Assembly (NCBI GenBank): GCA_020630795.1
Contig: JAHDIK010000006.1
Span: 86,655 to 150,654 of the forward strand
Reading direction: 5' to 3'
DNA from: Colwellia sp.
GTDB taxonomy: Bacteria > Pseudomonadota > Gammaproteobacteria > Enterobacterales > Alteromonadaceae
DNA: 64,000 nucleotides
This document shows positions 1 through 64,000 of the stretch, in pieces. Each line of letters opens with the position of its first letter. Position 1 is the first letter of the stretch. The notes under the pieces were generated by a model. It was not told where the DNA came from. It searched no databases and saw only the letters and a program-made list of their open reading frames with translations. The position numbers and the translations under genes are program-made.

Positions 1-2
1 CC

Positions 3-755
3 TTTTGCTGGTTGTTGGTTACGTTGGGTTTTCTATTGCCTTTGGGTTTATTGGTTGTTATGACTATTGAGTATGCAAGTATTGAACAGTTTTATGAGCT
101 GATAGAACCTGGCCTTAACAGCGTGGAGCTAGCCGTTTATGCCGCTTCAATAACTACGTTCTTCGCGCTAATTTTAGTGTTATATAAAAGACTACATCAT
201 GACAAACTTAATACATTGCCAGTCAATATTTCAGGGTTTGGGTACGCAATTCCAGGGACTGTATTAGCGATGGCTATGTTAGCGACGTTTGGTCCGTTAG
301 ATAATCTTATTAATGAGTGGGCGTTAAGTTTAAATATTGAAGAGCCTGGGTTGATATTATCAGGAACTGTATTTGCTATCATTTTTGCATTTGTCGTACG
401 TTTTTCCGCTATCGCCAACGGTACCATTTCAGGTGGTGTAGAGCAGGTTGCACACTCGTTAGATTTAGCACCTTTAAGTTTAGGTATGGGGTCAATTAAA
501 GGTATTTTTAAGGTTCACCTACCTTTGTTAAAGTCGTCAATCTTTGTGGCTTGGTTACTCGTTTTTGTTGAAGCGATGAAAGAGTTACCAGCAGTACTCA
601 TATTAAGACCTTTCAATTACGACACACTCAGTACTCAAATTTATCAGTTAATTTCTGATGAGCAACTTGAGCAAGGGGCGTTAGGCGCTATCAGTATTGT
701 TGTATTTGGGCTGCTCCCAATAATTTGGCTTAATAAGAATGAGGAAAAGTCGTGA
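3..755 (+). CDS. Iron(III)-type ABC transporter permease, 3' part (cut by window edge)
   Basis: C-terminal half of an inner-membrane permease for ferric-iron-type import (FbpB/SfuB family). The frame is open to the left edge, so the true start lies outside; family members are about 500-550 residues and only about 250 are visible. Several hydrophobic segments are evident, and the conserved cytoplasmic loop that contacts the ATPase is seen around VAHSLDLAPLSLG followed by VHLPLL. The gene ends with TGA overlapping the GTG start of the following ATPase, so the two are translationally coupled. Iron as substrate is inferred from the family and the ATPase; thiamine or other permeases of the same superfamily are less likely alternatives. 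Confidence 0.8.
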   Translation, partial: FCWLLVTLGFLLPLGLLVVMTIEYASIEQFYELIEPGLNSVELAVYAASITTFFALILVLYKRLHHDKLNTLPVNISGFGYAIPGTVLAMAMLATFGPLDNLINEWALSLNIEEPGLILSGTVFAIIFAFVVRFSAIANGTISGGVEQVAHSLDLAPLSLGMGSIKGIFKVHLPLLKSSIFVAWLLVFVEAMKELPAVLILRPFNYDTLSTQIYQLISDEQLEQGALGAISIVVFGLLPIIWLNKNEEKS

Positions 756-1825
756 CACATTTAATAGACATTCAACAATTAGCGGTAAAGTTACAAAATA
801 AAACAATTTTGTCGGATGTGTCGCTGTCACTTGAAGCAGGAGATATTCTGGGGCTCGTTGGCCCTAGTGGATGTGGTAAAACAACATTACTTAATACCAT
901 TGCGGGCTTTATAGAGCAGAGTGCTGGTAAAATTGTCATTGATGAAAAAATGCAAATTGATTTAACCAACCTCGTTGCGCCCGAAGAGCGAAATGTGGGG
1001 ATGATTTTTCAAGACTACGCATTATTCCCACACCTAACTATTCGTGAAAATATAGGCTTTGGGTTATTTAATCTCGATAAAGCGACATGTAATTCACGAG
1101 TGACTGAATTAATGTCATTGCTAAAACTGACAGAGTTGGCTGAACGATACCCTCATCAATTATCTGGTGGGCAACAACAGCGTGTAGCGATTGCAAGGGC
1201 ATTAGCACCACAACCCAAGATTATTTTGTTAGACGAACCTTTTTCAAATATAGATGCAAGGTTACGAAATGAGTTAATGATTGAAATTCGCCAACTGCTC
1301 AAATCACTCAATATGACGGCTATATTCGTCACGCACAACAAAGATGAAGTCTTTACATTTGCCGATAAAGTTGCAGTGATGAGTGAAGGGCGAATTTTAC
1401 AGTTTGGCTCTCCAGTTTTAGTAAGCCAACAGCCAAATAGTTGGCAGGTAGCAGATTTTCTGCAGCTGGGAAGTTGGATCCCCGTTAAATGTAACGGCGA
1501 TAGCGCTGAGACAGCTATCGGCTCTTTAACTGATGTACACACTGAAAATTGTCAAACGGGAAAAACTGAATCGTCTATAATGAGCTTGTTAGTTAAACCT
1601 CAACATATTCGTATTGAGAACAATGAAAACGTAAATGTTGAAATAAATCATGTAGGGATAACTGAACAGGGTTATCACTATATTGTAAGTAGCTTAAACC
1701 GAACCGACTTATCTTTTGATCGATTAAGCTTTTATTCGCATGACGTTTTTCAACTCGGACAACAGCTTGCGTTTGAAATTATTCATCATGAATATTTGAT
1801 GTTTGATCAAGCCCCACCACGCTAA
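752..1825 (+). CDS. ABC transporter ATP-binding protein, iron(III)-type (FbpC-like)
   Basis: Energises import together with the preceding permease. Walker A GPSGCGKT is at residues 37-44, the ABC signature LSGGQQQR at 137-144 and Walker B IILLDEP at 157-163. A C-terminal region of about 120 residues after the nucleotide-binding domain fits the TOBE-like regulatory domain of FbpC/PotA-type ATPases. Length (357 aa) is normal. The start is GTG at 752, inside the permease stop, with GAGGAA about 6 nt upstream. The periplasmic binding protein is not in the window and probably precedes the permease. Substrate assignment is by family only. Confidence 0.82.
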   Translation: MTHLIDIQQLAVKLQNKTILSDVSLSLEAGDILGLVGPSGCGKTTLLNTIAGFIEQSAGKIVIDEKMQIDLTNLVAPEERNVGMIFQDYALFPHLTIRENIGFGLFNLDKATCNSRVTELMSLLKLTELAERYPHQLSGGQQQRVAIARALAPQPKIILLDEPFSNIDARLRNELMIEIRQLLKSLNMTAIFVTHNKDEVFTFADKVAVMSEGRILQFGSPVLVSQQPNSWQVADFLQLGSWIPVKCNGDSAETAIGSLTDVHTENCQTGKTESSIMSLLVKPQHIRIENNENVNVEINHVGITEQGYHYIVSSLNRTDLSFDRLSFYSHDVFQLGQQLAFEIIHHEYLMFDQAPPR

Positions 1826-2013
1826 CACTTTAAATGGGATTTTTTGCCCCTTTTAATATTTCAAATCACAAAATTAGCCTAAATATACCCGTAAAAAATT
1901 AAATCCTAGTAAAAATAAGGGCTGTAGATCCACAAAACCCCACAATTTCATCAACTTCCTTTAAAGCCTCTATTTTATTGGTGTCTAGCCAGATCTATTT
2001 AACGATTCTTTCC

Positions 2014-2043
2014 TTGACAACCCCTTGCATTCCTAACTAAACT
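2014..2043 (+). promoter_or_regulatory. Predicted sigma70 promoter of the dcw cluster
   Basis: TTGACA at 2014-2019, an 18-nt spacer and TAAACT at 2038-2043 give a good -35 box and a moderate -10 box. The expected start of transcription, near 2050, falls right at the first MraZ box, the arrangement expected for MraZ autorepression. Predicted by eye. Confidence 0.6.
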
Positions 2044-2050
2044 GTTCAAT

Positions 2051-2075
2051 GTGGAAAAAAGTGGGAAAAAGTGGA
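2051..2075 (+). promoter_or_regulatory. Triple MraZ-binding repeats
   Basis: Three direct repeats GTGGA, GTGGG and GTGGA start at 2051, 2061 and 2071, each separated by AAAAA, giving an exact 10-bp period. MraZ of E. coli and mycoplasmas is known to bind tandem GTGGG-type boxes with 5-nt spacers upstream of its own gene. A 12-bp perfect palindrome (2075-2086) directly follows. Confidence 0.8.
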
Positions 2076-2109
2076 TCAAATTTGATTCTCCCAAAAATAA
2101 GACAGGATT

Positions 2110-2568
2110 ATGTTTAGAGGCACCAGCTCAATCACATTAGATAGCAAGAATAGGATCACGATACCTACACGGTATCGCGAAGAGCTATTTGCTGATTGCC
2201 AAGGAAAAATGGTGTGTACAGTTGATATTCAACATCCTTGTTTATTGCTTTATCCGGTTCCTGAATGGGAAGAAATAGAATTAAAACTGTGTGAATTGTC
2301 GAGTATGAATCCGCAAGAACGTTTAGCCCAACAAAAACTTTTGGGTAATGCGTCGGATTGTGAAATAGATAAAAGTGGTCGTTTGTTAATTAATGGCCCG
2401 TTAAGACAACACGCAAGCTTAGAAAAAAATATTATTTTAGTTGGTCAGTTAAAAAAATTCGAAATTTGGAGTGAGCAAGCTTGGCAAGCACAAATGCAGC
2501 AAGATATTAGCGAAATGCAAGCCAGCGAAATTCAGCTTACTGAACGATTACTAGATTTGTCTTTGTAA
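2110..2568 (+). CDS. mraZ: Transcriptional regulator MraZ
   Basis: First gene of the division and cell-wall cluster; encodes a DNA-binding repressor of its own operon with two AbrB/SpoVT-like domains. The N-terminus [23 protein letters not shown] and the second copy around [11 protein letters not shown] show the paired domain motifs. Length 152 aa is normal. Start ATG has an AGGA motif a few bases upstream. Three GTGGG-type boxes lie 35-60 bp before the start, so autoregulation is expected. It is followed after 28 nt by rsmH, as in most bacteria. Confidence 0.96.
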
Positions 2569-2596
2569 GCATTATAAAACGGTAAATAACAGTAAA

Positions 2597-3541
2597 ATGC
2601 AAATAGATAATTCACACATTTCAGTGTTGCTAAATGAAGCAGTATCTGGACTAGCAATCAACCCTGACGGTGTTTACATCGACTGTACTTTCGGTCGCGG
2701 TGGGCATTCTGGCCTAATTTTGTCTCACTTATCTGAAACCGGCCGCTTGATTGCTATTGATCGTGACTTAACTGCCATTGAAGCAGCGAAAAAATTTGCA
2801 GACGATAAACGCTTTCACATTGAACATAGTGGTTTTTCTGACTTAGAAGAAATAGCGCAAAAACATAACTTGCTTGAAAAAGTAGACGGGATCTTACTTG
2901 ATCTTGGTGTTTCATCTCCTCAACTAGACAACGCTGAACGTGGCTTTAGTTTTATGAACGATGGCCCTTTAGATATGCGCATGGACACCAGTAAAGGGCA
3001 AACAGCTGCAGAATGGATTGCAGTAGCTGATGTAGAAGATATCACGTGGGTTTTACGAACGTTTGGTGAAGAAAAACATGCCTGGAAAATAGCGAACGCT
3101 ATTGTCGATGCACGAGAAGAAACGCCTTTCACTCGCACTTCAGAGCTAGCCAAGCTTATAAAAACAGTCGCTCCTCAAAGGGAAATTAAAAAGCATCCTG
3201 CTACACGTAGCTTCCAAGCAATACGTATGTATATCAATAGCGAATTGGAGCAAATTGAAAAGGTGCTTTCTGCTTCATTGTCAGTTTTAGCAGAAAACGG
3301 CCGCTTAGTTGTGATTAGTTTTCATTCGCTTGAAGATCGTTTAGTAAAGCAATTCATGAAAAAGCACTCACAAGGTAAAAAAGTACCTCGTGGTATGCCT
3401 ATTAGTGAAGAAGAGTTACAAAAAGGTAAAAAATTATCTCTAGTTGGTAGAAAGTTAAAGCCAAGCAAAGATGAATTAGAAGTTAATAACAGAGCGAGAA
3501 GCTCTGTTTTAAGAATTGCTCAGAGACTGCCTAGAACATAG
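2597..3541 (+). CDS. rsmH: 16S rRNA (cytosine(1402)-N4)-methyltransferase RsmH
   Basis: Methylates N4 of C1402 in the decoding centre of 16S rRNA using SAM (older name MraW). The SAM-binding loop is visible at residues 29-40 ([12 protein letters not shown]), and the conserved [14 protein letters not shown] segment lies near residues 97-112. A C-terminal HSLEDR motif and NNRARSS ending are typical. Length 314 aa is normal. It sits between mraZ and ftsL as in the standard dcw order. Confidence 0.97.
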
Positions 3542-3555
3542 AGATGCGATAAATT

Positions 3556-3870
3556 ATGGCATCTAAAAAGGTAGTTTTAGCATTTGAAGTATGGAAAGAC
3601 ATTAAACGAAATATTTTAGTGTTTATTTTGATGTTGATGGTGGTTGTATCGTCATTTTATGTGATTTATTACACGCATTTGCATCGCCAAACTACAAGTG
3701 TATTAGAAACATTATTAGTAGAACGAGATGAGCTAGATATTGAGTGGCGAAACTTGTTGTTAGAACAAAATAGTTTAGCTGAACATAGCGCCATAGAAAG
3801 TAAGGCAGCAAAACAGTTAAACATGAAGCGTCCAGACGCTAAATCGGAAATAATTATAACCTTGCCATGA
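3556..3870 (+). CDS. ftsL: Cell division protein FtsL
   Basis: Small bitopic inner-membrane division protein that forms a complex with FtsB and FtsQ and activates FtsWI. A short cytoplasmic N-terminus, one membrane segment at about residues 18-39 and a leucine-rich coiled coil (about 48-80) are visible. Length 104 aa is typical. The stop overlaps the ftsI start by 4 nt (ATGA), so the genes are coupled. Sequence conservation of FtsL is low and the call rests on position and architecture. Confidence 0.92.
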   Translation: MASKKVVLAFEVWKDIKRNILVFILMLMVVVSSFYVIYYTHLHRQTTSVLETLLVERDELDIEWRNLLLEQNSLAEHSAIESKAAKQLNMKRPDAKSEIIITLP

Positions 3871-5630
3871 GCAGAACAGTGACAAAACGAAGTGATAAAT
3901 ACAAGCCTACAACCGTAGCATGGCGTTTTTACGTTGTGGTAGGGGTTATTTTGCTTGTTTATCTTACGTTAGTAGCTCGTAGCGCATACATTCAAGTGAT
4001 TGAACCAGATATGCTTAAAAAGCAAGGTGACATGCGTTCATTAAGAACGATGTCGAAAACAGTTCCTCGTGGATCGATCGTTGATCGTAACGGCGATGAA
4101 CTTGCAGTAAGTGTACCTGTAGAAACCATTTGGGCAGATCCTAAATTAGTTATCGATAGCAACGCACATAAAATGAAAGAACATTGGCAAGCGTTAGCCG
4201 ATGTACTTGATCAAGATGTAAACGAACTTACAAGCCGTGTACTTAAAAACCCAACTAAAAGATTTGTTTATATTGAAAGACAAGTCTCACCGGCGATGGC
4301 TAACTACGTTCGCCAATTAAAAATTCCAGGTATTAGATTACGTAAAGAATCAAAGCGCTTTTACCCAGCTGGTGAAATTAGCGCGCATGTTGTTGGCTTT
4401 ACGAATGTAGACGATAAAGGCATTGAAGGTGTTGAGCGCGTATACAACAACCTGCTTACAGGTACTGACGGTAAACAACAATTTCGTAAAGATGCAAAAG
4501 GCAGAAAAGTTGAAATTGTTAAAGTTGACAACCCTACACCACCTAAAAATATAGAACTGAGTATTGATCAACGCATACAAGCTTTAGCTTACAAAGAGCT
4601 TAAAGGTGCTGTTAAAGCGTTTAAAGCAACGTCAGGTTCAGTGGTTGTGACCAATGTTCACACTGGTGAAATACTGGCTATGGTTAATAGCCCTTCATAT
4701 AACCCAAATAATAGAAGAAATACGGCTATTCATCGATTTAGAAATCGTGCCATTACTGACTTCTATGAACCGGGCTCTACAATGAAGCCTTTAACTGTTT
4801 TAAGTGCACTAGAATTTGGTAACGTTGAAGCCGACTCGGTTATTAATACATCGCCGGGTTACATGCGTTTAGGCGGCAGACGCGTAAGTGACCCAAGAAA
4901 TTACGGTAAGCAAAGTTTAACAGATATTTTGGTTAACTCGTCAAACATGGGCACGAGTAAATTAGCGCTGTCGTTACCAAAAGAATTTTATTTAGATAAG
5001 TTTTTTGAAGCTGGTTTTGGTGAAGATACTGGTACTGGACTTATGGGCGAAAGCTCAGGAATTATGCATGACCGTAATCGTTGGTCTCAAATAGAATTAG
5101 CGACCTTGTCTTATGGAATGGGGGTCGCAGCAACACCTTTGCAACTTGCTCGTTTCTATTCTTCAATTGCAAATGGTGGCGTAAAACGTTCTTTGAGCAT
5201 ATTGAAATCTACGCCAGAAAACACTCAATTTAACAATGTTGAACGTGTATTTTCTGAAGAAAATAGCAAGCAAATTTTAGGCATGCTTGAACAGGTTGTT
5301 AATCAGCACGTAGAAGCCGCGGTGGTAGACGGTTATCGTGTTGGTGGAAAAACTGGTACTGCTTTTAAAGCTATGGCCGGTAGCTATGGTAATGATTATG
5401 TTGGGCTATTTGCTGGTATCGCTCCAATCAGCAAACCAGAGCTTTCAGTTGTAGTGGTAATAAACGAACCTAGTGGTGATTTGTATCACGGTGGAGAAGT
5501 CGCCGCTCCTGTATTTTCTCGCGTTATGAAAGGCGCTTTACACTTATTAAATGTTGCGCCTGATAAACATATCTCAGGTATAAAAATTACCGAATCTGCA
5601 ATTAAAAATGAGGAGCAAAATAATGTCTGA
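3867..5630 (+). CDS. ftsI: Peptidoglycan transpeptidase FtsI (PBP3)
   Basis: Septal D,D-transpeptidase that cross-links peptidoglycan with FtsW at the division site. One N-terminal membrane anchor at about residues 20-40, a PBP dimer domain, then the transpeptidase domain with catalytic STMK at 304-307, SSN at 358-360 and KTG at 495-497. Length 587 aa is normal. The 5' end overlaps ftsL. The 3' end runs 8 nt past the preferred murE start, so translation is probably coupled. Confidence 0.97.
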   Translation: MSRTVTKRSDKYKPTTVAWRFYVVVGVILLVYLTLVARSAYIQVIEPDMLKKQGDMRSLRTMSKTVPRGSIVDRNGDELAVSVPVETIWADPKLVIDSNAHKMKEHWQALADVLDQDVNELTSRVLKNPTKRFVYIERQVSPAMANYVRQLKIPGIRLRKESKRFYPAGEISAHVVGFTNVDDKGIEGVERVYNNLLTGTDGKQQFRKDAKGRKVEIVKVDNPTPPKNIELSIDQRIQALAYKELKGAVKAFKATSGSVVVTNVHTGEILAMVNSPSYNPNNRRNTAIHRFRNRAITDFYEPGSTMKPLTVLSALEFGNVEADSVINTSPGYMRLGGRRVSDPRNYGKQSLTDILVNSSNMGTSKLALSLPKEFYLDKFFEAGFGEDTGTGLMGESSGIMHDRNRWSQIELATLSYGMGVAATPLQLARFYSSIANGGVKRSLSILKSTPENTQFNNVERVFSEENSKQILGMLEQVVNQHVEAAVVDGYRVGGKTGTAFKAMAGSYGNDYVGLFAGIAPISKPELSVVVVINEPSGDLYHGGEVAAPVFSRVMKGALHLLNVAPDKHISGIKITESAIKNEEQNNV

Positions 5631-7140
5631 TTATTCTCGCTTCTCTATAAATCTTGCTCTGAATGTATTTAACATTACGTTGAATATTGAATTGCCAGAG
5701 AACAAAAATCGACAACTGGTAAACGATAGTAGAGCATTACAGCAGGGCGATATATTTGTAGCGACTATTGGACATTTATCTGATGGACGTGAATATATTG
5801 AATCTGCAATTGATTCAGGCGCTGACCTTGTTATTGCCCAAACAGAAACACCAAACGAACATGGCAATGTAGTAACCGTTAACAAGGTTAACGTGGTTCA
5901 TTTTTATGAATTAAATACACATTTGTCTGCGTTAGCAAGTTTGTATTATCAGCAGCCTCAGAACAAATTAGTTTCTATAGGTATTACGGGCACGAACGGC
6001 AAAACAACTACCAGTCAGATTATTGCACAACTATTACAAGCTAATGAGCAATCATGTGCAGTTATCGGTACAAACGGTGCTGGTATGATAGATAACTTGC
6101 AACCAATAAATAATACAACACCGGGTCCAACGGAGCTTAATAGACTGCTAAGTGAATTTGTTGCTGACGGAGTTAGTCATGTCGCGATGGAAGTGTCGTC
6201 ACATGCATTGGATCAGCGACGTATTACTGCGTCTTCAATTGATGTTGCTGTATTTACTAACTTAAGTCGCGATCATTTAGATTACCATCAAACGTTGGAG
6301 AAATATGCGGATGCTAAATTTAGTATTTTTACGCAGTCTTCAGCACAAATAGCGGTAGTTAATGGTGATGATGATGTTGCTAAGAAATGGTTAAGCAGTT
6401 GGTCATCAGAGCAAGCTGTTTATGTATATGGATTAGACAACGAAGTTACAAAACACGCTTTATATGTACACGCGTCAAACATTACTCATCATGGTAACGG
6501 TGTGGAATTTACACTAAATACGCACCTTGGTTCTGTAAAAGTGAAATGCGGACTTGTAGGCGAATTTAATATTAGCAATGTTTTAGCGTCTGCCGCGGTA
6601 TTGTTAAGTCAGTCATATTCTCTAGAAAAAATTAAAATAGCTATCGCTCAATTGAAGCCAGTGATTGGCCGTATGGAAATATTCTCATCGCCAAATATGC
6701 CTACTTCTATTGTTGATTACGCTCATACGCCTGATGCGTTAGAAAATGCATTAAAAGCATGTAGAAATCATTGTGAAGGTAAGTTGTGGGTTGTTTTTGG
6801 TTGTGGTGGCGATCGAGATAACGGCAAAAGAGCGCAAATGGGGAACATAGCGGAACGATACGCAGACCATGTCGTAGTAACAAACGATAATCCGCGTACT
6901 GAATCTCCTGAAAATATAGTGAACGATATTCTAAAAGGCTGTACGTCGCCTGAAAAAGTAGATGTAATTTATGACCGTAAACAAGCCGTATTGAATACCT
7001 TAGCTAAGGCCGAGAAAAACGATACTATTTTGTTCGCTGGCAAAGGACATGAAGACTACATTGTTATTGGTCGCTCAAAAATTAGCTACAACGAACGAGG
7101 ACTCGTTCAGTCGGCATATACAAATAAGGCGGTATCATGA
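5623..7140 (+). CDS. murE: UDP-MurNAc-tripeptide synthetase MurE (mDAP-adding)
   Basis: Adds meso-diaminopimelate to UDP-MurNAc-L-Ala-D-Glu in the cytoplasm. ATP-binding loop TGTNGKTTT is at residues 122-130, the carbamylated lysine lies in DAKFS near 232, and DNPR at 422-425 is the motif specific for diaminopimelate rather than lysine. I chose ATG 5623 (MSDYSRF) over the in-frame ATG at 5608 because AGGAG sits 7 nt upstream of it. The stop overlaps murF (ATGA). Confidence 0.96.
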   Translation: MSDYSRFSINLALNVFNITLNIELPENKNRQLVNDSRALQQGDIFVATIGHLSDGREYIESAIDSGADLVIAQTETPNEHGNVVTVNKVNVVHFYELNTHLSALASLYYQQPQNKLVSIGITGTNGKTTTSQIIAQLLQANEQSCAVIGTNGAGMIDNLQPINNTTPGPTELNRLLSEFVADGVSHVAMEVSSHALDQRRITASSIDVAVFTNLSRDHLDYHQTLEKYADAKFSIFTQSSAQIAVVNGDDDVAKKWLSSWSSEQAVYVYGLDNEVTKHALYVHASNITHHGNGVEFTLNTHLGSVKVKCGLVGEFNISNVLASAAVLLSQSYSLEKIKIAIAQLKPVIGRMEIFSSPNMPTSIVDYAHTPDALENALKACRNHCEGKLWVVFGCGGDRDNGKRAQMGNIAERYADHVVVTNDNPRTESPENIVNDILKGCTSPEKVDVIYDRKQAVLNTLAKAEKNDTILFAGKGHEDYIVIGRSKISYNERGLVQSAYTNKAVS

Positions 7141-8534
7141 TCCCATTATTATTATCAGATATTGCTAAAGCCCTAAAGGGTCAACTTGTGGGTAAAGATA
7201 TTGTTGTTAATAACATCACAACAGATAGTCGCTCTTTACAAAAAGATGATTTATTTTTGGCGTTAAATGGCGTTAATTTTGATGGACATAAATTCATTTC
7301 GCAAGTTGAAGCTGCCGGTTGTTCATCGCTTATTGTCGATCACCAAGTTGAATCAGCTTTACCCCAAATTATTGTTAGTGATACGCACAAAGCGTTAGGA
7401 CAAGTGGGAGCCTATGTAAAAAAACTAGTCGCTCCGAAAACTGTAGCAATTACCGGTAGTAGTGGAAAAACAACGGTAAAAGAAATGGTTTCAGCCATTT
7501 TGTCTCGTATTGGCAGTGTTTTATCTACAAACGGTAACTTTAATAACGACATAGGTGTGCCGTTAACGTTGCTTCGACTCGAAAATCATCATGATTTTGC
7601 AGTTATTGAGCTTGGTGCAAACCACATGGGCGAAATTGCTTACACAACAGAATTAACAAAACCTGACGTAGCCATTATTAATAATATTGCTGCGGCACAC
7701 TTAGAAGGTTTTGGAAGCCTTTGTGGGGTGGCACGCGCTAAAGGTGAAATATTTGAAGGTTTATCTGAATCAGGTGTTGCTATTTATAACCAAGATTGTC
7801 AGTTGGCAAATAAATGGCAGTGGCGATTAGTTGATAAAACGGTACGACGCTTTTCATGTGTAAGTGAATCAGATTGTTATAGCTCGAATGTAAGTTTAGA
7901 TGAGAATGGTTGTGCAAGTTTCACATTGCATACGCATATTGGCGAATCAGAAATTCAGCTAATCATTCCAGGGCACCACAATGTATGTAACGCGGTAGCT
8001 TCAGCCATTATTGCGTTAGAGTTTGGTGCTAGTTTAGAAGATATTCGTATTGGCTTAGCAAATATGGGGCAAGTTAGTGGGCGTTTAAATATGCATCACC
8101 TAACCGCCAACATTAAGCTCATTGACGACAGTTACAATGCAAATGTTGGTTCAATTAAAGCGGCGACTGATTTGTTATCAAATTATGAAGGCACTCGTAT
8201 TTTAGTGTTAGGAGATATGGGAGAGCTGGGCGCTGAAGCGAGAAGTTACCATCAAGAAGTAGGTGAATACGCTAAACAATGCGGTATAGATCATTTACTT
8301 ACTGTTGGGGTTTTAAGCCAAGTAACATCCGATGCTTTTTATAGCAATAACACCCAAAGCGGTTGTCATTTCAGCTCTAAAGATGAGTTAGTAATTAAAT
8401 TAAACGAATTGATAGAAAAAGAAGAACAACCAATATCAATATTAGTAAAAGGTTCAAGAAGTGCTCATATGGAACATGTTGTAAAACAAGTTATCTCTTT
8501 ACATAAATCAGCGAATAATGAGGAGCTTGTTTAA
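7137..8534 (+). CDS. murF: UDP-MurNAc-tripeptide:D-Ala-D-Ala ligase MurF
   Basis: Completes the UDP-MurNAc-pentapeptide by adding D-Ala-D-Ala. It has the Mur ligase three-domain plan: an N-terminal UDP-binding part, ATP loop ITGSSGKTT near residue 104, the conserved [11 protein letters not shown] segment, and a C-terminal domain containing LGDMGELG. Length 465 aa is normal. It overlaps murE by 4 nt and the mraY start by 1 nt. Confidence 0.96.
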
Positions 8535-9616
8535 TGTTACTTTGGTTAGGTGAGTTTTTAACTCAATTTTATAGCGGCTTTAATGTTTTTTCTTATTTAA
8601 CATTTCGAGCAATTGTCAGCACATTAACGGCGCTAACTCTTTCTTTGTATTTTGGTCCTAAGCTGATCAAGTATTTGCAAACAATGCAAATTGGCCAAAC
8701 CGTACGTGATGATGGCCCTGAAAGTCATTTATCGAAATCAGGTACGCCTACAATGGGCGGTATTCTTATTTTAGCGTCTATCGTTTTTAGTATTTTACTG
8801 TGGGGCGACCTATCAAATATTTACGTTTGGGTAGTGCTTTTTGTTGTTGTAAGTTTCGGGTTAATCGGTTTTGTAGACGACTACAGAAAAGTTATTCGTA
8901 AAGACTCTAACGGCTTAATTGCGCGGTGGAAGTATTTTTGGCAAACCGTTGTGGGGTTAGCAACAGCACTGTTTTTATATTCTATTGCTCAAAGCCCAGA
9001 AGAAACATCATTAATTATTCCTTTTGTAAAAGATGTACTCCCACAATTGGGAATTTTTTACATTGTGATGACATATTTTGTGATTGTGGGCACCAGTAAC
9101 GCGGTAAACCTGACTGACGGTTTAGACGGATTAGCTATTGTTCCGACCATTATGGTAGCTGGTGCATTTGGTTTATTTGCTTATGTAACTGGTAACGCTA
9201 ATTTTTCAGAATATTTAAATATTCCTCATATTCCGTTGACGAGTGAACTGTTAATTGTATGTACATCTATCGTTGGCGCAGGTTTAGGCTTTTTGTGGTT
9301 CAACACATATCCAGCGCAAGTTTTTATGGGCGATGTAGGTTCATTGGCTTTAGGTGCTGCATTAGGTGTTATTGCTGTATTAGTTAGACAAGAGCTTGTG
9401 TTGTTTATTATGGGCGGAGTGTTTGTTGTCGAAACCGTGTCAGTGATCCTTCAAGTGGGCTCTTACAAATTACGCGGACAAAGAATTTTTAGAATGGCTC
9501 CTATACATCATCATTATGAATTAAAAGGATGGCCGGAACCAAGAGTGATCGTAAGGTTTTGGATCATTTCATTAGTCTTAGTGTTAATTGGTTTGGCGAC
9601 TCTGAAATTACGTTAA
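8534..9616 (+). CDS. mraY: Phospho-MurNAc-pentapeptide translocase MraY
   Basis: Polytopic inner-membrane enzyme that transfers phospho-MurNAc-pentapeptide to undecaprenyl phosphate, giving lipid I. About ten hydrophobic segments are visible. The Mg/catalytic motifs [17 protein letters not shown] and [11 protein letters not shown] are intact, as is the C-terminal [13 protein letters not shown]. Length 360 aa equals the E. coli protein. It shares one base with murF; a 57-nt gap without obvious signals separates it from murD. Confidence 0.97.
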
Positions 9617-9673
9617 TAACGCTGACGATAGAGTGGTTAGAAAGGTTTACAAAAAAGGTTATAACAAAAGTAA

Positions 9674-11041
9674 GTGAAAACATTGCAAAAATTAAATATA
9701 GCGCAATTTAAAAACAAGAATATTGTTGTGTTAGGTGCAGGCCTAACAGGACTTTCTTGCGCGCGATTTTTGCAAAAAAATAATGTAGATTTTGTAGTTA
9801 ATGATAGCCGTGACGAACCAGTTGATACTGCGCAATTTAACGAAGACTTTCCAAATGCTAGGTTAGTTTTAGGTAGTTGGAATGCTGACGTTATTAATCA
9901 AGCAGATATATTGTTAGTAAGCCCAGGTATTGATTTATCGGTTGATGCTATTCAATCAAATATTTCTGAGTCATGCGAGGTGATGGGGGATGTAGAGCTC
10001 TATTGCCGACTTAGCGATACTCCTATTTTGGCAGTTACTGGGTCTAATGGTAAATCAACGGTTGTTTCATTATTGGCCTACTTAGGTAAAGCGTTAGGGT
10101 TTAAAACTGAATTAGCAGGGAACATTGGTGTTCCTATTTTAGACTTGCTAAACGACGAGCTAGACTATTTAGTGCTTGAGTTATCAAGCTTTCAGCTTGA
10201 AACAATGAGTAGCATGAATGCTATCGCCTCAAGTATTTTAAATATCAGTGACGATCATTTGGATCGTCATAAAACAATGGCTAATTATACAGCGATTAAG
10301 CAACGTATTTATTCACAAAGTCGTGTTGCAATATTCAATCGTGATGATAAAGCAACACACGCTTCTGACGTAACTGAGAGCGTATCATTTGGGAGTGACG
10401 CGCCAAACGAAAAATCTTTTGGCTTAGCTGTTCATAACAATCATACCTATTTAATGTTTGGTAACGAGAAACTAATAGCCGTTGATGAATTACCGTTGGC
10501 AGGCTTACACAACGCATTAAATTACTTGGCTGCTTTAGCACTAGGACAGCAGGCTGGCTGGTCATTAGAGGCAATGGTCACAAGTTTATCAGGGTTTGAA
10601 GGTTTGCCACATCGCTGTCAGCGCATAGAAACATCAGATAATAAACAATGGATAAATGACTCAAAGGCAACCAATGTTGGCGCTACGTTAGCGGCTATAT
10701 CAGGTTTGTCGTCTCTGTTAACTCAAGATCAAAAGTTAGTATTAATTGCTGGTGGCGATGGCAAGGGGGCAGATTTTTCACCACTTAGTCATCCTATTAA
10801 AGAACACGTTAGCCAGTTGTACGTATTAGGTAAAGATGCAATGAGAATTGCTAACGTAGCAGAACACAGCTTTTGTGTAGACTCGATTGAAGAAGCTGTT
10901 GAATTAGCGGACGCTTGTACGACTGAGGGCGATGTAATTTTATTATCGCCAGCGTGTGCAAGTATCGACATGTTTACTAACTTTGTAGAGCGCGGAAATG
11001 TATTTACTCGTGCAGTACAAACGATGCAGGAGCCTACGTAA
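9674..11041 (+). CDS. murD: UDP-MurNAc-L-alanine:D-glutamate ligase MurD
   Basis: Adds D-glutamate to UDP-MurNAc-L-Ala. The N-terminal UDP site [13 protein letters not shown] begins at about residue 17, ATP loop VTGSNGKST near 121, and the C-terminal domain carries [12 protein letters not shown] typical of MurD. Length 455 aa is usual. The assigned start is GTG at 9674 with only a weak AAAAG upstream; a TTG three codons later would also keep the whole domain, so the exact start is uncertain. It overlaps ftsW by one base. Confidence 0.95.
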
Positions 11042-12240
11042 TGACTGTTGCTGCTGAAAACATGAAATTACCTACATTACCTGAGTGGTTAACGCTTAGA
11101 ACAACGCCTGCTTCTACGTTCGACAGAACTTACATCATTTTAGGTGTGGCCATGTATATGATTGGGCTAGTAATGGTAGCTAGTTCTTCAATGCCTATCG
11201 CGGAACGTCTATTTAATAATCCATTTCATTTTATGGTTCGTCATGCAATATACATTGGATTGAGTGTTGGAATCGCAGCTATCGTGATGCAAATCCCTTT
11301 GTCAGCATGGCATAAACACAGTACACACTTACTGATTTTTGGTATTGGTTTACTGGTGGTTGTATTACTGGTTGGGCGTACCGTTAACGGGTCAACTCGC
11401 TGGATTGTTCTTGGGCCTATTACTATTCAAGCCGCAGAACCTGCGAAATTGTTCTTTTTCTGCTATTTAGCGGCTTATCTCGTACGACGCCGTGATGAGG
11501 TTATGGAGAATGTTAAAGGCTTTATTAAGCCATTAATTGTATTTGGCGTTCTTGCTGGTTTATTACTTATTCAGCCTGACTTAGGTACAGTTATTGTGAT
11601 GTTTGTAACCACATTTGGATTGCTATTTTTAGCGGGCGCTAAGTTGTGGCAGTTTATCTCAGTTGCAGGTGTCGGGCTAGTTGCTATTAGTGCTTTGGCC
11701 TATTTTTCTCCGTATAGATGGGCACGTGTAACAGGCTTTTTAGACCCATGGAAAGATGCATTTGGCACAGGTTACCAACTCACTCAATCTCTTATGGCAT
11801 ACGGCCGCGGAGAAGTATTTGGCCAAGGCTTAGGAAACAGTATTCAAAAGCTAGAATATTTACCCGAAGCGCACACAGATTTTGTTATGGCGGTGATGGC
11901 TGAAGAGTTTGGCTTTATTGGTATCGCAGCCATCTTGTTGTTGAGTATAACCTTAGTGATTAAAGCGTTGTTACTTGGGCGTTATGCAGTAAGCAAAGAA
12001 AAGTATTTTGAAGGATTTTTCGCCTATGCCATTGGCATTTGGTTTAGTTTTCAAACCGCTGTTAATTTAGGCGCTAGCGCAGGTATTGTTCCAACAAAAG
12101 GATTAACAATGCCGCTAATTAGTTACGGCGGGAGTTCAATGATCATTATGACCATTGCACTAGTTGTATTATTAAGAATTGACCACGAAATCAGGTTGCA
12201 AAGCATGCAAGCAACCAGTAAAGGGGGTCGAAAGAAATGA
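11041..12240 (+). CDS. ftsW: Septal peptidoglycan glycosyltransferase FtsW
   Basis: SEDS-family polytopic membrane protein that polymerises lipid II during division in complex with FtsI. About ten membrane segments; conserved RWxxLGPxxxQxAEPAK (about residues 120-137), the catalytic-loop aspartate region [10 protein letters not shown] and the C-terminal ISYGGSS motif are present. Length 399 aa is normal. It overlaps murD and murG (ATGA), so the block is translationally coupled. Confidence 0.96.
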
Positions 12241-13352
12241 GCGAGACGAACATTTTAAATAACGAACAAACAAAAGCACCTACTATTTTAGTAATGGCTG
12301 GTGGTACTGGCGGACATATATTCCCGGGTATTGCAGTAGCAGATCACCTTAAATCAAAAGGTTGGAATGTACATTGGCTAGGTACGGCTAAACGTATGGA
12401 AGCGACTTTAGTGCCAGAGCACGGTTACGATATTTCTTTTATCAATATTGCAGGACTAAGAAATAAGAACTGGAAAGAATGGTTAAAAACACCGTTTAAA
12501 TTATTACAGTCGGTATTGCAGTCTATTCAAGTTATACGAAAAGTTAAACCTGACGTTGTACTTGGGATGGGGGGCTATGCAAGTGCTCCAGGTGGAGTTG
12601 CTGCTTGGATAATGGGCAAGCCACTAGTGTTGCACGAACAAAATGCAGTAGCGGGTATGAGCAATCGATTTTTAGCTAAGTTAGCGACGAGAGTGTTAAG
12701 CGCTTTTCCTGATGCATTTGAAAGTAAAATTAAGCATGAAGTTATTGGTAATCCTTTACGTAGCGATATTATCGCGATTGATAACGTAATACCTGAACAG
12801 CCAGCAAGTAGTAAAAAAGTATTGGTAGTTGGCGGTAGTTTAGGCGCTAAAGTACTAAATGAAACTGTGCCGCAAGCGATGAAACAAATAAAGCTTCAGA
12901 GTATTGATGTATGGCATCAAACAGGTAAAGGTAATCAAGAATCTGTATTAGAAAGTTACCAGGAATACGGACTACCTGAAGACAAAGTAAAAGTTACGGA
13001 GTTTATTGAAGATATGGCTAAAGCCTATGAATGGGCTGATGTCGTTATATGCAGAGCAGGCGCGTTAACCGTGTCTGAATTAGCGATGGCAGCAAAACCT
13101 GCCGTATTTGTACCATTACCGCATGCTGTAGACGATCATCAAACGAAAAATGCTATGTATTTAGTTTCTCGCGGTGCAGCAAAACTGCTTCCTCAGTCCG
13201 AATTTAACGGTACAACATTAGCACAGTTACTAAATAGTCTATTTATATCAGACACTGTAGTACAAAAAATGGCAAAAGCAGCCCATGATGCTGCACATGC
13301 AGATGCAACCAAAAACGTAGCCGAAATTTGTGCTGAGTTGGGTTCAAAATGA
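12237..13352 (+). CDS. murG: UDP-GlcNAc:lipid I GlcNAc transferase MurG
   Basis: Peripheral inner-membrane GT-B glycosyltransferase that converts lipid I to lipid II. The N-terminal glycine loop [10 protein letters not shown] is at about residues 22-31, the HEQNA segment at about 133-137 and the donor-binding region [12 protein letters not shown] at about 271-282. Length 371 aa includes a roughly 14-residue N-terminal extension relative to E. coli. Overlaps of 4 nt with both ftsW and murC show tight coupling. Confidence 0.96.
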
Positions 13353-14806
13353 GTAAAAGAATGACAGAAAACACAACTAAACCATACGAGCGTATGAGAA
13401 CCCCAGAAATGAGACGTGTAAAACGTATTCATTTTGTTGGTATTGGTGGCGCCGGTATGGGCGGAATAGCAGAAGTTTTATTAAACGAAGGTTATGAAAT
13501 AACCGGATCTGACATTGGTGAAAACCTAGTTGTGAAGCGATTAACAGCTTTAGGTGCAAAAGTTACGATTGGTCATCATCAAGACAATATTAAAGGGGCT
13601 AGCGTAATCGTAGTGTCTACCGCTATAGATAAGTCTAACCCTGAAATACAACACGCTATAGAGCAAAGAATACCGGTAGTACGTAGAGCTGAAATGTTAG
13701 CGGAACTCATGCGCTTTAGGCATGGTGTAGCGATTGCTGGAACGCATGGTAAAACTACTACTACAAGTTTGATTTCTAGCGTATTTGCAGAAGCACAGCT
13801 TGATCCTACCTTTGTTATTGGTGGTTTGCTGAATAGTGCGGGTACCAATGCACGTTTAGGAAATAGTCGTTACTTAATCGCTGAAGCAGACGAAAGCGAT
13901 GCATCATTTTTACACCTTCAACCAATGGTAGCGGTAGTCACCAATATTGATGAAGACCACATGGAAACTTATCAAGGTGATTTTGAAAAGCTTAAAGACA
14001 CCTACATAGAGTTTTTACATAACTTACCTTTTTATGGCTTAGCGGTTGTATGTATCGATAATCCTGTAGTGCGAGAGTTGCTTCCACGTATTGGCCGCCA
14101 AGTGATTACTTATGGTTTTTCGTCTGACGCCGACGTGCAAGCGACAGAATTTACACAAACCAACGGTATGAGTTATTTCACTGTTAATCGAGTAGGGAAA
14201 AAACCACTTAAATTAAGTGTTAATTTGCCGGGCGAACACAATGTATTAAATGCATTAGCGAGTATTGCTGTTGCAACTGATGAAAATGTAGAAGATGGCG
14301 CGATAAAGTCAGCGTTAGAAAAATTTGCCGGTATTGGTAGACGTTTTGAACAATTAACAACGTTTAAAACCGATAAAGGCGAAATGATATTAGTGGATGA
14401 TTACGGTCACCACCCAAGAGAAGTACAAGCAACTATTAAAGCGATGCGAAACGGCTGGCCTGAGAAACGTTTAGTTATGATTTTTCAACCACATCGTTAC
14501 TCAAGAACGCGTGATTTATATGAAGACTTCGTAGAAGTGCTATCTGAGGTTGATAGCTTATTCCTACTCGATGTTTACGCGGCAGGTGAAGCCTTAGTAA
14601 CTGGTGCAGACAGTAAAAGTTTAGCACGAAGCATTCGTCAACGCGGCCAAGTAGAGCCTATTTACGTAAGTGATGTAACTAAGTTAGAAGAGTTACTCGT
14701 GAATCATCTAAATGATGGTGACATGGTCATTACGCAAGGTGCAGGAAATATTGGCGCCATCGCGAAGTCTTTGGCAACAAGCTCACTACTTGGAGGTAAT
14801 TCATAG
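13349..14806 (+). CDS. murC: UDP-MurNAc:L-alanine ligase MurC
   Basis: First Mur ligase, adding L-alanine to UDP-MurNAc. The N-terminal dinucleotide-like motif [12 protein letters not shown] is near residues 28-39, the ATP loop GTHGKTTTT near 130-138, and [10 protein letters not shown] near 346-355 lies in the third domain. Length 485 aa is normal. The ATG overlaps the murG stop; internal ATG codons at residues 5 and 15 could also start. Its stop overlaps the GTG start of ddlB by one base. Confidence 0.96.
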
Positions 14807-15738
14807 TGAAGCCTTTAAAAGAACAAAAAATAGCCGTGTTATATGGCGGTAATTCAGCAGAACGAAATGTTTCGCTTAATTCTGGAGCTGCTGTAGCTAA
14901 AGGGTTGATAGCTTCTGGCTTTTCTGTAGAGCTAATCGATACTCAAGGCTTTTGTTTAAGTGACTTAACTAAGCAAGGTATTGAACGAGTTTTTATTGCA
15001 TTACACGGACGAGGTGGTGAAGACGGTTGTGTTCAAGGTGCTCTGGAGTACATGAATATTCCTTACACAGGTTCAGGTGTTTTGGGTTCTGCTCTTTCAA
15101 TGGACAAAATTAGAAGTAAACAGGTATTTCAGGCACTAAATATACCGACGGCACCATTTAAAATTGCAGAAAAAAGTACATATAAAACGGGAGATGCTAG
15201 CCAACTTCTTGCAGATTTAGGGCAAAAAGTAATGGTTAAACCGGCGAATGAAGGCTCAAGTATCGGTATGGCGATGGCTGACAATACTGACTTGTTGCAC
15301 GAAGCGTTAACAGCTGCGTTTAAATATGACGAGCAAGTATTGGTAGAAGCATGGATAACAGGGCCAGAGTACACGGTTGCCATTTTAGGCGATAAAGCTT
15401 TACCAGCTATTCATATGGAAACACCGCGTTCTTTTTATGATTACGAAGCTAAATATCAATCTAAAAGTACGCAATATCATTGCCCTTGTGGTTTAAATGA
15501 TGAAGACGAAAAAGCATTACAAAGTGTTGCATTACGTGCATTTGAAGCGACGGGTGCGAAAGGTTGGGGACGTGTTGACGTAATGCGCAGTAACGATAAT
15601 GGCTGGCAGGTACTGGAAGTGAACACTGTTCCGGGAATGACTGAAACGTCGCTTGTACCCAAAGCAGCTAAAGAATTTGGTTTGAACTTTAATGAGCTTG
15701 TAACTGAAGTACTTACAATGAGTGCAGCGGGTAGTTGA
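14806..15738 (+). CDS. ddlB: D-alanine:D-alanine ligase DdlB
   Basis: ATP-grasp enzyme joining two D-alanines for MurF. The start HGRGGEDG motif (about residues 65-72), [11 protein letters not shown] (about 144-154) and the C-terminal [15 protein letters not shown] are the family's ATP/Mg-binding signatures. Length 310 aa is normal. Start GTG at 14806 is supported by GGAGGT about 8 nt upstream; it uses the last base of the murC stop. ftsQ follows after 6 nt. Confidence 0.96.
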
Positions 15739-15744
15739 TAAAAT

Positions 15745-16503
15745 ATGACTGAAAATAACCTAAAACAAAAAATAAAGAAAATCGACGTAGCCTTTTGGGC
15801 TGGCGTGGTTTTCTTTGCTGTTGTTGTTGGGTTTATATTTTCGTTTGGTATGTTTTTAACTGAACGTTTATCTGAAGATGAGTCGGTTCCAGTTACTTCA
15901 ATCGTTGTATCGGGTGAAATGAAATATACCGATAAAGAAGAAGTAGAAAGCGTTGTTGAAAACATTGGAATGGGTAACTTCTTTAAGGTTGATGTAAACG
16001 AAGTGCAAGGCGCTGTTAATACTTTACCTTGGGTTTATTCGGTAGCGGTGCGAAAGCAATGGCCGAATGAGTTAAAAGTATATGTGGTTGACCAACGTCC
16101 AATTGCTCATTGGAATGGCGACTCATATATCAATGTGTACGGCGAAGTTTTCCAAGTAGGTTCAGCTCACAAGTCTTTGAACTTACCTGAATTTTTTGGG
16201 CCTGAAGGGACAGAAGATTTAGCAATAGAAAATTATATTAATTTGAATCAGTTACTGAGTTTTGGTGGCTTCAATATTTCTGAATTAGTTTTGTCTGAAC
16301 GCTATGCATGGCAATTAACTTTACAAAGTGGCGTAAGGCTAAATTTGGGTAGAGAAAACAGGGTAGAACGTATTCAGCGTTTTATGGATGCATACCCAAA
16401 TATTGAACTGAAAGACGATACACAAATTGATTACGTAGATCTTAGATACGACACCGGCTTTGCGGTTGGGTTTAAATCAACAAATATGAATGAAAGAGTT
16501 TAA
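15745..16503 (+). CDS. ftsQ: Cell division protein FtsQ
   Basis: Bitopic membrane protein that recruits and regulates the FtsBL-FtsWI complex. Cytoplasmic N-terminus of about 14 residues, one membrane segment (about 15-37), then a periplasmic POTRA domain (about 48-118) ending in the conserved WVYSVAVRKQWPNELKVYVVDQRPIAHW stretch (described here by its parts: WVYSV, RKQWP, QRPIA), and a beta domain. Length 252 aa is typical. Six nt after ddlB and 5 nt before ftsA. Confidence 0.95.
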   Translation: MTENNLKQKIKKIDVAFWAGVVFFAVVVGFIFSFGMFLTERLSEDESVPVTSIVVSGEMKYTDKEEVESVVENIGMGNFFKVDVNEVQGAVNTLPWVYSVAVRKQWPNELKVYVVDQRPIAHWNGDSYINVYGEVFQVGSAHKSLNLPEFFGPEGTEDLAIENYINLNQLLSFGGFNISELVLSERYAWQLTLQSGVRLNLGRENRVERIQRFMDAYPNIELKDDTQIDYVDLRYDTGFAVGFKSTNMNERV

Positions 16504-16508
16504 CGTTA

Positions 16509-17744
16509 ATGTCAAAAATAATAGATAGAAACCTCGTTGTTGGCTTAGATATTGGAACATCCAAAATATCTGTTGCTGTAGGTGAAATTACACCTGACAG
16601 GAAGTTAAGCATTGTAGGTGTTGGTAGCCAGCCAGCGCGTGGAATGGATAAAGGCGGAGTAAACGACCTTAATCTTGTGATTCAATCCATTCAACGTGCA
16701 ATAAATGAAGCTGAGTTGATGGCAGATTGCCATATAACCTCTGTCTACCTTGGTATTTCAGGCAAGCATATTAGTTGCCAGAACGAAAATGGCATGGTGC
16801 CAATTAACGACAAAGAAGTTGTTCAAGAAGACGTAGACAACGTAATTCATACTGCTCGTTCAGTACCTATTTCAGCAGAGCGACGCATGTTACATGTGTT
16901 ACCTCAAGAATTTAGCATTGATGTACAAGATGGAATAAAAAGTCCAATTGGTATGTCAGGCGTTCGTATGGAAGCAAAGGTTCATATCGTTACATGTGCA
17001 AACGATATGGCGAAAAATATTGTGAAGTGTGTAGAACGTTGTGACTTAAAAGCTGATCAACTAATTTTCTCAGCGTTAGCATCAAGTTACGCCGTGTTAA
17101 CAGATGATGAGAAAGAGTTAGGTATATGTGTTGTTGATATTGGTGCTGGAACTATTGATATTGCGGTATTTACTGGTGGAGCATTGCGCCATACAGCAGT
17201 TATCCCTGTAGCTGGTAATCAAGTAACAAGCGATATTTCAAAAATATTTAGAACGCCATTGAGTCACGCAGAAGAAATTAAAGTGCAATACGCATGTGCA
17301 TTACGACAAATGGTTAGCATGGAAGAGAACATTGAAGTGCCAAGCGTAGGTGGAAGACCAGCTCGCTCAATGTCTCGTCATACTTTAGCTGAAGTTGTTG
17401 AACCAAGATACCATGAACTGTTTGAATTAATTCAAGAAACTGTTCGTGAAGCAGGGCTAGAAGATCAAATAGCTGCCGGTTATGTATTAACTGGTGGAAC
17501 GTCAAAAATGGAAGGCGTAGTTGAATTTGCTGAAGAGGTTTTTCAAATGCCTGTGCGAGTAGCAACACCTAAAGACGTTACTGGACTACAAGAATACGTA
17601 AATGATCCAACATATTCGACCGTTGTTGGGTTATTACATTACGGAATGCAAGCAAATGAACAACAAAATAGTGAATTAAAACCGAATGATAGTGTAAGAT
17701 CTATCGGTTCTCGAATTGTTGCTTGGTTCAAAGGCGAGTTTTAG
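16509..17744 (+). CDS. ftsA: Cell division actin-like protein FtsA
   Basis: Actin-like ATPase that tethers FtsZ filaments to the inner membrane. GLDIGTSKISVAVGE near residues 13-27 and VVDIGAGTIDIAVF near 207-220 are the two phosphate-binding loops; TGGTSKMEGV near 329-338 is the adenosine motif. The C-terminal IGSRIVAWFKGEF is the amphipathic membrane-targeting helix. Length 411 aa is normal. A 96-nt gap with a small hairpin separates it from ftsZ. Confidence 0.97.
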   Translation: MSKIIDRNLVVGLDIGTSKISVAVGEITPDRKLSIVGVGSQPARGMDKGGVNDLNLVIQSIQRAINEAELMADCHITSVYLGISGKHISCQNENGMVPINDKEVVQEDVDNVIHTARSVPISAERRMLHVLPQEFSIDVQDGIKSPIGMSGVRMEAKVHIVTCANDMAKNIVKCVERCDLKADQLIFSALASSYAVLTDDEKELGICVVDIGAGTIDIAVFTGGALRHTAVIPVAGNQVTSDISKIFRTPLSHAEEIKVQYACALRQMVSMEENIEVPSVGGRPARSMSRHTLAEVVEPRYHELFELIQETVREAGLEDQIAAGYVLTGGTSKMEGVVEFAEEVFQMPVRVATPKDVTGLQEYVNDPTYSTVVGLLHYGMQANEQQNSELKPNDSVRSIGSRIVAWFKGEF

Positions 17745-17766
17745 AAAAAGAAAAGAAGTAAACCTG

Positions 17767-17787
17767 GCTTTATCTAATCAATAAAGC
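17767..17787 (+). other. Small inverted repeat between ftsA and ftsZ
   Basis: GCTTTAT at 17767-17773 is complementary to ATAAAGC at 17781-17787 with a 7-nt loop. It is AT-rich and has no U-run, so it is not a convincing terminator; it could be an mRNA processing or operator site, or chance. Confidence 0.3.
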
Positions 17788-17840
17788 TGAATTAATACAG
17801 TTTTGGTGGAACAAAACATTATATAAATCGGAGAAGAAAA

Positions 17841-19004
17841 ATGTTTGAACTAATGGAAGAACACAACGAAGAAGCAGTCATCAAAGTTATTGGTGTTGGT
17901 GGCGGTGGCGGCAACGCTGTTGAGCATATGGTTACTCAAACAATTGAGGGTGTAGAATTTATAACAGCTAACACTGACTCTCAAGCGTTACGTAACTCAT
18001 CTGCAAATGTAACCTTACAGCTAGGTGGCGATGTTACTAAAGGCCTAGGTGCTGGTGCTAACCCTGAAATTGGCCGCAGATCTGCAGAAGAAGATCGTGA
18101 AACGATTAAAGAAACTCTGCAAGGTGCTGATATGATTTTTATTGCTGCCGGAATGGGTGGTGGTACAGGTACTGGTGCTGCACCAGTAGTTGCTGAAATT
18201 GCGAAAGAAATGGGTATTTTAACGGTAGCTGTAGTGACTAAACCTTTCCCATTTGAAGGTAAAAAGCGTATGAATTACGCAGAGCAGGGTACCGAGTTTT
18301 TAACAAAAAATGTTGATTCACTTATTACTATACCGAACGAGAAGCTATTAAAAGTATTAGGCCCTGGTACAAGTTTATTAGACGCTTTTAAAGCGGCTAA
18401 CAACGTATTACTAGGTGCGGTTCAAGGTATTGCAGAACTTATTACACGTCCTGGTTTAATTAACGTGGATTTTGCCGATGTTCGTACAGTAATGTCTGAA
18501 ATGGGCACAGCAATGATGGGGTCTGGTATCGCATCAGGTGAAGATCGTGCTGAAGAAGCTGCAGAAGCTGCAATTTCAAGTCCACTACTTGAAGACGTAG
18601 ATTTAGCTGGTGCTCGTGGTATTTTAGTTAATATTACAGCAGGTATGGATATTAGTATCGACGAATTTGAAACTGTTGGTAATGCCGTTAAAGCATTCGC
18701 ATCAGAAAACGCAACGGTTGTTGTTGGTGCGGTAATTGACCCAGAAATGACTGAAGATCTACGTGTAACAGTTGTTGCAACAGGTATTGGTGCAGAGCGT
18801 AAGCCTGACATTACGTTAGTAAATCCAGCGCCACAAGTTGAACAACAAGTTGTAGGTGGTGATTATGTTCCTAGCCCACAGTTAGACGTTAATCCTTCTG
18901 CTGTTGCAATGCCAGAAAGCAACGCTCAGGTTCAGAAAGTTGCAGCGACAGACTTAGACAACTATTTAGATATTCCTGCTTTTTTACGTAAACAAGCAGA
19001 TTAA
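17841..19004 (+). CDS. ftsZ: Cell division tubulin homologue FtsZ
   Basis: GTPase that polymerises into the Z ring. The tubulin signature GGGTGTG is at residues 106-112, the N-terminal [10 protein letters not shown] at 18-27, and the T7 synergy loop [10 protein letters not shown] near 210-219. A variable linker leads to the C-terminal peptide [12 protein letters not shown], which binds FtsA, ZipA and ZapD. Length 387 aa is normal. ZapD, one of its regulators, is encoded 6 kb downstream on the other strand. Confidence 0.98.
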
Positions 19005-19026
19005 TCGGTTTTAAAAAGCCGTCGTT

Positions 19027-19055
19027 TTGATTATATAGAGGAAATTTGCTATATT
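19027..19055 (+). promoter_or_regulatory. Predicted promoter of lpxC
   Basis: TTGATT at 19027-19032, a 17-nt spacer and TATATT at 19050-19055 form a good sigma70-like promoter in the 107-nt ftsZ-lpxC gap. It would give a 5' leader of about 50 nt. lpxC is known to have its own promoter in other gammaproteobacteria. Confidence 0.55.
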
Positions 19056-19111
19056 ACGCGCCCGCTGAAAAGCAGGTAAGAAATTAAGCAAACCGCTGAA
19101 AAAGGCTATTT

Positions 19112-20029
19112 ATGATAACTCAACGTACTATTAAAGACAGTGTTTCTGCTGTTGGTGTAGGGCTACACAAAGGTGAAAAGGTGCAGATCACTCTCCGTCC
19201 TGCGTCTGCCAATACCGGAATTATTTTCCGTCGTGTAGATCTGAAACCAATTGTAGACATTAAAGCATCACCTGAAGCTGTAGGTGAAACGACTTTATGT
19301 ACGTGTTTAGTCAATGAAGAAGGTGTGAAGATTTCCACCGTCGAACACCTTCTTGCAGCCGTAGCGTCTCTAGGAATTGATAATTTAATTATTGATGTTG
19401 ATTCAGCAGAAGTTCCTATCATGGATGGTAGTTCACTTCCTTTTGTATATCTCATTCAATCGGTTGGTATTGAAACGTCTAAAGTCGCTAAGCGTTTTAT
19501 TCGTATTACTAAAACCATTCGTGTTGAAGAAGGTGATAAGTGGGCTGAGTTAAGACCTTATGAAGGTTTTAGGGTCAACTTTGCTATTGAATTTAATCAT
19601 CCTGTTATTGCAAACACTTGTCAGACAATGAGTATGGATCTGTCAAGTTGTGCTTTTATTAAAGACATTAGTCGAGCGCGCACATTTGGTTTTATGCAAG
19701 ATATTGATTTTCTCCGATCTCATGATCTTGCATTGGGCGGAAGTTTAGAAAATGCGATTGTACTTGATGAGTACCGCATGCTTAACAAAGATGATTTACG
19801 ATACGACGACGAATTTGTAAAACATAAGATACTTGATGCTATTGGTGACTTGTATATGGGCGGCACCAGCATTTTGGGTGAGCTAAATGCATTTAAATCA
19901 GGGCACGCGCTTAACAATATTTTGCTTAGAGAAGTATTTAAGCAGAAAGAGTCGTGGGAATGGGTAACTTTTGAAAATGACGAAAAAGCTCCGATAGAAT
20001 ATCAGGAACTTAATACCTCAACATTTTAG
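19112..20029 (+). CDS. lpxC: UDP-3-O-acyl-N-acetylglucosamine deacetylase LpxC
   Basis: Zinc deacetylase that commits UDP-acyl-GlcNAc to lipid A synthesis. Zinc ligands lie in [15 protein letters not shown] (about residues 77-91) and [10 protein letters not shown] (about 237-246); the catalytic FKSGHALNN is near 259-267. Length 305 aa matches E. coli. It closes the dcw cluster and is followed by a terminator. Its presence shows a lipopolysaccharide outer membrane. Confidence 0.97.
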
Positions 20030-20063
20030 TTAATATTATTTGGGGTAATATTCAGTATATAAG

Positions 20064-20087
20064 GCCAGTTAATAGACTGGCTTTTTT
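20064..20087 (+). terminator. Terminator after lpxC
   Basis: Stem GCCAGT (20064-20069) pairs with ACTGGC (20076-20081) over a 6-nt loop, followed by six T. It lies 35 nt after the lpxC stop and ends the dcw transcription unit. Confidence 0.8.
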
Positions 20088-20118
20088 GTGCGTGCTTACC
20101 TGTAGCTAGATCACAAGG

Positions 20119-20583
20119 TTAGTCTTTAGCGTGGCTCGCGAGCTTTTCTAACTTTTCTTTTAAACTCTTCGGCGCTTTTTTTGCGATATCACGTAAATCA
20201 TCAGCTGTTTTTTTAGGTATTGACGTAGATTGCGACAAAGACGCGGTTTGAATAGGCTTAGTGGCATTATTTCTGTACGGCGATACTTTAATGTCTATTT
20301 GATTAAATTGACCTTGAGTTACTTCAAATAATTTTTGACTGATTTTTGTACGTTCAAATTGTAATCGTTGACTCCAAACGGAAGAATTCACCTCAATAAC
20401 TAACTTATTTTTATTAAAATTTGCAATATGCCATACATCTTCTGGTAGGTCAGGGCAGGTTTGTCGTACAATGTCTTTTAATTGTGTTAAAGAGTTGGTT
20501 TTTTCCCTTATATATGACAAAGTGCTTTTCTTTGATAAAATCAACGAAGACATATCTAAAGGGCTTTTTGATTTTCGAGCCAT
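20119..20583 (-). CDS. dciA: DciA/DUF721-family replicative helicase operator
   Basis: 154-aa protein of the DUF721 family, identified elsewhere as DciA, which helps load the DnaB helicase in bacteria that lack DnaC. The DUF721-type fold spans about residues 20-105, with the conserved W-hydrophobic pattern around SSVWSQRLQFER and a basic C-terminal tail. It reads against lpxC and diverges from the M23 peptidase, a location near lpxC and secA also seen in Pseudomonas. Function is from the family; no catalytic motif exists to check. Confidence 0.78.
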   Translation of the reverse strand: MARKSKSPLDMSSLILSKKSTLSYIREKTNSLTQLKDIVRQTCPDLPEDVWHIANFNKNKLVIEVNSSVWSQRLQFERTKISQKLFEVTQGQFNQIDIKVSPYRNNATKPIQTASLSQSTSIPKKTADDLRDIAKKAPKSLKEKLEKLASHAKD

Positions 20584-20619
20584 ATATTAAAAACCTAGAA
20601 TTGAGCTAAAACAACAAAC

Positions 20620-21525
20620 ATGAGTGTAACACTACTATACCGCGGAAAGAATGTAAGATTCTTAATGAAGTTAACCAAATTTCATTGGATATCTCTACTG
20701 TGTATTTTTGCCTTATTATCTGGCGGTATAATCCACTTATTTATGTCTTCAGATGCAGTACCTAGCAAACCACTGTATTCAATGGCGAGTGAAGTTGAAC
20801 AAAAGCTGACTCCTGAACAAGCTAAGCACCCGCAGCAATTAACGGCATTGACCATGAAAATGGCTGAACTACAAAGCCAAGTATTGCGATTAAATGCGCT
20901 GGGCGACCGATTAGCAGATGTAGCCGATATTCCAGAAAAAGAATTTAATTTTGAAGAGCTACCGCCAAGTGGTGGACCGTTGTTAAATCAAGAACCTATT
21001 GAAAGCCAATCAATAGAAGAAGTGATGGCAGGGATATCTTTACTTGAAAAAGAGATTTCTTACGAAGAAAAACAACTCACTATGCTTGAATCTTTGATGT
21101 TGGGTCACCATATACAAAGCATGAGTTACTTATCTGGTAAACCAATTAAAAAAGGATGGTTGTCATCTTATTTTGGTACTAGAAAAGACCCTTTTACCGG
21201 CAGACCAGCTAAACACAAAGGTGTTGATTTTGCAGGTAAAGATAATGCGCCAATTATTGCAACTGCTGCAGGCGTTGTAAGTTGGTCAGGTAAGCGTAGC
21301 GGTTATGGCAACCTTATTGAAATTGATCACGGTAAGGGAATGAAAACCCGTTACGGTCACAATAAAGTTCTATTAGTATCAGCAGGAGATGTAGTAACTA
21401 AAGGACAAGTAATAGCACGAATGGGAAGTACGGGACGTTCCACTGGTCCACATGTTCATTATGAAATTTTACGTAATAATCAACAGATAAATCCTATCAA
21501 GTTTATTTACAGAAAAGCCAAGTAA
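20620..21525 (+). CDS. Membrane-anchored M23-family (LytM) peptidase
   Basis: Probable periplasmic murein endopeptidase or LytM-type amidase activator. One membrane segment (about residues 22-45), a helical region (about 60-170) with coiled-coil character, and a C-terminal M23 domain. HKGVDFAG (about 204-211) and HVHYEIL (about 275-281) supply the zinc ligands His/Asp and His, so the domain looks catalytically competent. Length 301 aa. It lies directly upstream of secA where enterobacteria have secM; no arrest-peptide-like motif is seen in its C-terminus. The ATG at 20620 has a weak ribosome site; the internal ATG at residue 16 would still keep the anchor. Confidence 0.85.
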   Translation: MSVTLLYRGKNVRFLMKLTKFHWISLLCIFALLSGGIIHLFMSSDAVPSKPLYSMASEVEQKLTPEQAKHPQQLTALTMKMAELQSQVLRLNALGDRLADVADIPEKEFNFEELPPSGGPLLNQEPIESQSIEEVMAGISLLEKEISYEEKQLTMLESLMLGHHIQSMSYLSGKPIKKGWLSSYFGTRKDPFTGRPAKHKGVDFAGKDNAPIIATAAGVVSWSGKRSGYGNLIEIDHGKGMKTRYGHNKVLLVSAGDVVTKGQVIARMGSTGRSTGPHVHYEILRNNQQINPIKFIYRKAK

Positions 21526-21554
21526 GTTCTACATAATTTTTTTCAGTATATGAT

Positions 21555-21566
21555 CGATACATATCG
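21555..21566. repeat. Inverted repeat CGATA-CA-TATCG upstream of secA
   Basis: Short 5-bp inverted repeat with a CA centre, 50 bp before secA. Its core GATACATATC recurs upstream of yacG (25047-25056), the only two copies I noticed. It may be a shared operator or chance. Confidence 0.3.
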
Positions 21567-21615
21567 TTCGTATTAATTTAAGGCGGAAGTTTTCTTCCAT
21601 AAATGGTTTAACAAG

Positions 21616-24297
21616 ATGTTTGTAAAGATAATGACAATGCTGTTTGGTAGCCGAAATGATCGACTATTAAAACAAATGAAAAAAGAAGTTAAAAAAATTA
21701 ATGCATTAGAGCCGACGATTGAAGCGTTGAGCGATGATGAATTACAAGCAAAAACAGCTGAGTTTAAAGAACGTCTTGAACAAGGTGAAACGCTTGAACA
21801 AGTTTTACCCGAAGCATTTTCTGTAGTTCGTGAAGCAAGTAAACGCGTTTTCGGTATGCGTCATTTCGATGTGCAAATGATTGGTGGTATGGTACTTAAT
21901 CAAGGAAGAATTTCCGAGATGAGAACCGGTGAAGGTAAAACATTAACAGCAACATTACCTGCCTATTTGAACGCATTATCAGGTAAGGGTGTTCATGTAA
22001 TTACAGTGAATGACTACCTTGCAAGTCGTGATGCTGACTGGAGTAGGCCTTTATTTGAATTTTTAGGTATGACTGTTGGCTGTAATATTCCAGGCTTGTC
22101 TCCTGCTGATAAACAGGCTGCTTACAATGCTGATATTACATATGGCACAAACAACGAGTTTGGTTTTGATTACCTTCGAGACAACATGGCTTTCTCACCA
22201 GAAGAGCGTGCTCAAAAGCCTTTGAACTTTGCTATTATTGATGAGGTTGACTCAATCTTAATTGATGAAGCCAGAACGCCTTTAATCATCTCAGGTCAAG
22301 CTGAAGACAACGCAGAGTTATACAAAATTATTAATACTGTTGTTCCTACACTAGAGCAGCAAGCTGAAGAAGATAAAGAAAACGAAGAAAGTACAGGTGA
22401 TTTCAGCATTGATGAAAAAGCAAAGCAGATATACCTTACTGAGCGTGGCCAGGTTCGTATTGAACAAATTATGCAAGAGAAAGGTTTAATTGAAGACGGT
22501 GACTCGTTGTTCTCTGCAAGTAATATTACGTTGCTACATCATGTTATGGCAGCGTTACGCGCGCACAATTTATTCCAGAAAGATGTCGACTATATTGTTA
22601 AAGACGGCGAAATCGTTATTGTTGATGAGCACACAGGTCGTACGATGGAAGGGCGTCGTTGGTCTGAAGGCTTACATCAAGCGGTAGAAGCTAAAGAAGG
22701 TGTTCAAATTCAAAATGAAAACCAAACGTTAGCGTCAATTACATTCCAGAACTTCTTTAGGTTGTATAACAAGTTATCAGGTATGACTGGTACTGCTGAT
22801 ACAGAAGCGTTCGAATTTAATCACATTTATGGTTTAGAAACGGTAGTTATTCCTACTAACAAACCTATGATTCGAGATGATCGTGCTGATTTGATTTATC
22901 TGACAGAAGAAGAAAAGTTTGAAGCAATTTTAGAAGATATTAAAGATTGTGTAGAACGTGGGCAGCCTGTACTCGTTGGTACGATAAGTATTGAAACGTC
23001 GGAGTTTCTTTCTAGCTTTCTGAAAAAGTCAAAAATTAAACACAAAGTACTAAATGCTAAGTTTCATGAGCAAGAAGCCGAAATTGTTGCTGATGCAGGT
23101 AAGATTGGCGCTGTAACTATTGCAACCAACATGGCTGGTCGTGGTACAGATATCGTGTTAGGTGGTAACTTAAATGCGATGATTGCGAAGTTAAAGAACC
23201 CTTCAGAACAGGACATTGAAAGAGTTAAAGAAGAGTGGCAAGAACAGCATGAGAAAGTGCTTGAGTTAGGTGGTTTACACATTATAGCTACTGAACGTCA
23301 TGAATCTCGTCGTATTGATAACCAATTGCGTGGTCGTGCGGGTCGTCAAGGTGACGCAGGTTCAACGCGCTTTTACTTGTCAATGGAAGATGGCCTAATG
23401 CGTATCTTTGCTTCTGAACGTATTGGCAACATGATGCGTAAATTAGGCATGGAGCATGGTGAAGCAATAGAGCACCCATGGGTTACTAAAAGTATTGAAA
23501 ATGCTCAACGTAAAGTTGAAGGTAGAAACTTTGATATTCGTAAGCAGTTATTAGAATTTGATGATGTTGCAAATGATCAGCGTAAAGTTATATACGAACA
23601 ACGTAATGAGTTAATGGACGAACCGGAAATTGCGGAAGTAATCAGTGCAATACGAGCAGACGTTGTTGGTGGTTTGATTGACCAACACATTCCACCACAA
23701 TCTTTAGAAGAAATGTGGGATGTAGAAGGGTTAGAAGAGCGCTTGAAAGGTGAACTTGCGTTAGAGCTACCAATTGCTCAGTGGTTAAAAGAAGATTCAA
23801 AGCTGCATGAAGAAACGCTTAGAGAAAAGATTTTAGACATTGCGAATAATGTTTATGCTGAGAAAGAAGAGATGGTTGGCGCTGATGTACTTCGTCAATT
23901 CGAAAAAGCGGTAATGTTACAGAGTTTAGACTCTCACTGGAAAGAGCATTTAGCCGCTATGGATCATTTACGACAAGGTATTCATTTACGTGGTTACGCT
24001 CAAAAGAACCCTAAGCAAGAATATAAGCGTGAATCATTTGAACTGTTTTCAGAGTTACTTGAGAATTTAAAATACGACGTTGTTGGTATTTTAAGTAAAG
24101 TTAAGATTCAAGCTGAGTCAGATGTTGAAGCTGTTGAAGAACAACACCGTAAGTCTGAAGAAGTACCTAAAGAGTTTACACATGAATCTTCGTCTGCTCC
24201 GTCGGAACCTGCAGAAGGTAGAAGAGTGGGTCGAAATGAGCCATGCCCATGTGGTTCAGGTAAAAAATACAAGCAATGTCACGGTAAACTAACGTAA
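21616..24297 (+). CDS. secA: Preprotein translocase ATPase SecA
   Basis: Motor ATPase that pushes precursors through SecYEG. The N-terminus [16 protein letters not shown] aligns with the family. Walker A MRTGEGKT is at about residues 102-109, the DEAD-like [17 protein letters not shown] at about 207-223, and the NBF2 motif [11 protein letters not shown] at about 573-583. The C-terminal zinc motif [14 protein letters not shown], which binds SecB and ribosomes, is intact. Length 893 aa is normal. A terminator follows directly. Confidence 0.98.
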
Positions 24298-24320
24298 TTG
24301 TTTTGTTGTTATAGTGATTA

Positions 24321-24344
24321 AGCCAGTCTTTGACTGGCTTTTTT
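24321..24344 (+). terminator. Terminator after secA
   Basis: AGCCAGTC (24321-24328) pairs with GACTGGCT (24332-24339) over a 3-nt loop, followed by a run of T to 24344. It resembles the lpxC terminator in stem sequence. Confidence 0.85.
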
Positions 24345-24375
24345 ATGTCTCGAGTTTTAAGTAAATGGAGCAAAA

Positions 24376-24765
24376 ATGAAAAAAGTTGTAGAAGTTGCAG
24401 TAGGCGTTATTAAAACTAATAACATGTACTTTATGACGAAGCGCTTAGAGCATGTTCACCAAGGTGGTAAGTGGGAGTTTCCTGGAGGAAAAGTTGAAGA
24501 AGGCGAAAGTGTTGAACAAGCTCTATATCGTGAGCTTAAAGAAGAGGTGAATATTGAAGTTGATCATTCCGCCTTTTTAATTGATATAACCCATGATTAT
24601 GGAGATAAAGTTGTTTCATTGAGGGTTAGGTTGGTTGAATCTTATAATAACGCTCCTAAGGCTTTAGAAGGGCAAAAAGAAGGATGGTTTACATATGAAG
24701 AGCTAGCTAACTTAGACTTACCTGCTGCTAATCAAGAAATATTAGCAGCGTTAGCTAAACATTAA
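24376..24765 (+). CDS. mutT: 8-oxo-dGTP diphosphatase MutT
   Basis: Nudix hydrolase that removes 8-oxo-dGTP from the nucleotide pool and prevents A:T to C:G transversions. The Nudix box runs from GGKVEEGE through RELKEEV at about residues 36-58 with all consensus Glu and Arg residues. Length 129 aa equals E. coli MutT. It follows secA, as in E. coli, and converges with yacG 14 bp away. It lies after the secA terminator, so it probably has its own promoter. Confidence 0.92.
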   Translation: MKKVVEVAVGVIKTNNMYFMTKRLEHVHQGGKWEFPGGKVEEGESVEQALYRELKEEVNIEVDHSAFLIDITHDYGDKVVSLRVRLVESYNNAPKALEGQKEGWFTYEELANLDLPAANQEILAALAKH

Positions 24766-24779
24766 TACTGCGCTTTATA

Positions 24780-25016
24780 TTACTCAGGTTCCACAAAAAA
24801 TTTGTTGTGCTGAAGAAACTCTCCTTCTAATGCATCAAGCATATCTTCTGTAAGAGGTTGTTCAGGAGTAATAGGCTGTGCAATTTTATGATTCTCTTCA
24901 GCCCATTCACCTAAGTCTATTAACTGACACCGTTTGCAACAAAATGGTCTGAAAGTGCTTTCAGGTTGCCAAATAACTTCTTTTTTGCAGGTTGGACATG
25001 AAACTTTTACGGACAC
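24780..25016 (-). CDS. yacG: DNA gyrase inhibitor YacG (zinc protein)
   Basis: 78-aa zinc-binding protein; in E. coli it binds GyrB and inhibits gyrase. Four cysteines in CPTCKKEV and [12 protein letters not shown] form the CxxC...CxxxC zinc site, and LGEWAEE follows as in the family. The acidic C-terminal tail (about 50-78) is longer than in E. coli. It is the last gene of the pilB-pilC-pilD-coaE-zapD-yacG direction on the minus strand, separated from zapD by 66 nt that contain an 18-bp palindrome. Confidence 0.9.
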
Positions 25017-25042
25017 GTTATAACTCTATTTTTATCTAAAAT

Positions 25043-25060
25043 TAATGATACATATCATTA
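25043..25060. repeat. 18-bp palindrome between zapD and yacG
   Basis: TAATGATA (25043-25050) and TATCATTA (25053-25060) form a perfect inverted repeat with CA between. It resembles a Fur box but the half-site spacing is wrong (7-4-7 rather than 7-1-7). The core GATACATATC also occurs upstream of secA. Confidence 0.45.
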
Positions 25061-25082
25061 TAAATTTAAAATCACAAAAGCA

Positions 25083-25829
25083 CTAACATTTTGCTAATTC
25101 AAAGGTAATAGGCTGTTTAAGGTAGCGTCTACCGGTTTCCACACAGGGGATAACAAAACGAATAGAGTATCTAAATTTATTACCACTTACTGTGGGGTAG
25201 TAGTGAGCATCGTCAGGCGTTTTTATACGCAATAAAGATAGGCTTTCGCCATTTCCTTGATAAAAACCACTATCTGTATCTATTGGTTCAAAGTCACTTC
25301 TTAGTCGAATAAATCTAAGAATTAGGAAAAGAGAAGTAGAAATAGAGTTAAACATTGTCATCCATTCAGCTAACTCATTTTGTATTTGTTCAGGGTCTTG
25401 ATTGAGCCAGAAATGGAGTTGAGGAACATCAAAGGCACACGTACCACCTTGCATTGCAAAACGCTGTTTTAAGCTGGTTAAAAACTTATCTTCTTTGTAT
25501 TGCATCCACAATTGCTGTGTTTTCTTTAATTCACATAACAAGGCAATGGTTTGTTTAAGGTTATCTTCAAGACGTGAGTTATCTACATTTGGTGCCTGAG
25601 ACCAAATAACAAGGTTTTGTTCTAATTTTTCTAATTCTTTAATCAAGTCACCGCGTATATCATTTCTTTCTAATGTATCGATAATAGAAAATAGGGTGCT
25701 GAAAAAGCTGGCATATGTCGTTTTAATGTCATAATTTGAACTGTTATCAAGTTGTTGAAACAAGTGTTCTAGCTTTAGGTAATTTCTAATGCGTTCGTTT
25801 AACGGATGTTCAAATAATAATGACGGCAT
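25083..25829 (-). CDS. zapD: Cell division protein ZapD
   Basis: Cytoplasmic FtsZ-associated protein that cross-links FtsZ filaments by binding the FtsZ C-terminal peptide. The N-terminus LLFEHPLNERIRNYLKLE is the strongest family signature, and a mostly helical body plus a C-terminal beta-rich part (about 175-248) fits the known fold. Length 248 aa matches E. coli (247). It sits between coaE and yacG, the conserved gammaproteobacterial order. Confidence 0.95.
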   Translation of the reverse strand: MPSLLFEHPLNERIRNYLKLEHLFQQLDNSSNYDIKTTYASFFSTLFSIIDTLERNDIRGDLIKELEKLEQNLVIWSQAPNVDNSRLEDNLKQTIALLCELKKTQQLWMQYKEDKFLTSLKQRFAMQGGTCAFDVPQLHFWLNQDPEQIQNELAEWMTMFNSISTSLFLILRFIRLRSDFEPIDTDSGFYQGNGESLSLLRIKTPDDAHYYPTVSGNKFRYSIRFVIPCVETGRRYLKQPITFELAKC

Positions 25830-25903
25830 AACAATAATGTAGTGATTGTGATTTAGCTATAGTAGCGTTAGATAACACAAATGGCTAATTTATTTCATAA
25901 AAT

Positions 25904-26515
25904 TCAATTTTTACTGTTATACGCGTCAATATATGATTGATGTAACGAAGAAACGCGTTGTTTAATCGCACTAAAATCATTCGTTGAATTATCAATTATA
26001 TCATCAGCAGCAGTTAATCGTTCTTTACGCGGAATTTGGCTTTTGATAATGCTTTCAATTGTGCTTTTGTTAGAATTATCACGTAGTATAGTTCTTTCAA
26101 TTTGAACTTCTTCACACACATCTATAACTAAAACCCTATCTACGTATTCAACTAACCCGTTTTCAATAAGAAGCGGGGCAATGAGGATACAATAAGAGCT
26201 TCGCGGTTCGTTGATTTGAGCGAGAAGAGATTGACGAATTAACGGGTGTAGTAAATTGTTTAACCACTGCTTGTCTTCTTCAGAGTTAAATATTTGATGC
26301 CTTAACTTTGTGCGGTCTAATTCTCCGTCAGGGAGAATGAAGTCGTCACCAAATCTATCTTTAATTGTTATTAATGCTTCGGAATTGGGGGCGACAACTT
26401 CTCTGGCTACAATATCAGCGTCAATCAGATCAACACCTAAGTCACCAAACATATTTGCAATAGTTGTTTTCCCACTTCCTATTCCGCCGGTAAGTCCTAT
26501 TACTAATTGGGTCAT
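25904..26515 (-). CDS. coaE: Dephospho-CoA kinase CoaE
   Basis: Phosphorylates dephospho-CoA in the last step of coenzyme A synthesis. P-loop GLTGGIGSGKTT is at residues 7-18, followed by the DADIVARE segment near 33-40 and LIAPLLIENG near 112-121. Length 203 aa is normal. It is located after pilD, as in many gammaproteobacteria, and is probably co-transcribed with it (27-nt gap). Confidence 0.95.
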   Translation of the reverse strand: MTQLVIGLTGGIGSGKTTIANMFGDLGVDLIDADIVAREVVAPNSEALITIKDRFGDDFILPDGELDRTKLRHQIFNSEEDKQWLNNLLHPLIRQSLLAQINEPRSSYCILIAPLLIENGLVEYVDRVLVIDVCEEVQIERTILRDNSNKSTIESIIKSQIPRKERLTAADDIIDNSTNDFSAIKQRVSSLHQSYIDAYNSKN

Positions 26516-26542
26516 CTAGTTGCCTTAAATATTGTATTTAAA

Positions 26543-27436
26543 CTAGGAAATTGTCGATAAATACCAAGACCAAATACCTTGTCCCCATAAAAGGGTGATC
26601 CAACCTGCCACGGCTAAGTATGGCCCAAAGGGAATAGCTTGTTCACGTTGATGCTTTTTAAACAACATTAATGAAATACCGACAATGGCTCCTACAGCCG
26701 ATGCCATTAATATCAATAAAGGTAATAGTTGCCAGCCTATCCACGCTCCGAAAAGAGCGACTAATTTAAAATCTCCAAAGCCCATGCCTTCCTTGCCAGT
26801 AATAAATTTAAAAGCTTGAAATACAAGGTATAAGCTCATGTAGCCAGCAACGGCGCCAATAACCGCATCTTGTAATGGGACAATTGACCCGTTGATATTG
26901 ATTAATAAGCCTAACCACATAAACGGTAGTGTAATTTGATCGGGTAACAACATATGGTCATAATCAATCATGGTTAAGCAGATTAACGCATATGTTAAAA
27001 ATAAAACAAACACTGTGGTGAGCGAAACACCTAATTTCATTGCAACCACAACACCCAAGAGGGCAGTTACAGCTTCTATGATTGGGTATCTAACAGAAAT
27101 AGTGTTTATACAGCTACTACATTTTCCACGAAGAAATAACCAAGAAATTACAGGTATATTTTCGTAAAACTTTATTGAATGATTACAATGTGGACAGGTA
27201 GATGCAGGTTTGGATAGCGTGATAATTTCTTCTTTTGTGCTATCACTGCTTGTATTAGATTGGATTTCATCTGCTAGAAATTCTCGGCATTCTTTATACC
27301 ACCCCTGTTCCATCATTTTGGGTAAACGAAAAATAACCACGTTTAAAAAACTGCCAACAAGCAGCGAGAATATCCCAACAATAATATAAAAAGTTGCAGG
27401 GTTTTGTTCTAAAAATTGTATTAAATTTATAAACAT
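26543..27436 (-). CDS. pilD: Type IV prepilin peptidase/N-methyltransferase PilD
   Basis: Polytopic inner-membrane aspartyl protease that cleaves prepilins (such as PilA here) after Gly and methylates the new N-terminus. Zinc-type cysteine pairs CPHC and CSSC bracket the cytoplasmic domain (about residues 77-110). Catalytic aspartates lie in MIDYDHMLLPD and in GMGFGDFK. Length 297 aa is normal. It ends the pilA-pilB-pilC-pilD run and may also serve a type II secretion system, which is not in this window. Confidence 0.95.
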   Translation of the reverse strand: MFINLIQFLEQNPATFYIIVGIFSLLVGSFLNVVIFRLPKMMEQGWYKECREFLADEIQSNTSSDSTKEEIITLSKPASTCPHCNHSIKFYENIPVISWLFLRGKCSSCINTISVRYPIIEAVTALLGVVVAMKLGVSLTTVFVLFLTYALICLTMIDYDHMLLPDQITLPFMWLGLLININGSIVPLQDAVIGAVAGYMSLYLVFQAFKFITGKEGMGFGDFKLVALFGAWIGWQLLPLLILMASAVGAIVGISLMLFKKHQREQAIPFGPYLAVAGWITLLWGQGIWSWYLSTIS

Positions 27437-27508
27437 GAAAAATCTCGGGACAAACTTCCGAAGTATAATATTACTTCGGAAGTAGAATGAGCTTAAATAA
27501 AGATCTTA

Positions 27509-28759
27509 TTAAACTACCATACCTATTTGGAATATCGGCAAGTACATCGCGATAATTAAACCGCCAATTACAACACCTAGCACGGCCATGATCATCGGTT
27601 CTAGCAAAGCTGTTAAATTATCTACAGCATCATCAACTTGTTGTTCGTATACCGTCGCCACCTTAGCAAGCATATCGTCAACAGCACCAGACTCTTCTCC
27701 AATGGCGACCATTTGAATAACTAAATCAGGAAAAATCGCACAGTTTCTCATCGCTAAGTTCATTTGCATACCTGAAGTAACTTCTGAGCGAATTTCGAGA
27801 ATAGCGTCTCTAAATACAGCATTACCTGATGCTCCAGCGGCTGACTCTAGTGCGTCGGGTAATGGCACACCCGCTGCGAAGGTAGTAGATAAAGTTCGCG
27901 CATAACGAGCAACCGCAGCTTTTTGTAACAAGTCACCAATTACAGGTAACTTTAGAATCTTTTTATCAACTTTATCTCTGAATGCTTGACTACTGCGATG
28001 AGTTTTCCTAAACAAATAAAATGCCGCGAACATAGCAGCTAATGCCATGTACCAATAGGCTTGCATCATTTCTGACAGGTTTACGACGAATTGAGTAAAA
28101 ACAGGAAGTTCGGCACCAAAACTAGCAAAAATCTCTTGGAATACAGGAACAACAAATATGAGCAAGATACATGTAACTATTGCCGCAATAATGAGTACTG
28201 CAATAGGGTATGTCATCGCTTTTTTTATTTTAGCTTTAAGTATTTCCGCTTTCTCTTTATAAGTTGCAATACGATCATAAATAGTTTCTAGAGCACCCGA
28301 CTGCTCGCCTGATTGTACTAAGTCGCAATATAATCCGTCAAAATGCAATGGGTGCTCTCTCAAACATTCAGACAGCGGTAAACCTGCTTGGAGTTTATTA
28401 CCAACACCTGCTAATAATCGTTGCATTTTTGCATTATCGTGACCGCTACCGATCATTTCTATTGTTTGTACTAGAGGCACCCCCGCACCAAGCATTGTAG
28501 CTATTTGGCGAGTGACTACTGCAATTTCCATCGGCGTGATATTTTTTTCACCAGTCATGCCAAACAGGGGTTTAGCCTTTTTCTTTACTTTACCTGGTGT
28601 TATGCCTTGTTTGCGAAGTTGAGCCTTTAACGCCATTAGGCTAGGAGCTGACAGCTCTCCAGATATCTTCTTTCCTTTACGGTTTACACCTTGCCAAATA
28701 AATACGTCTAGAGCTTTAGGTGCTCCCATTTTTTGTTTTTTGGTATCAGATACAGCCAT
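27509..28759 (-). CDS. pilC: Type IV pilus inner-membrane platform protein PilC
   Basis: Inner-membrane platform of the pilus machine (GspF superfamily). Two repeated T2SSF domains are evident at about residues 80-203 and 284-405, with the paired GEESG/GEQSG-type motifs (SGEQSGALE and IGEESGAVD) and three membrane segments (about 180-205, 233-253, 385-408). Length 416 aa is normal. It lies 73 nt downstream of pilB. Confidence 0.95.
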   Translation of the reverse strand: MAVSDTKKQKMGAPKALDVFIWQGVNRKGKKISGELSAPSLMALKAQLRKQGITPGKVKKKAKPLFGMTGEKNITPMEIAVVTRQIATMLGAGVPLVQTIEMIGSGHDNAKMQRLLAGVGNKLQAGLPLSECLREHPLHFDGLYCDLVQSGEQSGALETIYDRIATYKEKAEILKAKIKKAMTYPIAVLIIAAIVTCILLIFVVPVFQEIFASFGAELPVFTQFVVNLSEMMQAYWYMALAAMFAAFYLFRKTHRSSQAFRDKVDKKILKLPVIGDLLQKAAVARYARTLSTTFAAGVPLPDALESAAGASGNAVFRDAILEIRSEVTSGMQMNLAMRNCAIFPDLVIQMVAIGEESGAVDDMLAKVATVYEQQVDDAVDNLTALLEPMIMAVLGVVIGGLIIAMYLPIFQIGMVV

Positions 28760-28832
28760 GTAATTACCTAATGTTTAAATTATTCTTTATATTAAAATAT
28801 AGTAGTATGTGAATATCTTGAAATTTTTTCAC

Positions 28833-30539
28833 TTACGAACTTGTTACCCTATTCACTTCTTCTAAGCTGGTTACGCCTTGAAGTGCTTTGAGTAAGCCTG
28901 ATTGCCTTAAATTATTGAAGCCTTCTTTTTGGCATTGATCAGCTACCTCTAGGGAGTTACCACCTTCCATAATAATGGTAGATATTTTGTCTGTTATTTG
29001 AATAACTTCGTAAATACCAACTCGTCCTTTATAGCCACCTGAACAATGGTCACAACCTACTGCTTTATATAATTTAACATCAGCTAACTGCTCTTGTAAA
29101 AAACCTTGTTCGAGTAATTCATGGTCAGGAATTGATTCTGGCTCTTTACATTGCATACATAATCGACGAGCTAGACGCTGCGCAATGATAATACTTACAG
29201 AGCTGGCAACGTTATAGGCAGGCACACCCATGTTTAGCAATCGACTAAGTGTTTCTGCAGCAGAGTTTGTATGTAAGGTTGAAAGTACTAAGTGACCTGT
29301 TTGGGCCGCTTTAATGGCTATTTCAGCTGTTTCTAAATCACGTATTTCACCAACCATTACAATATCTGGATCTTGACGTAAGAACGACCTCAATGCACTT
29401 GGGAAGGTTAAACCTGCTTTCACGTTTATTTGTACTTGGTTAATACCTTCAAGGTTGATTTCAACGGGATCTTCCGCAGTGGATATATTTCGCTCTGGTG
29501 TATTTAGAATATTTAAACCTGTATATAAGGAAACCGTTTTACCAGAACCAGTAGGACCTGTTACTAGAATCATGCCCTGAGGTTGGTCAAGTGCGTCAGT
29601 ATATATCTTTTTTTGATCGGGTTCGTAACCTAACATTTCTATGCCAAGCATCGCGCTAGATGAGTCAAGAATACGCATTACCACTTTTTCGCCCCACATT
29701 GTTGGTAGCGTACTTACACGAAAATCAATAGATTTCTTTTTAGATAGGGCAAGTTTTATTCGACCATCTTGAGGAATTCGTCTTTCAGCTATATCTAGTT
29801 TTGACATAACTTTTAAACGAGCCGCCATTTTTGATGCTAAACGAATTGGAGGACGAGAAATTTCGGTTAAAATACCATCTATACGAAAGCGAATTCGGTA
29901 AGCTTTTTCGTAGGGTTCAAAATGTAAATCTGATGCGCCTTTTTTAATAGCATCGAGTAGTATTTTATTAATATAAGTAACAATGGGTGCATCTTCTTTT
30001 TCATTAGATACTACGTTGTCATCATGGTCATGCTCTTCTTCTACTTCTAGATTACTGAGTTCTTCAGAATCCATGTCTGAAATATCAAGTGAATCAGAGT
30101 CTTCCTCTAAAATTTTTTCTATACAGGTTTGTAAACTGTTTTCGTCGGTTAAAATAAGTTCAGTTGCATACCCTGTATTAAACTGAATTTCTTGTAATGC
30201 GTCTAAGTTTGTAGGATCTGACATCGCTACATAAAGCATTTTACCTCTTAAAAATATGGGTAATGCATTATGTTTACGTATTAAACTTTCGTTTCTACTT
30301 TCTTCAGGTACTAAATTGGTATCAAATTGTGAAAGGTCAATTATTGGGTAACCAAATGTTTTGGATAATACATTGGCAATAATTTGAGAGTCGTATTGCT
30401 TGTCTTCAATTAAAAAACGAATAAAAGGTTTTCTTTGTTTTGAAAAGTCAGTGTTTATTTGGTCGATGATATTAGCGGGAACTACATCATGTCGAGACAA
30501 TGCTGATAATAAACTGGATTGTTTATGGCTGCCTTTCAT
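28833..30539 (-). CDS. pilB: Type IV pilus assembly ATPase PilB
   Basis: Hexameric motor that drives pilus extension. N-terminal MshEN-like domains (about residues 1-140), a strongly acidic linker (about 145-180), then the GspE domain with Walker A GPTGSGKT, the Asp box, and Walker [13 protein letters not shown]. Zinc tetracysteine CMQC...CDHC is present near the C-terminus. Length 568 aa is typical. The acidic linker is richer in Asp and Glu than I would expect, but linkers here vary. Confidence 0.95.
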
Positions 30540-30712
30540 AAGTTATTTTAGTCTTCTAGATAATGAAAGTTAATAAATACAGAGTGTACTGATTTATTAA
30601 ATGAAAAACAAAGATTAAGCCCATTATATTAATAAGGAAAGTAAAAAAATTAAAGCTAAGCAAAAAAATGCAAAAAGATGGAGTGGGTTGGTGACTTTTT
30701 AGCGGTAATAAA

Positions 30713-30739
30713 AAAGGGAGTTGAATATCAACTCCCTTT
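30713..30739 (-). terminator. Terminator after pilA
   Basis: A 12-bp perfect stem: 30713-30724 pairs with 30728-30739 over a 3-nt loop; on the minus strand it is followed by a T-rich tail. It separates highly expressed pilA from pilB, as is usual for pilin genes. Confidence 0.88.
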
Positions 30740-30763
30740 ATATCTCAATATGTTAAACAATAA

Positions 30764-31195
30764 TTAACAAAGAGTTGTGTCAGAACAAACTTTTGCCCAT
30801 GAAACTTTATTGTTAGCTAATGTAGGAGTCATTGTCACAGTGGCACTAGCGATACCTTGACCTGCGATACCTGTAGCTACAATTACACCGTCAGTTACTG
30901 TAATTGTTTCAACGTAACCAGAAGCACCAACATTATCAATAGACCAGCCGTTTCCTTGTTGTGCATTAGAACAACCTGTTACTGTTGCTAAGTCTAAAGC
31001 ACATAGCTCAACTTGAGTTTTTAATCCTGTAGTTGATAAAACAACCTCAGAAAATTTAGCTTTAGTTGTGTACTGTTGGTATGCAGGTAATGCAACCGCT
31101 GCAAGAATACCGATAATCGCAACAACGATCATTAATTCGATAAGTGTAAAACCTTTTGCTTTGTTTACGTTGTTCATTTTATTTAATTTTTTCAT
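30764..31195 (-). CDS. pilA: Type IV major pilin PilA
   Basis: Major pilin subunit. The leader is 15 residues with the prepilin cleavage site [20 protein letters not shown], so mature protein starts at Phe16 with Glu5 in place. A hydrophobic helix is followed by a globular domain containing four cysteines, including a C-terminal pair (VCSDTTLC) that forms the short D-loop typical of pilins. Length 143 aa. The 237-nt upstream gap is AT-rich; I could not find a convincing sigma54 promoter. Confidence 0.94.
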
Positions 31196-31432
31196 AGTAA
31201 AATATCCATTAGTTTTTACGGGGGTTGGACATATACTGCGACAATTTTTTCCAGATGTAAAACATTCAATTCACTTTTTTTTAATTTTTTTGCATTTTTT
31301 TTGTTTTTTTTCAAAAAATTTACAAGTTATTAAAAAAAACACTTAAATTTAACACTTTACGAAACTCGTCGGAGTAGATGTGTATACAATATTTACGTTA
31401 TTTATAGCTCATTTTTTATAAAAAATCGAAAA

Positions 31433-32365
31433 TTAGCTAAATCTCATCGATAAATCTACAGCATTTATATGCTTAGTTAAGGCACCAACTGAAATAAAAT
31501 CAACGCCTGGTTTTGCATATTCTGCTAAGGTAGTTAATGTCATATTGCCTGATACTTCTATTTTTGTTGTATAGCTTTGGGTGGCATTAACTTCATCACG
31601 CAGTTTAATGCTCTGTTCGATCATTTCATGCGTGAAGTTATCTAACATTATAATGTCGGCTTGTGCGGATAGCGCTTCGTTTAGTTCCTTTATCGACTCT
31701 ACTTCTACTTCTACCTTTTTATCAAGGTGGTTTAATTTGGCTTGTTTTATGGCTTTTTCTATTCCGCCACACGCGGCAATATGGTTTTCTTTTATTAAAA
31801 AAGCGTCGAATAGCCCTATACGATGATTAAAGCCACCACCACAAGTTACCGCATATTTTTGCGCGTTTCTTAGGCACGGTATTGTTTTACGAGTGTCGAG
31901 TAATTTAGTTGTCGATCCTTTAAGTGCTTTTACATATTCGCTAGTTACCGTTGCGGTGCCAGATAACGACTGTAAAAAGTTTAATGCGGTTCGTTCGCCA
32001 GTAAGTAATGTTCTAGCGTGACCAGATAACTCAAATAACGTTGTATTAGGAGAAACGTGCTGACCATCATTTACGAACCATGTGATAGTTGTAGGTGTGT
32101 ATTCTTCGTTATTATTTTGTTCTGTATATCGCGCAGCTATTGTTTCATCGAGTTGTTTGAATACTTCATTTACCCAGTCAACACCACAAATTATGCATTC
32201 TTCACGCGTTATCACGGTAGCATTTGCTAATTCTTGAGCGGGTATTAGTTCTGCGGTAATGTCTGTACCGTTGTTTAAATCTTCAATGAGTGCGAGTTTT
32301 ACCGTGTTGATAATGTCTTGGGTAAGCTCAGGAGAGTGTTGTTTTTTTTGTTGAGATGATTGCAT
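31433..32365 (-). CDS. nadC: Nicotinate-nucleotide pyrophosphorylase (carboxylating) NadC
   Basis: Quinolinate phosphoribosyltransferase, converting quinolinate and PRPP to nicotinate mononucleotide in NAD synthesis. Conserved ERTALNFLQSLSGTAT, DTRKTIPCLRNAQKYAVTCGGG (noted in parts DTRKT and KYAV..GGG), HRIGLFDAFLIKENH and LDNF are all present. Length 310 aa is normal with a short N-terminal extension. The ATG follows the protease stop without a gap (TAAATG), so the two are probably translationally coupled. It lies next to pilA and ampD as in other gammaproteobacteria. Confidence 0.96.
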   Translation of the reverse strand: MQSSQQKKQHSPELTQDIINTVKLALIEDLNNGTDITAELIPAQELANATVITREECIICGVDWVNEVFKQLDETIAARYTEQNNNEEYTPTTITWFVNDGQHVSPNTTLFELSGHARTLLTGERTALNFLQSLSGTATVTSEYVKALKGSTTKLLDTRKTIPCLRNAQKYAVTCGGGFNHRIGLFDAFLIKENHIAACGGIEKAIKQAKLNHLDKKVEVEVESIKELNEALSAQADIIMLDNFTHEMIEQSIKLRDEVNATQSYTTKIEVSGNMTLTTLAEYAKPGVDFISVGALTKHINAVDLSMRFS

Positions 32366-32887
32366 TTAATGTTGTTCTCGTAATGTGAGTATTTTGCCAC
32401 TTTGATGAAAATCTAATTGTTTTAATGCGCTCATGCCAAGTAGTATTTCATCACTTTTCATTGATGGGTTTATATTTGCTTCTACATTATATAGGGAAAT
32501 ATCGCCAATATTGAGCTCTTTTATTATTGAGCGGTAAACCGTTGTGTATCCGTTGGCGGTTGATACTTGATAGCTGTCCATAGATATAAGGTTTAATTTG
32601 TCGGCAACTTGCTTAGGTATAGATACGTCTGTCGCTCCAGTATCGAGTAAAAATATAACCGTTTTGCTATTTATTTCGCCCAGCGTTATATAATGGCCAT
32701 GTTTGTTTTGTTTGAGTGTAACTTCGTTAAGCCCTCGAGAGTTTACTTTAGATTCGGGCGATGTATTTGGATTCCATTGCGCTTCTAAAGCGTCTTGAAA
32801 AACAAAATATAAAATACCGATAGCCAGTAACCACGCAATCCAACCGAAGTACTTTCCTATTTTGTTTGTTGTTTCATCTTCAGTCAT
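32366..32887 (-). CDS. Membrane-anchored retropepsin-like aspartyl protease
   Basis: 173-aa protein of the clan AA, TIGR02281-type aspartic protease family. One membrane segment (about residues 14-30) is followed by a single retropepsin-like domain with catalytic LLDTGATDVSIP at about 80-91 and the late hydrophobic-Gly motif LLGMSAL near 149-155. A single domain implies dimerisation for activity. Its stop abuts the nadC start, and its promoter would be shared divergently with ampD in a 39-nt gap. Substrate is unknown to me. Confidence 0.8.
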   Translation of the reverse strand: MTEDETTNKIGKYFGWIAWLLAIGILYFVFQDALEAQWNPNTSPESKVNSRGLNEVTLKQNKHGHYITLGEINSKTVIFLLDTGATDVSIPKQVADKLNLISMDSYQVSTANGYTTVYRSIIKELNIGDISLYNVEANINPSMKSDEILLGMSALKQLDFHQSGKILTLREQH

Positions 32888-32926
32888 AATATCTAGATAA
32901 AGTATTCTGCTATATATAGGTATTGT

Positions 32927-33547
32927 ATGACTAATTATTCAATTAGCCAATCAAATGAAAAAGCTGAACGTAGGTCGTTTGAAATAAAAGATGGTTGGTT
33001 TGTTATTAAACAAGGCAAGATGTTGAATAACGTTACGCATTGCCATTCTTCACATTATACGCCTCGAGAACAAGGAGAGTGTGTTAGTTTATTAGTGGTA
33101 CACAACATTTCTTTGCCGCCAGGAAAATTCGGTAGTTGCCACATTAACGATTTTTTTCAAGGGTGTTTAAACCCAAATGAAGATCCATATTTTGAAAGTA
33201 TTTATAAAATGGAAGTGTCAGCTCATTGTTTAATTAGGAGAGATGGCGAGTTGGTGCAATATGTGTCTTTTTTAAATAAAGCATGGCATGCAGGATTATC
33301 TGAATATAAAGGAAGAGATAAATGTAATGATTATTCTATTGGTATAGAACTAGAAGGTACTGACGATATTCCTTACACACAAGAACAATATTCTACCTTA
33401 GCTATGGTTAGCCAAGCACTTAAAAGTGAATTTCCTAACATTAAAGACAATATAGTAGGCCATTGTGATATTGCCCCGGGGCGAAAAACTGATCCAGGAG
33501 CTGTATTTGACTGGCAATATTTATCGCAATGTATGAAAGACTTGTAG
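32927..33547 (+). CDS. ampD: 1,6-anhydro-N-acetylmuramoyl-L-alanine amidase AmpD
   Basis: Cytoplasmic zinc amidase that recycles anhydro-muropeptides and so controls AmpR-type beta-lactamase induction. Family signatures VVHNISLPPGKFG (about residues 64-76), WHAGLSEYKGRDKCNDYSIGIELEG in parts (WHAG, CNDYSIGIE), and VGHCDIAPGRKTDPG (about 177-191) supply His, His and Asp zinc ligands. Length 206 aa, with about 20 extra N-terminal residues compared with E. coli. ampE follows, as usual. Confidence 0.95.
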   Translation: MTNYSISQSNEKAERRSFEIKDGWFVIKQGKMLNNVTHCHSSHYTPREQGECVSLLVVHNISLPPGKFGSCHINDFFQGCLNPNEDPYFESIYKMEVSAHCLIRRDGELVQYVSFLNKAWHAGLSEYKGRDKCNDYSIGIELEGTDDIPYTQEQYSTLAMVSQALKSEFPNIKDNIVGHCDIAPGRKTDPGAVFDWQYLSQCMKDL

Positions 33548-33600
33548 TAACTTATGATATATTTAATACGATTATCCAAATAACATTAAGGCCATAAAAC

Positions 33601-34434
33601 ATGAGTTTACTCAGCTTATTAGTCGCACTTTTTTCAGAACGTTATTTGTTTAAAAAATGGTGGCAGTTTAATACCTACTATAAAGGTTATAGTAAGGTGT
33701 TTTTAAAACCTAATATTGTAGGAACCAATATAGTACATGCCGTTATTCTCGGGTTATTTATTTCTTTTCCTGTTATTAGTTGTTACTTAATAATGGAACA
33801 ACTGGGCGATGGCATCGTTTATCTCCTAGTATCTACGCTAATACTTATTATATGTTTCGGTTGTTTTGACAGTAGAAAGTTTTACAAACGCTATTTAGAT
33901 GCTGCATTTCAAGGTGAGTTAACGACATGTGATCTTTTACATAAGGAGCTTCTTCAGAATAAACAGTTACCCCAAATGGGAGTAGGGCAGGCATTAGTTT
34001 GGCTTAATTACCGATACTTTATCGCTATTATGCTCTTTTTTGTTATTTTTGGTGCTCCAGGAGCTTTGTTTTATCGTTTATTAACACGTGTAAACGAACG
34101 TTGCGTTACTATTCAACCCGACGAACAACCTGCGCACTGCTTATCTAGTAAATTATTGTTTGTTATTGATTGGTTGCCGGTTAGAATTATTGCGCTAGCC
34201 TATATGTTAGTTGGACATTTTTCCAAAGCGTTACCCACATGGTTAGAAAACCTTTTTGATTTATCTAAACCGTCTTACGAGGTGTTAACATCTGTTGCCC
34301 ACAAGTCAGAAGATTTTACGGTTGATACAAAAGACTGTACCGCAGAGCCTTGCATACTAGTTAGACTCGCTAAACGAACATTACTTTTATGTTTAGCGGT
34401 AATTTCTATTTTAATTTTAACAGGCGTTTTGTAG
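33601..34434 (+). CDS. ampE: Inner-membrane protein AmpE
   Basis: Polytopic membrane protein encoded after ampD in many gammaproteobacteria; proposed to sense cell-wall recycling or signalling, with no established biochemical activity. About four hydrophobic segments (about residues 40-65, 66-86, 140-160, 258-276) and the conserved N-terminal LLSLLVALFSERY and QALVWLNYRYF segments identify the family. Length 277 aa is normal. The gene is 53 nt after ampD. Confidence 0.9.
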   Translation: MSLLSLLVALFSERYLFKKWWQFNTYYKGYSKVFLKPNIVGTNIVHAVILGLFISFPVISCYLIMEQLGDGIVYLLVSTLILIICFGCFDSRKFYKRYLDAAFQGELTTCDLLHKELLQNKQLPQMGVGQALVWLNYRYFIAIMLFFVIFGAPGALFYRLLTRVNERCVTIQPDEQPAHCLSSKLLFVIDWLPVRIIALAYMLVGHFSKALPTWLENLFDLSKPSYEVLTSVAHKSEDFTVDTKDCTAEPCILVRLAKRTLLLCLAVISILILTGVL

Positions 34435-34477
34435 TTTTTTTACCAAACGTTATTCTGTAAATACCTTATAAAGTTTT

Positions 34478-34517
34478 AACATGTTAAATAACTGACCTTA
34501 GCTATTTAACATGTTTT
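34478..34517 (+). repeat. 13-bp inverted repeat downstream of ampE
   Basis: AACATGTTAAATA (34478-34490) is the exact complement of TATTTAACATGTT (34503-34515), loop 12 nt, followed by TT. It could be an AT-rich terminator for ampE. Alternatively the two TTTAACATGTT copies (34475-34485, 34505-34515), the first part of a 14-bp palindrome, could be paired operators. Confidence 0.6.
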
Positions 34518-34704
34518 AGTGTTTATTAATAACGCTAAGTTAATGTTTTTGCTTTTTATTTTCTTTTAGTTGCTCGAGAATATAGCGACTTTTCAAACAA
34601 GTGTTTTAAGCCCCAGCTCTAAAATTTAGCTTGGAATTTAAGTAAAACTCCACTATGTTACGTTTACAAAATTACAATGTTTTGTTATTTTTACATCAAA
34701 AATT

Positions 34705-34721
34705 AAATGGTAATACCAATT
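34705..34721 (+). promoter_or_regulatory. PdhR operator
   Basis: The sequence AAATGGTAATACCAATT matches the known PdhR consensus AATTGGTnnnACCAATT at all but one position. It lies about 70 bp before pdhR, so PdhR probably represses its own operon until pyruvate relieves it. Confidence 0.82.
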
Positions 34722-34790
34722 TACCAATGTGTTTTGTTAGTTTTTTGAACTGGCTTGTTAGCGCATATTGCCGTTGAAAATGAGAATAGA

Positions 34791-35561
34791 ATGACATTTA
34801 ACAATGTAAAGAAAATGATGAAACAGCCTAAGTTATCTGACGTTATTCAAGAACAGTTGGAAACCATGATACTCGAGGGAAGTTTGCGTCCAGGCGAAAA
34901 ACTATTACCTGAACGTGAGTTAGCAAAACAGTTTGATGTGTCGCGTCCTTCATTACGAGAGGCGATTCAAAAGCTTGAAGCAAAAAAGCTTGTAGTAAGA
35001 AAGCAAGGCGGCGGAACGTTTGTTAGCAATACGATATTAGGCGGACTGTCTGACCCATTGTTTGAATTGATGTCTCAAAGTAATGAATCGCAATTCGACT
35101 TACTTGAGTTTAGGCACGGTATTGAAGGTATGGCTGCATACTATGCGGCAATGCGTGGAACGAAAGCTGATTTTGAAGAGATACAACGTAAGCACGACAA
35201 TATCGGCAATATACAATTAGATAATGATTTTCGTCTTGAAGCTCAAGCGGTTTATGACTTCTATTTAGCGATATGCGCTGCGTCACACAATACGATTATT
35301 CTGCATTTAGCGCGCAGTATGGCAGAAGTACTTGTAGACAATATTGAACAAAATTTAACAGCAATGGCAAAGCGACCTGATATTTTTTCGCAGATAACTG
35401 ATTATCGAAAAAACTTATTAGAAGCTATTGTAAGTGGCAAGCCTCAAAGAGCGTGGGGCGCAAGTCATAGTCATTTAGCCTTTATTGAAGAGGTTTTATT
35501 AAAAATGACGCAAGAGAATAGTAGGGTAGAACGCTCTATGAGAAGAATGCAAAGGAAGTAA
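34791..35561 (+). CDS. pdhR: Pyruvate-responsive repressor PdhR
   Basis: GntR/FadR-family repressor of the pyruvate dehydrogenase operon; pyruvate is the known inducer in E. coli. The N-terminal winged helix runs from QPKLSDVI through GGGTFV (about residues 12-75), with ERELAKQFDVSRPSLREAIQ as recognition region; the rest is the FCD ligand-binding domain. I start at ATG 34791 rather than the in-frame TTG at 34755; ATG 34815 is also possible. A consensus operator lies upstream. aceE follows after 147 nt. Confidence 0.94.
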   Translation: MTFNNVKKMMKQPKLSDVIQEQLETMILEGSLRPGEKLLPERELAKQFDVSRPSLREAIQKLEAKKLVVRKQGGGTFVSNTILGGLSDPLFELMSQSNESQFDLLEFRHGIEGMAAYYAAMRGTKADFEEIQRKHDNIGNIQLDNDFRLEAQAVYDFYLAICAASHNTIILHLARSMAEVLVDNIEQNLTAMAKRPDIFSQITDYRKNLLEAIVSGKPQRAWGASHSHLAFIEEVLLKMTQENSRVERSMRRMQRK

Positions 35562-35708
35562 TGAACTTTGCAGTAAAGCATTTGAAGAATCGTTTTTAAC
35601 AAAAAGATATTAACGGTTCGTTTTAACAAATAAAGATAAGTATTTTAACTTTAATCCCTAAGCCGCTTATTGAGAGTGGCTTTAATAACATTTGGAGACT
35701 AAGTAATT

Positions 35709-38387
35709 ATGTCTGAGCTCCCGAAAATTGATATTGATTCAGCAGAAACCCAAGAGTGGTTAGAATCAATGGAGTCTGTACTAGAGAATGAAGGCCCAGA
35801 ACGTGCTCACTTTCTTTTAGAAAAGCTAATTGACAGCGCACGCCGTAGTGGTACTCATTTACCTTTCGATGCAAAAACAGCTTATGTAAACACTATTCCT
35901 CCTGGGCAAGAGCCACATATGCCTGCGGACCAAACAATTGAAGCGCGTATTCGTGCTGCTATTCGTTGGAATGCCTTAGTATTAGTGTTACGTGCGTCTA
36001 AGAAAGATTTAGAGCTTGGTGGCCATATTGGTAGTTTTGCTTCGTCTGCAATGTTATACGATGTAGGTTTTAACCACTTCTTTAAAGCTGCTTCAGAAAA
36101 AGACGGTGGCGACTTTATTTTTGCACAAGGTCATATTTCTCCGGGTATTTACGGTCGTGCCTTTTTAGAAGGTCGTTTAACTGAGAAGCAGATGGATAAC
36201 TTCCGTCAAGAATGTGATGGCGAAGGTTTGTCTTCATATCCACACCCTCATTTAATGCAAGACTTTTGGCAGTTCCCAACTGTTTCAATGGGCTTAGGTC
36301 CATTACAAGCTATTTATACTGCGCGTTTCTTAAAATATCTAACAGACCGTGGCATTAAAGATTGTTCTGACCAACGTGTATATTGTTACTTAGGTGATGG
36401 TGAAACGGATGAGCCAGAATCATTAGGTGCAATTGGTTTGGCGTCGCGTGAAGGTTTAGATAACTTATGTTTTGTTATTAACTGTAACTTACAGCGTTTA
36501 GATGGTCCGGTACGTGGTAACGGTAAAATTATTCAAGAGCTTGAAGGTACATTCCGTGGCGCAGGCTGGGAAGTAGTTAAAGTTATTTGGGGTAGTTACT
36601 GGGATGCATTAATAGCTCGTGATACGTCAGGTAAGCTTTTACAGTTAATGAATGAAACTGTAGATGGTGAATACCAAAACTGTAAAGCGAAAGGCGGTAA
36701 GTATACTCGTGAAAACTTCTTCAATAAGTATCCTGAAACAGCAGCAATGGTTGCTAATATGTCTGATGAAGACATCTATCGCTTAAACCGTGGTGGACAC
36801 GATCCAGTTAAAGTTTACGCAGCATACAAAAAAGCACAAGAAACGAAAGGTCGCCCAACCGTAATTCTTGCTAAAACTGTTAAAGGTTTTGGTTTAGGTG
36901 CGTCAGGTGAAGCACAAAACGTTGCACATAACGTGAAGAAAATGGACGTTGAGTCTATTAAGAAATACCGTGATCGTTTCAACATGCCAATTGCTGATGA
37001 TCAAATTGAAGACTTACCATTCTATCGCTTCCCAGAAGATAGCGCTGAATACAAGTACATGAAAGCTCGTCGTGAAGCATTAGGTGGTTCATTACCTGCG
37101 CGTCGTGAACAAGCTGACGAAGAGAGCCTTGAAATTCCGCCGCTTAAATCTTTTGACGCAATCTTAAAAGGTTCTGGTGAGCGTGAAGTGTCATCAACAA
37201 TGACGTTTGTTCGTGTACTTAACAGCCTATTAAAAGATAAGAAAATAGGTAAGCGTATTGTTCCTATAATTCCTGATGAAGCACGTACATTTGGTATGGA
37301 AGGTTTATTCCGCCAAGTTGGGATTTATGCGAACGAAGGACAAAAGTATGTTCCTCAAGATGCTGACCAAGTTGCTTACTATCGTGAAGATAAAAAAGGT
37401 CAAGTGTTACAAGAAGGTATTAACGAATTAGGTGCAATGGCTTCATGGGTTGCTTCTGGTACGTCATACTCTACATGTAACGCAACAACTATTCCGTTTT
37501 ACATATACTACTCAATGTTCGGTTTCCAACGTGTTGGTGACTTAGCATGGGCTGCTGGCGATAGCCAAGCACGTGGTTTCTTATTAGGAGCAACGGCTGG
37601 TAGAACAACACTTAACGGTGAAGGTTTACAGCATCAAGATGGTCATTCACATGTTCAAGCTAACCTTATTCCTAACTGTGTTACTTATGATCCAACATAT
37701 GGTTATGAAGTGGCGGTAATTATTCGTGACGGTTTACGTCGTATGTACGAAAACAATGAAAATATTTTCTACTATCTCACATTAATGAATGAAAGTTACC
37801 AACACCCAGCGATACCTGAAAACTCAGACATTGCTGATGAAATTATCAAAGGTATTTATAAGCTTGAACGTGTTGAAGCGAAAAAAGCAACATCAAACGT
37901 TCAATTAATGGGTTCAGGTACTATCTTGTTGCAAGTTCGTGAAGCGGCTCAAATATTAGCTAACGACTATGGCGTTTCAAGTGATGTTTACTCGGTTACT
38001 TCTTTCAACGAATTAGCTCGCGAAGGTCAAGAGGTTACTCGTTGGAACATGCTTAATCCAGAAGCAGCACAAAAAACAGCTCACATTGGTAAGGTTATTA
38101 CTAAAGATGCTGGCCCTGCTATTGCTGCAACTGATTATGTTAAAGCTTATTCTGACCAAGTACGTGCGTTTATTGACACAGAGTACCGTTGTTTAGGTAC
38201 TGACGGTTTTGGTCGTTCAGACAGCCGTGCCAACTTACGTACGCATTTTGAAGTAAATGCAGGTTATGTTGTTGTTGCTTCATTATTTGAATTAGCAAAC
38301 CGTGGCGAAGTTGAGAAGAGTGTTGTGACAGAAGCAATTAAACGCTTCAACATTGACACAGATAAACTTAACCCACTATACGCTTAA
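35709..38387 (+). CDS. aceE: Pyruvate dehydrogenase E1 component AceE
   Basis: Homodimeric thiamine-diphosphate E1 that decarboxylates pyruvate and acetylates the E2 lipoyl groups. The ThDP motif begins GDGETDEPES and ends in INCNLQ (about residues 229-260). HISPG and SYPHPHLM segments near 140-180 and the E1 loop QHQDGHSHV near 638-646 are also typical. Length 892 aa matches the bacterial single-chain E1. The start has TGGAG about 10 nt upstream. aceF follows after 26 nt. Confidence 0.97.
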   Translation: MSELPKIDIDSAETQEWLESMESVLENEGPERAHFLLEKLIDSARRSGTHLPFDAKTAYVNTIPPGQEPHMPADQTIEARIRAAIRWNALVLVLRASKKDLELGGHIGSFASSAMLYDVGFNHFFKAASEKDGGDFIFAQGHISPGIYGRAFLEGRLTEKQMDNFRQECDGEGLSSYPHPHLMQDFWQFPTVSMGLGPLQAIYTARFLKYLTDRGIKDCSDQRVYCYLGDGETDEPESLGAIGLASREGLDNLCFVINCNLQRLDGPVRGNGKIIQELEGTFRGAGWEVVKVIWGSYWDALIARDTSGKLLQLMNETVDGEYQNCKAKGGKYTRENFFNKYPETAAMVANMSDEDIYRLNRGGHDPVKVYAAYKKAQETKGRPTVILAKTVKGFGLGASGEAQNVAHNVKKMDVESIKKYRDRFNMPIADDQIEDLPFYRFPEDSAEYKYMKARREALGGSLPARREQADEESLEIPPLKSFDAILKGSGEREVSSTMTFVRVLNSLLKDKKIGKRIVPIIPDEARTFGMEGLFRQVGIYANEGQKYVPQDADQVAYYREDKKGQVLQEGINELGAMASWVASGTSYSTCNATTIPFYIYYSMFGFQRVGDLAWAAGDSQARGFLLGATAGRTTLNGEGLQHQDGHSHVQANLIPNCVTYDPTYGYEVAVIIRDGLRRMYENNENIFYYLTLMNESYQHPAIPENSDIADEIIKGIYKLERVEAKKATSNVQLMGSGTILLQVREAAQILANDYGVSSDVYSVTSFNELAREGQEVTRWNMLNPEAAQKTAHIGKVITKDAGPAIAATDYVKAYSDQVRAFIDTEYRCLGTDGFGRSDSRANLRTHFEVNAGYVVVASLFELANRGEVEKSVVTEAIKRFNIDTDKLNPLYA

Positions 38388-38413
38388 TCGCGACTAGAGA
38401 AGGAATCAAAGAA

Positions 38414-40381
38414 ATGTCTGATATTCAAAAAATTCTAGTCCCTGACGTAGGTGGCGAAGAAGTTGAGATTATTGAACTGTGTGTTGCTGTTGGCGACACA
38501 CTAGAAGCTGACGAAGGTATTGTTACTGTAGAAACAGACAAAGCATCGATGGATATTCCTGCGCCATTTGCAGGTGTTCTTTCAAGCTTGTCAGTATCTG
38601 TTGGTGATAAAATCAAAGAAGGTGACGTGATTGGTGAAATAAGTGCTGAAGCATCGGCTGATAGTGCTGCCGACTCTTCGCCGGAACCTGTGGCTGAAGC
38701 GCCAGCTGCACCAATTCAAGAGTCTACTCCTGAAGTAGCTCCTGTGGTGGCATCAACTTCATCAGAAGTTATCGAAGTAGCTGTACCTGATATAGGTGAA
38801 GACGGCGAAGTAGAAGTGATTGATGTACTCGTATCTGTAGGCGATGTGATTGAGCAAGAAGATGGCTTAATCACATTAGAAACAGATAAAGCGACGATGG
38901 ACGTTCCATCATCACATGCGGGTACGGTTAAAGAAGTTTTTATTGCGACTGGCGATAAAGTAAAGCAAGGCTCTATTGTTATTAAACTAGAGGTTGCTGG
39001 CAGCGAAAGTGCTTCAACTCCAGCCCCAGCGGCAGTAGAAGCACCAGCAACTCCAGTTTCGGCACCAGTTGCAAGTGTTAGTGAAGTTATTGACGTAGTT
39101 GTACCTGATATTGGTGAAGACGGTGAAGTTGACGTAATTGATGTATTGATTTCTGTAGGTGATGAAATTAATGAAGAAGATGGTTTAATTACACTGGAAA
39201 CAGATAAAGCAACGATGGACGTTCCTTCGTCGCATGCAGGTACAGTTAAAGAAGTGCTAGTATCTACGGGTGATAAAGTTAAACAAGGTTCTGTTGTTAT
39301 TAAGTTAGAAACTACAGGCGGAGCACCAATTTCTGCTCCAGTAGCTGCGCCAGTTGAAGCTCCTGCTGCAGTTGCACCAACACCTGCACCAGTAAAAGAA
39401 AAATCAGCACCAGTTCCACATCATCCTCAAGCAGGTTCATTTAAGGCCGCGGGTTCTATTTACTCGTCACCTTCAATTCGCCGTATTGCGAGAGAGTTTG
39501 GGGTAGATTTAACATTGGTTAAAGGTTCTGGCCGTAAAGGTCGTATCTTAAAAGAAGATGTTCAATCTTACGTTAAATATGAACTATCTCGTCCTAAAGC
39601 TAATGCAGGTAGTTCGGTTGGTGCTGGCGAAGGCGGTTTACAAGTTGTAAGTGCTAAAGCTATCGACTTTTCTAAGTTTGGTGAAATTGAAACCAAAGCA
39701 TTATCAAGAATTCAGAAAATCTCTGGTCCGTTCTTGCATCGTAATTGGGTAACTATTCCACATGTTACACAGTTTGATGAAGCGGATATCACCAATGTTG
39801 AAGCGTTCCGTAAAGAACAAAACGTTGTATGTGAAAAGCAAAAGCTTGGTTTTAAAATCACGCCATTAGTGTTTATCTTAAAAGCAGCAGCAGATGCGTT
39901 AAAAGCATTCCCAACGTTTAATGCGAGCTTAAGTGAAGACGGCGAAAGCTTAATCCTTAAAAAGTACGTTCACATTGGTGTTGCGGTTGATACACCTAAT
40001 GGTTTGGTTGTTCCTGTTGTACGCGACGTTGATAAGAAAGGTATTTACGAATTATCAAAAGAGCTATTAGAAATTAGTATTAAAGCACGTGAAGGTAAGT
40101 TAAAAGCTGCTGATATGCAGGGCGGCTGTTTTACTATTTCAAGCCTAGGTGGTATTGGTGGTACAGCATTTACGCCAATCGTAAATGCTCCTGAGGTTGC
40201 TATTTTAGGTGTGTCTAAATCTGAAATGAAGCCGAAGTGGAATGGTAAAGACTTTGAGCCTAAGCTTATGTTGCCATTATCAATGTCATACGATCATCGT
40301 GTTATTGATGGGGCTTTAGCGGCTAAGTTCACTGTACATTTAGCCGGTGTAATGTCAGACATTCGTAAGCTTATTTTATAG
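38414..40381 (+). CDS. aceF: Dihydrolipoyllysine acetyltransferase E2 AceF, three lipoyl domains
   Basis: Core of the pyruvate dehydrogenase complex. Three N-terminal lipoyl domains (about residues 1-80, 117-195, 224-302) carry the lipoylated lysine in ETDKASMDIP and twice in ETDKATMDVP. Ala/Pro-rich linkers separate them, followed by the peripheral subunit-binding domain (about 350-390) and the catalytic domain ending with SYDHRVIDGALAAKF. Domains 2 and 3 are nearly identical in protein sequence but differ at many silent sites. Length 655 aa is typical. Confidence 0.97.
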   Translation: MSDIQKILVPDVGGEEVEIIELCVAVGDTLEADEGIVTVETDKASMDIPAPFAGVLSSLSVSVGDKIKEGDVIGEISAEASADSAADSSPEPVAEAPAAPIQESTPEVAPVVASTSSEVIEVAVPDIGEDGEVEVIDVLVSVGDVIEQEDGLITLETDKATMDVPSSHAGTVKEVFIATGDKVKQGSIVIKLEVAGSESASTPAPAAVEAPATPVSAPVASVSEVIDVVVPDIGEDGEVDVIDVLISVGDEINEEDGLITLETDKATMDVPSSHAGTVKEVLVSTGDKVKQGSVVIKLETTGGAPISAPVAAPVEAPAAVAPTPAPVKEKSAPVPHHPQAGSFKAAGSIYSSPSIRRIAREFGVDLTLVKGSGRKGRILKEDVQSYVKYELSRPKANAGSSVGAGEGGLQVVSAKAIDFSKFGEIETKALSRIQKISGPFLHRNWVTIPHVTQFDEADITNVEAFRKEQNVVCEKQKLGFKITPLVFILKAAADALKAFPTFNASLSEDGESLILKKYVHIGVAVDTPNGLVVPVVRDVDKKGIYELSKELLEISIKAREGKLKAADMQGGCFTISSLGGIGGTAFTPIVNAPEVAILGVSKSEMKPKWNGKDFEPKLMLPLSMSYDHRVIDGALAAKFTVHLAGVMSDIRKLIL

Positions 40382-40410
40382 TCATACTGTAAGTTATCGA
40401 GTTGATGACC

Positions 40411-40550
40411 GTCGGTAACGTAAATGAGTGAAGTAATAGACTTCAAAAGTTTTTATGTTTACCGACATTATCTTTCACAAAAGATAGAGATTTTGGCCGA
40501 GTTTCAGTAAACTTCGTGTCAGAACAATAAACAAACATTTTTGTTCGTTT
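40411..40550 (+). other. Structured aceF-lpd intergenic region (two or three hairpins)
   Basis: The 216-nt gap contains a long imperfect hairpin (40411-40466): outer arms GTCGGTAA and TTACCGAC, an inner stem TGAAGT/ACTTCA. A second hairpin follows at once (TATCTTT-CACA-AAAGATA, 40469-40486), and a weaker third at about 40529-40550. No U-run follows the first two, so they look more like RNA stability, processing or protein-binding elements than terminators. Confidence 0.55.
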
Positions 40551-40597
40551 GAAACATTACAAACAGAGCAATATTTATCAGTTAATTTGAGGTTAGC

Positions 40598-42028
40598 ATG
40601 AGCAACGAAATTAAAACTCAGGTAGTAGTTTTAGGTGCAGGTCCTGGTGGCTATTCAGCTGCTTTCCGCGCTGCGGATTTAGGTTTAGATGTAGTATTAG
40701 TAGAAAGCCGCGAAACACTAGGTGGTGTTTGTCTTAACGTAGGTTGTATTCCATCAAAAGCATTATTACATGTTGCAAAAGTTATTGATGATGCTGCGGA
40801 AATGGCATCTCATGGTGTTACATTTGGTAAGCCAGAAATCGATTTAGATAAAATCCGCAACTGGAAAGAAAGCGTAATTGGGCAGTTAACTGGTGGTTTA
40901 GGTGGAATGGCTAAAGCACGTAAGGTTAACACTGTTTACGGTTACGGTAAGTTTACATCAGATAAAACGATTGTTGTTGAAGGTGCTGACGGCGCAACAA
41001 CTATCACATTTGATAACGCGATTATTGCAGCGGGTTCTTCGGTAGTAGATTTACCGTTTATTCCTAAAGATGACCCTCGTGTTATTGATTCTACAGGCGC
41101 TTTAGAACTTAAAGACGTACCTGGTGAAATGCTTGTATTAGGTGGTGGAATCATCGGTTTAGAAATGGGAACAGTATACAATGCGTTAGGTTCTAACGTG
41201 TCTGTTGTTGAGTTTGCTGACCAATTAGTTCCTGCAGCGGATAAAGATATTGTTAAAATTTACACTAACTACAACAAAGACAAGTTCAACATCATGTTGT
41301 CTACTAAAGTTGTTGCTGTTGACGCTAAAGACGACGGTTTATACGTAACGTTTGAGGGTAAAAATGCACCTGAAGGGCAAGTACGTTACGACAAAATTTT
41401 AGTAGCTGTTGGTCGTAAGCCTAATGGTCACTTAGTAGACGCTGACAAAGCAGGTGTTAACGTAGACGAGCGCGGCTTTATCAACGTTACAAACGAACTA
41501 CGTACAAACGTAAACCACATCTTTGCGATTGGTGACGTTGTAGGCCAACCTATGCTTGCTCACAAAGCTGTTCATGAAGCACATTGTGCTGCTGAAGTTA
41601 TTTCAGGTAAAAAGCACACCTTTGAACCTCGTTGTATCCCTTCAATTGCTTATACTGATCCAGAAATGGCTTGGGTTGGTGTTACAGAGCGTGAAGCTAA
41701 AGAACAAGGTTTAAATATTGAAGTTGCTAACTTCCCATGGGCTGCTTCTGGACGAGCGATAGCTTCTGCACGTACAGAAGGTAAAACTAAGATGATCTTT
41801 GAAAAAGAAACAGGTCGTGTTCTTGGTGGTGCTATTGTTGGTATTAATGCTGGTGAAATGCTTGGCGAAGTGTGTTTAGCGGTTGAAATGGGCGCAGATG
41901 CTGAAGATGTTGGTTTAACTATTCATGCTCACCCAACGTTAAATGAATCAATTGGCTTAGCGGCAGAGATTTTTGAAGGGTCAATCACTGACTTACCTAA
42001 CGCAAAAGCTGTTAAGAAAAAGAAGTAA
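40598..42028 (+). CDS. lpd: Dihydrolipoyl dehydrogenase E3 Lpd
   Basis: FAD-dependent E3 that reoxidises dihydrolipoyl groups of pyruvate and 2-oxoglutarate dehydrogenases, making NADH. N-terminal FAD motif VVVLGAGPGGYSAAF, redox-active disulfide in GGVCLNVGCIPSK (about residues 42-54), NAD-binding GGGIIGLEMG and C-terminal catalytic HAHPTLNE are all present. Length 476 aa is normal. Start ATG has GAGG about 7 nt upstream. It ends in a UUCG-capped terminator. Confidence 0.97.
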   Translation: MSNEIKTQVVVLGAGPGGYSAAFRAADLGLDVVLVESRETLGGVCLNVGCIPSKALLHVAKVIDDAAEMASHGVTFGKPEIDLDKIRNWKESVIGQLTGGLGGMAKARKVNTVYGYGKFTSDKTIVVEGADGATTITFDNAIIAAGSSVVDLPFIPKDDPRVIDSTGALELKDVPGEMLVLGGGIIGLEMGTVYNALGSNVSVVEFADQLVPAADKDIVKIYTNYNKDKFNIMLSTKVVAVDAKDDGLYVTFEGKNAPEGQVRYDKILVAVGRKPNGHLVDADKAGVNVDERGFINVTNELRTNVNHIFAIGDVVGQPMLAHKAVHEAHCAAEVISGKKHTFEPRCIPSIAYTDPEMAWVGVTEREAKEQGLNIEVANFPWAASGRAIASARTEGKTKMIFEKETGRVLGGAIVGINAGEMLGEVCLAVEMGADAEDVGLTIHAHPTLNESIGLAAEIFEGSITDLPNAKAVKKKK

Positions 42029-42053
42029 TTGATTAATTTCAATGAGTCTACAT

Positions 42054-42079
42054 AAAACCAGCTTCGGCTGGTTTTTTTG
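42054..42079 (+). terminator. Terminator after lpd
   Basis: AAAACCAGC (42054-42062) pairs with GCTGGTTTT (42067-42075) around a TTCG tetraloop, followed by more T. A very stable hairpin with a classic tail. Confidence 0.92.
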
Positions 42080-42194
42080 TGACTGTTAGGCTGAATAGTT
42101 TACGGTTTGTATTTATAACGTTGGCAAAACCCTTTTCTTTCGTGTTTTAAATGTGTAAATTATTTTAAATTTTCGGCTCGAAGGAGCGTTTTTA

Positions 42195-42545
42195 ATGAAA
42201 CTTATATATGTGGTCGCTTTCGTAACATTAATAGGCGGATGTGCACAGGGTATAAAAAACAACGAGTCTTTCGAAGGTAAGGCATGGGACTTTGATCATC
42301 AAGTGCAGTTTGATCAACAAAAGTTAGATGACAATAAATACTTTGTGAGGGTACGCTCTACCAGTAGAACCCGTTTTAGTACACTGGCAACATTTTTAGT
42401 ACGCCAGTCTTTAACGGTATGTAAAAGCTACGGCTTTAAGATTGAAATTTTAGATGGTGTAGAGAGCTATAATGAAGAAAAGTATTATGATAGCTATATA
42501 GCGTCTTCTTTAGAGGCTAATATAGAATGTCCGGATTCAAAGTAA
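42195..42545 (+). CDS. Small predicted lipoprotein of unknown function
   Basis: 116-aa protein I do not recognise. The N-terminus has a hydrophobic stretch ending IGGC at residues 13-16, which fits a lipoprotein signal peptide with lipidated Cys16. The mature part is hydrophilic with two further cysteines (in LTVCKSYG and NIECPDSK) that could form a disulfide, and a region VRVRSTSRTRFSTLA. A GGAG ribosome site precedes the ATG. It lies alone between the lpd terminator and the long aconitase gene. Confidence 0.7.
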   Translation: MKLIYVVAFVTLIGGCAQGIKNNESFEGKAWDFDHQVQFDQQKLDDNKYFVRVRSTSRTRFSTLATFLVRQSLTVCKSYGFKIEILDGVESYNEEKYYDSYIASSLEANIECPDSK

Positions 42546-42684
42546 TCCATTTTAAAAAATTACAAAAGAGCTATTTCATAGGGTTTATTAAGGACTGAGA
42601 CTTTATAAAGGATATGAAGTGACAGAATACTAGTCGTAGCGTTGTAGATGTGAAAACTTAATACATTACTATCAAAAATATAAA

Positions 42685-42719
42685 AAGGGCTGCTTATCTA
42701 TTCTAAATAAGCAGCCCTT
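42685..42719 (-). terminator. Terminator after the long aconitase gene
   Basis: Stem of 13 bp: 42685-42697 pairs with 42707-42719 over a 9-nt loop, GC-rich in the middle (GGGCTGC). On the minus strand it is followed by TTTTTATAT. Confidence 0.88.
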
Positions 42720-42755
42720 ATATTTTACACGGTCGTGTTATTTACATTGCAATGA

Positions 42756-45557
42756 CTAACTAGGATCTGCAATTCTAACCGCTGGAGCCGTTGTCATCGC
42801 TTCTGTAGGTGGAGCAAAGCGAGTTAAGTCAATACCTTCTACCGCTGCTGTATACTCATCCATTGTTGGGAAGCGACCTAAGATACTTGAAAGTACAACG
42901 AGTGGAGTTGAACCAAGTAAAGATTCACCTTTCTTGTCAGCCGTATCGGCAACAACGCGGCCTTGGAATAGACGTGTTGAAGTAGCAATAACAGTGTCGC
43001 CAGGTTCAGCTTTTTCTTGGTTACCCATACATAAGTTACAACCAGGACGTTCTAGATACATGATATTGTCGTATTTCGTACGAGCTTCACCTTTAGGGTT
43101 AGCGTCGTCAAATACAAAGCCTGAGTATTTCTCTAGTACTGCCCAATCACCTTCAGCTTTTAACTCATCAACAATGTTGTATGTTGGTGGTGCAACTACT
43201 AATGGTGCTTTAAACTCTATACTGCCGTTCTGTTTTTCTAGGTTACGTAGCATTTGAGCGATGATTTGCATATCACCCTTATGAACCATACATGAGCCTA
43301 CAAAACCTAAATCTACAGGTTTTCCATCATAGTACGAAACAGGGCGAATAACATCGTGAGTATAACGCTTAGATACGTCGTCGTTGTTAACGTCTGGATC
43401 GGCGATCATTGGTTCAACTATGGTATCTAAATCGACTAATACTTCAGCATAATATTTTGCTGTGCTATCTGGTGCTAATGCGGGCTGCTCGCCAGATTTA
43501 ATACCAGCAATACGTTCATCTGCTAGGTTAATCAAACCAGCTAATGTACCAGCTTTATTTTCCATACCCTTATCAATCATGATTTGGATACGGCTTTTAG
43601 CTAGTTCGATTGATTTAATCAATGTTTCATCGTTAGAAATACAGATTGAAGCTTTTGCCTTCATTTCTGCAGTCCAATCAGTAAACGTAAATGCTTGGTC
43701 AGCCAACAAAGTTCCAATATGTACTTCAATAATGCGACCTTGGAATACGTTCTCTCCGCCAAATTGATTAAGCATTTGAGCTTGAGTTGCGTGTACAACG
43801 TCACGGAAATCCATGTGGCCAGCCATTTTACCTTTAAAGGTTACTTTAACTGATTCAGGAATTGGCATTGCTGATTCGCCTGTTGCAAGTGCTAACGCAA
43901 CCGTACCCGAATCGGCACCGAATGCTACACCTTTAGACATACGAGTGTGAGAATCACCACCAATGATGATTGAGCGGTCGTCAACCGTAATATCGTTTAA
44001 CACTTTATGAATAACATCGGTCATTGCATGGTATTCACCTTTTGGATCACGAGCTGTGATTAGACCAAAGGCGTTCATGAAACTCATTAACTTAGGAATG
44101 TTAGCTTTTGCTTTGCTATCCCATACAGATGCAGTGTGACAACCTGATTGGTATGCACCGTCAACAATAGGAGAGATAGTTGAAGCAGCCATCGCTTCTA
44201 GTTCTTGGCAAGTCATTGGGCCCGTAGTATCTTGAGAACCAACAATGTTTACTTTTACACGTACGTTAGAACCAGCATGCAACGGAGTCTCTGATGCAAC
44301 ACCAACAGCGTTACGGTTAAATATTTTCTCTACCGCAGTTAAGCCTTGGCCGTCGTTTGAAATTTCTTTAGCAGCAGCGTAAACAGCAGGAGCTTTGATA
44401 CCTAACGTTTCGGCAGCAAATGTTTGTAACTTCTTACCAAATACAACTGCGTATGAACCGCCTGCTTTCATGAACTCAACTTTTTGAGGAGTAAAAGCAG
44501 ATGAAACATCTGATAATTCTTTATCGCCGTTATACAGTTTTTTCGCTTTGGTATCGATAGTTAATACGGTACCCGTAGCAACTGAATAAACTTCTTCTAA
44601 AACAATGTCGCCGTCTTCGTCAGTTACCGTATTACCGTTAGCATCAACTTTCTTAACCCAGTTTTTAAGATCAAGACCTATACCGCCAGTTACGTCAACA
44701 GTTGTAAGGAAGATAGGAGCGATACCATTTGTACCAGCAACAACTGGAGCAATGTTGATAAACGGAACGTAAGGACTTGCTTGTTTACCAGCCCAAAGTG
44801 CAACGTTATTAACACCAGACATACGTGAAGAACCAACACCCATAGTTCCTTTTTCTGCAATAAGCATTACTTTAGCGTTAGGGTGCTTAGCTTGAAGTGC
44901 TTGGATTTCTTTTTGAGCTTCAGGAGTGATCATACACTGGCCGTGTAACTCACGGTCAGCACGTGAGTGTGCCTGGTGACCAGGAGAAAGTAAATCAGTT
45001 GAGATGTCGCCTTCACCTGCGATGTAAGTTACAACGTCAATTTTTTCGTCAATAGCAGGAAGCTTAGTGAAAAACTCTGCGTTTGCGTAACTTTCTAATA
45101 GGTTTTTAGCTACAGCGTTTCCAGATTTATATGCTGTTTCTAAACGAGTCATATCTGCGTCGTACAAGAATACTTGTGTTTTTAAAACGTCTGAAGCTGG
45201 AGCAGAAACTGCCTCATTATCGCTTAGTGCAAGATCGAGTAGCACTTCAATCGAAGGTCCACCTTTCATGTGAGAAAGTAATTCAAAAGCGAACGCTGGA
45301 GTAATTTCTGCTACTTGCTCTTCGCCTAGAATAATTGCTTTTAAGAATTTAGCTTTCTCGCCAGCTGCACTTGTTGTTCCTGGAAGCGTGTTGTAGATAA
45401 AAAAGTTAAGAGAATCTTCACGGTGTGCATTCCCTTGATCTTTAATTTGTTCGATAATTTCAGCTAACAACTCTGCGCTATCAATAGGCTTAGGTGCTAA
45501 ACCAAGCTCCTTCTTACGGGTTTCAATTTCCGCTATATATTTTGAATAAAGGCTCAT
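42756..45557 (-). CDS. Long AcnB-type aconitase paralogue (bifunctional aconitate hydratase 2/2-methylisocitrate dehydratase family)
   Basis: 933-aa iron-sulfur dehydratase of the AcnB type, expected to interconvert citrate and isocitrate and perhaps 2-methylisocitrate. Cluster cysteines are in GSCMVHKGD and PGCNLCMGNQ; the GGDSHTRMSKG and [11 protein letters not shown] active-site segments are present. It is about 70 residues longer than classical AcnB, with extra sequence around KKVDANGNTVTDEDGD. The N-terminal region (YSKYIAEIETRKKELG, NFFIYNTLPGTTSAAGEKAK) resembles Bacteroidota-type AcnB as I remember it. It is divergent from classical acnB 260 bp away. Which substrate it prefers cannot be read from sequence. 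Confidence 0.88.
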   Translation of the reverse strand: MSLYSKYIAEIETRKKELGLAPKPIDSAELLAEIIEQIKDQGNAHREDSLNFFIYNTLPGTTSAAGEKAKFLKAIILGEEQVAEITPAFAFELLSHMKGGPSIEVLLDLALSDNEAVSAPASDVLKTQVFLYDADMTRLETAYKSGNAVAKNLLESYANAEFFTKLPAIDEKIDVVTYIAGEGDISTDLLSPGHQAHSRADRELHGQCMITPEAQKEIQALQAKHPNAKVMLIAEKGTMGVGSSRMSGVNNVALWAGKQASPYVPFINIAPVVAGTNGIAPIFLTTVDVTGGIGLDLKNWVKKVDANGNTVTDEDGDIVLEEVYSVATGTVLTIDTKAKKLYNGDKELSDVSSAFTPQKVEFMKAGGSYAVVFGKKLQTFAAETLGIKAPAVYAAAKEISNDGQGLTAVEKIFNRNAVGVASETPLHAGSNVRVKVNIVGSQDTTGPMTCQELEAMAASTISPIVDGAYQSGCHTASVWDSKAKANIPKLMSFMNAFGLITARDPKGEYHAMTDVIHKVLNDITVDDRSIIIGGDSHTRMSKGVAFGADSGTVALALATGESAMPIPESVKVTFKGKMAGHMDFRDVVHATQAQMLNQFGGENVFQGRIIEVHIGTLLADQAFTFTDWTAEMKAKASICISNDETLIKSIELAKSRIQIMIDKGMENKAGTLAGLINLADERIAGIKSGEQPALAPDSTAKYYAEVLVDLDTIVEPMIADPDVNNDDVSKRYTHDVIRPVSYYDGKPVDLGFVGSCMVHKGDMQIIAQMLRNLEKQNGSIEFKAPLVVAPPTYNIVDELKAEGDWAVLEKYSGFVFDDANPKGEARTKYDNIMYLERPGCNLCMGNQEKAEPGDTVIATSTRLFQGRVVADTADKKGESLLGSTPLVVLSSILGRFPTMDEYTAAVEGIDLTRFAPPTEAMTTAPAVRIADPS

Positions 45558-45581
45558 TCCATACTCTCTTTAGCTAGATTA

Positions 45582-45604
45582 TGCTAATAACATTGCAATT
45601 AGCA
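45582..45604. repeat. Inverted repeat in the leader of the long aconitase gene
   Basis: TGCTAAT (45582-45588) and ATTAGCA (45598-45604) flank a 9-nt centre containing ATTGCAAT, 25-47 bp before the ATG. It is suitably placed for an operator or for RNA-level control, but I do not recognise the binding protein. Confidence 0.4.
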
Positions 45605-45817
45605 GGGGTAATTTTTACTTATTTTACCTTATTTTTCTTCTACTACGAATCATTTGGTTAAATAAGCACTATTCATCATGTTTATGGCTGATAGACATCA
45701 AAATTATAGTGTATGTATTTCAGCACATGTAAGACTATTGTATTAGATCAAATCTCTTGAATCATATAACAGCTCGCCTATATTATTGTGTATTAATTTT
45801 GTTTAAGGGGGAATGTC

Positions 45818-48409
45818 GTGATTGGAGAATATCGTAAACATATAGAAGAGCGTGCTGCTCAAGGTATTGTACCTAAACCGCTAAATGCAGAACAAACAGC
45901 TGACCTTGTTGAGCTTATAAAGTCGCCCCCTGAAGGTGAAGAAAGCTTCCTAATCGATTTGTTAACTAATCGTGTACCTGCAGGTGTTGATGACGCAGCT
46001 TACGTTAAAGCAGGTTTTTTATCAGCTGTTGCAAAAGGCGAAACGGGCTCTCCAATTTTGTCTGCGGAAAAAGCGACAGAATTATTAGGCACAATGTTAG
46101 GTGGTTATAACATTCAACCTATGATTGATTTATTAGATGACACAGCGCTATCGTCAATTGCGGCAAAAGGGTTGTCGAACACATTACTAATGTTTGACGC
46201 ATTTCATGATGTGAAAGATAAAGCTGATGCTGGAAATGAAGCGGCGAAAGCGGTTATGCAATCGTGGGCAAACGCCGAATGGTTTACGAGTAAAGAAAAA
46301 GTTGCCGAAAAAATTACGGTTAAAGTATTCAAAGTGACTGGTGAAACGAATACCGACGACTTATCTCCTGCGCCAGATGCTTGGTCTCGCCCTGATATTC
46401 CATTACACGCTAAAGCGATGCTTAAAATAGGGCGCTATGGTATAACACCTGATGAAGATGGAGTTGTAGGGCCAATACAACAAATTGAAGAGTTACAAAA
46501 AGATGGTATTCCACTCGCCTACGTTGGTGATGTAGTAGGAACAGGGTCATCGCGTAAGTCGGCTACCAATTCTGTTTTATGGTTTATGGGAGACGATATT
46601 CCGTGTATTCCTAATAAGCGTGGTGGTGGAGTTTGTTTGGGTGGGAAAATAGCGCCAATTTTTTATAATACCATGGAAGATTCAGGCGCTTTACCTATCG
46701 AATTAGATGTTCAAAAAATGCACATGGGTGATGTGATTGATATTTACCCATATGAAGGCGTCGTGAAAAATTCAGCAGGCGAAGTTATTTCTGAATTTGA
46801 ATTAAGCCCTGTATTACTTGATGAAGTTCGTGCTGGTGGTCGAATTCCTCTGATTATTGGGCGAGGCTTAACGGGAAGAGCGCGTGATGCTTTAGGTTTA
46901 CCAGCGACAGACTTATTTAGTAAACCTGAAGAAATAGAAGCCTCTAACAAAGGTTATACATTAGCGCAGAAAATGGTAGGAAAGGCATGCGGTGTTGCTG
47001 GTGTTAGAGCAGGCCAATACTGTGAACCTAAAATGACTACCGTTGGCTCTCAAGATACTACAGGGCCGATGACTAGAGATGAACTAAAAGACTTAGCTTG
47101 CTTAGGTTTTTCAGCAGATTTAACCATGCAATCTTTTTGTCATACGTCGGCATATCCCAAGCCTGTAGATGTTGTAACCCATCATACGTTACCTGACTTT
47201 ATGATGAACCGAGGCGGTGTTTCACTTCGACCAGGAGATGGAGTTATCCATTCTTGGTTAAATCGTATGTTGTTGCCTGACACTGTTGGTACAGGAGGTG
47301 ATTCACACACACGTTTTCCATTAGGTATTTCATTTCCTGCAGGTTCTGGCTTAGTGGCTTTTGCAGCTGCAACCGGCGTAATGCCTCTAGATATGCCTGA
47401 ATCCGTTTTAGTACGTTTTAAAGGCGAAATGCAACCAGGCATTACGTTGCGTGATCTTGTACATGCAATTCCATATTATGGAATTAAAAATGGTTTATTA
47501 ACCGTTGAAAAAGCGGGTAAAGTTAACGAATTTTCTGGGCGTGTTCTTGAAATTGAAGGGCTAAAAGGCCTAACAGTAGAGCAAGCTTTTGAATTGTCTG
47601 ATGCTTCTGCTGAACGTTCTGCCGCTGGTTGTACTATAAAATTAGAGCAAGAGTCTGTTGCTGAATATCTTGAATCAAATATTGTTATGCTCAAATGGAT
47701 GATCAGCGAAGGGTATGGCGATGTACGCACGATTGAACGTCGCATTAAGGGCATGCAAGAATGGTTAGCAAATCCATCACTTATGGAAGCTGATTCAGAC
47801 GCAGAATATGCTCATGTTATAGAAATAGATTTAGCTGATATTAAAGAGCCAATCGTATGTTGTCCTAATGATCCTGATGACGCTAAATTACTTTCTGATG
47901 TTCAAGGTACACAGGTAGATGAAGTGTTTATTGGCTCGTGTATGACCAATATTGGTCATTTCCGCGCAGCAGGTAAGTTGATTGAAGAGTATGGAGAAGC
48001 ATTACCTACACGTTTATGGGTAGCCCCTCCAACTAAAATGGACAGAGATCAACTAACAGCTGAAGGTTATTATGGAATTTATGGTCGTGCAGGTGCACGT
48101 ATGGAAACTCCGGGCTGTTCACTATGTATGGGAAATCAAGCTCGCGTGGCGGAAAAATCAACCGTATTGTCTACCTCTACTCGTAATTTCCCAAATCGTT
48201 TAGGTACTGGAGCTAACGTGTATTTAACGTCTGCTGAACTAGCGGGAGTTGGTGCAATATTAGGAAAACTTCCTTCGCCAGCTGAGTATATGGAATACGC
48301 GTCAAAAATAAATTCGACAGCCGCGGATACATACCGATACTTAAACTTTCATCAAATGGAAAGTTATACGAACAAAGCTGACACTGTGATTATTCAAGAA
48401 CCAGCGTAA
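45818..48409 (+). CDS. acnB: Aconitate hydratase B AcnB
   Basis: Main TCA-cycle aconitase of gammaproteobacteria, also able to act on 2-methylisocitrate. HEAT-like domain (about residues 1-160), swivel domain, then the 4Fe-4S domains. It aligns closely with E. coli AcnB throughout: [46 protein letters not shown] and GCSLCMGNQ with three cluster cysteines. Length 863 aa against 865 in E. coli. ATG or GTG: the start here is GTG at 45818 after a GGGGGAA ribosome site. E. coli AcnB also binds mRNA when the cluster is lost. Confidence 0.97.
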
Positions 48410-48434
48410 GCCGAAACAAAAGGTGTTATACGTT

Positions 48435-48467
48435 AAAAAAAACGCCGCTATTAGCGGCGTTTTTTAT
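48435..48467. terminator. Bidirectional terminator between acnB and the TonB-like gene
   Basis: ACGCCGC (48442-48448) pairs with GCGGCGT (48454-48460), flanked by A on the left and T on the right, so it can act in both directions. The stop codon of the minus-strand gene lies in its edge. Confidence 0.9.
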
Positions 48468-49198
48468 TCATATTTTTTCATTGCCTTTTTTATGTGGTCA
48501 CTAAAATTCTGATCAAATTCGCTCTTTCCACAGCTAAAGTACTGAGTTGAAGTTACACCTTCAATACCAACAGAAGACAAGTCTTGTTTAATAGCACAAT
48601 TACCGCTTTTTCTTTTTTCTATCGAAATTCCTGCTCCATAATTGGTAGTGCGTAACTGTTTTTCGGCCTCAATTTTCTCAGGTGTTTTCGTTGTAGATTT
48701 AGGTACCAATTTGGGGGTAGGGTTAAAAATGCTGCGAACTGTTGAATGTGTACGCTCGTTAACTGAGTCGTAAGGTGTGTTTAATTGATTTTTCCTTAGG
48801 TTATTAAGTTGTTCTTTAAGTTTTTGTTCTGTAATTATATTTTTAGGTTCATCTTTTAACGAATATTTGTTTTTTACGTGTTTGGTCTTTTCTATTGTTT
48901 GTATTTTAGGTTTGTCAGTTTTTTTTATAGATAGTGACTTACTAACTTTTTTTTTCGGAGCCTGAACTATAGGTTGTGATTTAGGTGTTGATACGTATTT
49001 TTCACTACTTTGCTCAATGGTATTCGTTACCTTTTGGCGAATAGGCGTATATAAAAAACTCTTTATAGTTTGAGGTTTATTCGCTTTAGGTTTAGGAATT
49101 GATGTTTGTGTTTTACAAAACTGTGCAGAAAGTAACAAAAATAAAATGGCGTGGAGTAATAAAGAAACTAACAACGCTTTTGTTACACCATTCAACAA
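48464..49198 (-). CDS. TonB/TolA-like inner-membrane protein
   Basis: 244-aa protein with one N-terminal membrane segment (about residues 7-26), a long Lys/Pro/Thr-rich linker (about 30-190) and a small C-terminal domain (about 195-244) containing two cysteines (GNCAIKQDL and YFSCGKSEF). This is the plan of TonB or TolA: a cytoplasmic-membrane anchor, a periplasm-spanning linker and an outer-membrane-facing domain. No clear YP motif of canonical TonB is present. It diverges from a TonB-dependent receptor, so an energising role is plausible but unproven; TolA-like function is an alternative. Confidence 0.55.
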   Translation of the reverse strand: MLNGVTKALLVSLLLHAILFLLLSAQFCKTQTSIPKPKANKPQTIKSFLYTPIRQKVTNTIEQSSEKYVSTPKSQPIVQAPKKKVSKSLSIKKTDKPKIQTIEKTKHVKNKYSLKDEPKNIITEQKLKEQLNNLRKNQLNTPYDSVNERTHSTVRSIFNPTPKLVPKSTTKTPEKIEAEKQLRTTNYGAGISIEKRKSGNCAIKQDLSSVGIEGVTSTQYFSCGKSEFDQNFSDHIKKAMKKYE

Positions 49199-49325
49199 AC
49201 TATTTCCCCAATAAAAACTATATATATCAGAGCAGCAACTTTCTAATTAGTTCCCTTTATAAAAAGTAATCACAAAATGAGTTATACATCAATAATGAAA
49301 ATTACACATTGTTAACAAAATACGA

Positions 49326-49353
49326 TTGACAATGGTGCTTAAGAGGCTATAAA
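49326..49353 (+). promoter_or_regulatory. Predicted promoter of the receptor gene
   Basis: TTGACA (49326-49331), 16-nt spacer, TATAAA (49348-49353): near-consensus sigma70 promoter. The leader would be about 80 nt. I found no recognised operator in the 244-bp divergent gap. Confidence 0.7.
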
Positions 49354-49442
49354 GTGGTCAATACAGGTATAGCTTGTAAGGTTATTTTCCAAGTGTTGTA
49401 CCTGACAAAAAAACATGAAAACAAAATATATAGGGGATTCAT

Positions 49443-52226
49443 ATGGCTACTAAAGGTTTTAAGTTAAGTAGTGTTTATTTAGCAATGATGGTTGCATCAA
49501 GCGTTAGTGTACAAGCGCAAGAAGCTACCGCTAATAAAGCAGACGAAACAGAAGTTATTCAAGTTACGGGTATTTTTAGTTCATTAAGTAAATCTGCTGC
49601 AGTAAAAAGAGATGCATCGGGTGTTGTAGACGCTATTTCTGCGGAAGACATCGGTAAATTTCCAGACACAAACCTTGCAGAATCAATTCAGCGTATTTCT
49701 GGTGTTTCTATTGATAGAGCAAATAATGAAGGAAACAAAGTTACAGTTCGTGGTTTTGGGCCTGCTTTCAACTTAGTTACCTTAAATGGTCGTCAAATGC
49801 CTAACTCTTCGGTACTAGAATCTGCTGGCGTGAGTCGTAGTTTTAATTTCCGTGAAATCGCAGCAGAAAGTGTAAGTGGTGTAGAAATTCATAAAACAGG
49901 TAAAGCACATATTTCGACGGGTGGTATCGGTGCTACTGTTGATATTCAAACGGCTAAGCCTTTTGATTATGGCGAATTTAAAGCGTTTGCTAGTGCTAAA
50001 GGTGTATACGATACAAGTGTAGAAGATGAAGGTAGCAAAGTAACACCTGAAATTTCAGGTATGATTAGCCAAGTATTTGCCGATGGCAAATTTGGTGTTT
50101 TATTCTCAGCATCACATGCTGAACGTGATTCACACCGAGATCGTGTTGGTACTGATGGTTGGGTACGTAATCGCGGTAATCGCTCTCAAATTGACACGTC
50201 AAATATAAGTTCACAAAATCCTGATGAGTCTTTTTGGACACCGTGGACTGCGGTTGTTGAGCATTATGACACGGAACGTGAGCGCCAAAACGCTCAGCTT
50301 GTTTTACAAGCTGCTCCAATTGATAGTCTTGTTGCGACATTAAACTATACGATTTCTCGCTTCGAAGAAGTGAGTAATACAAATCGCATGGCATTTTGGT
50401 TTGATGACCCATTTGGTACAGCTGATGAAAATGGTACTGTTTGGAATCCTCGAGATCCTGATGATGAGCTAAACTTTTGGGCATGGCAATATTATGAGAA
50501 AAAAGAGAATGACTCGTTAGGTTTAAATATTGAATGGCAAGCTACAGAAGCGTTAAGTTTTGAGTTTGATTACCATGATTCAACATCACACTCTAACCCC
50601 GATGGCCAAACGGCAGAAACTCTAGCTAACTTAAAAAATATTAAGACAGACGATGGGTTAGGCGTTGATATCGGTGCTGACTTTGTTGGCGACATCCCTG
50701 TCATTTATGTAGACGATAGCAAATTGCCAGGTGGTGGTTACGCTGGAGAAAACATTGTATCTGACTTATATCAACAACGTGGTTTTGAAATGGAAAACAA
50801 CGTTGAGCAAATTAAGCTCTCGGGTAAGTGGGAAAACTTAAGAGACGGGGCGTTATCTGCAATTAACTTTGGTGTTCAACAAACGGATTACAGTATCGAT
50901 ACGTTCAGAAGTGGCGTTTTTCAATTTAGAAGTATTCCAACAACAGGCTTAGATTTAAGTTTTGTTGAGCGTGGCGATACGTCAGACCAATTCTCTGGTG
51001 CTAATGAGCTGTTTCCATTTATACCTAAATATAGTGCTTTAGATTTTATTGATATTGTACAAAATGAAGGCTTATACGAAGAACCAAATATTGTAACGAA
51101 TGGTGTTACCGAAGATACTCTTGCCGCATACGTTTCGTTCGATTTTGAAACAGAGTTTAATGACTTGCCTGTTAATTTGAATGTAGGTGTTCGTTACGAA
51201 AAAACTGACGTATCAGCTTATACAGTTCAAGATGGTTTGTTAGCATTAAACTACCGTAATGTTGAAGAACTTGAAGTTATTGATGACGATATTCCAGCGC
51301 CACAGAGCTTAAGTGGTGAATATTCTCGTATATTGCCTAACTTTGACTTTTCAATTGAACCAATGGACGATTTAATTACTCGTTTTTCATATAGTCGTAC
51401 TATTGCTCGACCTAATATTGGACAGCTTTTCCCTGGCACAAATTTAAACGCTCCTCGCCCAGGCGACCCGTTTAAAGCGTCTCAAGGTAATCCTAGCTTG
51501 TTGCCAGTGACGTCAGACAATTTTGATCTATCTGTTGAATGGTATCTTGATGACGGCAGTTATGTATCTGTGGCATATTTTAAGAAATTTGTTGAAAATT
51601 TCATTGTTAATGGTACTGAAGATAGAAAAATTCTAAACGTAAATGGTGAAGTAATAACTGATCCAAGTGCTAACCCTAGAGCCGGTTGTCCTGATCCAAG
51701 TACAGTTCCAAATCCTGCTTGTTTAAGTCAGGCAGGTGATCCTGAAATAACTTGGGAAGTAACAACCCCAGTAAACTTACAAAACCGTAAAGTTGATGGT
51801 TGGGAGTTGAACGCTCAATATATGTTTGGTGATAGCGGCTTTGGTGGACAAGCAAACTACACTTTAGTTGAAAGTGACGAAACTTATGATGTGTTTAATT
51901 TTGATCAGTCAGCAGCATTAACGGGTTTGAGTGACTCTGCTAACATTGTTGGTTTTTACGAAAAAGACTCGGTTCAAGTTAGATTAGCTTATAACTGGCG
52001 TGATGATTTTCTTCAATCTTTAGGTAGTGAGCCAAGATTTGTAGAAGCTTACGGGCAATGGGACTTAAGCGCGAGTTATGAAATTAATGAAAATCTTTCG
52101 GTATTTATTGATGGTATTAACTTAACCAACGAAACTACACGCCGTTATGGCCGCTTTGAAAATCAATTAATTGATGCAGAGCAATACGGTGCGCGATATG
52201 CTGTAGGTATTCGTGGATCTTGGTAG
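49443..52226 (+). CDS. TonB-dependent receptor (Xanthomonas/Caulobacter-type)
   Basis: Outer-membrane 22-strand barrel that imports a ligand using TonB energy. Signal peptide ends near VQA (residue 25), a TonB-box-like EVIQVTG is at 37-43, the plug follows (DIGKFPDTNLAESIQRISGVSI, seen in parts), and the barrel ends in Trp (GIRGSW). NIGQLFPGTN and the DGSYVSVAYFKK region are typical of the TIGR01782 group. Length 927 aa is usual. Partners are a halogenase homologue and SapC, a set often linked to uptake of sugars or peptides in marine bacteria. The ligand is unknown. Confidence 0.9.
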   Translation: MATKGFKLSSVYLAMMVASSVSVQAQEATANKADETEVIQVTGIFSSLSKSAAVKRDASGVVDAISAEDIGKFPDTNLAESIQRISGVSIDRANNEGNKVTVRGFGPAFNLVTLNGRQMPNSSVLESAGVSRSFNFREIAAESVSGVEIHKTGKAHISTGGIGATVDIQTAKPFDYGEFKAFASAKGVYDTSVEDEGSKVTPEISGMISQVFADGKFGVLFSASHAERDSHRDRVGTDGWVRNRGNRSQIDTSNISSQNPDESFWTPWTAVVEHYDTERERQNAQLVLQAAPIDSLVATLNYTISRFEEVSNTNRMAFWFDDPFGTADENGTVWNPRDPDDELNFWAWQYYEKKENDSLGLNIEWQATEALSFEFDYHDSTSHSNPDGQTAETLANLKNIKTDDGLGVDIGADFVGDIPVIYVDDSKLPGGGYAGENIVSDLYQQRGFEMENNVEQIKLSGKWENLRDGALSAINFGVQQTDYSIDTFRSGVFQFRSIPTTGLDLSFVERGDTSDQFSGANELFPFIPKYSALDFIDIVQNEGLYEEPNIVTNGVTEDTLAAYVSFDFETEFNDLPVNLNVGVRYEKTDVSAYTVQDGLLALNYRNVEELEVIDDDIPAPQSLSGEYSRILPNFDFSIEPMDDLITRFSYSRTIARPNIGQLFPGTNLNAPRPGDPFKASQGNPSLLPVTSDNFDLSVEWYLDDGSYVSVAYFKKFVENFIVNGTEDRKILNVNGEVITDPSANPRAGCPDPSTVPNPACLSQAGDPEITWEVTTPVNLQNRKVDGWELNAQYMFGDSGFGGQANYTLVESDETYDVFNFDQSAALTGLSDSANIVGFYEKDSVQVRLAYNWRDDFLQSLGSEPRFVEAYGQWDLSASYEINENLSVFIDGINLTNETTRRYGRFENQLIDAEQYGARYAVGIRGSW

Positions 52227-52270
52227 AAACGATATTAACTATATAAGGAATAGTTAATGCTTTGAAAGGA

Positions 52271-52294
52271 AGCCGCCGTAATAAGGCGGCTTTT
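52271..52294 (+). terminator. Hairpin after the receptor gene
   Basis: AGCCGCC (52271-52277) pairs with GGCGGCT (52285-52291), then TTTTG. The short U-run suggests partial termination, letting some transcripts continue into the halogenase gene. Confidence 0.75.
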
Positions 52295-52326
52295 GTATAA
52301 CTGTATCTTTAACTTTAGGAGTTTTT

Positions 52327-53877
52327 ATGGAGAATCCTATTAAATCAATTGTTATTGTAGGTGGTGGCACCGCTGGCTGGATAACTGCTGGTGTAATCGC
52401 GTCTACATTAAAAAAAAGTGCAGGTTCAAATTATTCCGTTACGTTAGTTGAGTCTCCTGACATACCAAATGTAGGGGTGGGCGAAGGTACTTGGCCCACA
52501 ATGCGTAATACTTTAAACAAAATGGGAATACGAGAAACTGATTTCATTGAAAAATGTAATGTGTCATTTAAGCAGGGGGCTAAGTTTTCCCAATGGGTAA
52601 CTGGCGATAAAGATGATTTTTACTATCACCCGTTAGTGTTACCTCAAGGTTTTCATAACATAAATTTAGCAGCTCATTGGGGAGAAGGTGGTAACAACAA
52701 ATCTTTTTCTCAAGCGGTGTGCCCGCAAGAGGAGATTTGTGAACTAGGCTTAGGTCCTAAAAAAATGGTTACTGCTGAATACGCAGCGGTTGCTAATTAT
52801 GCGTATCATTTAGACGCAGGTAAGTTTTCTGAGTTTTTAACTAACCATTGCGTTGAATACCTAAACGTTAAACATATTCTTGATAATGTAGTAAGCGTTA
52901 ATAACAAAGACGGCGACATTTCGTCTGTTTCTACTAAACATAATGGTGATGTTGCAGGCGATTTATTTATAGATTGTACAGGCTTTAAATCACTGTTGCT
53001 GGGAGAGCACTTCAACGTCCCATTTAAATCATGCAAAGACCAACTCTTTTCAGATACTGCTATTGCTGTTCAAGTGCCTTATCAAGATGACAATAGCGAA
53101 ATAGCATCTCATACTATATCTACAGCGCAATCGGCGGGGTGGATATGGGATATTGGCTTATTTAACCGTCGTGGAGTAGGGCATGTTTTTTCTAGCCAAT
53201 ACATATCAGAAGAAAAAGCAAAACAAGAGCTGGTTGATTATTTGAAAGAATCTTGCACCAATACTGATGACTTAAACTTTAGAACTATTAATTTTAACCC
53301 CGGACATAGAGAAAAATTTTGGGAAAAAAATTGTGTAGCGGTTGGTTTATCTGCTGGATTTCTAGAGCCTTTAGAAGCATCGGCATTGCTACTTGTTGAA
53401 ATATCCGCTCAAATGATTGCAGAGCAATTACCAACTCACAGGCGAGCAATGGACATTGTTGCTAAACGATTTAACGAAACCTTTCTTTATCGTTGGGATC
53501 GAATTATTGATTTTTTGAAATTGCACTATATGCTAAACAAGCGATCAGATAGTCAGTTTTGGATTGATCATCGAGCGCCGGAAACTGTTTCCGATTATTT
53601 AAAAGAGCAACTTGAACTTTGGAAGTATCAAGTTCCGAGTGATCATGACTTTGAGCACGCTTTAGAAGTTTTTCCAGCAGCTAGTTACCAGTACGTGCTT
53701 TATGGCATGGGGTTTAAAACAAACGCTAACCCAAGAGGTTTATCTGATACCAGTTACCGAGAAGCTCAGAATTACTTTGATAAAAACGAAAAACAAAAAC
53801 AAGAATTTATTTCTACACTCATGCCAAACCGAGAACTCTTAAAGAAAATACATAGATACGGTTTGCAGAAAGTGTAA
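52327..53877 (+). CDS. Tryptophan-halogenase-family flavoprotein (FAD-dependent halogenase homologue)
   Basis: 516-aa member of the PrnA-like family. FAD motif VGGGTAGW is at residues 11-18 and the second motif GVGEGTWP at 50-57. The catalytic lysine corresponding to PrnA Lys79 is Lys82 (NVSFKQG), and the FLEPLE segment is at 345-350. The characteristic WxWxIP motif reads WIWDIG at 272-277, with Gly for Pro. It lies between the receptor and sapC, with TAGGAG before the ATG. Substrate is unknown; the enzyme may not act on tryptophan, and halogenation itself is not shown. Confidence 0.85.
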   Translation: MENPIKSIVIVGGGTAGWITAGVIASTLKKSAGSNYSVTLVESPDIPNVGVGEGTWPTMRNTLNKMGIRETDFIEKCNVSFKQGAKFSQWVTGDKDDFYYHPLVLPQGFHNINLAAHWGEGGNNKSFSQAVCPQEEICELGLGPKKMVTAEYAAVANYAYHLDAGKFSEFLTNHCVEYLNVKHILDNVVSVNNKDGDISSVSTKHNGDVAGDLFIDCTGFKSLLLGEHFNVPFKSCKDQLFSDTAIAVQVPYQDDNSEIASHTISTAQSAGWIWDIGLFNRRGVGHVFSSQYISEEKAKQELVDYLKESCTNTDDLNFRTINFNPGHREKFWEKNCVAVGLSAGFLEPLEASALLLVEISAQMIAEQLPTHRRAMDIVAKRFNETFLYRWDRIIDFLKLHYMLNKRSDSQFWIDHRAPETVSDYLKEQLELWKYQVPSDHDFEHALEVFPAASYQYVLYGMGFKTNANPRGLSDTSYREAQNYFDKNEKQKQEFISTLMPNRELLKKIHRYGLQKV

Positions 53878-53890
53878 ACAAGGATTAAAC

Positions 53891-54613
53891 ATGGCAAATT
53901 TTAAAATATTAGATTCAAATACACATAAAAATACGCGTGTAAAACTCGGCCGTGGTGCTGAGTTTGGTGAGAACATTCATACGGTTCCAGTTATTGCGGA
54001 AGAGTTACACCAACTTGTATTGGAATATCCAATATGTTTTATAAAAGACAACAACACTGGTCAGTTTGGTTTAAATGCATTATTAGGTTTTGAGGTTGGT
54101 GAAAATTTATTTTTAGAAGGTAATAAGTGGAATGCACAGTACGTACCTTTACATATAAGACGCCAACCATTTATGGCTGGAATAAACGGAGAAGACGGCG
54201 ACAGGCCGACCGAAGAAAACACGGTTATCACCATCAATATGGACAACACTCGTGTGCAAGAAAGCGAAGGTGAATTGCTGTTTGATGCCGATGGTAAGCT
54301 TACACCTTATATGGAAACCGTTAATAATTTATTGGCTACATTGGTGAACGGAATTATTCGTACAGAAGCGTTTGTAAAAGCATTGTCAGATAACGATTTA
54401 ATAGAGCCTGTTCAACTCAAAGTCTCTTTTGCTTCAGGCGAAGAAAAAAGATTTGATGGCGTGTATACCATACACGAAGAAAATTTTAAAAATCTATCGG
54501 CAGAGGTTTTATCAGCATTTCACCGTAGCGGTTATCTTCAAGCTATTTACATGTTAAAAGTTTCTATGGGTAATATTCAAAAGTTAGTTTCAATGAAAAA
54601 TAAAACGCTATAA
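53891..54613 (+). CDS. SapC-family protein
   Basis: 240-aa protein of the SapC family (PF07277), first noted near an S-layer gene in Campylobacter but without a firmly known function. HTVPVIAEELHQLVLEYPICF (noted in parts: TVPVIAEE, YPICF) and VPLHIRRQPFMAG are the conserved stretches, and the acidic middle (GEDGDRPTEEN) is typical. No signal peptide or membrane segment is visible. It starts 13 nt after the halogenase gene, so they are co-transcribed. A role with the receptor is inferred from linkage. Confidence 0.87.
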   Translation: MANFKILDSNTHKNTRVKLGRGAEFGENIHTVPVIAEELHQLVLEYPICFIKDNNTGQFGLNALLGFEVGENLFLEGNKWNAQYVPLHIRRQPFMAGINGEDGDRPTEENTVITINMDNTRVQESEGELLFDADGKLTPYMETVNNLLATLVNGIIRTEAFVKALSDNDLIEPVQLKVSFASGEEKRFDGVYTIHEENFKNLSAEVLSAFHRSGYLQAIYMLKVSMGNIQKLVSMKNKTL

Positions 54614-54637
54614 ATACTCTTTATTTATTATGACTTC

Positions 54638-54665
54638 TAAAAACACCACTTGTTGGTGTTTTTTC
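54638..54665 (+). terminator. Terminator after the SapC gene
   Basis: AAACACCA (54641-54648) pairs with TGGTGTTT (54654-54661) over a 5-nt loop, followed by T-rich sequence. It ends the receptor-halogenase-SapC unit. Confidence 0.88.
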
Positions 54666-54769
54666 TTTTTTGAGTAACCATTTTTTCAAGTAGGTCGTAG
54701 TGCATAGGGTTTGCTATAATATGAGGAAGAATATTTTGGTGTTTCTCTATCAATAAGGCCATAAATACT

Positions 54770-55144
54770 ATGGAATACGAATTTATTAATGATTCATTAA
54801 CAGGCTTATCGAGCGCTCGTTTTTCAATGGAACACGAGATTATGGGGCCTTGGTTAGAAGTGGAGATAGGAAATAGCATCCCCAAGTTAACAACATTACT
54901 TGAAACCATTGATGATATTAAAACGCGATCTAAAGAAGACGTATATATTACAGGGAGTGAATATACATTGGTGTTTAGCCAAGAGTCTGTTCAGGTTGTT
55001 GCAAATAGCTCATTTAATCAAGACTCAAATGATGAGGACAACGAACTTGAAGAAGGACTAATGACCGATTTCGATTCATCAGCAGAATGTGGTATTGAAG
55101 ACTTTAAAACGTTGTTAATGCAATGGTCAGCTTTTATAAAATAA
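54770..55144 (+). CDS. yacL: UPF0231-family protein YacL
   Basis: 124-aa protein of unknown function, conserved in gammaproteobacteria. The N-terminus MEYEFINDSLTGLSSARFSMEHE and the C-terminal CGIEDFKTLL match E. coli YacL in pattern and length, with an acidic stretch (about residues 88-105). In E. coli it follows acnB directly; here a 6.3-kb block intervenes. The stop lies 1 bp from the stop of the convergent HDOD gene, with no terminator between. Confidence 0.9.
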   Translation: MEYEFINDSLTGLSSARFSMEHEIMGPWLEVEIGNSIPKLTTLLETIDDIKTRSKEDVYITGSEYTLVFSQESVQVVANSSFNQDSNDEDNELEEGLMTDFDSSAECGIEDFKTLLMQWSAFIK

Positions 55145-55145
55145 A

Positions 55146-55988
55146 CTAGGCGTATTCTGCTTCACGCTCTTCTACTAACAGTAAATAGTCACTTTCTGAC
55201 ATCGCTAATAAATCTAAAATTTTATCTTTTAAGAATTGCCAATCGGGAGAGTTTTTTTGATGATTTCTCACGTGAATAATGTTTTCAGCCATTTTTAAAA
55301 TAGAATAATAAAACATTTGTAATCGGCTTGAAGCGTTGTCTAAAAAGTCACGTTCGTGGTGCGCAAGAATTAACTGGCAGATATCTTTAGGTAATCGCCA
55401 TGATGTTGCTACGTAATATCCAATGGTTGCGTGGTTAGCTTTATAGGTGGCGTCTTCGATCGAAGTTACAGGTACAGCGGGAAACTTTTTAGCCTGTTCA
55501 AATGTTTTATGGTAATCGTTGTATTTCATTGCCATGATCGGAATGCCACAGTCATGAAATAAGCCTAAAGAAAACAAAATATCTTTAGATATAGCTTGTT
55601 TTAACGAATTACCTATTTGCACACACATATTGGCAATTTGTGTTGAATTGTTCCAAAAATCTTCTAAAGCAATTGAACAGTCTTTTTGTTGAAAAGTTTG
55701 CTTAATCAAACAACCTGTTACAAGGGTAATAATACCGTCTAAGCCGATATATCTAACAGACTTTGGAATGTCAGATACTGTTCTAGACAAGCCATAAACG
55801 GGAGAGTTAATTGTTTTTAATACGGTTGCAGAAACAGCAACATCTTGAGATATTGTTTTGGCGATGAGATTTAATTCTGGCTCATCCTGAGCAATTAAGT
55901 CTTGAAGCTTTTTTAAAAGCTTAGGTTGTGCAGGAATAGAGAATCCCCGTCCAATATCTTCAAGTACCTTATCATCTACGAGTAACAT
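55146..55988 (-). CDS. HDOD-domain protein
   Basis: 280-aa cytoplasmic protein with one HDOD domain (about residues 15-215), a relative of the HD phosphohydrolases used in signalling and regulation. IPAQPKLLKKL, SQDVAVSATVLKTINSPVYGL and GLFHDCGIPIM are typical; the FHDCG and AHHERD segments retain some His and Asp residues, but the full HD metal site is not evident. No receiver or output domain is attached, so its partner is unknown. It converges with yacL. Confidence 0.85.
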   Translation of the reverse strand: MLLVDDKVLEDIGRGFSIPAQPKLLKKLQDLIAQDEPELNLIAKTISQDVAVSATVLKTINSPVYGLSRTVSDIPKSVRYIGLDGIITLVTGCLIKQTFQQKDCSIALEDFWNNSTQIANMCVQIGNSLKQAISKDILFSLGLFHDCGIPIMAMKYNDYHKTFEQAKKFPAVPVTSIEDATYKANHATIGYYVATSWRLPKDICQLILAHHERDFLDNASSRLQMFYYSILKMAENIIHVRNHQKNSPDWQFLKDKILDLLAMSESDYLLLVEEREAEYA

Positions 55989-56388
55989 ATTTTTATAATT
56001 ATTTTAAGTTTGTTAGGTTACATACCATAACGAATATGGAGACAATGTTAGATTTTTGTAATCTCCTTACTATCTCTTAATTTAAATTAATTTACAACTA
56101 GTAATTTAAGGCTTAGCGCAATAAAAATAAGGTATTTGGTTAATATTTTACAGGAAAAACATATGTACCTGAAAATTTGCGATTACTTTTGGTTAACGGT
56201 GAGTTTACATCCTCAAAAATCATTGTGTTGTTGTAATGGAAGTAAAGTTGATGTCTCAGTGTCTTCTTAACTGCAAGTAATCAATTTTATACATTGAATA
56301 CGCTTATGTGTTTATTTATAGTAACGCGAATAAAATTTATTAAATCACAATGATTTACGTTTAATTAATACGGTTTACACTTAAACTT
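55989..56388. other. 400-bp gap between the HDOD and pilin-like genes
   Basis: Divergent promoter region, very AT-rich. I see no RNA gene, operator or repeat I can support. A 35-codon open frame at 56163-56270 lacks a ribosome site and family resemblance. Confidence 0.6.
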
Positions 56389-56889
56389 ATGAATAAAAAT
56401 AAAGGCTTCACGTTAATAGAGTTAGTTGTAGTGATTGTTATCTTAGGTATTTTATCTGCAACTGCACTACCAAAGTTTATTAATTTGACTGAAGACGCAG
56501 AAGAAGCTGTATTTATTGGTACAGTGGCAGCGTTTAAGTCGGGTGTTGAACAAGTGCATATTGCTTGGTTGGTAAGGGGAAATGGTCAAGCTGTTCAAGA
56601 CTTTATTCCAATTAGTGATCCTGTTGTTGGCGGTGATTTAAGCGTAAATTCCGCAGGGTATCCTGCTGATACTCGGGGTGTTAGCTTAACATTAAATAGT
56701 GGGAATGATTGTTTGGATGTATGGCGAGCAGTGCTTGACGCAAGTAATGCTGACGTTGAAAATGACGATAGTGCTGATATACAGGCGCAATATATAGGTT
56801 CAAATAGTTGTACTTATACTTACACGCGAAATCCCACATTGTCAGCCACGTATAACTCTAATACAGGCGATGTTACGATTAATAATTAA
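56389..56889 (+). CDS. Orphan type IV pilin-like protein (MSHA-pilin-like)
   Basis: 166-aa prepilin with a very short leader, MNKNKG, cleaved before FTLIELVVVIVILGILSATALP, so mature Glu5 is present. The globular part has two cysteines (NDCLDVW and SNSCTYTY) that may pair as in MSHA pilins. It stands alone, 25 kb from the pilABCD genes, with its own terminator; PilD encoded at 26.5-27.4 kb could process it. It could be a minor pilin, an MSHA-like pilin or a pseudopilin. Confidence 0.83.
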   Translation: MNKNKGFTLIELVVVIVILGILSATALPKFINLTEDAEEAVFIGTVAAFKSGVEQVHIAWLVRGNGQAVQDFIPISDPVVGGDLSVNSAGYPADTRGVSLTLNSGNDCLDVWRAVLDASNADVENDDSADIQAQYIGSNSCTYTYTRNPTLSATYNSNTGDVTINN

Positions 56890-56914
56890 CTCATGTAAAA
56901 ACAGCTAATTAATT

Positions 56915-56956
56915 CCAATAAAAAAGCCACGTTTAATATCGTGGCTTTTTTATTGG
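56915..56956. terminator. Bidirectional terminator between the pilin-like gene and msrA
   Basis: A 17-bp stem (56915-56931 with 56940-56956) with A-tract and T-tract in the arms, loop 8 nt. It serves both convergent genes. Confidence 0.92.
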
Positions 56957-56972
56957 AGTTTTGAGCGTAATG

Positions 56973-57512
56973 TTATTTTAGTTTATCGATGAACGTTTTT
57001 TTAAATTTAGCAAGCTTTGGGGAAACAACTGCTTGGCAGTATTGGTTTTCAGGATTTTTATTAAAGTATCCTTGATGGTAAAGCTCACCAGTATAAAAGT
57101 GGCTAATATCCGTAACCTCGGTTACTAGTGGGTTTGGCCATATTTCTTCATTATTTATTTCGTCAATAATTGTTTGAGCTATGTTCTTTTGTTCTTCATT
57201 GTGAACAAATATCCCCGAACGATATTGAGTACCTATGTCGTTACCTTGGCGATTTAACTGTGTTGGATCGTGTAGCGTAAAAAAGATCTCTAAAATTTCT
57301 CGATAACTAATAATAGTTGGATCAAAGGTTAATTGAACAACTTCTGCGTGACCAGTATTACCTGTACAAACAGATTCATAAGTTGGATTGTTAGTATCGC
57401 CACCCATATAGCCAGAAATTGCCGCTTCAATTCCTTTTAAGCTACTAAATGCTGACTCTATACACCAAAAGCAACCGCCTGCTAATGTTGCTAGTTCAAA
57501 TTTATTAGGCAT
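56973..57512 (-). CDS. msrA: Peptide-methionine (S)-S-oxide reductase MsrA
   Basis: Repairs oxidised methionine (S-sulfoxide form) using a catalytic cysteine. GGCFWCIE places the catalytic Cys at residue 14; GYMGG, GHAEVVQ and YHQGYF are also typical of the family. Length 179 aa is a standard short form without fused MsrB. A C-terminal Cys in NQYCQAV could be the resolving cysteine. It diverges from the DUF3820 gene. Confidence 0.94.
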   Translation of the reverse strand: MPNKFELATLAGGCFWCIESAFSSLKGIEAAISGYMGGDTNNPTYESVCTGNTGHAEVVQLTFDPTIISYREILEIFFTLHDPTQLNRQGNDIGTQYRSGIFVHNEEQKNIAQTIIDEINNEEIWPNPLVTEVTDISHFYTGELYHQGYFNKNPENQYCQAVVSPKLAKFKKTFIDKLK

Positions 57513-57673
57513 ATGTTCTTTCCTGACAATGTGGATTTTAATTTACAATTATAAATAACTCATTCGCATAGTGAAATACTACTAGGGTAAATCGAATTAG
57601 ATTAAAATTTTAAACAGATGTGACATACGTTATATTAAATGTACATGAATACAAGGAAACATAGGTTTACACG

Positions 57674-57901
57674 TTGGAAGCTAATTCTCAAGAACAACAA
57701 AAACTCGTAGAGGCAATTAACCAAGTTATGCCATTCGGCAAGTATGCAGGAAGGAAGCTACTTCAATTACCTGAACCTTATTTGGTTTGGTTTCATGGGA
57801 AAGGATTTCCAGAAGGGAAGTTAGGAGAACAACTAGCGTTAATGTACGAAGTTAAGCTCAATGGTTTAGAAGAAATGCTAAAACCACTTTTAAAAGGTTA
57901 A
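57674..57901 (+). CDS. DUF3820-family protein (YpeB-like)
   Basis: 75-aa protein with the conserved MPFGKYAGRKLLQLPEPYLVWF core (noted in parts MPFGKYAG and LPEPYLVWF), like E. coli YpeB; such proteins are annotated as putative quorum-sensing-regulated virulence factors, with no proven activity. The start is TTG at 57674, chosen because E. coli-type relatives have about 14 residues before MPFGKY; an ATG at that Met is the alternative and would give a shorter protein. Confidence 0.8.
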   Translation: MEANSQEQQKLVEAINQVMPFGKYAGRKLLQLPEPYLVWFHGKGFPEGKLGEQLALMYEVKLNGLEEMLKPLLKG

Positions 57902-58195
57902 TGAGTATCCGTTAACTCATGCCTATAAACTAATTTTTTATAATAATATTTTACTTATTTCGTATTGGAATATTACAAATTAATTAAAGAATTGTTTTGT
58001 AATAAAAAAGTCATGATTGATGTTTTTATGGAATTTTTATTCGTTAATTTTGTGCTTTTTGGCCTGTTTTTTGAACTGTAAATTGCTTGCAATCGTTTAT
58101 TATTTGTTCTTAAATTAATTGTCGATTGTAGTTAAGTTTCGGCCGCTAGATAAATAAATTTATAAATATTATCAAATGGTTAAGAGGTGTGATTC
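57902..58195. other. 294-bp gap upstream of rmf
   Basis: AT-rich region expected to hold the rmf promoter. TTGCAA (58087-58092) with TTAAAT (58110-58115) at 17-nt spacing is a possible weak promoter. A 22-codon hydrophobic open frame at 58013-58081 has no good ribosome site. Confidence 0.4.
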
Positions 58196-58369
58196 ATGAG
58201 AAGACAAAAAAGAGACCGTTTAGGCAGAGCACATTCAAATGGCTATCAGGCAGGCCTTAATGGTAAAGCCAGAGAAAAATGCCCATATCAAAGTATTAAC
58301 GCTCGTTCTGAATGGTTAGGTGGTTGGCGAGAGGCCGTTAACGACCGAAACACAGGATTATTCAAGTAA
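58196..58369 (+). CDS. rmf: Ribosome modulation factor Rmf
   Basis: 57-residue basic protein that dimerises 70S ribosomes into inactive 100S particles in stationary phase. Translation gives MRRQKRDRLGRAHSNGYQAG at the start and LGGWREAVNDR near the end, matching E. coli Rmf almost along its length, including CPYQ. AGAGGTG lies about 6 nt before the ATG, and a terminator follows. It is easy to miss because it is only 57 codons. E. coli Rmf is induced by ppGpp and slow growth; that control is not visible here. Confidence 0.95.
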   Translation: MRRQKRDRLGRAHSNGYQAGLNGKAREKCPYQSINARSEWLGGWREAVNDRNTGLFK

Positions 58370-58403
58370 CCCACTTCCTACATTTTATTTTTAGAAGGAA
58401 CTT

Positions 58404-58440
58404 AACCCTTAGCTGTTTATACTGTTAAGGGTTTTCTTTT
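58404..58440 (+). terminator. Terminator after rmf
   Basis: AACCCTTA (58404-58411) pairs with TAAGGGTT (58426-58433) with a 14-nt loop, followed by TTCTTTTT. Confidence 0.78.
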
Positions 58441-58464
58441 TATACGAGGTTTAATCTATTTGTA

Positions 58465-59211
58465 TTAGCTTCCGCATACTTTACAGTTCGCTTGTTTTTT
58501 AATAGTGAACTGTTGCCATTGATTTGATAGGCCGTCAAAAAGATTCAATTGATTCACATGTACTTTATTGCCAGTGAGTAACTTAATTGTTTGTAGTGAT
58601 TGCATTCCTGCAACAATGGCGAGTATTGGCCCAAGTATGCCAACCGTTTGGCAATTATTCACAGGTGCTTTTTTGCTTTCAGGAAATAAACAGTGGTAAC
58701 AAGCACTTTCATCATTTCTAGGATCTACAACTAATTGTTGGCCATCAAACCCCGTTGCAGCACCTACTACAAGTGGTATTTTGTTGTTTACACAATGGGT
58801 ATTTAGCATATAGCGTGTTTGAATATTATCGGTACAGTCAATAACAACATCTACCGTCGGAATATAGAAATCACATAACTCGTCGTCAAGCATTTCATCA
58901 ATAACTTCAATGGTTACGTCACTGTTATTCAACTGGAGTTTTTCGGCGGCAATATCTGCCTTACTCTCATCGATATCATGCTCTGTAAAAAGAACTTGTC
59001 GTTGTAAATTGGTAACGTCTACCTTGTCACCGTCAGCAATAAGTAATGTGCCTATGCCAGCTGCGGCTAAGTAAAGAGATACAGGATTACCTAGCCCTCC
59101 CATGCCAACTATAAGTACTTTGGCATTTCGTAATGCTATTTGTCCGTCTTCACCAATACTTTTCAGCATGATTTGTCGGCTATATCGTAATTGTTCTTGT
59201 TGAGTGAGCAT
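58465..59211 (-). CDS. moeB: Molybdopterin-synthase adenylyltransferase MoeB
   Basis: E1-like enzyme that adenylates the C-terminal Gly-Gly of MoaD before sulfur transfer. Nucleotide loop GMGGLGNPVSLYLAAAGIG starts near residue 36, the ATP-contacting DGDKVDVTNLQRQ follows, and zinc cysteines are in CYHCLFP and CKVCG at the C-terminus. Length 248 aa matches MoeB. ThiF is the near paralogue, but the position after modC in a molybdenum operon favours MoeB. Confidence 0.9.
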   Translation of the reverse strand: MLTQQEQLRYSRQIMLKSIGEDGQIALRNAKVLIVGMGGLGNPVSLYLAAAGIGTLLIADGDKVDVTNLQRQVLFTEHDIDESKADIAAEKLQLNNSDVTIEVIDEMLDDELCDFYIPTVDVVIDCTDNIQTRYMLNTHCVNNKIPLVVGAATGFDGQQLVVDPRNDESACYHCLFPESKKAPVNNCQTVGILGPILAIVAGMQSLQTIKLLTGNKVHVNQLNLFDGLSNQWQQFTIKKQANCKVCGS

Positions 59212-59213
59212 GT

Positions 59214-60314
59214 TTATAGTTTTCCAAGATCTGCCAAACTGTGTACGGCACTCGCTTTAAATTGAATGTAAATTAGGTCGTTAACATTCAGCGATAATCG
59301 CTCTGCAGACCACAAACTTATTGACGAATAAAAAGTATGTTCGTGGCAGTTTAAGCTAATGAGTACGTTATTCTCTTGTGGCTGAATATGCGTAATTTCG
59401 GCTTGAAAGTGATTTACAATGGAAGATTCCGCCACTTCTTGACGACTGATACTTATATCGTTCGCGGCAATAAAACAACGTATGTGCGTATCGTGTTCGT
59501 TAGCAATATTGTTATTGGCTAATAACGGTAAATATATATATGTATTGAGCGCTAATTGTAAGCTAGTTAAGCCATATTTAGGTAAATGTTCATGAATAGG
59601 TAGGGTTAGGCTTGTTTGCTGCGTAATAGATTGGCTCGAATTAAGTGTATGAATAACATGATGCACATTGCCAAAATGAGTGATTTTCCCGTTATTCATA
59701 ACTAATAGATTGTCTGATATTTGCTGTAGTTCCGCCATGCTATGACTTACGTATAACATAGGAATATTCAGTTGTTTTTGAACGTTTAACAGTAATGCGA
59801 TCATTGTGCTTTTACTTGTGTTATCAAGCGCACTTAATGGCTCGTCTAATAAGAGTAGTTCTGGCTCTGCGAGTAACGCTCTAGCTATGGCAACACGTTG
59901 CTTTTCTCCGCCAGACAATTGAGTAACATTTTTATGAATGAGTGACTTAAGCTGCGTAAGTTTGATTACTTCATCAATATCTAACGATGTATTTTTGTAC
60001 CGACGTTGGCCGTATTTAATATTGTTTAATACCGTTAGGTGAGGGAAGAGCCGCGCGTCTTGAAAAACAAGCCCTATACGCCTTTTTTCTGGTTTTACAA
60101 AATAGCTACTTTTAGCATTGTATAAATTGGTGCCGTTTAAGGTTATTTCACCCGTAGTACGTTTTTCTAATCCAGCAATACAGCGCAGTAATGTTGATTT
60201 TCCTGAACCAGAGTGACCAAATATTCCTGTAATTCCAGTGGTTGGAATTGTTTGATTAACTGATAAATTGAAGTCATCAAACAGTGTGTTAAAGGTAAAA
60301 GATAATTCATTCAT
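59214..60314 (-). CDS. modC: Molybdate ABC transporter ATPase ModC
   Basis: ATPase of the molybdate importer. Walker A GHSGSGKS is at about residues 33-40, signature LSGGEKQR near 135-142 and Walker B LLLLDEP near 154-160. The C-terminal part, about residues 290-366, is the Mop-type molybdate-binding region (NHFQAEITHIQP... SLNCHEHTFYSSIS). Length 366 aa is normal. Overlaps modB by 4 nt and is 2 nt from moeB. Confidence 0.94.
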   Translation of the reverse strand: MNELSFTFNTLFDDFNLSVNQTIPTTGITGIFGHSGSGKSTLLRCIAGLEKRTTGEITLNGTNLYNAKSSYFVKPEKRRIGLVFQDARLFPHLTVLNNIKYGQRRYKNTSLDIDEVIKLTQLKSLIHKNVTQLSGGEKQRVAIARALLAEPELLLLDEPLSALDNTSKSTMIALLLNVQKQLNIPMLYVSHSMAELQQISDNLLVMNNGKITHFGNVHHVIHTLNSSQSITQQTSLTLPIHEHLPKYGLTSLQLALNTYIYLPLLANNNIANEHDTHIRCFIAANDISISRQEVAESSIVNHFQAEITHIQPQENNVLISLNCHEHTFYSSISLWSAERLSLNVNDLIYIQFKASAVHSLADLGKL

Positions 60315-61033
60315 GAGCGCATATCTTTAGGTAATACTGATTGATTATTTTTTACAGTGTGAGATGTGTTACTGGTGTAATTCAACAGGTACACCAAAGC
60401 TAATATTAAGAATGAACCAACCAATAAGCTTGCTGCTAATATATGCGCTTTCGCGTAATCAAAGGCTTCTACATGTTCAAATAGTGAAATTGAGAGAACT
60501 TTAGTTTCTCCTGATATGTTCCCGCCAATCATGAGAACGATGCCGAACTCTCCAACTGTATGAGCAAACCCAAGACTTGCCGCAGTAATAAAGCTTGCTT
60601 TAGTTATTGGTAAAACGATGGTGAAAAATCGGTCGAGTGCGTTGGCACCAAGCATGGCCCCAGCTTCAATAATATCGTCACCCAATTGTTCAAACGCTTT
60701 TTGAATAGGCTGAACAACAAAAGGCAACGAATAAAACACTGAACCAATAACAATTGCACTAAAGCTAAACGCGAGTTGCTGACCTGTAATATCTTGCCAT
60801 AGTTTTCCGGGGAGGTGTTCTGGAGAAAATGCGATTAATAGATAAAAACCAAGTACTGTAGGGGGAAGCACTATTGGCAAGGCCACAATGGCTTCTATCA
60901 CTATTTTGTAACGACTTTTCATTTTAGCTAAATACCACGCTAGTGGCGTACCAATTACCATTAAAATAATGGTTGTTATCGTCGCCATTTTTAAGGTGGT
61001 AAATAAAGCTATTAAGTCGCTATTCTCTATCAT
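60311..61033 (-). CDS. modB: Molybdate ABC transporter permease ModB
   Basis: Inner-membrane channel for molybdate with about five or six membrane segments. The EAA-type loop is at IEAGAMLGANALDRFFTIVLP, noted in parts (EAGAMLGA, IVLP), and GFAHTVGEFGIVLMIGGNI is a ModB hallmark. Length 240 aa is slightly longer than E. coli ModB (229). It overlaps modC. Confidence 0.94.
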   Translation of the reverse strand: MIENSDLIALFTTLKMATITTIILMVIGTPLAWYLAKMKSRYKIVIEAIVALPIVLPPTVLGFYLLIAFSPEHLPGKLWQDITGQQLAFSFSAIVIGSVFYSLPFVVQPIQKAFEQLGDDIIEAGAMLGANALDRFFTIVLPITKASFITAASLGFAHTVGEFGIVLMIGGNISGETKVLSISLFEHVEAFDYAKAHILAASLLVGSFLILALVYLLNYTSNTSHTVKNNQSVLPKDMRS

Positions 61034-61057
61034 TATAAAGTGTTGTTTTGATTGTCG

Positions 61058-61879
61058 TTAAGTTGCATTGTTACAGCATAATGTGTTTTGGTCTGCAGGC
61101 ATAATAGCGCTATAACCAAAACTCGCAATCTTTTGTTGAGTCTTTTTCTGTTTTAAAAATAAAGAAAATTGTTGGGCAGCGTTAATATTTTTACTTCTCT
61201 TTAAAATGACCAGTTGTTGCTTTATCGGAGCGTAATGTTGCTGCGGTATTTCTATCCCGTTTAGATTATTTAGTTTTAATTGGCTCAGTGCAATAAAACC
61301 TGCTTTAACTGATTTACTCCGAATTTGTTGAAAGGTTTGATTAACGTTGATGCCGGTAATTAGCTTTGATTTAAACGAATCCCACAATTGAATATCAGTA
61401 AGTACCTGCTTAGCCGCAAATCCGTATGGTGCTGTTTTAGGGTTGGAAATAGCAATACGAGAGTAATTAGCTAATACGTTTTGAATAGGTTTTTCATTAT
61501 TAATCTTATGCGTACTCGACCAAAAGGCAAGTTTGCCTATGGCGTAGGTTGTTAAACTATTTTCAACAATAAGGTTGTGATCTTTAAGAGCTTGGGGGCG
61601 AATAGCGTCGGCCGATAAAAACATGTCGTAAGGTGCTGCATGTTTTATTTGTTGAAATAATGCTCCTGATGCACCGCTGATAATTTCAAGTTGGATACCT
61701 GTTTGTTGGGTAAACTCTGACGATAACTTTTTTGCAATAGGGGCGAAGTTAGCCGCAACCGCAACTCTTAAAGTTTGGTTGGCATAACTATTGGCAGAGA
61801 GTGTTATACAGGTAACTAAAATAAAGCCAATAACGAATAGGGTGACTGGCTTTGCACGTTTAATTATGTTGAGAACCAT
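61058..61879 (-). CDS. modA: Molybdate-binding periplasmic protein ModA
   Basis: Periplasmic receptor that delivers molybdate to ModBC. A signal peptide (about residues 1-34, ending SYANQ) is followed by LRVAVAANFAPIAKKL and SGASGALFQQIKHGAPYDMFLSAD-like segments typical of ModA. Length 273 aa is normal. The start codon lies 20 nt inside the moaE 3' end, so it is translationally linked to the cofactor-synthesis genes. A tungstate preference cannot be excluded. Confidence 0.93.
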   Translation of the reverse strand: MVLNIIKRAKPVTLFVIGFILVTCITLSANSYANQTLRVAVAANFAPIAKKLSSEFTQQTGIQLEIISGASGALFQQIKHAAPYDMFLSADAIRPQALKDHNLIVENSLTTYAIGKLAFWSSTHKINNEKPIQNVLANYSRIAISNPKTAPYGFAAKQVLTDIQLWDSFKSKLITGINVNQTFQQIRSKSVKAGFIALSQLKLNNLNGIEIPQQHYAPIKQQLVILKRSKNINAAQQFSLFLKQKKTQQKIASFGYSAIMPADQNTLCCNNAT

Positions 61880-62360
61880 CTTGTTCGTTCCATAATTTAG
61901 CTTTGTTGGTGTCAGATTCTTTAGCGTCTAACCATTTTTCGCCTTCGTCAGTAAGCTCCTTTTTCCAAAAAGGAGCATTAATTTTTAAAAAATCCATAAT
62001 AAATTCGTTTGCAGAAAAAGCATCACCACGGTGTTTGCTGGTTACTCCAACAAAAACAATTTGCTCTCCAATAAGTAATTTACCTACACGGTGAATTACC
62101 GTAACTCTGCCTATATTCCATTTTTTGCGTGCGGTGTTAATAATGTTCTGCAATGATTTTTCAGTCATTCCCGGATAATGTTCAAGTGTTAACCCTTTAA
62201 CATTTGCGCCTAAGTTTTGATTACGTACGCGCCCACAAAACGTAACAACCGCACCATCAATAAGGTTGTTGTTTTCAAGTGCATTGACTTCGTCTTGTAT
62301 ATTAAAGTCGTCGGTTTGAATGCTAATACGGTCGTCAGCATGTGGAATATTTGTTGTCAT
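61860..62360 (-). CDS. moaE: Molybdopterin synthase large subunit MoaE
   Basis: Large subunit of molybdopterin synthase, which receives sulfur from MoaD to make the dithiolene. Conserved GAVVTFCGRVRNQN, LEHYPGMTEKSL, VIHRVGKL and VGVTSKHRGDAF are all seen, including the lysine in FWKKE. I chose ATG 62360 over TTG 62372, giving 166 aa; E. coli MoaE is 150 aa. A few bases separate it from moaD, whose end forms a 17-bp palindrome. Confidence 0.94.
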   Translation of the reverse strand: MTTNIPHADDRISIQTDDFNIQDEVNALENNNLIDGAVVTFCGRVRNQNLGANVKGLTLEHYPGMTEKSLQNIINTARKKWNIGRVTVIHRVGKLLIGEQIVFVGVTSKHRGDAFSANEFIMDFLKINAPFWKKELTDEGEKWLDAKESDTNKAKLWNEQDGSQHN

Positions 62361-62378
62361 TTTAGCGCTCAACTGTAC

Positions 62379-62642
62379 TTAACCACCTGTAACAGGTGGA
62401 AAAAAGGCTAACTCATCACTTGGGTTTATAATGAAGTCGCTTTCAACAATGTCGTGGTTAACTGCTGTAAATAAGGATTCATTGCTTAATGCTGCTTCCC
62501 ACGTTGGGTTAAGCGCTATTATTTGTTGTTTGGCTTGATCAACCGTTAAAGCGTTAGTAATAGGTAATTGCAGTTCATCACAATTCAGCTGCTCTCTTAG
62601 AGCAGCAAAAAAACTTACTTTGATTGTGTGTAGTTCAGACAT
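62379..62642 (-). CDS. moaD: Molybdopterin synthase sulfur-carrier subunit MoaD
   Basis: Ubiquitin-like sulfur carrier. The C-terminus FFPPVTGG ends in the Gly-Gly that is adenylated by MoeB and thiocarboxylated. I start at ATG 62642 (MSELHTI), which overlaps the moaC stop by one base (TAATG); an upstream in-frame ATG at 62669 would add nine residues inside moaC. Length 87 aa fits the family. Confidence 0.93.
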   Translation of the reverse strand: MSELHTIKVSFFAALREQLNCDELQLPITNALTVDQAKQQIIALNPTWEAALSNESLFTAVNHDIVESDFIINPSDELAFFPPVTGG

Positions 62643-63163
62643 TATGAGTTGTCCTTTTTGGCTTCCCAACCACCTGATTTTCCGCCTTCTTTTGTCAGAA
62701 CCTTTATGCCGTGAATTTCCATGAAAGGATCAGCCGCTTTACACATATCAAACAACGTAAGACAAGTAATAGAAACGGCGGTCAATGCTTCCATTTCAAC
62801 ACCTGTTTGACCAGTTAATTTGCACAAACTGGTCACTTTTACTTGGCTATTTTCTGTGTCTATCTCAAAGTCTACTTTTACTTTGGTTAGCATTAATGGG
62901 TGACATAATGGAATGAGGTCGCTACATTTTTTCGCAGCTTGAATACCTGCAATTCGAGCAACGGAAAATACGTCACCTTTTTTATTATCGCCTTGCGTAA
63001 TTAACTTTAACGTTGCTGGCGACATTGAAATTTTACCTTCGGCAGTTGCTGTGCGCGACGTCATTGCTTTGTCGGTTACATCAACCATGTTTGCTTCGCC
63101 TTTTTGGTTAATATGGCTCAGCGAAGCGGTTTCTTGAGAATGTGTTGGTGAATGATTAGACAT
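62642..63163 (-). CDS. moaC: Cyclic pyranopterin monophosphate synthase MoaC
   Basis: With MoaA converts GTP to cyclic pyranopterin monophosphate. The N-terminal [17 protein letters not shown], the catalytic region [18 protein letters not shown] and [14 protein letters not shown] are hallmarks. The protein is 173 aa, about 12 longer at the N-terminus than E. coli MoaC. It overlaps both neighbours. MoaA, which acts with it, is not in the window. Confidence 0.95.
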
Positions 63164-63705
63164 TAGTTACGTGTCTCGCATTGTTCTGCTGTTACATTTA
63201 AATGAGGTACAAAGTTGCATGGCTTATGGCTTGCGTCTAATTGCTCTACGATTAATTTATCCCAAGCTGTTTTACACGCGTTTGTAGAACCTGGTACACA
63301 TAACACAACCGTTTTGTTTGCAATGCCGCCAAAAGCTCTAGATTGTATTGTTGATGTGCCTATTTCAGTGAGTGAAATTGCTCTAAATATTTCACCAAAT
63401 CCTTCAACATTTTTATCGAATAAAGGGAGTAGGGCTTCAGGAGTGTTATCACGTTCTGTAAAACCTGTTCCGCCTGTACTGATGATGGCGTGAATACTAT
63501 CGTCTGCGATCCATTTAGAAACAATGGCACGTAATTGATAAACATCGTCTTTCACTATTTGTTTATCAACAAGCTTATGTCCGGCTTGTGTTACACGCTC
63601 TACAAGCGTTTTACCTGAAGTATCTGTTGATTCATCACGTGTATCAGACACGGTTAAAACAGCAATTGATAAAGGAATAAATGGGCTTTTTTCATGCTTA
63701 GACAT
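63163..63705 (-). CDS. moaB: Molybdenum cofactor biosynthesis protein MoaB
   Basis: MPT-binding protein of the MogA/MoaB family, thought to adenylate molybdopterin before metal insertion. [17 protein letters not shown] near residues 16-32, [12 protein letters not shown] near 80-91 and [15 protein letters not shown] are the conserved MPT-binding motifs. Length 180 aa is normal. MogA is the close alternative; the gene order moaB-moaC-moaD-moaE favours MoaB. Confidence 0.9.
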
Positions 63706-64000
63706 AAGGTTTCCTGTTTCTTAACTCTGAAATTTTGGATGTTGCGATATGTTTGATATTCCCTGTTGCCAACTTTGGGTTAGCAAATGAAAGCTGAGCC
63801 GACTGCCAGTCTTCAGGCGTGTTGGCATTAAAAAGCGTTGACGGGGAATCGCATTTAATTGCTTGATGCGGAATTTGTTTTAATAATGCTCTAATAGATG
63901 GACCGTTTTTAGACTTAGCTGACATTAGATTAGACGTTGTATTTACAGCCTTTTTTTCTATGTTTGTATTGATGAATGCTGAGTTGAAAAAGCTTTCAAC
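63698..64000 (-). CDS. mobA: Molybdenum cofactor guanylyltransferase MobA, C-terminal part (cut by window edge)
   Basis: The reading frame is open to the right edge, so only about the last 100 codons are visible. ALLKQIPHQAIKCD and the near-terminal LFNANTPEDW match the end of MobA, which adds GMP to molybdopterin. The region before it looks poorly conserved, and the stop overlaps the moaB start by 8 nt. The catalytic N-terminal GGxSxRMG loop is outside the window, so the assignment rests on the C-terminal motif and operon position. Confidence 0.72.
   Translation of the reverse strand, partial: VESFFNSAFINTNIEKKAVNTTSNLMSAKSKNGPSIRALLKQIPHQAIKCDSPSTLFNANTPEDWQSAQLSFANPKLATGNIKHIATSKISELRNRKPYV

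Follow-up and report, generated by a model that had tools for sequence, protein, structure and literature searches.

The halogenases PrnA and RebH, among others, act on free tryptophan, and MibH, which we take to be the protein of PDB 5uao, halogenates peptide tryptophan. The motif WxWxIP, found in PrnA and RebH and also carried by BrvH, is held to limit monooxygenation. SapC proteins, the second family of interest here, owe their name to a role in the surface layer.

According to PMC7336383, the native substrate of BrvH and of the Xanthomonas halogenases is unknown, and their halide loop is altered; departing from its glycine, they brominate test substrates. PMC5945002 reports that BrvH brominates free indole in vitro with low activity, and the authors themselves question indole as its natural substrate. 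They liken the solvent-open active site of BrvH to that of MibH, whose substrate is a tryptophan in a peptide and which is a precedent for such a target.

A literature search found no paper joining SapC with tryptophan halogenase, and none joining SapC with cupin and TonB-dependent; its coverage of the relevant literature is incomplete, so that the gene set described below cannot be called unreported. Judged by title and abstract, the matches on the SapC family (PF07277) concern saposin or unrelated subjects.

Three genes between acnB and yacL

The window, that is, the whole stretch of 64,000 nucleotides from Colwellia sp. that was analysed, carries on its + strand three consecutive genes: a TonB-dependent receptor, a halogenase-fold flavoenzyme and a SapC family protein. 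An earlier note had described a receptor-halogenase-SapC block separating acnB from yacL, which we presume to be neighbours in E. coli, and the open reading frames are indeed found there. The position it gave as the start of the block, 48464, marks instead the end of another gene, on the minus strand and outside the trio. On the left, acnB (aconitase B; 45818..48409, +; Pfam Aconitase_B_N, Aconitase_2_N and Aconitase) lies outside the module; on the right, yacL (UPF0231; 54770..55144, +; PF06062, 114.4 bits) gives the context.

The receptor (49443..52226, +; 927 aa) belongs to the TIGR01782 class, with 651.7 bits against a cut-off of 310, and its Pfam domains are a Plug (61.9 bits) and a barrel (115 bits). 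Its N-terminus reads like a signal peptide. A hydropathy scan of the modules is no signal-peptide predictor, since only 8 of the 28 receptors passed its mark. The flavoenzyme gene (52327..53877, +; 516 aa) follows after 100 nt and, 13 nt further, that of SapC (53891..54613, +; 240 aa), which matches PF07277 over residues 7-232 with 234 bits, the cut-off being 28.9. Hydropathy, run on the 28 module SapC proteins, gives this one no hydrophobic N-terminus.

The block had also been credited with its own promoter and terminators. On the side of the terminators, a terminator-like hairpin of 13 pairs with a T run follows acnB (48437..48465, +), another closes the trio (54639..54663, +), and the scan of the region finds 12 such sites against 4.6 in shuffles. 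The promoter is doubtful: the site TTGACA-18 nt-TAAAGT (49326..49355, +), with 10 of 12 in the consensus scan, is weak evidence, since promoter-like sites are fewer in the region than by chance (11, against 19.2 in shuffles). The trio has a GC content of 38.3%, the window 38.2%, without a break; its flanks have no repeat of at least 11 bases in common apart from a T-rich run, and an Rfam search gave no match. A scan of eight proteins between 42756 and 55988, those of the trio among them, found no product of a mobile gene and none of NRPS, PKS, RiPP or lantibiotic genes. A recent gain of the trio by a mobile element, which we considered, thus left no sign in these proteins, the flanks or the GC content.

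Both acnB and yacL were searched for in 18 relatives, and in six of them they lie within 6 kb of each other. The spacing is about 210 bp in G002, probably Pseudocolwellia agarivorans, 160 bp in G012 and 230 bp in G015, and it reaches 1.8 kb in G010, 3.4 kb in G005 and 5.8 kb in G009; the trio is absent from the open reading frames of all six junctions. The trio thus stands at a junction that in several relatives is tight. The minus-strand gene that had been counted in the block (48464..49198, -; TTG start) encodes a weakly TolA-like protein of 244 aa, whose 23.2 bits to TIGR02794 fall short of the cut-off of 59.45. It is outside the trio: its counterpart is present within 1.7 kb of yacL in 5 of the 18 relatives, and the stretches read around it in these five contain no trio.

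A recurrent module and its flavoenzyme

In the 13 genomes with SapC, selected out of 20 searched, at least 88 of the 98 PF04820 genes have a TIGR01782 receptor within 5 kb, against 4.8 expected by chance, and so do at least 27 of the 39 SapC genes. Receptor counts are lower bounds, and counts of enzymes away from a receptor are upper bounds, because in each of five genomes (G001, G002, G005, G006 and G011) the scoring covered 36 candidates out of 40 to 59. Receptors split over two rows were merged in six places, as were two rows of one PF04820 gene, and weak PF04820 rows (52.8, 44.7, 48.5 and 33 bits) were dropped. The claimed recurrence of the set is thus confirmed in these related genomes, where co-occurrence is far above chance, and the converse, that the three genes rarely co-occur, fails.

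The three proteins also diverge together: over 28 modules, the distance correlations between receptor, enzyme and SapC are 0.70, 0.74 and 0.75, values reached in none of 2000 permutations, with the reservation that the SapC locus L082 was labelled receptor-linked there on a 22-bit match and is to be read as solitary. We consider it practically certain that the receptor, the flavoenzyme with the motif WxWDI[G/A/S] described below and SapC make up a module that recurs and co-diverges in Colwelliaceae. The gene set is also present in Rheinheimera, Alteromonas and one Cellvibrionaceae genome. For the Xanthomonas/Caulobacter-like bacteria named in the earlier note, recurrence of the set stays a suggestion: Caulobacter vibrioides, the control genome, has matches to all three families, at genome level only.

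Another reading gives the enzymes a function in the cell at large and puts their place near receptors down to islands that move together. Exactly one SapC gene lies more than 5 kb from any receptor found in 12 of the 13 genomes, as an upper bound, and 29 of the 30 best-scoring SapC loci phylum-wide have no halogenase within 1.5 kb, one having it: SapC does have a wider role, one that it can play without the receptor. Ten neighbours of SapC genes, at six loci outside the Colwelliaceae, include no common partner. But the same-strand order, the short gaps and the co-divergence exceed passive linkage, and on the receptor tree gain or loss is repeated and strongly clustered, so that this general-function reading seems quite unlikely to us.

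The flavoenzyme matches PF04820 with 393.4 bits, the cut-off being 21. The GxGxxG flavin motif of flavin-dependent halogenases (variant A) reads GGGTAGW in it (residues 12-18; 52360..52380, +), and Lys82 (52570..52572, +) and Glu350 (53374..53376, +) are the equivalents of the catalytic K79 and E346 of PrnA; all 58 halogenases in the alignment have these three features. In place of WxWxIP, it has WIWDIGL (residues 272-278; 53140..53160, +), and the residues after Glu350 are A-S-A instead of the usual S-T-G or S-T-S. WxWDI[G/A/S]L occurs in 32 of the 58 proteins, and the WxWDI[G/A/S] enzymes form one clade with support 100. SapC lies within 5 kb of 30 of these 32, a proportion biased upwards because 47 of the 58 sequences were drawn from SapC loci; in the window's own genome, with 14 of its 15 halogenases in the set, SapC is near three of the five WxWDI[G/A/S] proteins and none of the nine WxWxIP proteins.

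The nearest solved structure is PDB 2pyx, entered as a tryptophan halogenase and presumably from Shewanella frigidimarina: it matches over the full length with 573 bits and shares both WIWDIGL and EPLEASAL. BrvH (6frl) and Xcc4156 (6y1w) belong to the same superfamily with much lower similarity, 243 and 214 bits, and brominate indole-type substrates in vitro, an activity not known for the window's flavoenzyme; BrvH, with its WxWxIP, falls outside the WxWDI[G/A/S] clade, and the analogy is thus indirect. PMC7336383 calls the 2pyx enzyme unnamed and unpublished. Two further entries named as tryptophan halogenases, 9lu2 and 9ltb, match with 460 and 446 bits and have WDIAL where ours has WDIGL; a literature search by these codes found no paper. 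With RebH and PrnA (231 to 243 bits), and with other halogenases of free tryptophan, the flavoenzyme shares the equivalent FAD motif, lysine and glutamate, but it has lost their WxWxIP and halide-loop residues, and the eight proteins scanned show no biosynthetic cluster nearby. MibH, of the same superfamily, is more distant, at 173 bits, and no lantibiotic genes were seen in that scan.

We write halogenase-fold flavoenzyme, and not halogenase, because halogenation of a substrate needs an assay. The enzyme could be a hydroxylase or another monooxygenase: WIWDIG and A-S-A stand where WxWxIP and the common halide-loop residues would be, and WxWxIP is the motif held to limit monooxygenation. On the opposite side, the lysine and glutamate needed for halogenation are kept, and BrvH and the Xanthomonas halogenases, also without the halide-loop glycine, brominate test substrates according to PMC7336383. 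We give the monooxygenase somewhat less than an even chance; it overlaps the proposal made in the last section, which leaves the chemistry open.

The gap between the receptor and enzyme genes holds a terminator-like hairpin, a candidate attenuator, with a perfect stem of 8 bp, a loop of 7 nt and a T-rich tail (52270..52292, +). Such hairpins are present in 23 of 33 receptor-to-enzyme gaps, against 0.3% in shuffles; that they occur in none of the 29 gaps between halogenase and next gene is no fair control, because the median length of these gaps is a mere 15 nt. As far as bare sequence can suggest, the operon seems laid out to yield ample receptor and little enzyme, an arrangement that the hairpin would bring about and that would fit a catalytic role of the flavoenzyme.

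The hairpins could also be regulated, and the pair of enzymes might sense a flavin, a redox state or a ligand and adjust the amount of receptor, with no covalent product. SapC has no catalytic annotation, and in the halogenase clade the proline of WxWxIP is gone along with the residues usual in the halide loop, as might be the case in a sensor. Set against the conservation of the FAD motif, lysine and glutamate in every aligned sequence, and the lack of a DNA-binding domain by Pfam in either protein, such a regulatory pair is very improbable.

The structure model of SapC has a mean pLDDT of 92.4. Foldseek found no match to it in the PDB at E <=0.001, a result that bears on neither fold novelty nor function, and VIA-align returned one chain with Z 2.7. 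Four matches from a search of PDB sequences with the SapC profile were dropped, all with E >0.5.

The receptor and the sugar loci

Among the loci read, the receptor is closest to those of G011 (69.5% identity) and G002 (55.8%), and both of these sit in agar-catabolic loci. The G011 locus encodes a GH117 enzyme (3r4y, 617 bits; 4ak5, 452 bits), of which the G002 copy is 79% identical; both loci have a 3,6-anhydro-L-galactonate cycloisomerase (G011 copy: 5xd7, 506 bits), and that of G002 also has a GH50 agarase (6xj9, 1186 bits). Agar and 3,6-anhydrogalactose catabolic loci thus house the two closest receptors, whereas the window's trio stands alone: its flanks are acnB and yacL, with no agar-catabolic gene beside the receptor, and the agar locus of its genome is on a separate contig, C20, and has no trio. 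Beside the G011 receptor, SapC is present, but the only halogenase is divergent (31.8%) and on the other strand.

We infer that the receptor probably imports oligosaccharides of the neoagarobiose or 3,6-anhydrogalactose kind, feeding the agar locus on the other contig. It could also be a paralog with another substrate, because it is far more diverged (55.8% to G002) than the dehydrogenases and cycloisomerase of the agar loci, which are 85-94% identical.

Of the other two trios of the window's genome, one has an alpha-galactosidase gene nearby, the other a gene that we name altronate-dehydratase-like from its sequence. The suggestion that such sets recur near sugar or peptide uptake genes thus survives in its first half, several Colwelliaceae modules adjoining sugar genes; nothing encountered favours peptide uptake. 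Since the agar locus on C20 is free of the trio and the other trios are near other sugar genes, the trio seems tied to the receptor and to no single sugar pathway.

What the enzyme pair may act on

Our tentative reading is that the trio is one transcription unit for an agar-oligosaccharide receptor and a cytoplasmic enzyme pair that serves it: the outer-membrane receptor would be attended by a small flavoenzyme/SapC pair. The flavoenzyme, partnered by SapC, may oxidise or brominate some peptide or protein that has to do with the receptor, an idea that we hold with a little less than even confidence; in its simplest form, the receptor precursor would be modified by the two proteins ahead of export. 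Once exported, the receptor no longer shares a compartment with the enzymes, a point that we counted against the proposal. The likeness drawn to MibH for the solvent-open active site of BrvH (PMC5945002) was counted for it.

Alternatively, the substrate of the pair would be a small molecule brought in by the receptor or signalling for it, for example phenolic or indolic groups of an algal polysaccharide, in a tailoring or detoxifying reaction. Free indole is brominated in vitro by the related BrvH, though weakly and with its authors doubting indole as the natural substrate (PMC5945002). Further oxygenase-like genes are at hand, since some other modules include a Cupin_8 protein and the agar locus of the window's genome a PhyH protein. 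Yet the pair is found with receptors whose neighbouring sugar genes differ widely and, in the window's genome, is apart from the catabolic locus while staying with the receptor: a small-molecule target appears somewhat unlikely.

If the receptor is the target, as in the reading that we prefer, a modified residue could leave a trace in receptor sequences. We aligned and placed on a tree the 103 receptors with sequence out of 138 places: 48 enzyme-free, 27 with the trio, 27 with halogenase only and 1 with SapC only, the 35 places outside the tree being 24 enzyme-free, 10 halogenase-only and 1 without a long open frame. Enzyme association changes 16 times on this tree, and close sisters such as G000:C28:163764 are enzyme-free, so that receptors of the TIGR01782 class work without the enzymes.

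Of 242 residues commoner in enzyme-linked receptors by a difference of at least 0.25, none reaches p <0.05 on independent pairs, a comparison of low power with its 11 or 14 pairs; the best is a leucine (p 0.0625). Trp319, Trp365, Trp700 and Trp852 are commoner in trio receptors, but give p 0.5 to 1 on independent pairs, the pairs going the same and the other way being 1.5/1.0, 2.0/1.0, 2.2/0.0 and 1.2/0.0, respectively. Modification of the receptor by the enzymes is thus without direct support, and the target is unproven.

A bolder version would see in these genes a dedicated machinery for the covalent modification of TonB-dependent receptors: WxWDI[G/A/S] flavoenzymes and SapC, in some cases joined by Cupin_8 and DUF6445 proteins, would brominate or hydroxylate a side chain, and each receptor operon would carry them as a cassette expressed at a low level downstream of an attenuator; we think it unlikely.

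The new points are the WxWDI[G/A/S]-SapC clade, the hairpins in the gaps and the closest receptors in agar loci. PF04820 genes, called tryptophan halogenases, are mostly near receptors here, while no native substrate is known for the BrvH and Xanthomonas relatives according to PMC7336383. The question is now narrower: a defined class of enzymes goes with SapC, and the pair is tied to the receptor and not to one sugar. Should the receptor prove to be the substrate, outer-membrane proteins would have a modification of a new kind; otherwise, the simplest guess is removed.

The acnB-yacL junction

Three plus-strand genes lie between acnB (45818-48409) and yacL (54770-55144), which are themselves on the plus strand. 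They encode a TIGR01782-class TonB-dependent receptor (49443-52226), a flavoenzyme with the halogenase fold of family PF04820 (52327-53877), and a SapC protein (53891-54613). The earlier note had drawn the inserted block from 48464 to 54665: the trio is indeed there, but the block includes one gene too many, a weakly TolA-like gene on the minus strand (48464-49198; 23.2 bits versus a cut-off of 59.45). This gene was found in 5 of the 18 relatives searched, at most 1.7 kb from yacL in all five, and the trio was not seen near it in the stretches read; it thus goes with the surroundings of yacL, the module itself being confined to the DNA on its right. In the relative G009, the match to this gene covers only the C-terminal two thirds. 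On the other side, acnB stands head to head with a different aconitase B-type gene (42756-45557, minus strand), a diverged copy of 933 amino acids.

The junction is tight in some relatives and variable in others. The two flanking genes are within 6 kb of each other in 6 of the 18 relatives: the spacing is about 210 bp in G002, probably Pseudocolwellia agarivorans, 160 bp in G012 and 230 bp in G015. In G010, G005 and G009 the interval is 1.8 to 5.8 kb and contains other genes. The trio is absent from all six junctions, and neither GC content nor repeats around it give any sign of a recent mobile element.

Recurrence of the module

The genome of the window contains four SapC genes and 15 clear PF04820 genes, and the order receptor, halogenase, SapC is found at three of the four. 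In the trio of contig C6, a 699-aa cadherin-like protein separates receptor and halogenase, and the neighbours are an altronate-dehydratase-like gene, named from sequence reading, and an MFS transporter; the neighbours of the trio of contig C28 are FGGY-kinase, alpha-galactosidase and sodium-symporter genes. SapC is present in 13 of the 20 genomes searched. In these 13, 88 of the 98 PF04820 genes are at most 5 kb from a TIGR01782 receptor, versus 4.8 expected by chance, given the fraction of these genomes that falls in the 5-kb surroundings of the 138 receptors over the cut-off, receptor counts being lower bounds because only part of the candidates was scored in five genomes. SapC genes are near a receptor in 27 cases out of 39, and near a halogenase also in 27 out of 39. 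The recurrence of the three-gene set, which the earlier note had put forward, is borne out by these counts for the 13 related genomes, and is putative for Xanthomonas and Caulobacter; the set also occurs outside Colwelliaceae, in Rheinheimera, Alteromonas and one Cellvibrionaceae genome. A literature search of limited coverage found no paper on SapC and tryptophan halogenase together.

Other modules carry extra genes: a Cupin_8 protein, a second halogenase or DUF6445. Loci L099, L104, L105, L108, L112 and others combine an added Cupin_8 or DUF6445 with a second halogenase whose motif is WxWxIP or WxWxID. FG-GAP/ASPIC repeat proteins are encoded 3' of the enzymes at L096:6805-8760 and L031:9452-11404, both in modules of the window receptor's clade, and in genome G000 (contig C1:2297-14552, locus L028) four PF04820 genes in a stretch of about 12 kb flank two receptors and lie between them.

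Twelve of the 13 genomes have a single receptor-distant SapC gene each. The solitary SapC of the window's genome (L023:5527-6291), which has homologs in 12 genomes, is encoded just 5' of a coiled-coil-like protein, DUF416 and a beta-lactamase-family gene. Phylum-wide, SapC is found in 104 of 299 genomes, and only 1 of the 30 best-scoring loci has a halogenase within 1.5 kb on either side; this locus, with Cupin_8 alongside, belongs to a genome of the same family as the window's. The role of the solitary SapC may account for SapC generally.

Over 28 modules, the sequence distances of receptor, halogenase and SapC are correlated with one another (0.70 to 0.75), as strongly as in none of 2000 permutations, and common descent of the modules as units would suffice to explain it. 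Mapped on a 103-receptor tree, enzyme association requires 16 changes, versus 34.4 for shuffled labels: some receptor lineages have retained the enzymes, others have gained or lost them. Consequently, TIGR01782-class receptors in general do not need them.

Agar loci and the possible origin of the trio

Among the loci read, the closest relatives of the window's receptor are in G011 (69.5%) and then G002 (55.8%), and the closest halogenase (71.6%) and SapC (67.1%) are both in G002. Both receptors lie in agar loci. In G011 the locus encodes a GH117 enzyme matching 3r4y (617 bits) and 4ak5 (452 bits) and a 3,6-anhydro-L-galactonate cycloisomerase matching 5xd7 (506 bits), alongside a KDPG-type aldolase and a sugar-kinase-like gene. 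In G002 it carries a GH117 79% identical to the one of G011, a GH50 agarase matching 6xj9 (1186 bits), a cycloisomerase homologous to that of G011, and the same dehydrogenases.

The window's genome has its own agar locus, on contig C20, syntenic with that of G002, with identities of 90% for the MFS transporter, 81% for GH117, 92% for the aldehyde dehydrogenase, 94% for the SDR, 85% for the zinc dehydrogenase and 87% for the cycloisomerase; its GH50 gene is only partly inside the stretch read (L255, L256). The receptor-enzyme cassette is absent from its G002 place, which is occupied by an IclR regulator, a PhyH protein, and a 414-aa protein with no Pfam match, the first two of which sit elsewhere within the G002 locus. 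The acnB-yacL trio is the counterpart of this missing cassette; with identities of no more than 56 to 72% to the G002 cassette, it was perhaps acquired separately rather than moved from the agar locus.

Operon design, enzyme class and possible role

Of 33 receptor-to-enzyme gaps (median 106 nt), 23 contain a perfect hairpin with a T-rich stretch 3' of it, compared to 0.3% of shuffled gaps; in the window the hairpin lies at 52270-52292, and its sequence varies from locus to locus. The same test finds no hairpin in ten gaps, including those of the C28 trio and its closest counterparts. Halogenase and next gene are almost contiguous (median gap 15 nt). The simplest reading is that the hairpin would cause partial termination 3' of the receptor gene, making receptor abundant and enzyme scarce; the alternative is that the enzymes might be driven by a separate promoter of their own.

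The motifs of 58 halogenases, a set dominated by SapC loci (47/58), fall in three classes: WxWDI[G/A/S] (32), WxWxIP (19) and WxWxID (7). The first class forms one clade, with support 100, and in this SapC-rich sample 30 of its 32 members have SapC within 5 kb; in the window's genome alone, SapC is near three of five of them, versus none of nine IP-class halogenases. Because the catalytic lysine and glutamate are conserved in all 58, the flavoenzyme is likely active; WxWxIP and the usual halide-loop residues being lost, halogenation is not to be assumed. Its closest solved structures are 2pyx, 9lu2 and 9ltb. According to PMC7336383, related enzymes have no known native substrate; the authors of PMC5945002 found the active site of BrvH to be solvent-open and similar to that of MibH, whose substrate is a peptide.

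The receptor would import agar oligosaccharides into the periplasm. SapC begins without a hydrophobic segment, and the flavoenzyme opens with its FAD-binding strand, which places both probably in the cytoplasm. The same pair accompanies receptors whose neighbouring sugar genes differ, and in the window's genome it stays with the receptor, the catabolic genes being elsewhere: both facts suggest that its function goes with the receptor and not with a sugar. A test of low power found no receptor residue that tracks the enzymes among 242 candidates, and the earlier note's caution over the helper roles of halogenase and SapC is borne out. The earlier interpretation can be refined as to sugar, enzyme class and operon design. 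The simplest receptor-tied work would be that the pair modifies a receptor precursor or a receptor-linked peptide, a conjecture that we hold tentatively, at somewhat less than even chances, leaving the chemistry open; in its strict form, that the receptor itself is modified, we consider it unlikely.
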